From: Actinomycetota bacterium
GTDB taxonomy: Bacteria > Actinomycetota > Rubrobacteria > Rubrobacterales > Rubrobacteraceae
Direction: 5' to 3'
Assembly: GCA_902810695.1 (NCBI GenBank)
Contig: CADDYV010000038.1
Coordinates: forward strand, 1 to 33,247
DNA length: 33,247 nucleotides
Each line of letters begins with the position of its first letter. Position 1 is the stretch's first letter. The translations under genes and the position numbers were made by a program. Under the pieces are notes generated by a model that worked only from the letters and a program-made list of their open reading frames with translations, was not told where the DNA came from and ran no database searches. Shown piece by piece: positions 1-33,247 of the stretch.

Positions 1-1
1 C

Positions 2-1381
2 TTAGCCCGGTATCGCGGCTACGGCCCGCTCTATCTCCTCCTCTGAGTATTCGAGGTCTACGAGTTCACCGGCGAGATAACGCTCGTAGGCGCCGAGGTC
101 GAAGTGGCCGTGCCCGCAGAGGTTGAACGCGATGACCTTCTCCTCCCCAGCTTCTTTGGCTTCGAGCGCCAGGTCCATCGCGGCCTTGATCGCGTGGTTC
201 ACCTCCGGCGCGGGCACTATCCCCTCGACCTGCGCGAATGTTACCCCGGCCTCGAACGTCGGGTTCTGCGGGTAGGCGCGGGCCTCGACGAAGCCGTGGT
301 GGACGAGCGCGCTCAGGATCGGGGAGTCCCCGTGGTAGCGCAGGCCCCCGGCGTGGATGCCCGCCGGAACGAATGAGTGCCCCAAAGTGTACATCTTCAT
401 CATCGGGGTAGTGCCTGCGGTATCCCCGAAGTCGTAGGTAAACCTGCCCTTGGTGAGCGTCGGGCAGGAGGCGGGCTCCACCGCTACGAAGCGAGTCCTG
501 CGGCTGCCCTTCAAGTTCTCCCGCAGAAACGGGAACGCGAACCCGCCGAAGTTGGAGCCGCCGCCCGCGCACCCGATCACGACATCCGGCCACTCCCCGG
601 CCATCTCCATCTGCTTTATGGCTTCCTGGCCGTTCACCGTCTGGTGCAGCAGCACGTGGTTCAGGACGCTCCCCAGCGAATACTTGGCATCCTCGTTTCC
701 CACCGCGTCCTCGACGGCCTCGCTGATGGCGATGCCCAGCGAGCCGGTCGTGTCCGGGTCCTCCGCCAGAACGTTGCGCCCTGCCTGCGTGATATCCGTG
801 GGGCTCGCGTGGACCTGCGCCCCGTAGGTCTGCATCATCACGCGCCGGTAGGGCTTCTGCTCGTAGGAGACACGCACCATGTAGACCGTGCACTCCATCC
901 CCATCAACCTGCACGCGAAGGCCAGCGAAGATCCCCACTGCCCCGCCCCGGTCTCGGTGGTCAGCCTGCGGACTCCCTCCTCGCGGTTGTAATAGGCCTG
1001 GGGGACGGCGGTGTTTGGTTTGTGGCTCCCCGGCGGGCTCACGCCCTCGTACTTGTAGTAGATGCGCGCCGGGGTATCCAGATACCTCTCCAGACGCCGG
1101 GCCCTGAAAAGCGGCGTCGGACGCCAGAGGGCGTAGATCTGGCGCACCTCCTCGGGTATGGGGATGTGGTTTTCGGTGGAGACCTCCTGGCGGATGATCT
1201 CCTGTGGAAAGATGGGGGTAAACGCATCCGGGCCTACCGGCTCGCGCGTTGCCGGGTGAATCGGCGGGTCGAGCTCGAACGGCAGATCCGGGACGATGTT
1301 GTACCAGCTCTCCGGCAGCTCCTTCTCGCTCAAAAGAAACTTCGTGGTCTCCACCTCGTAAAACCTCCTGCCTTCGGACAT
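2..1381 (-). CDS. trpB: TrpB2-type tryptophan synthase beta chain
   Basis: A PLP-dependent enzyme that joins indole with serine to make tryptophan in the cytoplasm. The 459-residue protein is complete and carries the PLP lysine K121 in GSHKPNTA, plus the phosphate-binding run [11 protein letters not shown] around residue 270. Its long N-terminal extension and its length match TrpB2 rather than classical TrpB1 (about 400 residues). No trpA or other trp gene is adjacent, which fits TrpB2, often a stand-alone indole-salvage enzyme; that role is inferred. The ATG at 1381 lacks a good Shine-Dalgarno site, but a -10 hexamer lies 8 nt before it, suggesting a leaderless message. The gene stops 2 nt from the left edge of the window. 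Confidence 0.93.
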
Positions 1382-1389
1382 CGCTTACC

Positions 1390-1419
1390 AGCATACAGGC
1401 TCCGGCGCTCTAAAGACAA
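1390..1419 (-). promoter_or_regulatory. Candidate leaderless promoter of trpB2
   Basis: Read on the minus strand, TTGTCT (1414-1419) is followed after 18 nt by TATGCT (1390-1395), preceded by TG as in an extended -10. Only 8 nt separate the -10 from the ATG at 1381, so transcription would begin at or one base before the start codon. Confidence 0.45.
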
Positions 1420-1429
1420 AAAGCGTTGC

Positions 1430-1792
1430 TCAGTGGCGCGCCAATCGGCGTCCGCTCTGGGTGGAAGGCGGCGTGTAGTCGAGTGCGTAGTACCGGTGAA
1501 GTCCAGCTTCCTGCTCGGCGGAGAGCTCGCCGTCGTGCTCTATGGTAGGCGCGTCCTTGACCTTCTCTTTGGTGTGTGAAATCTTGATGTAATCCCGGCC
1601 AAAAACAGCCCCTTTCAGGGGCACAAACGTCAGGCGTCGTCCGAGCATCCCCACCTTCATGCTGGCGAAGAGCGGCTCGTCGGTCTCCGAGTCGAAGTAG
1701 AAGTCCTCCACCTTGCTGAGGTACTCTCCGGCAGGGTCGAGCACGCTCTGACCGCGCCAGTCTCTTATGTTTTCGATCTCGACCAGGGCCAT
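1430..1792 (-). CDS. PRC-barrel domain protein
   Basis: A 120-residue soluble protein. Residues 8-85 match the PRC-barrel fold: the opening IRDWRGQSVLDPAGEYLSKV and the following DFYFDSETDEPLFASMKVG are typical of the family. PRC-barrel proteins occur in RNA processing, photosynthetic reaction centres and actinobacterial stress proteins; no specific role can be read here. The ATG at 1792 is preceded by AAAGG at suitable spacing. It lies between the S9 peptidase and trpB2 in the same direction, about 50 nt before trpB2, which seems to have its own promoter. No signal peptide or membrane segment is present. Confidence 0.75.
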   Translation of the reverse strand: MALVEIENIRDWRGQSVLDPAGEYLSKVEDFYFDSETDEPLFASMKVGMLGRRLTFVPLKGAVFGRDYIKISHTKEKVKDAPTIEHDGELSAEQEAGLHRYYALDYTPPSTQSGRRLARH

Positions 1793-1844
1793 CTCTCGCC
1801 TTTCTAAAAGGATACACTGCAGGATCCAATTTTAGACCAGCGTC

Positions 1845-3605
1845 CTACTCCGAGAGATGTTGGTCCAGGAAGCCGGCTATCTTTGGGTAGGCGTCCAGGC
1901 GGTTCTTGAGCTTGGCGAGGCCGTGGCCCTCGTCCTCGTAGAGCAGGTACTCCACCGCGCCGCCATTGCTTCTGACCTTCTCCACGATCTGCTCCGCCTC
2001 CCCCACCGGCACTCGCGGGTCGTTTTTGCCGTGGATCACCATGAGCGGGGCTTTTATGTTCCCGGCCTTGTGAATGGGACTTATGGACGCCAGGAAATTG
2101 CGATCCTTTTCCAGCGAGCCGTACTCGGGCTCTCTCAGGGCGCGGCGGTAGCTGCCGGTGTTCTCCAGGAAAGTTACCAGGTTGGCGATCCCCACGATGT
2201 CCACCCCGGCGCTCCACAGATCCGGGTACTCAGTGAGCGCCGCGAGCACCATGAACCCGCCGTAGGAGCCGCCCATGACCGCGATCTTCTGGTGGCCCCG
2301 CTCGCGCAGCCAGCGCGCGGCGAAGACGAGGTCCTCTACCGAGTCCATCCGCAGACGCACGTCGTCGAGGTGCGTGTACGCCTTTCCGTAGCCGGTCGAG
2401 CCGCGCACGTTGGGCGCGAAGACGGCGTACCCCCGGTGCAGGAAATACTGCGTCACGGGCGCGAAGAGCGGGCGCGCCTGGGACTCCGGGCCGCCGTGGA
2501 CATTCACGATGACGGGAGCCCGCTCCGCCTCTGGCTCGTAGAAGAGCGCCGGTATCTCGCGCCCGTCGAAGCTCGGGTAGCGCACGAGGCGCGGCCGGCG
2601 AAAGCTCTCGCGCGGAATACCAGCCGTCGAGGAGCGGGTCAGGCGGCGCGGCTCGCCGTCGGGCAGGTCCACGATCCAGACGTCCGGGTTGCGCTCGGGG
2701 CCGGTGAGCGTGAAGGCGAGCCTCGTTGAGTCCGGCGAGAACTCGAAGCCCCCGAGTATCCCCTGCGGAAGCTGCGGTCCCGCTATTCGCTTCCCCTTGC
2801 TGTTGAAGAGCAGGAAGTCCGAGTAACCTTCGACGTTGCGGCTCGCGAGCAGGTAGCGTCCATCCTTCGAGAGCTCGACGCTCTCCACATCCCAGTCGTC
2901 GGGAGTGAGATATTCAAGCTCCAGGCTGGAGAGATCCAGCCGCGCCAGCCGCATGAAGTCCCCGTCCCTGTCCGTGGCGAGGTAGGCCGCATCTCCCTCC
3001 GGGGTTACTCGCGCCGCCTGGAAGCGGGCGTCTCCCTCGTGCGGGGTGAGGAGTCTCGCCTTGCCGGTCGAGAGGTCCAGCAGGAAGAGATCGTTGTCGA
3101 GGTTGGAGCGGTGGCGGGAGACGATGAGGAACGAGCCTTCCGGGCCCCAGTCGGCTATCGTGTGGTAGCCGGAGACCTTCCAGACCATCTCCGGCTCGCA
3201 GTCTAGATCCTGCACGTAAACATCGAAATCAGTCCCGTTGCGGCGGGTTGCGGTGTAGGCGATGCGGCTTCCGTCCGGCGAGAATCCACCGAAGTAGTGG
3301 ATGGATTCGGGATCGCGCGTCAGGTCCCGTACCTCCGCCCCTTCGAGCAAGAAGATCTGGCTCCGCTCGTTGCCCCCGGCGTCCATGCAGAAGATCAACC
3401 TCTCCCCCTCCGGGGAGTATCTGGCCTCTGAAACCTGCTCCTCGTAGAAGGTCAACTGCTCCGGCCAGCCCCCGCCCTCCGCAACCTCCCAGACCTGCGG
3501 AACCCCGGTAATATCCGCAAGAAACGAAATGCGGCGCCCGTCCGGCGACCAACTCGCCCCGTACGCGCTACGAATTTTCAGATATCTGGCAAACTCGTAG
3601 GGCAA
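1845..3605 (-). CDS. S9 family (prolyl oligopeptidase-type) serine peptidase
   Basis: A probable cytoplasmic peptidase that cleaves short peptides. The N-terminal two thirds is a beta-propeller of PD40/WD40-like repeats (repeated SPDG motifs). The C-terminal part is an alpha/beta hydrolase with nucleophile Ser in GGSYGGFM (residue 447), Asp in NDPRVP (529) and His in DEGHG (561), so the triad is complete. The open frame extends to a TTG at 3635, but a strong purine-rich site (AGGAGAGAGGAGAGG) lies inside that extension, directly before the TTG at 3605. I therefore prefer 3605, giving 586 residues. No signal peptide is visible. The acyl-aminoacyl peptidase subgroup is the closest guess. Confidence 0.9.
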   Translation of the reverse strand: MPYEFARYLKIRSAYGASWSPDGRRISFLADITGVPQVWEVAEGGGWPEQLTFYEEQVSEARYSPEGERLIFCMDAGGNERSQIFLLEGAEVRDLTRDPESIHYFGGFSPDGSRIAYTATRRNGTDFDVYVQDLDCEPEMVWKVSGYHTIADWGPEGSFLIVSRHRSNLDNDLFLLDLSTGKARLLTPHEGDARFQAARVTPEGDAAYLATDRDGDFMRLARLDLSSLELEYLTPDDWDVESVELSKDGRYLLASRNVEGYSDFLLFNSKGKRIAGPQLPQGILGGFEFSPDSTRLAFTLTGPERNPDVWIVDLPDGEPRRLTRSSTAGIPRESFRRPRLVRYPSFDGREIPALFYEPEAERAPVIVNVHGGPESQARPLFAPVTQYFLHRGYAVFAPNVRGSTGYGKAYTHLDDVRLRMDSVEDLVFAARWLRERGHQKIAVMGGSYGGFMVLAALTEYPDLWSAGVDIVGIANLVTFLENTGSYRRALREPEYGSLEKDRNFLASISPIHKAGNIKAPLMVIHGKNDPRVPVGEAEQIVEKVRSNGGAVEYLLYEDEGHGLAKLKNRLDAYPKIAGFLDQHLSE

Positions 3606-3773
3606 ATACCTCTCCTCTCTCCTGTGAATAAGCAAGTATTAAAACTATAGCTAGTTTAGCGTGAAATGCGCAGCAAACAGCCTGCAACTCACTACATCCA
3701 TCGTTGAAATCCTTATTTTCACGCAAGAACTTTGCGAATTTTTAGTTACAAGACGTCTGTTAAAAATTTCACA

Positions 3774-3795
3774 TGCAAGCCGAAACCTGCTTGCA
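3774..3795. promoter_or_regulatory. Inverted repeat, candidate operator of rlpA-like gene
   Basis: A perfect 7-bp inverted repeat TGCAAGC / GCTTGCA (3774-3780 and 3789-3795) with an 8-nt spacer overlaps the -35 of the next promoter. A second, shorter one, CGCAA / TTGCG with a 5-nt spacer, lies at 3722-3736. Position suggests a regulator-binding site; the regulator is unknown. The surrounding 3636-3860 stretch is clearly more AT-rich than the genes around it. Confidence 0.3.
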
Positions 3796-3818
3796 AAGCG
3801 GATTCTTTCTGCTATCCT
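3791..3818 (+). promoter_or_regulatory. Candidate promoter of the RlpA-like gene
   Basis: TTGCAA (3791-3796), a 16-nt spacer and TATCCT (3813-3818) would start transcription near 3825, leaving a leader of about 35 nt that contains the strong ribosome site GGAGGGGG before the TTG at 3861. Confidence 0.4.
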
Positions 3819-3860
3819 CCTGCACCGTTGTTGTGAAGGCAAATCTGGAGGGGGACTCAT

Positions 3861-4244
3861 TTGAAGTCTTTACTCAAGATGTTGTTTGTTGCTGGTGTGA
3901 TGGTCCTATCGGTAGCGTTTGTGCAGAAGTCGGCACAGGCCACTCCCATGGTTGCTAGCTGGTATGGACCGGGCTTCCAGGGAGCCACGACCGCGAGCGG
4001 AGAGCCGTTCAACATGTACGACTACACCGCGGCCTCGCCGTATCTGCCGTTCGGCACGCAGCTCCAGGTCTGCTACCAGGGATGTGTAACCGTTACGGTC
4101 AACGACCGTGGCCCGTACGCGTATGGTAGGCAGTTGGACCTCTCCTACGGCGCGGCCCAGGCTATCGGGCTCTACGGCGTCGGCACCGTTGATGCGACGG
4201 TGGTTGGTTACTCGCCCTCCTACTACGGCTACTCCTACTACTAG
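3861..4244 (+). CDS. Secreted RlpA-like double-psi beta-barrel protein
   Basis: A short exported protein with an RlpA-like domain, a family of septal lytic transglycosylases and expansin-like wall-binding proteins. Residues 1-27 form a signal peptide ending in QKSAQA. The barrel spans about 30-115 and shows the family's opening ASWYGPGF, the TASGEPFN segment and the motif VTVNDRGPY with its conserved Asp. Two cysteines (VCYQGC) may form a disulfide. There is no SPOR domain, and the protein ends in a Tyr/Ser-rich tail (YSPSYYGYSYY). At 127 residues it is a minimal one-domain form. The TTG start is supported by GGAGGGGG just upstream. It is monocistronic, with its own promoter and terminator. 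Confidence 0.85.
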   Translation: MKSLLKMLFVAGVMVLSVAFVQKSAQATPMVASWYGPGFQGATTASGEPFNMYDYTAASPYLPFGTQLQVCYQGCVTVTVNDRGPYAYGRQLDLSYGAAQAIGLYGVGTVDATVVGYSPSYYGYSYY

Positions 4245-4268
4245 AGCACCAGCCTTTGAGGGAGTGGG

Positions 4269-4298
4269 GTGCGGCGGCTTCTGTCGCCGCACTTTTTT
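4269..4298 (+). terminator. Rho-independent terminator after the RlpA-like gene
   Basis: A perfect 8-bp stem GTGCGGCG (4269-4276) / CGCCGCAC (4285-4292) with an 8-nt loop is followed directly by six T residues. Confidence 0.9.
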
Positions 4299-4326
4299 AT
4301 GTCCATCTACCCTGTCTTCCCCGCAC

Positions 4327-4351
4327 GTTTCGCGAGATGGTTCGCGGGAAT
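4327..4351 (+). promoter_or_regulatory. Candidate stress-sigma-type promoter of the CNB pair
   Basis: GTTT (4327-4330), a 15-nt spacer and GGGAAT (4346-4351) differ by one base from the actinobacterial SigB/SigF consensus GTTT-N15-GGGTAT. A TATATA run follows at 4351-4356, so a housekeeping -10 is also possible. The leader to the ATG at 4465 would be about 105 nt. Confidence 0.35.
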
Positions 4352-4464
4352 ATATAGTTTCAAGCTGCTTTGGTATCGAGAGAAGCATGAGGGTTAGTGG
4401 ATGAACTTCGAGGATAAAGACTCCCTATTCGGTGGGCGCGAGACATGAGGCAGAAGATCCCCCG

Positions 4465-4992
4465 ATGACGCCCGAGGAGTTTATCTCAAAGGTCGGGTTC
4501 TTCGACTCTCTCACCGACGAGGAGCGAGCCGGGTTCGTCGAGGCATCGGAGTTGGTTTCCTTCGAGCCGGGCGAGACACTCATAGTAGAAGGAGAGGAGC
4601 AAGAGAGCCTTTACGTCCTCATCTCGGGTCGGGTCGAGGTTCTGAAGAGAGTTCCTGGCGAGGGAGACCGCGTGCTCGCCGAGATAGAGGCGGGCGAGGA
4701 GCACCCCGTCGTCGGCGAACGGGGACTTCTGGGGGGCAGCGGCGCCTCGGCTACCGTCCGCGCCAGGAGCAGGGTCGAGGCGATAAAGCTTCCCCGCGAA
4801 ACGTTCCGGCGTATGATCTCCGAGGGCAACCTTGCCGCCTACAAGCTCTCCTACCGCATCGCCCGCACCCTCGCTCAGAGGCTGATCCGGCTCGACGAAG
4901 AGGTGGTCCGGGCCATCAACGAGCTGGAGGACAAGGGCGAGACCGACTTCGAAGCCTTCCGCGACAAACTCTTGACCGACTGGTCTATATAG
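4465..4992 (+). CDS. Cyclic nucleotide-binding domain protein (copy 1)
   Basis: A 175-residue cytoplasmic protein whose main part (about 10-125) is a cAMP-receptor-type cyclic nucleotide-binding fold: FEPGETLIVEGEEQESLYVLISGRVEV gives the glycine-containing beta-roll (shown here as a family signature), followed by the GERGLLGGSGASATVRA phosphate-binding-cassette region. No helix-turn-helix follows; it ends in a helical tail with FEAFRDKLLTDWSI. It may therefore be a sensor or adaptor rather than a transcription factor. I chose the ATG at 4465 over the in-frame GTG at 4432 because it aligns with the paralogue and gives the same length. Next to it and 10 nt away is copy 2, so the two are very likely co-transcribed. 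Confidence 0.82.
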   Translation: MTPEEFISKVGFFDSLTDEERAGFVEASELVSFEPGETLIVEGEEQESLYVLISGRVEVLKRVPGEGDRVLAEIEAGEEHPVVGERGLLGGSGASATVRARSRVEAIKLPRETFRRMISEGNLAAYKLSYRIARTLAQRLIRLDEEVVRAINELEDKGETDFEAFRDKLLTDWSI

Positions 4993-5002
4993 AGGAGGCG
5001 AG

Positions 5003-5530
5003 ATGCAACAGACGCCATCCCTGGAAGACATAGAACTCTTCAAGCGTCTGAACACCAGCGAGAGAGACGAGTTATCGAGGCTGATGAAGCGGGTCAGGTT
5101 CCGGATCGGGGAGAAGCTCATCGAGGAGGGTGGCTACGACAACACGCTCTACGTGCTCACCTCGGGGACCGTCGAAGTCTACAAGCGGGTCGCCGCAGGA
5201 CGCGCCCAGCGCCTGGCAACCATGAGCGCGCCCACCGTCGTGGGCGAGATCGGCCTTCTCGCCGGACAGAGAGCCGTTGCTACCGTCTCGGCGCGTACCA
5301 GGGTCGAGGGTTACAGCCTCCCGCGAAAAGAATTTCTGGCGCTGCTGGAGAGCGAGTCCCCGGCAGCCTTCAAGGTCGTCTACGAGCTTGGATGCACCCT
5401 AGCCAGCCGCATGGCCGAAACCGACAAATCCATATCCCGCATCATCACCGAACTGGATAGCTTCGACCCCGACCAGACCCGCGACTTCAGCGTCTTTCGG
5501 GACACGCTCATCCAGGAGTGGAGCTTTTAA
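5003..5530 (+). CDS. Cyclic nucleotide-binding domain protein (copy 2)
   Basis: A 175-residue paralogue of the preceding gene, with a clear ribosome site (GAGGAGGCGAG) before the ATG. The cyclic nucleotide-binding roll covers about 10-125 (FRIGEKLIEEGG, TLYVLTSGTVEVYKR), with VGEIGLLAGQRAVATVSA in the phosphate-cassette position. The cassette keeps the GE pair and an Arg/Ala-Thr stretch, so ligand binding is plausible but not proven. Like copy 1 it lacks a DNA-binding domain and ends in a matching tail, FSVFRDTLIQEWSF. Its stop lies 4 nt from the stop of the convergent polyphosphate kinase gene. Nothing shows which nucleotide it binds. Confidence 0.84.
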   Translation: MQQTPSLEDIELFKRLNTSERDELSRLMKRVRFRIGEKLIEEGGYDNTLYVLTSGTVEVYKRVAAGRAQRLATMSAPTVVGEIGLLAGQRAVATVSARTRVEGYSLPRKEFLALLESESPAAFKVVYELGCTLASRMAETDKSISRIITELDSFDPDQTRDFSVFRDTLIQEWSF

Positions 5531-5534
5531 GAGC

Positions 5535-7661
5535 CTATTCCACTAGGCCTCTCTCTACGGCTACGCTGGCTGTGGGATCCTCGATCAGGATCGCCTGGCT
5601 GTCCAGGGATTCCTCTCCATCTCTGGGGCGCAACCGCTTGAAGGTTCCGTCCGGCTTCATCTCCCAGCCGTTGGCTGTATCGGCGAGTTGCAGGCGCATG
5701 ATGCGCCCTACCCTCCGGCGGTGGTGCTCCTCACGCAGCGGAAAGACCTGCTCGACGCGCCGGTCCAGGTTGCGCTGCATCATGTCCGCGCTGCCGAGGA
5801 ATATCTTCTCGTCCTCACCCTCCCCGAAGGCGAAGATCCTCGCGTGCTCCAGAAAGCGTCCCACCAGCGAGACCACCCGGATGTTCTCGCTCACGCCCTC
5901 GATGCCCGGCTTCAGGCAGCAGATTCCCCGCACGATGAGTTCTATCTTCACCCCCGCTTGCGACGCCCGGTAGAGGGCTTCGATGATCTCGGGGTCAGTC
6001 AGCGCGTTCGTCTTCCAGGTTATGGAGGCGGGCCCGCCGTTTGTGGCCCTCTGTGTCTGCTCTTCGATCAGGCGCAGGACACCGTCGCGCAGGGTCAGCG
6101 GGGCGACGAGCAGGGCATTGTACTCCTCCTGCGCAGAGTAGCCCGTGAGGTAGTTGAAGAGGTCTGTGGCATCCTCGCAGAGCTTCGGGTCGTCGGTAAA
6201 GTACGAGAAGTCGGTGTAGATGCGGGCCGTCGAGGGGTTGTAATTGCCGGTTCCGAGGTGCACGTAGCGCCTCAATCCCTGTCCCTCCCGCCGGACGACC
6301 AGGCAGATCTTGGCGTGCGTCTTGAGGCCCACGATGCCGTAGGCTACGTGCACGCCCTGCGCCTCCAGCTTCTTCGCCCACCCGATGTTCGGCTGCTCGT
6401 CGAAGCGCGCTTTCAGCTCCACCAGTACGGCCACCTGCGTCTGCTCGTCGCGAGCCTCGGAGAGAGCCTCGACTATGGGAGAGTTCGAACCCACCCGGTA
6501 GAGAGTCTGCTTGATCGCGAGCACGTTCGGGTCCGAGGCGGCAGCGCGCACGAACTCCACCACCGGCGCGAACGAATCGTAGGGGTGATAGAGCAGGATG
6601 TCGCCGTTCCGAATAGCCGAGGTGATGGAGTGGGAGCTTCGTAGCTCATCCGGCACCCGCGGGGTCAGAGGAGGATAGAGAAGGTCCGAGCGTTCCAGGT
6701 GCGTAAGCTCGGAGAAATCTCCCAGCCCAACCGGCTCCGGCACGGCGTAGACGGATTTAGGATCTATCCCGAGGTTGGTCGCGAGCCACTCGCGCAAACC
6801 CTCCGGCATCTCATCGGTAACCACGAGCCTTACGCTCTGACCGAACCAGCGGCCTTCCAGCTCGTCCTCTATGGCCTGCAAGAGATCTGCGGCCTCGTCC
6901 TCCTCGATCACGAAGTCCGCGTTGCGCGTAACCTGGAAGATGTAACTGGCCGTAACGTTCTTCCCCGGAAACAGCTCGTCCAGGTTGGCCGCTATGACCT
7001 CCTCGACCCGTACCAGCCGGATCTCCTGACGCTGCCTGCTCCTGTTTGCGCCATCATCCGAAAGGCGCATGAAGCGGTCTATGGTCGTGGGCACTTTCAG
7101 GCGCGCCATCACCCGCCTGCCAACGTCCTCGATCACGACGAGCAGGTTCAGCGAGAGGTTGGAGATGTGGGGGAATGGGTGGGCCGGGTCTATGGCGAGC
7201 GGAGTCAGGACCGGCAGTATGTCCCGGATAAACCTCTCCCGAAGCTCCTTCTTCTCTTTCCTGCGGAGCCTGTCGTAAGGAACGAGGTTTACCCCCTCCC
7301 GCCTGAGCGCGGGCAGGAGCACCCGTTCGAGCACCTCCCTCTGTTCGGCGAGGAAATCTTCAGTATGGTCGTGGATGCGGGAGAGTTGCTCCTCGGGGGT
7401 CATCCCGTCGGGGACCGGGTTGGGAAGCTCGGCGGCGACCTGCTGCTGGAGCCCCGAGACCCGGATCATAAAGAACTCGTCCAGGTTCGTCGCGGAGATC
7501 GCCACGAAGCGAACCCTCTCCAGAAGCGGGTGCCGCTCGTCCCAGGCCTGCGCCAGCACCCTCTCGTTGAAGGAGAGCCAGGAAAGCTCCCGGTTTATGT
7601 ACAAAGACGGGTCCGAGAGGTTTACCCTCCGCGCGCCCTGCTCGCGCGCCACATCGGTCAA
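5535..7661 (-). CDS. ppk1: Polyphosphate kinase 1
   Basis: Transfers the gamma phosphate of ATP to inorganic polyphosphate, reversibly, usually at the membrane. The 708-residue length is normal. The N-terminal domain begins with the family signature YINRELSWLSFNERVL. The catalytic phosphohistidine is H449 in GLKTHAK, followed by RRYVHLGTGNYNPSTARIYTD; the second conserved His is H606 in LEHARIF, before FLGSADMMQRNLDRRVE. All key residues appear present. The ATG at 7661 has GAGGAGG 5-9 nt upstream. A -10-like TATGAT lies on the minus strand at 7715-7720. The gene converges tail-to-tail with the cyclic-nucleotide-binding pair, with only a 4-nt gap and no room for a separate terminator. Confidence 0.97.
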   Translation of the reverse strand: MTDVAREQGARRVNLSDPSLYINRELSWLSFNERVLAQAWDERHPLLERVRFVAISATNLDEFFMIRVSGLQQQVAAELPNPVPDGMTPEEQLSRIHDHTEDFLAEQREVLERVLLPALRREGVNLVPYDRLRRKEKKELRERFIRDILPVLTPLAIDPAHPFPHISNLSLNLLVVIEDVGRRVMARLKVPTTIDRFMRLSDDGANRSRQRQEIRLVRVEEVIAANLDELFPGKNVTASYIFQVTRNADFVIEEDEAADLLQAIEDELEGRWFGQSVRLVVTDEMPEGLREWLATNLGIDPKSVYAVPEPVGLGDFSELTHLERSDLLYPPLTPRVPDELRSSHSITSAIRNGDILLYHPYDSFAPVVEFVRAAASDPNVLAIKQTLYRVGSNSPIVEALSEARDEQTQVAVLVELKARFDEQPNIGWAKKLEAQGVHVAYGIVGLKTHAKICLVVRREGQGLRRYVHLGTGNYNPSTARIYTDFSYFTDDPKLCEDATDLFNYLTGYSAQEEYNALLVAPLTLRDGVLRLIEEQTQRATNGGPASITWKTNALTDPEIIEALYRASQAGVKIELIVRGICCLKPGIEGVSENIRVVSLVGRFLEHARIFAFGEGEDEKIFLGSADMMQRNLDRRVEQVFPLREEHHRRRVGRIMRLQLADTANGWEMKPDGTFKRLRPRDGEESLDSQAILIEDPTASVAVERGLVE

Positions 7662-7760
7662 GACGTTCCCTCCTCACAAAACCGCATGTCCAGCGTGATT
7701 TCCTACACCACTAAATCATAATCCACCACACCACCGTGATACATTCTGCCCGAGATATTC

Positions 7761-8159
7761 GTGATCCACCGGAGGAGTACCATCGCAAAGAAAAAGAAGA
7801 GGCAGAAACGCGCAAAGACAAACGGCTCTCCCGAAACCCGGAAGGCGAAGGTCCGCGACTACGATACCCATGTCTTCCTGTGCAGCGGCGGCGACTGCAA
7901 GAAGCGGGGCGCGAAGAAGATCCGCAAGGCTCTCAAGAGCGAACTGCGCTCTGCGGGGATGAACCGGGACGTGCGCGTTGACGCGGTGGACTGCCTCGGC
8001 CTGTGCAAGCACGGCCCCAACGCCGTCCTCTATCCGGGCGGAACCTGGTACGCGGGGCTCCAAGAGGAAGACACTCTGGAGATCGTAGAGAAGCATCTCA
8101 AGCGCGGCGAGCAGATCACGCGTCTCACGGTGGAGATTCAATCCCGCAAAAAGAAGTAG
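7761..8159 (+). CDS. Thioredoxin-like [2Fe-2S] ferredoxin
   Basis: A small soluble electron carrier of the thioredoxin-fold [2Fe-2S] ferredoxin family. The four cluster ligands are C41 and C46 (LCSGGDC) and C78 and C82 (DCLGLCKHGPN), counted from the GTG; family spacing is intact. The N-terminus is very basic (AKKKKRQKR) and the C-terminus ends in RKKK, unusual for a ferredoxin and possibly nucleic-acid or membrane contacting. The start is uncertain: GTG at 7761 has no ribosome site, whereas GGAGG at 7771-7775 sits 6 nt before an ATC codon at 7782 that would give I/M-AKKKKR. The redox partner is unknown; no partner gene is next to it. Confidence 0.85.
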   Translation: MIHRRSTIAKKKKRQKRAKTNGSPETRKAKVRDYDTHVFLCSGGDCKKRGAKKIRKALKSELRSAGMNRDVRVDAVDCLGLCKHGPNAVLYPGGTWYAGLQEEDTLEIVEKHLKRGEQITRLTVEIQSRKKK

Positions 8160-8195
8160 AGGCCGGACCTTCTATGGCCCGGCCTCACGGTTTTT
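8159..8195 (+). terminator. Terminator between ferredoxin and sortase genes
   Basis: GAGGCCGG (8159-8166) pairs perfectly with CCGGCCTC (8179-8186); ACC/TGG inside the loop extends the stem. CACGG and five T residues follow. It begins in the ferredoxin stop codon region and could also act on the convergent sortase transcript, though with a poorer T run there. Confidence 0.75.
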
Positions 8196-8208
8196 CGGAT
8201 TGATCGAA

Positions 8209-8781
8209 CTAGCTCACGCTTACGAGCTCGCCCTGCACGATGAGACGGTGGGTGTAGGTTGGCATGGTGCAGGTTTGCAGGCTCACCACGCTCTTTCCGG
8301 GTACGGGCTGCATGACGTTCAGGTCGCTCGGAGAGACCACGAACTTCCTGAAGACCTGGTAGGTGTAGCGGGTGCCGTTGGAGTCGGTCAGGATGATCTT
8401 GTCTCCCTTCTGGACCTTGTTGAGATCGTAGAAGAGCAAAAAGCTGCCGGTTCCGGCGTAGCCGAGCCTGTGTCCCGCTATGTAGGTGTTCGACCCCGAT
8501 TGCCAGGGATAGCCGGTGCTCTGGATGTGGAGCGCGCCCCGGTTGAGGTCTTCCTCGTCACTGGTCGGACCGTTGTAGACCGGCACGTCGTGCACCCGTG
8601 CCATCGCCGGGACGGTTAGCCTCATCGCCGTGTTATCCGGCGGACTCTGCGGCGTGTAAGCCGAGAGCGGATTTCCGAACATCGAGTAGCTTATCAGGGC
8701 GAGTCCGGCCAGCACCATAACAACCGAGATGAAGCTCCCGATCAGAACCCTCCCCCGGCGCCTACTACGATACGTTCTCAC
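8209..8781 (-). CDS. Class E-type sortase
   Basis: A membrane-anchored cysteine transpeptidase that attaches or processes surface proteins. Residues 1-11 are basic and 12-34 form one transmembrane helix, giving an external catalytic domain. The catalytic His is H104 in IAGHRLGY, the Cys is C171 in LQTCTMP, and the Arg is R179 in THRLIVQG, so the site is complete. The compact form (190 residues), the TCxxP-like motif and the actinobacterial setting favour class E, but class D cannot be excluded. No LPXTG/LAXTG substrate or pilin gene is adjacent, so it is probably a housekeeping enzyme. It is divergent from pntA, with a 174-bp AT-rich region between them. Confidence 0.88.
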   Translation of the reverse strand: MRTYRSRRRGRVLIGSFISVVMVLAGLALISYSMFGNPLSAYTPQSPPDNTAMRLTVPAMARVHDVPVYNGPTSDEEDLNRGALHIQSTGYPWQSGSNTYIAGHRLGYAGTGSFLLFYDLNKVQKGDKIILTDSNGTRYTYQVFRKFVVSPSDLNVMQPVPGKSVVSLQTCTMPTYTHRLIVQGELVSVS

Positions 8782-8862
8782 TTCTTTCCCTCCTGATCTA
8801 CACTACTAAAGGTAGTACTGACTCTTTACCAGTGGAAGCATAAACCGCAAAAATAACACACC

Positions 8863-8904
8863 GGTTACAGAATGATCTTTTGTTGGTTACAGTTTTCGTA
8901 ACCA
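8863..8904. promoter_or_regulatory. GGTTACAG repeats and inverted repeat, candidate operator
   Basis: The direct repeat GGTTACAG occurs at 8863-8870 and 8885-8892, exactly 22 bp apart (two helical turns). The second copy is part of a perfect inverted repeat TGGTTAC-N7-GTAACCA (8884-8904). It lies 14 bp before the pntA -35, between the divergent sortase and transhydrogenase genes, as expected for a transcription factor site. The factor is unknown. Confidence 0.4.
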
Positions 8905-8917
8905 GAGTTTTCACCCC

Positions 8918-8948
8918 TTGCAAGGCGTCGAACGACTTCAGGTATAAT
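8918..8948 (+). promoter_or_regulatory. Promoter of the transhydrogenase operon, probably leaderless
   Basis: TTGCAA (8918-8923), a 19-nt spacer and a consensus TATAAT (8943-8948). The GTG start codon begins at 8956, 7 nt after the -10, so transcription should begin at about the first base of the coding region. Confidence 0.65.
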
Positions 8949-8955
8949 TGGCTTC

Positions 8956-10248
8956 GTGAAGGTTGGGGTTCCCAGCGAAAACGCCGAAGGTGAGAGAAGG
9001 GTAGGTCTCGTACCCGAGACCGTCGCCAAACTCGCGAGAAAAGACATCGAGGTGCTCGTCGAGTCCGGCGCCGGCCGCGACTACAACCTCGATAAAGCCT
9101 ACGAGGAAGCTGGTGCCGAAATCGTCGAGAGCGCCAGGGAGCTCTACAGCGAGGCCGACGTAATCGTCAAGGTCCAGAAACCATCCGATGAAGAAGCGGA
9201 TTTGATGCGCGAGGGGCAAACCCTGATCTGCTTTCTCAACGGTCCCGTCTACCCGGAGCTGGTCAAGAAGCTCGCTGATAAGGGCGTAACGGTCTTCTCT
9301 GCCGAGGCCATCCCGCGCATCTCGCGGGCGCAGGCTATGGACGCGCTCTCCGCGATGAGCTCCATCGCCGGATACAAGTGCGTCCTGATCGGGGCGAACA
9401 CTTTAGGCAAGTACCTGCCTATGATGACCACCGCCGCCGGTACGACCAAAGCGTCCAGGGTCCTCGTGCTCGGGGCGGGAGTCGCGGGTTTGCAGGCCAT
9501 CGCCACTGCCGGTCGCCTGGGCGCCGAGGTAACCGCCTTCGACATCCGGCCCGAGGTCAAGGAGCAGATAGAGTCGCTGGGGGCGAGGTTCCTGGAACCA
9601 GAAGAGGAGCACGAAGAGCCCGAGGAAGAGGAATACGAAGAGTACGAGCCGAAAGGCTTCGCGAAGCTGATGGTAGCTCTGGGTTTCAACTCCTTCGCCG
9701 AGCCGCCCGCAGAAGCGGAGAGTCAGAACGGGGCGTCCGGCGGCTCCACCGAGGCGGAGTCCATGAAGAAGACCGGCGGCTACGCCACGCTGCAGGGCGA
9801 GGAGAAGCAGAAGCAGGACCGGGAGCTTATCAAAGGGGCGCTCAAGGAGACGGACCTCGTAATAACCACGGCGCTCGTGCCGGGCAAGAGGGCCCCGATA
9901 CTCCTGACGCGGGAAATGGTCGAGGAGATGCCCCCTGGCTCGGTTGTCGTGGACCTCGCGGCGGAGCAGGGCGGAAACTGCGAGCTTACCGAGCCGGGTG
10001 ATATCGTCGAGCACCAGCAGGTCAGGATAATCGGCCCGCTAAACCTGCCGAGCGAGATGCCAATCCACGCCAGCCAGCTCTACTCGCGCAACATGCTCAA
10101 CCTGATCGAGCACCTCGCGCCCGAAGGAGAGCTAAAGCTCGACTTCGAGGATGAAATCACAGACTCTGCCTGCATCGCCCACGCGGGTGAGGTCCGGCAC
10201 GAGCCCACCCTCGAAGCGCTGGCCGAGAAAACGAAGGAGAGCGGATAG
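8956..10248 (+). CDS. pntA: NAD(P) transhydrogenase subunit alpha part 1 (NAD(H)-binding domain I)
   Basis: The NAD(H)-binding peripheral subunit of proton-translocating transhydrogenase, which moves hydride between NADH and NADP+ using the proton gradient. It opens with KVGVPSENAEGERRVGLVPE, shows the Rossmann motif VLVLGAGVAGLQAIATAGRLGA near residue 170-190 (fewer than all residues needed for NAD binding are quoted), and later ITTALVPGKRAP and GSVVVDLAAEQGGN. At 430 residues it is about 50 longer than usual: a Glu-rich insert followed by a Gly/Ser/Ala stretch lies at about residues 215-270, where family members have a short acidic loop. GTG start without a Shine-Dalgarno site; see the leaderless promoter. 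Its stop overlaps the next start by 1 nt. Confidence 0.95.
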   Translation: MKVGVPSENAEGERRVGLVPETVAKLARKDIEVLVESGAGRDYNLDKAYEEAGAEIVESARELYSEADVIVKVQKPSDEEADLMREGQTLICFLNGPVYPELVKKLADKGVTVFSAEAIPRISRAQAMDALSAMSSIAGYKCVLIGANTLGKYLPMMTTAAGTTKASRVLVLGAGVAGLQAIATAGRLGAEVTAFDIRPEVKEQIESLGARFLEPEEEHEEPEEEEYEEYEPKGFAKLMVALGFNSFAEPPAEAESQNGASGGSTEAESMKKTGGYATLQGEEKQKQDRELIKGALKETDLVITTALVPGKRAPILLTREMVEEMPPGSVVVDLAAEQGGNCELTEPGDIVEHQQVRIIGPLNLPSEMPIHASQLYSRNMLNLIEHLAPEGELKLDFEDEITDSACIAHAGEVRHEPTLEALAEKTKESG

Positions 10249-10565
10249 TGTCGTCGCACCTGCTCCTGCTCTCGGAGTTCGCGGTTTTCGTCATAGCGGC
10301 CTTCCTGGGCTTCGAGCTGATATCGCGCGTCCCGAGCTTGCTGCACACCCCCTTGATGAGCGCGACTAACGCGATCCACGGCATCATCCTGGTCGGGGCC
10401 ATGATAGCTCTTGCCGCTCCCGGCAACGCTTTTACCAAGGTCATCGGATTCATCGCGGTGATCTTCGGGGCGATGAACGTGGTCGGCGGGTACTGGGTCA
10501 CGAACAGGATGCTCGACATGTTCCGCATCCGGCCCGCGAAGAGGAAGAAGGCCAGGTCCCGGTGA
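10248..10565 (+). CDS. NAD(P) transhydrogenase subunit alpha part 2
   Basis: The small membrane part of the alpha subunit in split (three-gene) transhydrogenases. The 105-residue protein has three to four hydrophobic helices, at about 3-24, 40-58 and 63-84, with the family segment TPLMSATNAIHGIILVGA, and ends in a basic cytoplasmic tail (RPAKRKKARSR). It begins with GTG sharing one base with the pntA stop, and its own stop overlaps the pntB start by 4 nt (GTGA), so translation of the three genes is coupled. Together with pntB it forms the proton channel. Often labelled pntAB or pntA2. Confidence 0.93.
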   Translation: MSSHLLLLSEFAVFVIAAFLGFELISRVPSLLHTPLMSATNAIHGIILVGAMIALAAPGNAFTKVIGFIAVIFGAMNVVGGYWVTNRMLDMFRIRPAKRKKARSR

Positions 10566-11977
10566 TATTAGCGGCTCCCGCTTTCATAGCGTACCTCGCG
10601 GCTGCGGTGCTGTTCATCCTGGGCATCCGGCGGCTGCGCTCCCCGGAGACCGCGCGCTCGGGGAACAGCATCTCCGCGTTCGGGATGCTCATCGCGCTCG
10701 GCACCACGTTCTTCATCAACGGGGTTCTGAGCCTGCCGGAGATCCTGGCCGGCATCATTATCGGCGGCTCCATTGGAGCCGTCAGCGCCCAGAAGGTCAA
10801 GATGACGGCGATGCCGCAGATGGTGGCGGCCTTCAACGGGGTCGGCGGCGGGGCGGCGGCGCTGGTCGCCCTCTCGGAGTTCTACCGGACGGACGCCCTG
10901 GGAAGCGGCAACGAAGGTCTGGTAGCCGCCATCACCTCGGTTCTGAGCATCCTGATCGGGTCCGTCAGCTTCGCCGGGAGCGTTATCGCCTTCAGCAAGC
11001 TGCAGGAGCTTTTCTTCACCGGCTCGGTCTCCTTCCCGCTGCAAAAGGCGCTGAACGCGGCCCTCGCCGTCGTGGTTATCATCGTCGGGGCCAATGCGAT
11101 CTCCAACGGAGCCTTCCTGCCGTTCCTCTCCCCCGTTGCCTCCATCGTCATCGTGCTCTTCGTCTCGCTCGCGCTCGGAGTTCTGCTCGTGGTGCCGATA
11201 GGCGGCGCGGACATGCCCATAGTCATCTCGCTCCTGAACGCCTTCACGGGCATGGCCGCGGCGATGAGTGGGTTCGTGCTCGCCAACAACGTGCTCATAA
11301 TCAGCGGCACGCTCGTCGGGGCATCGGGCACCATCCTCACCCGCCTGATGAGCAGCTCCCTGGGCCGTCCTCTCGGCAAGATCCTCTTCGCCAGCGTCAG
11401 CGGCGCGCCCAAGAAAAAGGAGGACGAGGAAGAGAAGCCGGTCAACTCCGTGGGTCCCGATGACGTGGCTGCGCTACTCAACTACGAGGCCGACAAGGTC
11501 ATCATGGTCCCCGGCTACGGCCTCGCCGTGGCGCAGGCGCAGGGCGCGATGGCCGAGCTGATGAACGTGCTCGAGAGCAAGGGCAAGGAGGTCAAGTTCG
11601 CCATCCACCCAGTCGCGGGAAGGATGCCCGGCCACATGAACGTGCTCCTGGCCGAGGCCGATGTTCCCTACGACAAGCTCTACGACATGGAAGACATAAA
11701 CGACGAGTTCGCCGAGACGGATGTCGTGATCGTGGTCGGCGCAAACGACGTGGTAAATCCGGCGGCCAACGACCCCGAGCAGGACAGCCCCATCTCCGGC
11801 ATGCCCGTTCTCAACGTAGATCAGGCGCAGCACGTCGTCTTCATCAAGCGTTCCCTGAGCCCCGGCTTCGCGGGCGTGGACAACCCGCTCTTCTACGACC
11901 AGGAGAAGACCATGATGCTCTTCTCCGACGCCAAGCAGGGACTGCAGGATGTCATCTCCGCCGTAAAGAGCGGTTGA
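10562..11977 (+). CDS. pntB: NAD(P) transhydrogenase subunit beta
   Basis: Membrane subunit plus NADP(H)-binding domain III. The first 270 residues form about eight to nine transmembrane helices; a charged linker (KKKEDEEEKP, near 280-290) leads to the soluble domain, with VPGYGLAVAQAQ, HPVAGRMPGHMNVLLAEADVP, VVIVVGANDVVNPAA and KRSLSPGFAGVDNPLF, all typical of NADP(H) binding. The 471-residue length is normal. GTG start overlapping the previous stop. With the two preceding genes it supplies NADPH from NADH and the proton motive force. No convincing terminator follows before the convergent hydrolase gene. Confidence 0.96.
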   Translation: MILAAPAFIAYLAAAVLFILGIRRLRSPETARSGNSISAFGMLIALGTTFFINGVLSLPEILAGIIIGGSIGAVSAQKVKMTAMPQMVAAFNGVGGGAAALVALSEFYRTDALGSGNEGLVAAITSVLSILIGSVSFAGSVIAFSKLQELFFTGSVSFPLQKALNAALAVVVIIVGANAISNGAFLPFLSPVASIVIVLFVSLALGVLLVVPIGGADMPIVISLLNAFTGMAAAMSGFVLANNVLIISGTLVGASGTILTRLMSSSLGRPLGKILFASVSGAPKKKEDEEEKPVNSVGPDDVAALLNYEADKVIMVPGYGLAVAQAQGAMAELMNVLESKGKEVKFAIHPVAGRMPGHMNVLLAEADVPYDKLYDMEDINDEFAETDVVIVVGANDVVNPAANDPEQDSPISGMPVLNVDQAQHVVFIKRSLSPGFAGVDNPLFYDQEKTMMLFSDAKQGLQDVISAVKSG

Positions 11978-12046
11978 GATAATTAAAATCCGGAAGAGCC
12001 CCTTAACTAACCAGCGTCTTCGGTATTACCGCCGGGTACCGGCTAC

Positions 12047-12958
12047 CTAGCTGTTCTTGCGCCTGCGAGAGATGTAGAGCATGAGGCCGTCCACGAGCAT
12101 CTCGTAGTTGCCCGCGAGGTCGTAGTGCTCGGTGTCGTCCGGCTCTGCGCCCTCTGCTAGAAGCTCCTCGTCACCTTTGGTTTTGAGGTCAGCGGCGATA
12201 TCATCCCGTCCCGCGCCGCCATCCATCCGCTCCTCGATGAAGAGCAGCCAGTCTTCGAGGCGCTGCTCCAGCTCGTTGAGGTGGCGCTCCACGTCCTCGT
12301 AGCACCCGAAGTGGGTCGGGCACAATCTGGCCGGAGCTATCTGGCGGAGGGTCCCTATGCTCTGCACCCAGGCCTCGACATCCACCTCCGGCGGAGGGGT
12401 CGGCGGGCGCACGTAGGATCTGCCGGGAAGCCGGATCCCGGCCACATCCCCGGCGAAGAGCGTCCCGCTTTCCGGTTCATGAAAGGCCAGGTGGTGGTAG
12501 GCGTGTCCGGGAGTGTAGTGGGCCGTCAGGATGCCGCCCGCCGTTCCGACTTCTTCTCCCTCGCCGGAGAGCGCCACGAGCCGCTCTTCCGGGACCGGGC
12601 GTGTCTCGCCCCAGAGTTCCCCCATCCTGTCTCCGTAGATGCGCGTGGCGCTCTTCAGGAGCCGCGAAGGGTCAACGAGATGCGGGTAGCCGACCTCGTG
12701 CACGTAGAACATCGCGTTCGGCAGAAGCCCTGCGAGGTGTCCCGAAGCTCCGGCGTGATCGAGGTGTATATGGGTCAAAAAGACCTGCTCTATGTCTTCT
12801 GGGGCGACGCCGCGGCTCTCCAGGCCGTCCATGAGGCTTTCGAGGCAGGTCGTGGGGCCGGTCTCGACCAGGGCAGCAGAGCCATCGCCCGTCAGCAGGT
12901 AGGATGCGATGACCTGCTCGGTACCAAGGAAGTTGAGGTCTATGGTCTCTATCTTCAT
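12047..12958 (-). CDS. Metallo-beta-lactamase-fold hydrolase
   Basis: A soluble 303-residue di-metal hydrolase. The metal site motif is THIHLDHAG (H63, H65, D67, H68); further ligands are the His in HYTPGHAYHH and the Asp in LFAGDVAG. The C-terminal third is helical and acidic, and probably shapes the substrate pocket. The family includes glyoxalase II-like thioesterases and many uncharacterised enzymes; the substrate cannot be read. The frame stays open to 13162, but the ATG at 12958 has GAGGAC at good spacing and starts where the fold starts. It is divergent from ApgM, with a perfect -10 TATAAT on the minus strand at 12992-12997. Confidence 0.88.
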   Translation of the reverse strand: MKIETIDLNFLGTEQVIASYLLTGDGSAALVETGPTTCLESLMDGLESRGVAPEDIEQVFLTHIHLDHAGASGHLAGLLPNAMFYVHEVGYPHLVDPSRLLKSATRIYGDRMGELWGETRPVPEERLVALSGEGEEVGTAGGILTAHYTPGHAYHHLAFHEPESGTLFAGDVAGIRLPGRSYVRPPTPPPEVDVEAWVQSIGTLRQIAPARLCPTHFGCYEDVERHLNELEQRLEDWLLFIEERMDGGAGRDDIAADLKTKGDEELLAEGAEPDDTEHYDLAGNYEMLVDGLMLYISRRRKNS

Positions 12959-12991
12959 CCGTCCTCTTTCGGAAGCTCGCTTCAGAGCCGG

Positions 12992-12997
12992 ATTATA
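12992..12997 (-). promoter_or_regulatory. -10 element of the metallo-hydrolase gene
   Basis: A consensus TATAAT on the minus strand would start transcription near 12985, about 27 nt before the ATG at 12958 and just before the GAGGAC ribosome site. No good -35 was found. Confidence 0.4.
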
Positions 12998-13061
12998 CAG
13001 GGGTGCTCTGGTAGACTTCGGGTGCGAAGGTACAGCGCCTACGAAAAGGGAGTACGTCGCT

Positions 13062-14267
13062 TTGAACCTGGATCTCATGCGTGAGCTTTCTGTTTCGACG
13101 GATTCGAAAATCGTCCTTCTCGTCATGGACGGGCTGGGCGGTCTGCCGAACTCCGACGGCAAGACCGAGCTGGAAGCGGCAAATACCCCGCACCTCGACT
13201 CTCTGGCCGCCGCCTCGGATCTCGGTCTCTCGCGCCCGGTGGCAGCGGGAGTGAGCCCCGGCAGCGGCCCAGGACATCTTGGCCTCTTCGGCTACAACCC
13301 CTTGCGCTACGAGGTCGGGCGCGGCGTCCTTTCCGCTCTGGGCGTCGGCTTCGAGTTGGGAGAAAACGACCTGGCCGCGCGCCTGAACTTCGCGACCAAA
13401 GACTCATCCGGCAAGATCTCCGACCGCCGCGCCGGGCGCATCCCCTCCGAAAAAGGCGCGGAACTCGCGAAGCTGCTCGACGAGAACATAAATCTCGACG
13501 GCGTCGAGACCTTCGTGCTGCCCGAGAAGGAGTACCGGGCGGTCGCCATTCTCCGGGGCCAGGGGCTCTCGGGCTCCCTCACCGACTCCGACCCGCAGAG
13601 AGTAGGGCTTGAACCGCTCCCCGTGAAGCCGACCGATGACTCTCCCGAGGCCGAAAAGAGCGCGAGCCTGGCAAACGCCTTCATCGAGCAGGCCGACGAC
13701 ATCCTCAAGGAGGAGCATCCGGCGAACACGGTACTCATGCGCGGCTTCGGGATGCACCCGGCGCTGCCGTCCTTCGATGAGACGTACAGGCTCAACGCGG
13801 CAGCCATAGCGAGCTACCCGATGTACAAGGGCCTGGCGCGTCTTGCGGGAATGAAGCTACTCAAAGAAGGCGAGGGCATAGCCGGGGAGTTCGAGACCCT
13901 GAAAGAAAACTGGGGCTCCTACGACTTCTTCTTCCTGCACGTCAAGCCAACCGACTCCGCGGGCGAGGACGGAGACCACCGGCGCAAGTCTTCCGTCATC
14001 GAAGAGGTAGACGCGCAGATACCGGGGATTATGGACCTCGAACCAGACGTGCTCGCCGTTACCGGGGACCACGGGACGCCCGCAAAGCTCAAGAGCCACT
14101 CCTGGCACGGGGTCCCGTTCATGCTCCACTCCCCCTACACCCTGCCCACGGCGGAGAGCTTCGGCGAGCGAACGTGCGCGGGCGGTTCGCTGGGCGTCTT
14201 CCCGGCGGAGGAGATCATGGGCCTCCTCATGGGCCATGCGCTCAAACTCAAACGCTACGGCGCCTGA
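13062..14267 (+). CDS. apgM: 2,3-bisphosphoglycerate-independent phosphoglycerate mutase, archaeal type
   Basis: Interconverts 3- and 2-phosphoglycerate in glycolysis and gluconeogenesis. The alkaline-phosphatase-like fold begins with KIVLLVMDGLGG (metal-binding Asp), followed by SPGSGPGHLGLFGYNP, where the phosphorylated serine lies, and ends with the metal site VTGDHGTPAKLKSHSWHGVP. At 401 residues it is of normal ApgM size and clearly shorter than the GpmI type (about 510). The frame stays open far upstream, across the divergent gene's start; I chose TTG at 13062, with GGGAG 9 nt before it, but ATG at 13077 is also possible. Its end overlaps the following glycosylase gene by 32 nt if that gene starts at 14236. 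Confidence 0.93.
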   Translation: MNLDLMRELSVSTDSKIVLLVMDGLGGLPNSDGKTELEAANTPHLDSLAAASDLGLSRPVAAGVSPGSGPGHLGLFGYNPLRYEVGRGVLSALGVGFELGENDLAARLNFATKDSSGKISDRRAGRIPSEKGAELAKLLDENINLDGVETFVLPEKEYRAVAILRGQGLSGSLTDSDPQRVGLEPLPVKPTDDSPEAEKSASLANAFIEQADDILKEEHPANTVLMRGFGMHPALPSFDETYRLNAAAIASYPMYKGLARLAGMKLLKEGEGIAGEFETLKENWGSYDFFFLHVKPTDSAGEDGDHRRKSSVIEEVDAQIPGIMDLEPDVLAVTGDHGTPAKLKSHSWHGVPFMLHSPYTLPTAESFGERTCAGGSLGVFPAEEIMGLLMGHALKLKRYGA

Positions 14268-14961
14268 TATCGGCACTGACCAGCAAGAAAGCCTCGCCAT
14301 GCTCGAAAGCGAGGTGATCTCCTGCCGCCGCTGCCCGCGCCTCGTCGCGTGGCGCGAGAAAGTCGCCCGTGAGAAAAAGGCCCGCCACAGAGAGGAGACC
14401 TACTGGGGAAAACCCGTACCGGGCTTCGGAGACCCGCAGGCGGAGGTTGCGATCCTGGGCCTCGCCCCTGCTGCGCACGGAGCCAACCGGACCGGGCGTC
14501 TCTTCACCGGCGACCGCTCGGCAGATTTCCTGTTCGCCGCTCTTTACCGGACCGGGTTCTCGAACCTACCCTCATCGGAGTATGCCGGAGACGGGCTGCG
14601 GCTCTCTGGACTCTGGATCACAGCCGCCGTTCGTTGCGCGCCGCCGCAGAACAGGCCGACTCCCAGAGAGCGCGATGCCTGCCTGCCATACGCCAGGCGC
14701 GAGTTCTCGCTGCTCCCCCGGTTGAAGGTCCTCGTCTGCCTCGGCTCTTTCGCCTGGGATGCGGCGTTGCGGATCTACGACGTCCGGCCCAGGCCAAAAT
14801 TCGGCCACGGCACCGAGTGCGAAACCGGTGGCGTAACGCTGCTCGGCTGCTATCACGTCTCCCAGCAGAATACTTTTACCCGTGTGCTCACCCCGATGAT
14901 GCTCGATGACATCCTATTGCGGGCACGCGCGCTTGGCGTCAAGAACACGAACACTAGATAG
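14236..14961 (+). CDS. Uracil-DNA glycosylase, family 5 (UDGb type)
   Basis: Removes uracil and some other deaminated bases from DNA at the first step of base excision repair. The active-site segment GLAPAAHGANRTGRLFTGD (near residue 75) is typical of family 5, which lacks the usual catalytic Asp or Asn. Cysteines in SCRRCPR near the N-terminus, a further one in VRCAPPQNRP, and CLGS later are the expected [4Fe-4S] ligands. The conserved C-terminal GCYHVSQQNTFT follows. ATG at 14236 lies inside the end of apgM; ATG at 14299, directly before the conserved part, is an alternative, and neither has a strong ribosome site. Family 5 enzymes are typical of thermophiles and high-GC actinobacteria. Confidence 0.93.
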   Translation: MRSNSNATAPDIGTDQQESLAMLESEVISCRRCPRLVAWREKVAREKKARHREETYWGKPVPGFGDPQAEVAILGLAPAAHGANRTGRLFTGDRSADFLFAALYRTGFSNLPSSEYAGDGLRLSGLWITAAVRCAPPQNRPTPRERDACLPYARREFSLLPRLKVLVCLGSFAWDAALRIYDVRPRPKFGHGTECETGGVTLLGCYHVSQQNTFTRVLTPMMLDDILLRARALGVKNTNTR

Positions 14962-15024
14962 AGGAACTCTGGATATGAACATACCAGACATTTTGTGCAA
15001 CGTGGGGAAGCTCTCTCCGGCTGC

Positions 15025-15030
15025 TAGAAT
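15025..15030 (+). promoter_or_regulatory. -10 element of the lipoprotein gene
   Basis: TAGAAT lies 9 nt before the GTG at 15040, so the leader would be absent or only a few bases. No good -35 is seen at normal spacing. Confidence 0.3.
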
Positions 15031-15039
15031 GATCCGGGC

Positions 15040-15549
15040 GTGGCAAAGGTGTTTGGCAAGGTAACAAACGTTCCTGAGATCAGGCTGCTCGTGGTCATCG
15101 TGGCGGTTCTGCTGCTGGCCTGGGGATGCTCCGGCAACCAGTCCAACAAGCACTCCGGGAAGCATACGACGGCGGTTACCGGTGCGGCGGTTACGCTAAA
15201 GAACTCTTCTCCGCCGTCAACCACCGGAACAACCGGGACCACCGGGGGTACAAGCGGGGTGGTTACGACGAAATCTCGCGGGCAAAGCGTTACGCTGCGC
15301 GTCGAGGGAGACAGAGGGACCAGGTTCTCGGGCATCTGCTCCGCCGATGGTCAGCAGACCGTAATAAGCGGCCAGGTTCCCAAGCTCTTCAACTACAACC
15401 TGAGCGGGCAGAAGATATCGTGCCGCATCCAGAAGCAAAGCGGTAACGGCGACTTGCGGGTGATCCTGCTCGCGAACGGCACCACGAAATCCGTCCAGCA
15501 AACCAACGCGCCGAAGGGCACGATAAACGTCACCTATTCCGCTCGCTAG
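15040..15549 (+). CDS. Predicted lipoprotein with Thr-rich linker
   Basis: I do not recognise a family. Residues 14-30 are a hydrophobic lipoprotein signal ending in LLLAWGC, a good lipobox with C30 as the lipidated residue. A Ser/Thr/Gly-rich linker follows, about residues 45-80, including a short TTGTTGTTGGTSG repeat. The C-terminal 85 residues look like a beta-sandwich with two cysteines (SGICSADG and KISCRIQ) that could form a disulfide. It should sit on the outer face of the membrane. GTG start with no clear ribosome site and a -10 nearby. The similarly oriented neighbours have separate promoters, so context does not suggest a function. Confidence 0.7.
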   Translation: MAKVFGKVTNVPEIRLLVVIVAVLLLAWGCSGNQSNKHSGKHTTAVTGAAVTLKNSSPPSTTGTTGTTGGTSGVVTTKSRGQSVTLRVEGDRGTRFSGICSADGQQTVISGQVPKLFNYNLSGQKISCRIQKQSGNGDLRVILLANGTTKSVQQTNAPKGTINVTYSAR

Positions 15550-15556
15550 GATGGCT

Positions 15557-15586
15557 TTGGATTCGTGCCTGTCTCACGAGTACAAT
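15557..15586 (+). promoter_or_regulatory. Candidate promoter of the HD-domain gene
   Basis: TTGGAT (15557-15562), an 18-nt spacer and TACAAT (15581-15586) give a start near 15593 and a leader of about 34 nt that includes GGGAGGA before the GTG at 15627. Confidence 0.45.
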
Positions 15587-15626
15587 TATCGTTCGCGAAA
15601 GATCGTCTTATCTTTGGGAGGAGCAG

Positions 15627-16181
15627 GTGAACCGCGAAGACTCATGGAACCTTCTGTGCGAGTGGACGGAGAGCGACTCCCTGCGCAAGCACATGCTCGC
15701 CGTGGAAGCCGCCATGCGCGCCTACGCCCGGAAGTTCGGAGAAGACGAGGAGAAGTGGGGCATAACCGGGCTCCTGCACGACATGGACTACGAGAAGCAC
15801 CCGAGCCCGGCGGAGCACCCCATGACCGGCGTGCGCGAACTCGAGCGCCGGGGCTACCCCGAGGATGTGATCGAGGCCATAAAAGGCCACGCCGACTACC
15901 TCGACGTTCCGCGCGAGACACCCATGGCGAAGACGCTCTACGCCGTGGACGAGCTCAGCGGCTTCATAATTGCCTGCGCCCTGGTGCGGCCGCAGGGTCT
16001 CGAAGGTTTGAAGGCAAAAAGTGTTCGTAAAAAGATGAAACAGAAGTCCTTCGCCGCGAACGTCAGCCGCGAGGACATCGAGCGCGGTACCGAAGAGCTT
16101 GGCGTGGATCTGAACGAGCACATAAACTTCGTGGCCGCAGCACTCCAGGAGCGGGCCGGGACTCTGGGCTTTGAATCCTGA
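15627..16181 (+). CDS. HD-domain phosphohydrolase family protein
   Basis: A soluble 184-residue protein with a complete single HD domain: H22 in LRKHML, H51-D52 in GLLHDMDYEKHP, H88 in KGHADY, and D108 in YAVDELSGF. These are the metal ligands of a phosphohydrolase. It resembles the stand-alone bacterial HDIG/YedJ-like type whose substrate is unknown. The GTG start follows GGGAGGA with good spacing. The next gene, ddl, begins 58 nt later with its own ribosome site, so co-transcription is possible. No further domain, signal peptide or membrane helix is present. Confidence 0.85.
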   Translation: MNREDSWNLLCEWTESDSLRKHMLAVEAAMRAYARKFGEDEEKWGITGLLHDMDYEKHPSPAEHPMTGVRELERRGYPEDVIEAIKGHADYLDVPRETPMAKTLYAVDELSGFIIACALVRPQGLEGLKAKSVRKKMKQKSFAANVSREDIERGTEELGVDLNEHINFVAAALQERAGTLGFES

Positions 16182-16239
16182 AGTACGGCATACTCGCGCT
16201 CTGCTACGATACCAGCCGGGCAATGACGGGAGTTGAGCT

Positions 16240-17298
16240 TTGATCCGGGTGATGGTCATCTTCGGCGGGCGGAGCGGGGAGCACGAGGTCTCTCTCGCCT
16301 CGGCCCAGGCGGTCCTGGAAGGTCTGCGCGGGCGCTACGAGGTCATCCCGGTAGGTATAACGCGCGAGGGACGCTGGCTCTTCGATGGAGACCCGATGCG
16401 GGAGCTGGAGGCGAGGTCCGGCAAGGCTCTAAATCCCGCAGCGGAAGAAGATTCCTCGCTCGTTCGGGCGGATGCGGCGGAGAAGCTGCCGGAGTCGCTG
16501 GCGGGTGGGGATGTCGTGTTCCCGGTACTGCACGGTCCCTACGGAGAGGACGGCAGGCTCCAGGGGCTTCTGGAGATGGCAGGTATTCCGTATGTGGGGT
16601 CCGGAGTCCTGGCGAGCGCGGTAGGCATGGACAAGGTGACGATGAAGAAGATCTTCGCCTACCACAACCTCCCGCAGGTGGAGTGGCTCGGAATGACCCG
16701 CACACAGTGGGAGCAGGACCGCGCCGGTCTGATCCGCAAGATAGAGGACTCTCTGGGCTATCCGTGTTTCGTCAAGCCTTCCAACCTCGGATCGAGCGTC
16801 GGGATCAGCAAGGCGGAAGATGCTTCAGGGCTGGAGGCCGCGCTGGATGCGGCGGCGAAGCTGGACCGGCGTCTGATCGTCGAGGCCGCCGCCGATGCGA
16901 GGGAGATAGAGGTTGCGGTGCTCGGAAACGAATTCCCTGAAGTCTCGGTGCCGGGTGAGATTCTGGTCTCCTCGAACGAGTTCTACGACTATGAAGCCAA
17001 GTACACCGAGGGAGAGAGTGAGCTCGTCGTCCCCGCCGACATACCGGAGAATATCGCCGCGGAGATAGAGAGCATAGCCCGCACCGCCTATACGGCCGTA
17101 GATGCCGCCGGGATGGCCCGGATAGACTTCTTCCTGGAGCGCGGCACGAACAGAGTGCTGCTAAACGAGATCAACACCATCCCCGGTTTCACGCCGATGA
17201 GCGTCTACGCCCGGCTGTGGGCCGCCAGCGGCCTCTCCTACGAAGGACTCCTGGACCGCCTCATCCAGCTCGCCCTCGAACGCCACGGTGCTTCCTAG
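16240..17298 (+). CDS. ddl: D-alanine--D-alanine ligase
   Basis: ATP-dependent ligation of two D-alanines for peptidoglycan precursors. The 352-residue ATP-grasp enzyme begins with VIFGGRSGEHEVSLASA (binding site of the first D-Ala), followed by FPVLHGPYGEDG, the ATP-grasp segment CFVKPSNLGSSVGISKA, and the metal site ARIDFFLE with LLNEINTIPGFTPMS near the C-terminus. All landmarks are intact. The start is TTG at 16240, 7 nt after GGGAG; the ATG at codon 5 would truncate the first strand. EFYDYEAKYTEGES suits the longer Ddl type, like VanA-related or B-type ligases with D-Ala specificity. The next gene overlaps its end by 11 nt. Confidence 0.96.
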   Translation: MIRVMVIFGGRSGEHEVSLASAQAVLEGLRGRYEVIPVGITREGRWLFDGDPMRELEARSGKALNPAAEEDSSLVRADAAEKLPESLAGGDVVFPVLHGPYGEDGRLQGLLEMAGIPYVGSGVLASAVGMDKVTMKKIFAYHNLPQVEWLGMTRTQWEQDRAGLIRKIEDSLGYPCFVKPSNLGSSVGISKAEDASGLEAALDAAAKLDRRLIVEAAADAREIEVAVLGNEFPEVSVPGEILVSSNEFYDYEAKYTEGESELVVPADIPENIAAEIESIARTAYTAVDAAGMARIDFFLERGTNRVLLNEINTIPGFTPMSVYARLWAASGLSYEGLLDRLIQLALERHGAS

Positions 17299-18286
17299 GC
17301 CGCCGCATATTAGAGAAGCCCTTCTACTAAAGAACAGCGCGGGACAGGCTGTTAAAGAAGCCAGCAAGCAAACCAGACAGGGCCTTCAGGGAGCCCAGAG
17401 CGTAGCCGAGAGTCTCCGCGAGTATGTGATCAGCCCCCAGTTCCTGGTAAAGGTCGTTTCCGCCGCAGCCGTGATAATCCTGGGCGTGCTCTCCTACCGT
17501 ATTCTGACGCGAGGCGTGCCCCGGATTCTGCGCTGGCGCTGGCACCGGGGCGGAGAGCCGGTAGACGCCGAGAGCGTAGCCCGGATCAAACGCCAGAACA
17601 CCGCCATAACGCTGGTCCGAAACGCCCTGCGGTACTCGATCTTCGCCGTGGTCGTGCTGCTCGTGGTGAGCATTTTTATCGGGAACCCGCTGCCCGCTAC
17701 TGCGGGCGCGACCGTGCTGGCGGCGATCCTGGGCTTCGGGGCGCAGAGCTTCTTGCGGGATGTTATCGCCGGCTTCTCCATCGTGTTCGAGGGCCAGTAC
17801 AGCGTCGGGGATTTCATCGAGGTCGCGCCGATGGGCGCCGCGGGCATCGTCGAGGAGTTCGGCCTCAGGACGACCAAGATCCGGACGCTCTCCGGGGAGC
17901 TGGTCTTCATCCCGAATGGCGCCATCACCGGCGTAACCAACTACGTCTCCGGCCAGCAGAGATTCACCGTAGAGGTGCAGCTTAAAGATGCCGAAGCCGT
18001 CTCAAGAGTGCTGGATTCGCTCGGGGAGTCGGCGAATCTCTACATAACCCCGCCGCACCTCATCAGCCGCGAAGACCACGACGGCAGAGTGCGGCTCAGG
18101 ATCCGGGCCGGGGTCCTGCCCTCGATGTCCTGGCTGGTAGAGGAGAATCTGACCGGGAGGATAAAAGCAGCGGCGGGCGAGGACTCTCTGGCGGCAGAAC
18201 CCCTGATCTACAAAGTGGATCGGTCGAGCCTGAACAGGATCCGGAGCCTCATCCCCGAGAGCAACGACGACCAGGAGCGCATCTAG
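17288..18286 (+). CDS. Small-conductance mechanosensitive channel (MscS family)
   Basis: A tension-gated membrane pore that releases solutes on hypo-osmotic shock. After a polar N-terminal stretch, two to three helices lie at about 54-75, 116-135 and 142-160. The last is the pore helix (ATVLAAILGFGAQSFLRDV, the Ala/Gly packing pattern of TM3), followed by the beta domain with VEEFGLRTTKIRTLSGELVFIPNG. At 332 residues it is a compact form. The GTG at 17288 overlaps the end of ddl; no Shine-Dalgarno is evident, so the start may lie further in. The stop codon overlaps that of the convergent cupin gene. Confidence 0.9.
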   Translation: MLPRPPHIREALLLKNSAGQAVKEASKQTRQGLQGAQSVAESLREYVISPQFLVKVVSAAAVIILGVLSYRILTRGVPRILRWRWHRGGEPVDAESVARIKRQNTAITLVRNALRYSIFAVVVLLVVSIFIGNPLPATAGATVLAAILGFGAQSFLRDVIAGFSIVFEGQYSVGDFIEVAPMGAAGIVEEFGLRTTKIRTLSGELVFIPNGAITGVTNYVSGQQRFTVEVQLKDAEAVSRVLDSLGESANLYITPPHLISREDHDGRVRLRIRAGVLPSMSWLVEENLTGRIKAAAGEDSLAAEPLIYKVDRSSLNRIRSLIPESNDDQERI

Positions 18287-18786
18287 GGAGAACCGCCTTC
18301 ACCGGAGTCTGCTTCCAGCGGCCCGAAGCTCCTGGCATCGGATGCTTCGTAGATTTCGACCTCCCGCCCGGTACGCAACATCCGCTTGCCCAGCCGCGGG
18401 AAGTCCGCTATTTCCACATCGAGATGTTCTCCACCCACGAGATAGACCAGATCTTCGTCGTACGGGTTGTGCAGGTGATGGGCCACAGAAGGGGTCGGGA
18501 AACCCATAAAATCTCCCGCGGTGACCTCGAACTCATCGCCGTCTATCTCCGCCACTCCGCGCCCGGAGATAATGTAGATCCACTCCTCTTCACGCTGGTG
18601 AGAGTGGTAGATAAAGGACTCTTTTCCTGCGGGGATGCGCAGCAGGCTTACGCCGGTTCGCGATAGCCCGACCAGCGCGCTCAGATGGGTGCCGATGATC
18701 TCCGAGTTCGGGTTCCACGGGTGCGAGAAGCTGGCCGCCGCATCAGCCACCTCGTTCGCCCTGATGAGAAACCTTCTCTGCGTCAC
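18283..18786 (-). CDS. Cupin-domain protein
   Basis: A 167-residue single-domain cupin. The first motif, FIYHSHQREEEWIYIISGRG, provides the His-x-His and Glu metal ligands; the second, GDFMGFPTPSVAHHLHNP, gives the last His. A metal-dependent enzyme or small-molecule sensor is possible; nothing identifies the substrate. The frame is open to 19128, but that extension overlaps the upstream Lon-N gene, so I chose GTG at 18786. It shares CTAG (18283-18286) with the stop of the convergent MscS gene. Likely transcribed with the Lon-N-domain gene 44 nt upstream. Confidence 0.82.
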   Translation of the reverse strand: MTQRRFLIRANEVADAAASFSHPWNPNSEIIGTHLSALVGLSRTGVSLLRIPAGKESFIYHSHQREEEWIYIISGRGVAEIDGDEFEVTAGDFMGFPTPSVAHHLHNPYDEDLVYLVGGEHLDVEIADFPRLGKRMLRTGREVEIYEASDARSFGPLEADSGEGGSP

Positions 18787-18830
18787 CTGAGGCCCCCTCT
18801 CCCTTCTGTAATGTGCAGGCTCGATGAGCT

Positions 18831-19478
18831 CTAGTTCTCCTCTCTCCCGTTTGGCTGCAGGCCCTTGCCCAGATATCCGTTCTTCTCCGCCCTCTGGCGA
18901 ATTTCCCGCTCGCGCTCCATCCTGACAGCCGCCCTGGAGAGAAGATCTCTTACCTTCTCCAGGCGCTCCTTCTCGGTAGGCAGCTCGAGGATCTGCTGCC
19001 TGACGTCCAGCTCGAACTCTATGCGACCCGCGATCGCGAACGAGAGGTTGCGGTATGGCGGCTTTATCTCGATGCCGACCGATCCCTCGGTCGCCGCCTC
19101 GACAACCCGCTCTAGCAACCCCACGCACTCCTCGGCCAGTTCCGTAACGTCTTCCTGCTCCGGCTCATCTTCGATGTACTCGATCTCACCCATGTAATAT
19201 GGCGCTCCGGTGAGGATATTGTTCAGCTTGAAGCGTCGCGAACCCTCTACCAGAATGTTCATCCGTCCATCCTCGTAACGCTCGATAAGCTCGACGATCC
19301 TGGCCGTACATCCCACCTCTCTCGTCCCGGACTCGTCGGAGAGCACCATCCCGAACTCTGTCCCGTTCTCCAGGCACTCGTTGATCATCTGCTTGTAACG
19401 TTCCTCGAAGATGTGGAGCGGCAACGGCGCTCCCGGCATCAATACTATATTGAGCGGAAAAAGGGGTATGTCAGACAA
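18831..19478 (-). CDS. Lon N-terminal (LAN) domain protein
   Basis: A 215-residue protein made of the substrate-binding N-terminal domain of Lon protease without its AAA+ or peptidase part. The start IPLFPLNIVLMPGAPLPLHIFEERY is diagnostic, followed by the six-stranded barrel with GCTARIVELIERYEDGRMNILVEGSRRF, and a helical C-terminal half. Such stand-alone proteins are widespread and poorly characterised; peptide or unfolded-protein binding is the likely activity. TTG start with AAGGAG 7 nt upstream. The charged coil at the end (MEREREIRQRAEKNG) resembles the coiled segment of Lon. Confidence 0.9.
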   Translation of the reverse strand: MSDIPLFPLNIVLMPGAPLPLHIFEERYKQMINECLENGTEFGMVLSDESGTREVGCTARIVELIERYEDGRMNILVEGSRRFKLNNILTGAPYYMGEIEYIEDEPEQEDVTELAEECVGLLERVVEAATEGSVGIEIKPPYRNLSFAIAGRIEFELDVRQQILELPTEKERLEKVRDLLSRAAVRMEREREIRQRAEKNGYLGKGLQPNGREEN

Positions 19479-19560
19479 CAGAAGCTCCTTCCATTCTCCT
19501 AGAGCTTAATTTTATAAACCGGTTAATCTCTCTGCAGAAAACAGTTGGAGCAAGACAGGT

Positions 19561-19588
19561 AAATAAGGAGATCCCGTGCGGGATCCCC
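19561..19588 (-). terminator. Candidate terminator of the cytochrome operon
   Basis: GATCCCG (19570-19576) and CGGGATC (19579-19585) form a perfect stem 32 nt after the last stop codon of the minus-strand operon; two outer G-C pairs extend it. On the minus strand CCTTATTT follows, so the T tract is weak. Confidence 0.4.
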
Positions 19589-19619
19589 TCTCCGAACTAC
19601 GGCAGGTGAGCCTATCCGG

Positions 19620-19745
19620 TTAGTCGTTCTTGCTGATCCAGTACGTAAACAACATCCCGCCACAGAAGAGGCACAGGATTATGAAAAAGCCGACGAATAT
19701 GTTGGCCGGGCCTTTCGTGCTAATGAGAAGAAGAGCTTGCTCCAC
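19620..19745 (-). CDS. 41-residue single-helix membrane protein, candidate small oxidase subunit
   Basis: A short reading frame at the end of the respiratory operon. It begins with GTG at 19745, preceded by AAGGGAG at a 9-nt spacing, overlaps the last 26 nt of the preceding bd-like gene in another frame, and ends with TAA at 19620. The protein has a short N-terminus (MEQALLLISTKGPAN), one helix from about 16 to 37 (IFVGFFIILCLFCGGMLFTYW), quoted as 21 residues in two pieces, and a polar end ISKND. Known bd oxidases carry tiny one-helix subunits such as CydX, CydS or CbdX encoded downstream; position, size and topology match. No sequence identity to CydX is claimed. Confidence 0.72.
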   Translation of the reverse strand: MEQALLLISTKGPANIFVGFFIILCLFCGGMLFTYWISKND

Positions 19746-21075
19746 CAGTGTGTACTCCCTTCTGCATGCTGTTACCAGCCGGGCAGGTGCTCGGCGTATA
19801 CTTCTGCTGCAACGTGATGCAACCGTTGATCAGATAACCTGGGTTGTTATTCAGGCGGCGGGCCGATTCGCGGGTAGATCCCATATCTATCATCGTGAGG
19901 ACCACCGTCACCGCGCATACCATCAAGAGGATCTGGCTCCACCTGCTCGCCCGGCCCCAGTGAAACCCTGTTGCCGAAGCCTTGAGGTAGAGCCCGATGA
20001 CGACGAACCCGATTATGGAGATCCCGATCAGGCCGATGTACTTCCAGGGATACATGGCCCCCAGCGGGAGCTGCCCGTTACCAAATACCAGCCCGAGTTG
20101 AGGCACTATGTTGCCGGTAAACGGGATGACGTTCAAAAACGAGAACAGCGCTGTGAAGCCCAGACACCCGACAACCAGCTTGCGTGTCCCTTCCATCGGC
20201 TTGACCGCAAACCTCAGCTTGTGGACGAAGTAGACCGTCGAGGCGATGCTCAAGATGGCGATGAGCACGACCAGCAGGTTGAAGTGCCAGGCCTGCTTGC
20301 CGAGCATGATCGTGTTGAACGCCTGCGGCGAGGCCTCCCGGATGCTCTTGAGATACCCGTACCCGATAACCGGTTGCGCGAGCATAAACCCGAAGCCCCA
20401 GATAAGCCCCCAGTGTCCCATCCAGTCGTAGTATTCCCGGTCTTCTTCGCTGGTGCTGTGCAGGAAGCGCCAGGCTCCCCAACCGGCTACCAGGAAGCCC
20501 ACGTAAGAGAAGTTTCCGACGAAGCGGTGCATGTTCAACGGTATGTTCGTCGGGTTCAGGAAGGTGCGGGCCACGTCGGTAACGGGGGCTTCGGCGGGCG
20601 TGAGCATGTAGGAGGCCACCGCGTCTATCATCGTCATCGCCATAAGCCCGAAGAAACCGGAGACGAATCCGAAGACTACGTGCAGCGTCTTGCGGTAGGC
20701 CAGCTTGTCCCAGACGTTGTACCAGGCGTAGACGATGATGATCTGGCCCAGGAACATGAAAGCCTCGACCAGAAACACCCAGAAGAAAGTGTTCTGCAAG
20801 TACGAGAAGAAGATCGGAAAGAGCGTAACCAGCGCCAGGACGAACGTGATCGCCAACGCCGCCCCGCTCGCGAACACGAGCACCACGAAGCGCGCGAGGT
20901 TGCGGGCGAACCTCTCGTAGCGCGGCTGCTTGGTTACCAGCCCCAGGTACTCGCTGGTGGCCGCTATGAGGACCGCCCCGATAATGAAGGTGGCAAACAG
21001 TATGTGCGTCTGGACGAGAGAGGCTATTACAACGTTCTTGCCGATTACCGGGACATGAAGGTTACCGATAGGCAT
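19720..21075 (-). CDS. Cytochrome bd subunit I-like protein (second CydA paralogue)
   Basis: An integral membrane protein of 451 residues and about nine to ten helices in the CydA family, which oxidises quinol and carries haem b and other haems. H24 (VQTHIL) fits the axial ligand equivalent to E. coli H19, and H183 (NMHRFVGNFS) that of H186. One acidic residue, E104 in FWVFLVEAF, sits in the region of the proton-channel glutamates. I see no GRQPW motif and no typical Q-loop. The C-terminus after the last helix has NNNPGYLING, CITLQQKYTPSTC and a Ser tail. No cydB follows. It is the last large gene of the operon, 10 nt after the cytochrome b C-terminal gene. Confidence 0.85.
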   Translation of the reverse strand: MPIGNLHVPVIGKNVVIASLVQTHILFATFIIGAVLIAATSEYLGLVTKQPRYERFARNLARFVVLVFASGAALAITFVLALVTLFPIFFSYLQNTFFWVFLVEAFMFLGQIIIVYAWYNVWDKLAYRKTLHVVFGFVSGFFGLMAMTMIDAVASYMLTPAEAPVTDVARTFLNPTNIPLNMHRFVGNFSYVGFLVAGWGAWRFLHSTSEEDREYYDWMGHWGLIWGFGFMLAQPVIGYGYLKSIREASPQAFNTIMLGKQAWHFNLLVVLIAILSIASTVYFVHKLRFAVKPMEGTRKLVVGCLGFTALFSFLNVIPFTGNIVPQLGLVFGNGQLPLGAMYPWKYIGLIGISIIGFVVIGLYLKASATGFHWGRASRWSQILLMVCAVTVVLTMIDMGSTRESARRLNNNPGYLINGCITLQQKYTPSTCPAGNSMQKGVHTGGASSSSH

Positions 21076-21085
21076 CCACTACCTC

Positions 21086-21571
21086 CTAGCCGCCCGAGGT
21101 GGGGAAGTTGATAACCCGGCTGATCCCCAACAACATGTTCAGAATTATCACCACCACCACCAGAAGCCCGACGGTGGTCGCAAAGGGGCGCTTCATCGGA
21201 CTGAACTCGGACCCCCGATCCAACCACGGCACCGCGAACAGAACGATGATGAAGATCGTCGGCACCACCACGGCCCCGAAGCTGATCAGGGCGTAGCCGG
21301 GGAAGAACATCAGCATCTGCTCGTAGAAGAAGAAGAACCACTCCGGCCTGGGTACGTAAGAGATGGTCGCGGTGTTGGCCGGCGCGGTGAGCGGAGCAGG
21401 AGAGACATAAGAGAGCACACAGGCAGCCACAAGCAGAAGCGTAGACACATACCCGTCTCTTAAGACCTGACCGGGGAAGAAGCCCATCGTCTCGTCCGGG
21501 CGGTCGAAGACATTCTCCTCGGTTATTACTTCTTCTTCAACCGGTTTGGCTTTACCTGGTGCTACTTCCAT
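21086..21571 (-). CDS. Cytochrome b C-terminal half (subunit IV-like)
   Basis: A 161-residue membrane protein with three helices (about 43-58, 92-115 and 133-152), the second half of a split cytochrome b as in b6f and many Gram-positive menaquinol complexes. The quinol-oxidation-site motif appears as RPEWFFFFYEQML, the PEWY signature with Phe in place of Tyr. The N-terminal 35 residues are polar and rich in Glu/Lys. The start is ATG with AAGAGGG directly upstream. The preceding b6 gene ends 78 nt before it, an unusually loose spacing for this operon. With cytochrome b6 and Rieske it forms the quinol-oxidising core. Confidence 0.9.
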   Translation of the reverse strand: MEVAPGKAKPVEEEVITEENVFDRPDETMGFFPGQVLRDGYVSTLLLVAACVLSYVSPAPLTAPANTATISYVPRPEWFFFFYEQMLMFFPGYALISFGAVVVPTIFIIVLFAVPWLDRGSEFSPMKRPFATTVGLLVVVVIILNMLLGISRVINFPTSGG

Positions 21572-21649
21572 CCCTCTTCAACCTCTCTCCCGCTGACCTC
21601 ATATATCAGAACGATAGCAATTTCTCTACCTCGTGTACGGTAAGAGATT

Positions 21650-22432
21650 TTACTCTCTCTCGATTTCTTCTCCTTCATCTGCCTCGTAGCGGGCGAATTC
21701 TTCGAGTTGCTGGCTCTCGCGCAGCTTCGTGAGCCGGTCGGTATACTCGAACTCCGCCCCAAACTCGCCGTGCCGCCTCAAGAGGTAGAGATGTATCCCG
21801 ATAAACGGCGCCAGCACCGCCGGGAGCAGCCACACGTGAATAGCGAAGAACCGGCTCAAAGTTGCCGGCCCGGCCACGTCCCCGCCGAGGAGGAAGTGGA
21901 TCACATACGGCCCGATGAACGGCGAGTACGAGCCGATCTTCATCCCTACCACAGAGGCCCAGAACCCATCCTGGTCCCAGCGCAGCAGATAGCCGGTGAA
22001 CGCGAGCCCGACCACCAGCAGCAGGAGGATCACGCCGATGACCCAGTTCATCTCCCGCGGCGCCTTGTAGGAGCCGCTGAAGAAGGTGCGCGCCATGTGC
22101 AACCCGATAACCGCCATCAGGAAGTTCGCCGACCAGTAGTGGATTCCGCGGATGAGGACGCCGAAGTAGACGCCGTGCATGATGTAGTAGACCGAATTCC
22201 ACGCGTGGTCGGTGGTCGGCACGTAGTAGAAGAGCAGGAGGATCCCGGTGATGAACTGCAAAACTATCAAAAAGAGCGTCGCGCTCCCTAAAGTGTAGAG
22301 CCACGCCCCCCTCTTCGGGACCGGCTCGTAGAGGAAGTGCTCCAGCATCGTGACAATGCCGGTCCTGTCCTCCATCCAGTCTACGAGGAACTTGCTGGCC
22401 TCCGAAGTCTGGGATCTAATCCTGCCTATCAC
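21650..22432 (-). CDS. b6-type cytochrome b (N-terminal half)
   Basis: The four-helix dihaem subunit of the quinol:acceptor complex. Haem ligands are H98 and H112 (13 residues between) and H199 and H214 (14 between); the 13/14 pattern is that of b6 rather than mitochondrial cytochrome b. GYLLRWDQ precedes the third helix. The position equivalent to the b6f cysteine that binds haem c(n) (FYCLGG) reads LYTLGS here, and the protein has no cysteine at all, so that extra haem is not expected. A charged 45-residue C-terminal extension ends in EGEEIERE. GTG start after GGAGGAG. It lies 14 nt after the Rieske gene. Confidence 0.93.
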   Translation of the reverse strand: MIGRIRSQTSEASKFLVDWMEDRTGIVTMLEHFLYEPVPKRGAWLYTLGSATLFLIVLQFITGILLLFYYVPTTDHAWNSVYYIMHGVYFGVLIRGIHYWSANFLMAVIGLHMARTFFSGSYKAPREMNWVIGVILLLLVVGLAFTGYLLRWDQDGFWASVVGMKIGSYSPFIGPYVIHFLLGGDVAGPATLSRFFAIHVWLLPAVLAPFIGIHLYLLRRHGEFGAEFEYTDRLTKLRESQQLEEFARYEADEGEEIERE

Positions 22433-22446
22433 CGCTCCTCCAAACT

Positions 22447-23157
22447 CTAGACCACAAACGGCCGCTGGAAGCCGTTCTTGGGACCGACGTTGGTGAAATG
22501 ATGCTTTACGTAGATGTTGCCGTCCTCGCGCACCTGGAACTCAAACTTGTACAGGCCCCGCGGCGGCGGGCCGCCCACCCAGTTGCCGTTGATGTCGTAG
22601 AGCCCGCCGTGGCAGGGGCAGAGGAAGAGGTTCTGGTTCGTCCGCCAGCGTACCGGGCACCCCAGGTGCGCGCAGGAGTTGCTCATGACGTTGAGCTTCG
22701 ACTCCGCTTCCTTGATCTGCTCCTTCGTCAGAGGCGTCTTGAAGCCCTTTTTGACGAACTCGGGCATCTGACTCTTGCCGATCTTGTCCGGCCCGACCCC
22801 GGTTGGCACATCCTTGATTACCGGCGCCGCCCACGAAGCGTAGATGGCGCTCCTGACGTCGAACCTGGAACTCTTGCCCACCCCGCTCTTCTTAGCAATC
22901 TTCTCGCTTCCGTACGCCTGGTTGATCTGGAAGTCAACCTCGAAATGTTGAGGCTCATTCTCCGGGATGTCCTTGATCGGGCCGAGCTTGTACCACTTCT
23001 GCGGTACGTTGGTCTCTTTCTTGACATCGTTCTGGATCACCGGCTGCAGAAGATACCCTATCGGGGGGATGGTCAGTATCGCCCCGACAATCGTCCCGAT
23101 CGCCCCAAACCCGAGAAAATCGCCCCTGGTCATGGGGTCTTTTTGTAGCTCTGCCAA
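22447..23157 (-). CDS. Rieske [2Fe-2S] protein
   Basis: The mobile iron-sulfur subunit of the bc-type complex. An N-terminal anchor lies at about 14-38 (GFGAIGTIVGAILTIPPIGY). Cluster ligands are C162 and H164 (SCAHLGC) and C180 and H183 (CPCHGG), with C167 and C182 placed for the usual disulfide; GPPPRGLYKFEF follows as the conserved Pro loop. About 70 residues between the anchor and the cluster domain include a Lys-rich section (KIAKKSGVGKS), longer than in b6f Rieske proteins. Start is TTG with AAGGA upstream; ATG at codon 9 is an alternative. It lies between the first CydA-like gene and cytochrome b6. Confidence 0.94.
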   Translation of the reverse strand: MAELQKDPMTRGDFLGFGAIGTIVGAILTIPPIGYLLQPVIQNDVKKETNVPQKWYKLGPIKDIPENEPQHFEVDFQINQAYGSEKIAKKSGVGKSSRFDVRSAIYASWAAPVIKDVPTGVGPDKIGKSQMPEFVKKGFKTPLTKEQIKEAESKLNVMSNSCAHLGCPVRWRTNQNLFLCPCHGGLYDINGNWVGGPPPRGLYKFEFQVREDGNIYVKHHFTNVGPKNGFQRPFVV

Positions 23158-23203
23158 CCTCTTCCGTCCTTTCTAGACGTCCCCTGGTCTTGGAAGCTAC
23201 CCC

Positions 23204-24565
23204 CTATCTGCCGAACCCGCTCGGCGGCGGACTGCTATTCACAGAATAGCCCGGTTGATTATATACCGTATACGGGTCCCGCGAATTGGACTTCATAAGC
23301 CCCATACTGAGCGCCGTCGTCGCCGCTATTACCCCCAGAGCCATGACCGTAACGCGGTACCACGTTCCCGGACTGCCGTAGAGGAAGCGCAACCGGCCCC
23401 GGAAATAGGCCACGAACGTTCCGAAGGTCGCAAACACCATTATCGCCATCGCGATATACCGCGCCCAGAACACCGGGAACTCCGCCACCGGAGAGATAGA
23501 GTATAGCCCGGCCACCGTCGCCAAAAGCCCGAAAATGCGTATCGCGGAACGCCCTCCCCGGTCCGGGTGCCTGGCAGCTCCGAGATACATCGCCAGGCTG
23601 GAGAGCACGAACAGCAAGACGACGAGTATCAGGTTGAAATACAACAGATGCGAGGTGAAGCTTCCGGCGTTGTGTCCCGTTCCCATGAGTCTGCTGAAGG
23701 CCCCGCCCCTCGCCTCGGGCGATACCGGGTGCGCCGGCGCCGAGCCTTTTAGCGCGTAGGCCATCAGGAACCCCATGAACGGCTGGAGCATGAGAAAGCC
23801 TACGCCCCATGTCAGCCCCACCGAGGAACTCCAGTCGTAGAACGCCTTGTCCTCATCGCTCTTGGAGCGCATGTACATGAAAGCCGCCCACGCCGCCACC
23901 GCGAAGGCCGGCCAGGAGAGGTTGGCGAAGGTCCGGTGCAGGACCATCTCCGTAAACATCGGGTTGAAGATCCCCTTGACGGCCGCGCTGAAGCTCGAGA
24001 TGTTGCCGGGTGTAAGCCGCGGAGTGTTGGAACCGCCGCCATCGGTCATGAACGTGTCTATGCCGGAGAGTACGACCATCCAGATCCAGATAAACAAGCC
24101 CATCCCAAAACCCATCGCGATGTGGCGCTTCTTGTGGAGCACCGTGTAGCGATCCCACTTGTAGTAGTAGGAGTACATCGCCCACAGCGCCAGTACCATC
24201 GATATCATGGCGATGATCGGGAAAAAGAAGAAGAAGTGGGTAAAAAGCGAGGTCGTAACCCTCGGATAGAAGCCAACCAGGAGCACCAGGAAGAGAACCG
24301 CGAAGGTGGCCCCGGTCGAGAAGGTCAGCACGTTGAAGCGCGCCATCGAGTGCGCCAGCCTGTCCATCCTCGGGCTGCCGGTGCGCGCTCCCCAGGCCTG
24401 CAGGACCGGCCCGGCGATGGCGAATCCCACGAAAAGCTCCGCGAAGAACATGTGGCTGAGCATCACGATGCCCGCAAACGCCCTGGTCCCTCCGGGAAAG
24501 CTGATCTTCGAGAGGTCTAGCTGTGCCAGGAAAAAGTGAAGGCTCAACAGGCTCGTGTAATCCAC
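23204..24565 (-). CDS. Cytochrome bd subunit I-like protein (first CydA paralogue)
   Basis: A 453-residue membrane protein of the CydA family and paralogue of the one at the other end of the operon. H38 (MLSHMFFAEL) and H210 (VLHRTFANLSW) occupy the two haem-ligand positions. The helix that holds the proton-channel glutamates in E. coli reads HFFFFFPIIAMISMVLALWAM, with no Glu at all, quoted in segments of one motif. GRQPW and a Q-loop are not seen. The end has YNQPGYSVNSS, like the NNPGYLING of its paralogue. GTG start with AGGAGGAG 5 nt before it, 11 nt after the stop of the upstream gene. It may have become an electron-transfer or structural subunit; this is inference. Confidence 0.83.
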   Translation of the reverse strand: MDYTSLLSLHFFLAQLDLSKISFPGGTRAFAGIVMLSHMFFAELFVGFAIAGPVLQAWGARTGSPRMDRLAHSMARFNVLTFSTGATFAVLFLVLLVGFYPRVTTSLFTHFFFFFPIIAMISMVLALWAMYSYYYKWDRYTVLHKKRHIAMGFGMGLFIWIWMVVLSGIDTFMTDGGGSNTPRLTPGNISSFSAAVKGIFNPMFTEMVLHRTFANLSWPAFAVAAWAAFMYMRSKSDEDKAFYDWSSSVGLTWGVGFLMLQPFMGFLMAYALKGSAPAHPVSPEARGGAFSRLMGTGHNAGSFTSHLLYFNLILVVLLFVLSSLAMYLGAARHPDRGGRSAIRIFGLLATVAGLYSISPVAEFPVFWARYIAMAIMVFATFGTFVAYFRGRLRFLYGSPGTWYRVTVMALGVIAATTALSMGLMKSNSRDPYTVYNQPGYSVNSSPPPSGFGR

Positions 24566-24576
24566 GCTAACTCCTC

Positions 24577-25212
24577 CTAGGCACTCCCGGTGCGGTTTGC
24601 AACAGACTCTCCCCGCAAGCGTTCTCCCGCCCGGCGCATGACGGCCTGGTGGATGGCCCTCGGCTCCAGCCGCCGGTCAACTATAAAGTAGGTCGCATTG
24701 CCTCTCTGCAAAGCCTCGCGTATCGGCCGTATGAGGCGCCGATCACGCGTCGCGGCGAACACCAGCACTTTGCCCATCTCGAACTGGTCATTCCAGCTTC
24801 CCGACTCTTCGCGGGGCGCCTCCATATCCGTCAGTATAGGAGCTACGCCAACCCTGGTGAAAGACCCCGCCACGAGTATCGCCGAGAGGGAGAGAAACAC
24901 TATGAACGCCGGTACCCCGATAGCGGGTGTCGTGGCGATGAAAAACAGTCCTATGAAGATGAATGCCACCGCGAACCCTAGAGGCACCTCCAGCCCGCGG
25001 CGGTCGTCCGGGATCACGATGTAGCGCGTCCCCGGAGGGAAAGGTTCCCGCTCGCTTGGATTTTTGCGCTTGAGGATCACCGTCAGGTCGTCCTCTACGC
25101 CGAGGTCCCTGATCTCCCTGACCACCTGGTTGAGTTCCGCACCGTCGCTTATGACGCCGACGACCGTGTATTCAGAACCTGCTGGTCTTGGCTCCTCCCG
25201 CCCTTTTTCCAA
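24577..25212 (-). CDS. Membrane protein of unknown function, first gene of the respiratory operon
   Basis: A 211-residue protein. Residues 15-72 resemble a small alpha/beta module of the kind seen in YflT/heat-stress proteins (YTVVGVISDGAELNQVV, IRDLGVEDDLTV). Two adjacent helices follow at about 77-98 and 99-118, then a second soluble part (VLVFAATRDRRLIRPIREAL) that may echo the first. Both soluble parts probably face the cytoplasm. TTG start with GGAGG 4-5 nt upstream. It lies 11 nt before the first CydA-like gene, so it is in the operon; a role in assembly or as an accessory subunit, like the two-helix ActD of alternative complex III, is a possible but unproven parallel. Confidence 0.7.
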   Translation of the reverse strand: MEKGREEPRPAGSEYTVVGVISDGAELNQVVREIRDLGVEDDLTVILKRKNPSEREPFPPGTRYIVIPDDRRGLEVPLGFAVAFIFIGLFFIATTPAIGVPAFIVFLSLSAILVAGSFTRVGVAPILTDMEAPREESGSWNDQFEMGKVLVFAATRDRRLIRPIREALQRGNATYFIVDRRLEPRAIHQAVMRRAGERLRGESVANRTGSA

Positions 25213-25355
25213 ACTTACCTCCAGAGGGTGAAACTACCCTTCCACAGCGAGTTTACCGGCAACAGCATACCATTACCGGCCCGCAGTCAACTACCTGCAT
25301 TCACCCGCGAACCGATAGCTTTTTCACATTTCTACTTTACTCTTTTGCGAAATTC

Positions 25356-25386
25356 TTTTCACCACCGCAAGCGGGTCGGTTAGAAT
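25356..25386 (+). promoter_or_regulatory. Candidate leaderless promoter
   Basis: TTTTCA (25356-25361), a 19-nt spacer and TAGAAT (25381-25386), which overlaps the first in-frame ATG at 25385. The second ATG at 25394 lies 7 nt after the -10, where transcription should begin; this favours 25394 as the true, leaderless start. Confidence 0.45.
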
Positions 25387-25393
25387 GGCTTGC

Positions 25394-26095
25394 ATGGAAA
25401 CCCAAAAGGGCGCCGGTCAAACACCGGGTTACAGAAGTTATTCTGATAAGCACTACGAGAACCCCGGGCTCGGAAGCTGGGTCCGCCGGAACTCCGGTCT
25501 TTTGGTGCGGTTGTTTATCGTCATGGTCTTCACCTTCGGAGCCTCGACGACCGCCTCCAACTACATCTACGGGTTGCATAAAAAGCCGGTAGAGCTGACC
25601 CCGCAACAGGTCAAAGCAGGAAAGTTGCCCCCCGGCGTCCAATCTGGTGATTACGTCGAGATTCGGGGCACCCCCGATTACGGGAAGAACTTCAAGCAGT
25701 ACGGAACATCCCGATCCAAAATAGGCGTCGCGTCCCGCTACGAAGTCGCTTACTTCTACTTCAAGCTCAAAGAGACCGGCAATAATCTGCTCGTTCAGAC
25801 CAGCAAAGGTTCGCCGGGAACCATCAGCCAGGGAGCGCCGGATACCACCAAAGACGGCACACGAGTCTGGCGGGGCAAGCTGGAGACGGTAGGCAGCGTC
25901 ATCTTCCCTCACACTACCCAAGAAGCTCTCAAGCAAGCCGATCTCCCGCGGAACAACTCGACCCTGGTGATAGCGACCGGAGAAACCCCAGGTTACTACC
26001 GCCGTTTCTACTCGGCCTTCGACGTGATACTCGCGATCTGGGCTCTCTCGATAGCCTGGCTGCTCTGGAAGAGGAACAAACCCATTATTAAATAG
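25394..26095 (+). CDS. Two-helix membrane protein of unknown function
   Basis: I do not recognise a family. The 233-residue protein has a helix near 30-50 (LLVRLFIVMVFTFGASTTA), an extracytoplasmic or luminal domain of about 150 residues rich in beta strands (GDYVEIRGTPDYGKNF at its start), and a second helix at about 208-226 (FDVILAIWALSIAWLLW), followed by a basic end (KRNKPIIK). The layout, a beta-rich domain between two helices opening with a 'G-x-x-V-E-I-x-G' strand, is like that of NfeD/GIDE-type proteins, but that is only a resemblance. Start at ATG 25394, not 25385, on promoter evidence. It is divergent from the respiratory operon, with a 172-bp AT-rich gap. Confidence 0.6.
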   Translation: METQKGAGQTPGYRSYSDKHYENPGLGSWVRRNSGLLVRLFIVMVFTFGASTTASNYIYGLHKKPVELTPQQVKAGKLPPGVQSGDYVEIRGTPDYGKNFKQYGTSRSKIGVASRYEVAYFYFKLKETGNNLLVQTSKGSPGTISQGAPDTTKDGTRVWRGKLETVGSVIFPHTTQEALKQADLPRNNSTLVIATGETPGYYRRFYSAFDVILAIWALSIAWLLWKRNKPIIK

Positions 26096-26354
26096 GAGCA
26101 TCTCTCCGGTTCAGCGCGGTGGGCCTCGATCTGAGGGTGCCGGGGTACGCAAGTAGCGCAACGTACTGCATCTGTTGTATAGTTCCACCTTGATTCGTCC
26201 AGCGCGTATAAGCTGCTCGGCAAAGGGGAGGTGAGGAAGGCAGAAAAATCTCTAGACCTGGGATTGCATAAGTAATCGCCACGCTTTGAGAACGGCTAAC
26301 GGAAAATCATCGGTGGCAGACATCGAATATGCTAGCGGAAAGGGGAGAGGAGAA

Positions 26355-26801
26355 ATGAGCGAGCAGAGAACGCAGCAAACGAGCCAACACAGCGCCAGGC
26401 CGAGCCCGCTGCAAAGCGAGCGGGGAAGCACGAGTATCTCGGATAGCGTTGTAGCCAAGGTGGCTGGCATCGCGGCGCAGGAAGTGGAAGGCATCAGAAT
26501 GGGCGGCGGCGCTTCCCAGGCTGTGGGCGGCTTTATCGGTAGCTTTACCGGCGGTGGTACCCAGACCCAAGGCGTCTCGGTAGAGGTGGGTCAGGAAGAG
26601 GCAGCAATAGATCTGACCATGACCACCGAGTATGGCAAGGCGATCCCCCAGCTTACCGAGGCGGTAAGGCGCAACGTGATAAACCGGGTAGAGAACCTGG
26701 TGGGCTTGCGGGTAACGGAAGTAAACATAGCAGTCTCCAACATTTTCTTCCCTCAAGAGGAACAACAGCAGCAGTTGGAGAGTCAGCAGGGTGGAGCCTA
26801 G
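26355..26801 (+). CDS. Asp23/Gls24 family envelope stress protein
   Basis: A 148-residue Asp23 (alkaline shock) family protein, which in Gram-positive bacteria gathers under the membrane through AmaP. The core (about 30-128) has ISDSVVAKVAGIAAQEVEGI, then EVGQEEAAIDLTMTTEYGKAI and AVRRNVINRVENLVGLRVTEVNIAVSNI, all family hallmarks. The N-terminus is Gln/Ser-rich, the C-terminus a Gln-rich tail. The frame continues to 26286, but ATG at 26355 has GGAGAGGAG just before it. It is the first gene of a five-gene cluster with AmaP-like and DUF2273 proteins. The 258 bases before it (26096-26354) hold no gene; TATAGT near 26176 is a possible -10. Confidence 0.9.
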   Translation: MSEQRTQQTSQHSARPSPLQSERGSTSISDSVVAKVAGIAAQEVEGIRMGGGASQAVGGFIGSFTGGGTQTQGVSVEVGQEEAAIDLTMTTEYGKAIPQLTEAVRRNVINRVENLVGLRVTEVNIAVSNIFFPQEEQQQQLESQQGGA

Positions 26802-26836
26802 CGAAGGGCTCACCGGCAGGCTTGAGCTAACAAATT

Positions 26837-27130
26837 TTGGCTGGGGAGTTGGATCTGGCGAGGGCCGCCTCTAGAGCGGCCCTCGCCACAGAGGGAGTTT
26901 CGAGGCTGGGCTCAGGGATCTACGCCGAGGCGGCTACCTACGGGGCGGGAGAGAAGGTAGAGGGAGTGGTCGTAAGGCCGGGGGAAGTTGAGGTGCACAT
27001 CGTGGCCGCCTACCCGCTTACCAGGACTATTCCGGAGCTTGTTGCCGCAGTTCGCGAGCGCGTCGCCTCCGAAGTAGAGGGACGCAGGGTCGTGGTGGCG
27101 GTTGACGACCTTGAGGTCGCAGTCGAATGA
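26837..27130 (+). CDS. Short Asp23-like protein
   Basis: A 97-residue protein with a reduced form of the Asp23 fold: AASRAALATEGVSRLGSG opens like the family helix, then GVVVRPGEVEVHIVAAYPLTRTIPELVAAVRERV and VVVAVDDLEVAVE. It lacks the low-complexity tails of the preceding gene. The TTG at 26837 has no clear ribosome site; TTG at 26849 is also possible. Its stop overlaps the ATG of the next gene (ATGA), so translation is coupled. A hetero-oligomer with the first Asp23 protein is a fair inference. Confidence 0.78.
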   Translation: MAGELDLARAASRAALATEGVSRLGSGIYAEAATYGAGEKVEGVVVRPGEVEVHIVAAYPLTRTIPELVAAVRERVASEVEGRRVVVAVDDLEVAVE

Positions 27131-27693
27131 GAGCTTTCAACAGGCTAATCATGGCGCTCATCTTCGCCGCGTTCGTAGCGTTGGGCGTGTTCGCGGTACT
27201 CTTTAGCTGGGGACTGTACGGTTACCGGATCTCCAACCTGCCCTTCAGCGGCTTCAGCGATGGTTTGAACAGTTTTGTAAAAGCCATCGAAGGGGGAAAT
27301 CTCTCCACTTCCGTGATCGCCATCATGGTCGTGGTTGCGATCGTGGGTTTGATACTCCTTCTCATGGAGCTCAAGCCGCCACGTCCCAAGCACGTGCGCA
27401 TACAGCCCGGCGTGCAGATCACGCGCCGGGCGGTCGAGGAAGAGGCGGTAACCGCGGCGGGGCAGACCGAAAACGTACTCTCCTCGTGGGCGCGGGCGAA
27501 ACCCAGGAGAAGGCCCGGCGCCGTAGTCAGACTACAGGCCACCGTGCGTCGCGGCGAGGACTTGAAGGCCATCCGCTCCGAGATACGCGAGCGAGTAAGC
27601 CAACGCCTGCAGAACAAAGGGGTGCGCGTGAGGAAGCTCAAAGTCAGGCTCGTTGAAGCCGACCCGAGGACGACGCAGGCAAGGGTCAGATGA
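27127..27693 (+). CDS. AmaP-like membrane anchor (copy 1)
   Basis: A 188-residue protein with two helices (about 8-32 and 61-82) and a soluble, presumably cytoplasmic C-terminal part, the layout of alkaline-shock-response membrane anchor AmaP. The C-terminal part has the two AmaP strands around ITRRAVEEEAVTAAG and AVVRLQATVRRGEDLKAI, followed by IRERVSQRLQNKGVRVRKLKVRL, reminiscent of the Asp23 end. A basic linker (RAKPRRRPG) lies between. It overlaps both neighbours by 4 nt (ATGA at each junction). Role: to hold Asp23 proteins at the membrane. Confidence 0.83.
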   Translation: MRAFNRLIMALIFAAFVALGVFAVLFSWGLYGYRISNLPFSGFSDGLNSFVKAIEGGNLSTSVIAIMVVVAIVGLILLLMELKPPRPKHVRIQPGVQITRRAVEEEAVTAAGQTENVLSSWARAKPRRRPGAVVRLQATVRRGEDLKAIRSEIRERVSQRLQNKGVRVRKLKVRLVEADPRTTQARVR

Positions 27694-28256
27694 ACGTATT
27701 CAACCGGCTCGTCCTGATTCTGATAGCCCTCCTGCTTCTGGTGGTTCCGATCTTTCTGCTGCTCGTCAATTTCGGGGGCATCTCTGCTGATGTCATCAGA
27801 TCATACGTGGATTACCGAACGGGGCTCCGGTTTTTCAACAACCTCTCTATCTCCAACTTCACCCAGCGCGTAAGGATCATAATCACGGTGGTGGGTGTGC
27901 TGGTGGTGCTCGTAGCCCTGTTCTTCTTCCTGAGAGAATTGAGGTTCTGGTCTGGCCGTCCCCAGAGAAGAGTGTTTATCTCCGAAGAGCCAGGCAAGGA
28001 GGTTTCGATCACGCGCGACGCCGTATGCGCCCTCTCCGAAGGCGCAGCCCGCGAAGCAGGAGCCGATTTCCCCTCTGCCTCGCTCAGATCCAGGGGCCGC
28101 TCCTACAGAGTCTTCTGCGACATACAGGTTCCGGAGTCGGATAACCATGCCCAACTCGCAAGCAACGTCAGGGAAAAAATCCAGCAGGTGCTGGAGAGCC
28201 AGAATGTACCCATCCAGGACGTCGAAGTAACCATAAGGGGAACTACCCCACACTAA
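27690..28256 (+). CDS. AmaP-like membrane anchor (copy 2)
   Basis: A 188-residue paralogue of the previous gene, of exactly the same length. Two helices lie at about 5-28 and 62-82. The soluble end contains VSITRDAVCALSEGAAREAG and YRVFCDIQVPESDNHAQLASNVREKIQQVLESQNV, with two Cys that copy 1 lacks. Start ATG shares four bases with the previous stop. The two copies differ clearly in sequence, so the duplication is old. DUF2273 follows after 19 nt with a very strong ribosome site. Confidence 0.85.
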   Translation: MNVFNRLVLILIALLLLVVPIFLLLVNFGGISADVIRSYVDYRTGLRFFNNLSISNFTQRVRIIITVVGVLVVLVALFFFLRELRFWSGRPQRRVFISEEPGKEVSITRDAVCALSEGAAREAGADFPSASLRSRGRSYRVFCDIQVPESDNHAQLASNVREKIQQVLESQNVPIQDVEVTIRGTTPH

Positions 28257-28275
28257 ATTAGAAGGAGGTATAGAG

Positions 28276-28476
28276 ATGCCGGTGTGGAGTTACAGGGAGT
28301 GGGGAGCGATAATCGGGGTAGTGCTGGTGGTGATAGGGATATGGCTTGGCGTTGGTGATGCAGCCATCGCCATAGTTGGGGGGATAATCGGATACCTCAT
28401 AGGAAGGTTTCTGGAAGGGGAGTTGGACTTCGGCGACCTCCAGGAGCGCGCTCGCAGACGAAGAGGGATGAGATAG
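28276..28476 (+). CDS. DUF2273 small membrane protein
   Basis: A 66-residue protein with two short hydrophobic helices (about 9-28 and 29-45) joined by a tight turn, then a charged end (FGDLQERARRRRGMR). This is the DUF2273 family, regularly found with Asp23 and AmaP. The ribosome site AGAAGGAGGT, matching the 16S end at eight or more positions, lies 6 nt before ATG, the best in this window, so it is probably made in larger amounts than its partners. Function unknown; presumably part of the same membrane complex. Confidence 0.88.
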   Translation: MPVWSYREWGAIIGVVLVVIGIWLGVGDAAIAIVGGIIGYLIGRFLEGELDFGDLQERARRRRGMR

Positions 28477-28766
28477 TTTCATCCTGCTGAAATGCTTTTT
28501 AGTGTTGTCCTTTAGAACCACTTCCCCGTCTAGGATCAGGATCTTCCTGGATAAACCAGATCGTTTTCGCTCCGTGAGTATAAGATCAAGAATTTCTGCA
28601 CCATTCGCTCCACAATCTCACGCAAGAATCCAGGATCATCCAACAGATGAGGTGCTGGAATGGCTGCTGTATCCTCCCGAACCTTTCCCAGATTGGATCT
28701 TCGTAGGCAGGCTACTATACAGAGACACAGACACTGCAATTCTTGCAGATCACACTGGTTGAGCGG
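28477..28766. other. AT-richer stretch without a confident gene
   Basis: These 290 bases lie between the convergent DUF2273 and GT20 genes. They are less GC-rich than all neighbours. The plus strand has a frame from GTG at 28502 to TGA at 28762 (86 codons) without a ribosome site; its second half (EVLEWLLYPPEPFPDWIFVG) looks protein-like, its first half does not. The minus strand has a shorter frame at 28536-28739. TTTCA/TGAAA with T5 at 28478-28500 is a weak terminator-like hairpin. A degraded gene is possible. Confidence 0.35.
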
Positions 28767-30218
28767 TTATCTATGATCGCGATAGGCGACGATATCTTTT
28801 AGCTGAGCCTCGACCCAATCCTCGATAGTGTTGGATTCAACCGTCTTCCGGAGCGCCTGCGCCCTCTGGCGGCGCTCCTCGGCAGGCATCGTCAGAGCCT
28901 GGTACAGGGCTTCGGCCTGCTCGTCCACGTCGAAGGGATTGACGGTGAGCGCGTGTTCTCCCAACTCCTCGTGAGCACCGGCAGTCTCCGAGAGCACGAG
29001 TACGCCATCCTTCTCGTTGGCGACGGCAGCCTCTTTGGCGACCAGATTCATCCCGTCGCGCACCGCGTTGACGAGGAGCGCGTCGTAGTTTTTGTAGGCT
29101 GCGACCGAACGGGGGAAGTTATCTTGCATCGAGAGCTCCACAGGATGCCAGGAATCTGTGCCGTGGCGTTCGTTTACTTCCTCTACCGCCTGTTCTATAG
29201 CCTCGGCGTAGGCGGCGTACTCCGGAACGTTCTGACGGGAGGGCTGGAGTTGTGCCAGAAACGTTACCTGCTCGCGCATCTCCGGGTGCAACTCAAGCAT
29301 CCGGCCGTAAGCCGCAAACCCCCTCACGATATTCTTGGAGAGATCCATCCGGTCTACCCGCAAGAGCAACCTGCCGGGTAAACCCTTCACGAATTCCTCT
29401 TCTTTCAGCACCGCCTCGCTCTGCGAGAGCTCCTCGAACTCGGCGGGGTCTATGGAGATCGGGTAGGCCCGCACCCACACCTCGCGCCCGTCGTAGCGCA
29501 CCACGCCCTCCCCAACGCTGGTTTCGGCGCCGAGCACTTCGGAGACGGTGTCCATGAAGTTCCGGGCATAGCGGTGGGTGTGGAAGGCGAGCACATCCGC
29601 CGCGAGGAGGCTTTCGAGGATGCCCCTCCTCATGTAGCCCGGCAGGATGCGCCACTCTTCGGGACCGGGCCAGGGGATGTGCAGGAAGAAGGAGATGAGA
29701 ACACCTCTCCCCAACCGCTCCCGCAAAAACAGCGGCGTCATGTAGAGCTGGTAGTCGTGCAAGAGCACGACCGATGCTCTTTCACTTTCGGCGGTATGGG
29801 CCGCGACCTCGGCGAAGTTCCGGTTTACGGTAAGATAACCTTCCTCCCACGCCCGCCGCGTGTCTTCGCCGAATAGCGGCGAATACGGGAGGTCGTACAG
29901 GCCGTGCTGGACGAACCACAGCAGCGGGTTCGCTATCCGGTTGTACATGAGGTCGTAGGCTTCGGGGGCGTGCTCGACGAGCGTTACGCGCAGGTCCTCG
30001 ACTTCATAGGGCGCCGGTTCCCTGGAGACCTTCGCATCCTCTTCGGTGGTGGCGGAGGCGACCCAGACAGAGCCCTCGCTGCGGCGCACGACTGCGTTCA
30101 GAGCGGTTACGAGCCCTCCGGCCCCGCGGGAATACTCGCGTTCGCCGGACTCCGAGCGCGAGAAAGACACCGGACTTCTGTTAGAGACGATCACGAACCG
30201 CTCGCCGCTATGCGCCAT
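28767..30218 (-). CDS. otsA: GT20 trehalose-6-phosphate synthase
   Basis: Joins a nucleotide-activated glucose with glucose 6-phosphate to give trehalose 6-phosphate. The 483-residue protein has the GT20 landmarks: IVSNRSPVSF, SRGAGGLVTAL, LLHDYQLYMTPLFLRE, FFLHIPWPGPEEWRILP, and NAVRDGMNLVAKEAAVAN. The donor-site segment reads LLRVDRMDLSKNI rather than the GVDRLDYSKG of E. coli OtsA; actinobacterial enzymes with this variant have been linked to GDP-glucose use, so the donor is uncertain. I chose ATG at 30218, with AAGGGGG just upstream, over TTG at 30254. No otsB phosphatase is adjacent. It lies directly after treT, 25 nt past its stop, in one operon. Confidence 0.9.
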   Translation of the reverse strand: MAHSGERFVIVSNRSPVSFSRSESGEREYSRGAGGLVTALNAVVRRSEGSVWVASATTEEDAKVSREPAPYEVEDLRVTLVEHAPEAYDLMYNRIANPLLWFVQHGLYDLPYSPLFGEDTRRAWEEGYLTVNRNFAEVAAHTAESERASVVLLHDYQLYMTPLFLRERLGRGVLISFFLHIPWPGPEEWRILPGYMRRGILESLLAADVLAFHTHRYARNFMDTVSEVLGAETSVGEGVVRYDGREVWVRAYPISIDPAEFEELSQSEAVLKEEEFVKGLPGRLLLRVDRMDLSKNIVRGFAAYGRMLELHPEMREQVTFLAQLQPSRQNVPEYAAYAEAIEQAVEEVNERHGTDSWHPVELSMQDNFPRSVAAYKNYDALLVNAVRDGMNLVAKEAAVANEKDGVLVLSETAGAHEELGEHALTVNPFDVDEQAEALYQALTMPAEERRQRAQALRKTVESNTIEDWVEAQLKDIVAYRDHR

Positions 30219-30243
30219 TTTCCCCCTTGAGTGCGCGCCGAAC

Positions 30244-31494
30244 CTACACGCCAAGTAGTTTAGCGAAAAGTGCCAGGTCGTCGCGCAGAAGCCGCGGGGT
30301 GAGGAAGTTGGCGCGGACGTGTTCTTTGCCCGTGCGTCCCATCTTGTAGGCGAACTCGGGGTCTTTGAGGAGTTTGATGCACGCCTCTGCCGCTTCGGGG
30401 ATGGTATCTATCAGGATGCCGCCACCCTTGTTGACCTGCATCGGGATGCCTCCCACCCTGCTCGCCACCACCGGCCTCGCCTTCCACAGCGCCTCCGTAA
30501 CCACCAGCCCGAAGCCCTCCCGGATGGACTTCTGGATCACCACGTCGGCCAGCGACTGGAAGGCGTTGACCTCGATGGCTCCGACGTTGGTGAGGTTGGA
30601 GAACAGGAAGATGTCATCGTCGCCTGCGGCATAGCCGGTGGTCTTGTACCAGTAGTCCCAGCCCTCGGGGTCGTCGTGGGCCATCGAACCGACCAGCACG
30701 AGCTGCACTTCGGGAATCTCTTCCTTGACCAGACGGTAAACGTCTATCACGCCGAGAGGGTCCTTCCAGGGGTCGAAGCGCGAGACCTGCAGCAAGAACG
30801 GCCTCTCGGTATCCACCCCGAACTGGCTGACTATGTAGCTGGCATCCTCGGCGGAGAGGGCCATGTTCTTGGGGGAGAGCGGATCTATGGCCGGCGGGAT
30901 GAGCACGAGATTCGGCAGATCCACATCCGGCGGGGTGTACTCTCGCATGGTGTAGATCTGGGCGTCGTAGTCTTTTATGTAGGGTGAGATATAGTCGAGA
31001 ACCTGGCGGTTGGGAGTCGAGGTATCTATGTGGCAGCGCCAGATCCACTTCGTCTTCTCGGAGAGCCCGCCGGAAAAATGCTTGATGAGAAGCGGCTGGG
31101 GATCGTGGATGAACATGATATCCCACTCTTCTTTTGCCTCCCTGAGGGCCATCGCCGACTGGCGGTTATACTCCTCGTAGATGGCGCGCGCCTCCACGCT
31201 CAGGTCGTAGTCGGCCCCCTGCAGAGCGTTGTGGAAGCTCTTCGTGACGTTGAAGAAGGGCTCGGCGCCAAACATCACGCCCCACTCGCACTCCAACCCC
31301 GCGTCGCGCATCAGCGGAACGAGGGTGTAGAGGATCTCCGCCACCCCGCCGCCGAAGCTGGTGGCATTCACGTGCAGGACGCGCTTTCCCCTGAGGCGTT
31401 CGGAGAGCTCCTGGATCTCCTCGTAAAGATCACGACGTATGATGCTGCGATAATCGGTCAGCGATTTGTTGCCGGGATTTACTCGCTGGAGCAA
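30244..31494 (-). CDS. treT: Trehalose glycosyltransferring synthase (TreT, GT4)
   Basis: Makes trehalose in one step from ADP- or UDP-glucose and glucose, reversibly. The 416-residue protein has HVNATSFGGGVAEIL at the acceptor site, FIHDPQPLLI, WRCHIDTSTPN, the donor loop LLQVSRFDPWKDPLGVI and the GT4 end QKSIREGFGLVVTEALWKARPVV with the EX7E pair. These are typical of TreT from Thermoproteus, Thermococcus and Rubrobacter xylanophilus. TTG start with GAGAGG about 7 nt upstream. On the minus strand, TATAGT at about 31527 and TTGCAC-N18-TAAACT slightly upstream are candidate promoters. The following GT20 gene belongs to the same operon. Confidence 0.94.
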   Translation of the reverse strand: MLQRVNPGNKSLTDYRSIIRRDLYEEIQELSERLRGKRVLHVNATSFGGGVAEILYTLVPLMRDAGLECEWGVMFGAEPFFNVTKSFHNALQGADYDLSVEARAIYEEYNRQSAMALREAKEEWDIMFIHDPQPLLIKHFSGGLSEKTKWIWRCHIDTSTPNRQVLDYISPYIKDYDAQIYTMREYTPPDVDLPNLVLIPPAIDPLSPKNMALSAEDASYIVSQFGVDTERPFLLQVSRFDPWKDPLGVIDVYRLVKEEIPEVQLVLVGSMAHDDPEGWDYWYKTTGYAAGDDDIFLFSNLTNVGAIEVNAFQSLADVVIQKSIREGFGLVVTEALWKARPVVASRVGGIPMQVNKGGGILIDTIPEAAEACIKLLKDPEFAYKMGRTGKEHVRANFLTPRLLRDDLALFAKLLGV

Positions 31495-31603
31495 CAGCTT
31501 CCTCTCAGGCGATTCCAGGTACGACTATATCCGCGTAAGTTTAATGACGTGGTGGCGCACGGTGCAAGTTTTCCAGGCTACGTTCCAACGGCCGTTCGAA
31601 ATT

Positions 31604-32017
31604 TTATTCGTCAGTATTCTTTACGGAAGAAGAAGCGCGCCGGATCATCTTCAGCCGCGTTCCCTCCGAGGTAGAGTTAAGAATCACCTCGTCCACCAGG
31701 CCGCGGATCACCGTCAGCCCGAATCCGCCCTGACCGTCGGGCGTGCGCGTAAGGTCATCCACCTCGAAGCCACCGCCCGTGTCTATGACGGTGATCTCCA
31801 CCACCTTCGGGCGCGCCTGATACTCGATCTCAAACGAGTCCACCGCCGCGTGGCGGATGACGTTGGTTGCAGCCTCGGTTACAGCGAGCTTGAGATCGTA
31901 GATTTCCTCCGGGCCGAAACCGGCAAGCTGCCCAACCTGGGCAACCACCAGCCGGGCGAGCAGCACGTACTCCGGGCGGCTGGGCAGCCTTATGGAGATC
32001 GGGTCCGAAAACCCCAT
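31604..32017 (-). CDS. RsbW/SpoIIAB-like anti-sigma factor kinase
   Basis: A 137-residue single-domain HATPase_c protein of the anti-sigma-factor group, which holds a stress sigma factor and phosphorylates its antagonist. The N box is LKLAVTEAATNVIRHA, G1 is DTGGGF, and G2 is GQGGFGLTVIRGLVDEV. No second domain. The frame extends upstream to 32098, but ATG at 32017 follows GAGGGAGAGGAG, so I prefer it. No sigma factor or STAS antagonist gene is adjacent, so its partner lies elsewhere. A stress-sigma-like promoter about 100 nt upstream may place it under its own sigma factor. Confidence 0.87.
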   Translation of the reverse strand: MGFSDPISIRLPSRPEYVLLARLVVAQVGQLAGFGPEEIYDLKLAVTEAATNVIRHAAVDSFEIEYQARPKVVEITVIDTGGGFEVDDLTRTPDGQGGFGLTVIRGLVDEVILNSTSEGTRLKMIRRASSSVKNTDE

Positions 32018-32123
32018 CTCCTCTCCCTCTTTTGTCCTAGCGGTCTTGCGGTTCATCTGCGACCGAAGCCTCCAGGCTGCTCTCCATCCTACTCGCACTG
32101 CTCTTATTCCTTCAGCCGTATCC

Positions 32124-32148
32124 TTACCCCATGTCGCGCGGTACTAAC
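32124..32148 (-). promoter_or_regulatory. Candidate SigB/SigF-type promoter of the RsbW-like gene
   Basis: On the minus strand, GTTA (32145-32148), a 15-nt spacer and GGGTAA (32124-32129), close to GTTT-N15-GGGTAT. It would give a leader of about 100 nt before the ATG at 32017. The rest of 32018-32358 holds only this element and the hairpin at 32306-32332; no gene was found. Confidence 0.35.
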
Positions 32149-32305
32149 CATACGAGTTATGTTTCGCCTCCCCTCGAACGTAAAAAGGCCAGAGGAGCCA
32201 TTTCCAGGGGTTTTCTCTCCCGGTCATTCCGTCCGGCTGGTTTCTGCTGAGTTCCACGCATTTATCCTTCGTTCTGCACCCGCGGCCTGCTTAATCGGGG
32301 AACCG

Positions 32306-32332
32306 AAAGGGGACCCTGCACGGATCCCCTTT
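32306..32332 (-). terminator. Terminator of the NlpC/P60 gene
   Basis: AAAGGGGA (32306-32313) pairs with TCCCCTTT (32325-32332), with two further C-G pairs inside; 26 nt after the stop codon of the minus-strand gene. On that strand the stem ends in CCCCTTT followed by CGGTT, a weak T tract. Confidence 0.5.
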
Positions 32333-32358
32333 GGAGGTACGGATGGTCGCGCTTGATG

Positions 32359-33247
32359 TCAGAGCAAGCTCTTGTAGCCCACGGTGTACTGCGGATATAT
32401 CGGGTCGTAGCGCACCACGGTGCCAGGGTAGGGGGCGTCTATCATCTGACCGTCTCCGGTAGCTATGCCAACGTGCGTGATGGTCCCCGTCCCCTCGAAA
32501 TCGAAGAAGGCCAGATCCCCCGCCCCGGGACTCGATACGGCGGTTCCGTAGTTATACTGCGCAGCCGCCGAATGCGGCAGGGAGATTCCGAAGTTGGCGA
32601 ACACCTCCATGGTAAGCCCCGAGCAGTCAACGCCGGAGCGCGAAGCCCCGCCCCAGACGTAGGGCACCCCGAGCCAGGTCTGCGCTTCCTGGACCACCGC
32701 CTCGCCGGAAGCGGTGCCCGAAGAGGAAGACGAGGACGAACTACTGTAGCTGCTCGACGGTGCCGAACTTGAGTACGCCGAAGAGCTAGACGCAGAAGAG
32801 GAGCTGGTCCAACTCGAAGGCGAAGAAGAGTAGTAGGAAGAAGACGAGGCGCTGGAGCTCGACGAGGCACCGGAACTGCTAGAAGGTGACGAAGAGTAAG
32901 AGGCGCTGGAACTGCTGGACGGGGAAGAGGAATATCCGCTTGAGCTACTGTACGGGGAGGAGCTGCTCGCCGACGAAGAAGAAGCGCTGGAACTGCTTGC
33001 CGACGCCTGCTCCGCGTATTGCTGCTCCGCGGCCGGCGCCTGGGATGCCTGCCCGGAGTCCGCGCTGCTTCGGGCTGCGGCGACCTGCTGCGCCTCCTGG
33101 CGTATGGCGGCCCGCTGTGCCGCCGCTCGCCTCGCAGCGGCTCGCCGGGCGGCTTCCCTCTGCGCCCTGGCGCGCCTCGCGGCGGCTCGCTGTATGGCGG
33201 CCCGTCTGGCGGCCACTTCCGCCCGATGCCGGGCTCTCTTAGCGGCG
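32359..33247 (-). CDS. NlpC/P60 peptidoglycan endopeptidase, 5' end beyond the window
   Basis: The 3' part of a wall hydrolase; the frame is open to the right edge, so the true start and any signal peptide lie outside. Visible parts in order: an Ala/Arg-rich stretch (repeats like ARRAAARRAAAQRAA) that could form a long coiled coil, a roughly 100-residue linker almost entirely Ser with Ala, Tyr, Gly and Pro (motif SSSSA/Y repeated), then an NlpC/P60 domain with catalytic Cys in VDCSGLTMEVF, His in TITHVGIATG and the third residue in the MIDAPYPG region. It should cleave the D-Glu-to-DAP peptide bond in peptidoglycan stems. A hairpin follows the stop. Confidence 0.9.
   Translation of the reverse strand, partial: AAKRARHRAEVAARRAAIQRAAARRARAQREAARRAAARRAAAQRAAIRQEAQQVAAARSSADSGQASQAPAAEQQYAEQASASSSSASSSSASSSSPYSSSSGYSSSPSSSSSASYSSSPSSSSGASSSSSASSSSYYSSSPSSWTSSSSASSSSAYSSSAPSSSYSSSSSSSSSGTASGEAVVQEAQTWLGVPYVWGGASRSGVDCSGLTMEVFANFGISLPHSAAAQYNYGTAVSSPGAGDLAFFDFEGTGTITHVGIATGDGQMIDAPYPGTVVRYDPIYPQYTVGYKSLL

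Follow-up and report, generated by a model that had tools for sequence, protein, structure and literature searches.

In actinobacteria, the bcc-aa3 system transfers electrons from quinol to O2 within one supercomplex and with no diffusible carrier, and in Sulfolobus the SoxM and SoxABCD systems associate a Rieske-cytochrome b with an oxidase without c-type cytochromes. As for the cytochrome bd superfamily, its OR-N branch was reportedly defined in 2021 by Murali, Gennis and Hemp. The OR-N5 CydAA' genes of Nitrospirales are found beside alternative complex III (PMC12342949), and the OR-N enzymes of Nitrospinota are thought to use cytochrome c (PMC10839748). An OR-type CydA pair encoded next to a complex that oxidises quinol is thus already known; in the locus described here, the partner is a Rieske/cytochrome b complex. 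No description of a Rieske-CydAA' operon turned up in the literature searched; Murali et al. 2021 may mention one.

The locus consists of seven minus-strand genes (ORF calls) at positions 19,620–25,212 of the window, that is, of the whole stretch of 33,247 nucleotides analysed, which comes from a Rubrobacteraceae genome (Actinomycetota). The features, in gene order, are:

24,577–25,212, minus strand: first gene, 211 aa, soluble parts flanking a transmembrane (TM) hairpin (ORF call and place in the complete copies)
23,204–24,565, minus strand: CydA1, CydA-like, 453 aa, about 10 predicted TM helices (PF01654)
22,447–23,157, minus strand: Rieske 2Fe-2S protein, 236 aa (PF00355)
21,650–22,432, minus strand: cytochrome b6-type subunit, 260 aa (Cytochrome_B, PF00033, 1.6e-45)
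21,086–21,571, minus strand: subunit IV, the C-terminal half of cytochrome b, 161 aa (Cytochrom_B_C, PF00032)
19,720–21,075, minus strand: CydA2, CydA-like, 451 aa, about 10 predicted TM helices (PF01654)
19,620–19,745, minus strand: small single-TM protein, 41 aa, with a conserved C-terminal FTYWISK motif; overlaps the end of CydA2
19,565–19,590, minus strand: strong terminator-like hairpin with a T-rich tail, directly after the last gene (region z −3.6)

The intergenic gaps are 11, 46, 14, 78, 10 and −26 nt, and both the ORF calls and Pfam agree with an earlier sequence-only reading, which had described this order with spacing from an overlap to 78 nt. That reading had also noticed the lack of CydB and of CXXCH motifs, and this holds: CXXCH occurs in none of 188 sequences (all seven proteins and their homologues), and no CydB lies within the cluster or any of its copies. 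The hairpin gives moderate evidence of where the transcription unit closes, because a simple terminator scan does not list 19,565–19,590.

When the same gene order was sought in actinobacterial genomes, the Rubrobacteraceae yielded 25 complete copies, all agreeing in order and strand and none rearranged, and three more copies cut by contig ends; all of the 269 other actinobacterial genomes lack it. On those 25 complete copies, the clustering is far beyond chance, and in every copy the bc genes sit between the two cydA genes. Five genomes, including that of the window, have a second, divergent copy, and all six large genes show a common A/B duplication split, with FastTree support of 0.996–0.999 for four genes, 0.84 for subunit IV and 0.37 for CydA2; for the last of these, IQ-TREE gave 97/90. 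The unit was therefore duplicated as a block.

The cofactor residues of the core are those of a Rieske/cytochrome b complex: the Rieske cluster ligands C162, H164, C180 and H183 are conserved, together with C167 and C182, as are the four b-haem histidines of the cytochrome b6 subunit (H98, H112, H199 and H214), and subunit IV carries the P-E-W of the Qo motif, as PEWF, in 27 of 27 copies. The Rieske protein begins with a membrane anchor containing a Tat-like TRGDFL. The core resembles cytochrome b6f and the Bacillus-type b6c complex in its split b6 and subunit IV, its Rieske protein and its four b-haem histidines, with some differences: the operon has no CXXCH and encodes neither cytochrome c1 nor f nor any other c-type subunit; the b6 subunit has no cysteine for haem cn, reading YTLG in 27 of 27 operon copies; and the Qo motif is PEWF and not PEWY. 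The closest plasmid cytochrome b, from Deinococcus, adjoins a haem-copper oxidase, not CydA.

Regarding the two CydA-like proteins, PF01654 scored 34.9 and 71.4 bits (cut-off 26.2), over the N-terminal half only. The best foldseek matches of their models were all CydA of bd oxidases; the AlphaFold models, built without partners, were moderate (pTM 0.71 and 0.79), and TM-scores to PDB entries were about 0.4–0.56. CydA1 keeps H38 and H210, corresponding to H19 and H186 of Escherichia coli; alignment with canonical CydA and the model gave it neither an E99 equivalent nor a Q-loop. CydA2 keeps the equivalents of all three residues (H24, E104 and H183, for H19, E99 and H186). These positions are invariant among homologues of either protein, as are two cysteines, C419 and C431, in a C-terminal tail of CydA2 that is predicted to be periplasmic. 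By the PF01654 match, the fold and the H19/H186-type haem ligands, both proteins belong to the cytochrome bd superfamily. With canonical cytochrome bd (qOR, CydAB) the pair shares the CydA fold and, in CydA2, the H19/E99/H186 equivalents, but it has no CydB partner in the operon and no GRQPW motif, and the Q-loop is missing from both proteins, the region after TM6 being modelled as an extra TM hairpin. Neither an E445-type Glu nor an M393-type Met was found in CydA1 or CydA2, so that, of the three classical haem sites, one or two may be absent or have other ligands; the alignment with canonical CydA did not extend into the C-terminal halves of the two proteins.

In a tree whose reference sequences were canonical CydA and an OR-C-type protein from an Agrobacterium plasmid (WP_142845917.1, L165 4983-6473), both proteins separated from the former (100/100) and lay on the side of the latter. 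The plasmid protein carries, ahead of its cytochrome c domain, an RE..RKPYVI stretch similar to the tail of CydA2; however, CydA2 has a short two-Cys tail where the plasmid protein has that domain, and the fusion or linkage of CydA to cytochrome c that typifies OR-C was not seen, with no CXXCH in 57 CydA1/CydA2 homologues. Plasmid searches with CydA1 and CydA2 returned remote relatives only, one of them OR-C-like, and a match in another actinobacterial family (G272) was a canonical CydA with GRQPW. OR-N/CydAA' enzymes likewise have a pair of CydA paralogues without CydB or a quinol loop, encoded beside a quinol-oxidising complex; unlike them, the Rubrobacteraceae pair has as partner a Rieske/cytochrome b6/subunit IV core, encoded in the same operon between the cydA genes, in hosts that appear to be without c-type cytochromes. 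The sequence-only reading had pointed to OR-N/CydAA' for this pair; the missing Q-loops, the separation from canonical CydA and the position on the OR-C side bear this out in part.

As for other oxidases, the COX1 profile revealed no haem-copper O2 reductase in 30 family genomes, the matches in two of them being quinol NO reductases; these negatives are imperfect because the Corynebacterium glutamicum control, a species that should have an aa3 oxidase, gave no match, and the AOX profile search matched no positive control. Profile searches found no c-type cytochromes in 16 of 16 relatives, and cytochrome c assembly genes in none of 17 genomes. PF13442 matched in one genome of 30 and PF00034, above cut-off, in one of 17, both times on a single contig (C94 of G000) that is likely a contaminant, having 55% G+C vs about 61% and standing alone among the relatives. 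Pairing of cydB with the cluster proteins, which would have spoken against the sequence-only reading, was looked for: cydB is present in about half of the family genomes and, where examined, adjoins its own full-length cydA; the window's genome has a canonical cydAB on contig C10 and, at the edge of C101, a cydB, neither linked to the cluster. Such genomes may therefore have oxidases besides this unit. HMM searches of the closed Rubrobacter xylanophilus DSM 9941 genome (G041) found no CydB, canonical CydA, COX1 or cytochrome c, which leaves the seven-gene unit as the only candidate O2 reductase found in this aerobe. A published study of Rubrobacteria, R. xylanophilus included, describes them as having no cytochrome c oxidase and 'cytochrome bd' only (PMC7901476), an independent agreement on the missing cytochrome c oxidase.

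The products of the seven genes probably form a single membrane complex that works as a menaquinol:O2 oxidoreductase without cytochrome c. The proposal of a single quinol-oxidising complex without cytochrome c is supported, at the level of genes, by the invariant synteny, the six-gene block duplication, the lack of c-type cytochromes and their assembly genes in relatives, and the lack of a haem-copper O2 reductase in the family. Menaquinol would be oxidised at the Qo site of the b6/subunit IV core; one electron would reach the Qi site by way of haems bL and bH, in a Q-cycle, and the Rieske cluster would hand the other straight to a haem of CydA1/CydA2 that faces the periplasm, a step that would replace cytochrome c1/f and any soluble cytochrome c. 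CydA1 and CydA2 would form an OR-type CydA/CydA' heterodimer without CydB or quinol loop, with the active-site haem, where O2 would be reduced to water, most likely in CydA2 at H24/E104. Coupling through the Q-cycle would separate about 2 charges per electron vs 1 for canonical bd. In R. xylanophilus, the complex would be the only respiratory O2 reductase; because no other O2-reducing enzyme was found in at least this one aerobic species, Rubrobacter-family bacteria probably respire without any cytochrome c. The unit, as proposed from its genes, would resemble bcc-aa3 in carrying electrons from quinol to O2 in one supercomplex, but proteins of the bd superfamily would take the place of the haem-copper oxidase, and a dihaem cytochrome c is missing; it would likewise resemble SoxM and SoxABCD in joining a Rieske-cytochrome b to an oxidase without c-type cytochromes, whereas those systems are archaeal and use a haem-copper oxidase and, in SoxM, the copper protein sulfocyanin.

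Other readings of the operon have to be weighed against such a complex. CydA1 and CydA2 may be a b-haem electron-transfer module that does not reduce O2, replaces cytochrome c1/f and feeds another oxidase or acceptor; the missing E99 equivalent in CydA1, the lack of E445/M393-type ligands in both proteins and the presence of cydB in about half of the family and in the window's genome would fit this. Such a role seems rather unlikely, since CydA2 retains the H19/E99 pair of the in-plane high-spin haem, plus H186, and HMM searches of R. xylanophilus DSM 9941 give neither another O2 reductase nor a soluble cytochrome c to take the electrons away. Two separate enzymes in one operon, namely a bc complex that reduces an acceptor of its own and CydA1/CydA2 as an independent quinol oxidase, are quite improbable: both proteins are without the Q-loop, the bc genes are held between the cydA genes in every copy and were duplicated with them, and a stand-alone bc complex would have no acceptor because c-type cytochromes are missing. 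In favour of separate enzymes are solo CydA2 genes without bc genes in G011, G041 and G026 (L078, L075 and L087), and the archaeal CydAA' enzyme that, according to Murali et al. 2021, reportedly oxidises quinol directly.

Finally, a reading with nothing unusual, a standard cytochrome bd oxidase next to a standard bc complex, would match the 'cytochrome bd ubiquinol oxidase' ascribed to all Rubrobacteria (PMC7901476), but it is refuted on sequence grounds and can be considered extremely improbable: CydB is absent from the cluster and was not found in R. xylanophilus, the PF01654 profile matches over half its length only, no c-type subunit is encoded, and the proteins branch separately (100/100) from canonical CydA, which these genomes encode elsewhere together with its own CydB.

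If the cytochrome-c-free complex is confirmed, it would connect complex III and a terminal oxidase in a new manner, the Rieske protein supplying a bd-superfamily enzyme with electrons and no cytochrome c taking part; it would account for the respiration of the radiation- and desiccation-resistant Rubrobacter, imply a higher energy yield than expected from a bd-type oxidase, and correct the published view of Rubrobacter as an ordinary 'cytochrome bd ubiquinol oxidase' user, CydB and canonical CydA not having been found in R. xylanophilus DSM 9941. More tentatively, with the odds slightly against it, the whole class Rubrobacteria may respire aerobically without c-type cytochromes or haem-copper reductases, by means of an obligate bc-CydAA' supercomplex in which an O2 reductase of the bd superfamily is coupled directly to the Q-cycle, perhaps using only b haems and separating about twice as much charge as ordinary bd. 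R. xylanophilus is culturable and the unit is its only apparent O2 reductase, which makes the question directly testable.

As for the two outermost proteins, neither the first-gene product nor the 41-aa protein matched a Pfam family, and a resemblance of the former to ActD/DUF3341 of alternative complex III was not supported. Homologues of the first gene gave a weak match to YflT, a stress-protein domain, in 17 of 24 cases (best E 0.0027). The first gene keeps the first place in all complete copies, and a homologue of the 41-aa protein is the last gene in 23 copies.

The sequence-only reading had placed seven open reading frames on the minus strand, and these proved to be real, with gaps of 11, 46, 14, 78, 10 and −26 nt.

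19620–25212, minus strand: operon, from the first gene through CydA1, Rieske, cytochrome b6, subunit IV and CydA2 to a 41-residue protein
23204–24565, minus strand: CydA1
19720–21075, minus strand: CydA2

Pfam agreed with the parts then named (two CydA-like proteins, Rieske, a cytochrome b6-type protein and subunit IV) and matched no family to the first and last operon proteins; in CydA1 and CydA2, the PF01654 matches cover the N-terminal half of the profile only. As that reading also held, the cluster has no cydB, and a motif search returned no CXXCH in any of the seven products. The last gene is followed by a strong hairpin that ends in a T-rich tail; the window makes up contig C38, from a genome that measures 3.59 Mb and is 98% complete.

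As for the bc core, the Rieske ligands, the four b-haem histidines (H98, H112, H199, H214) and the PEWF Qo motif are kept in 27 of 27 cases; unlike b6f, the b6-type subunit has no Cys as ligand for haem cn. Most solved bd oxidases bind haem d through the first His and b595 through a Glu, with His and Met as the ligands of b558 (PMC8951039). CydA2 keeps H24, E104 and H183, which align with H21, E101 and H186 of Geobacillus CydA, an assignment backed by profile comparison with canonical CydA; CydA1 keeps H38 and H210 and not the Glu, and in neither protein was the E445-type Glu or the M393-type Met found. In the canonical CydA of the same genome (L007 6480–7901, contig C10), Asn replaces the E445-type Glu, and so it does in the mycobacterial CydA sequences of an alignment.

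AlphaFold models of the two CydA-like proteins (pTM 0.71 and 0.79) show ten long helices apiece, and their folds match CydA of solved bd oxidases with moderate TM-scores. A hairpin takes the place of the canonical Q-loop, and the ninth helix of canonical CydA has no counterpart, so that both C-terminal tails should be periplasmic. The CydA2 tail contains two invariant cysteines, C419 and C431, which perhaps form a disulfide; an OR-C protein, from another branch of the bd superfamily, instead carries a cytochrome c domain at that place.

Among 296 actinobacterial genomes sampled, CydA2 occurred in 26 of the 27 from Rubrobacteraceae (two as contig-end fragments only); the other 269 gave one remote match, which was a canonical CydA instead. 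GTDB species genomes that encode close relatives of CydA2 carry the labels Rubrobacteraceae, Rubrobacter or unassigned Actinobacteria and include R. marinus and R. taiwanensis, and the weak half-profile PF01654 matches typical of CydA1 and CydA2 were confined to Rubrobacteraceae among 198 genomes searched. Gene order and single strand are identical, with nothing inserted, in 25 complete operons and three cut by contig ends.

Five genomes carry a divergent second copy: G000, source of the window (contig C47), G195, G280 and the closed genomes of R. xylanophilus AA3-22 (3,022,875 bp) and DSM 9941 (3,225,748 bp), both lengths agreeing with those published (PMC6706694). First and second copies separate in all six gene trees (weakly there for CydA2, at 97/90 in a separate tree), indicating that the operon was duplicated as a block and kept together; this is the best sequence evidence that its products may work together. 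The second copy of G000 (L006 3516–8018) lies directly downstream of molybdopterin-oxidoreductase-like, 4Fe-4S and NrfD-like membrane proteins, an arrangement resembling formate dehydrogenase, which suggests that some donor feeds it via the quinone pool.

Regarding other oxidases, COX1 matched in two of 30 Rubrobacteraceae genomes, in an imperfect search whose controls giving signal did not include C. glutamicum. Both proteins bear the NorB cytochrome-c-like domain of quinol NO reductases, hence no haem-copper O2 reductase was found in the 30 genomes. Of these NorB-type genes (L158 65–2353, L162 4285–6624), one adjoins cydAB and the other is near a nitrate-reductase-like gene. Cytochrome c domains were absent from 29 of 30 family genomes (PF13442) and below cut-off in 16 of 17 (PF00034), the single exception for both being contig C94 of G000, a probable assembly contaminant: its two-domain gene (L148 50–826), absent from relatives, lies on 7 kb of lower G+C (55%). 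No member of the cytochrome c assembly family turned up in 17 genomes.

CydB exceeded cut-off in 19 of 39 genomes; profile searches of R. xylanophilus DSM 9941 gave neither CydB above cut-off nor canonical CydA, its four PF01654 matches all being CydA1 or CydA2. Rubrobacteria are described as lacking cytochrome c oxidase, with respiration credited to a "cytochrome bd ubiquinol oxidase" (PMC7901476); if the searches are complete, in DSM 9941 this can only mean the operon's CydA proteins. R. radiotolerans RSPS-4 is reported to be a cytochrome-oxidase-positive aerobe that uses O2 and nitrate as acceptors (PMC4148983).

Rieske proteins of bc cores normally pass their electrons to a c-type haem. 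Since the operon encodes none and relatives seem to have none, its nearest candidate acceptor is a periplasm-facing haem in CydA1/CydA2; the bc core would take electrons from menaquinol, assumed as donor from general knowledge of Actinomycetota, and from the Rieske protein onward we infer a path to that haem, with O2 the likely final acceptor. The pair might instead serve electron transfer only, but no other oxidase was found in R. xylanophilus; and that two separate enzymes share the operon is made less likely by the joint duplication of its genes and by the missing quinol loop of CydA1/CydA2.

The tree joins CydA1 and CydA2 as sister clades (95/86) and sets them apart from canonical CydA with 100/100 support; the Agrobacterium OR-C-type protein, a cytochrome c fusion, falls on the same side as they do, its branch long and of unsure position. 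OR-type CydA pairs adjoining a quinol-oxidising complex are known: the Nitrospirales OR-N5 CydAA′, a pair without CydB, has alternative complex III immediately upstream (PMC12342949). In the literature searched, no Rieske/b6/IV core was found to share an operon with a CydA pair in a lineage that seems to lack c-type cytochromes, though Murali et al. 2021 may mention one.

Finally, CydA2 also stands alone, with neither bc genes nor CydA1, in DSM 9941 (L075 6906–8264), AA3-22 (L078 6134–7501) and G026 (L087 8582–9913), and in G000 a cydB at the edge of contig C101 (L101 301–5995) is followed by a 4Fe-4S/NrfD frame and a molybdopterin oxidoreductase, unusual company for a bd gene.
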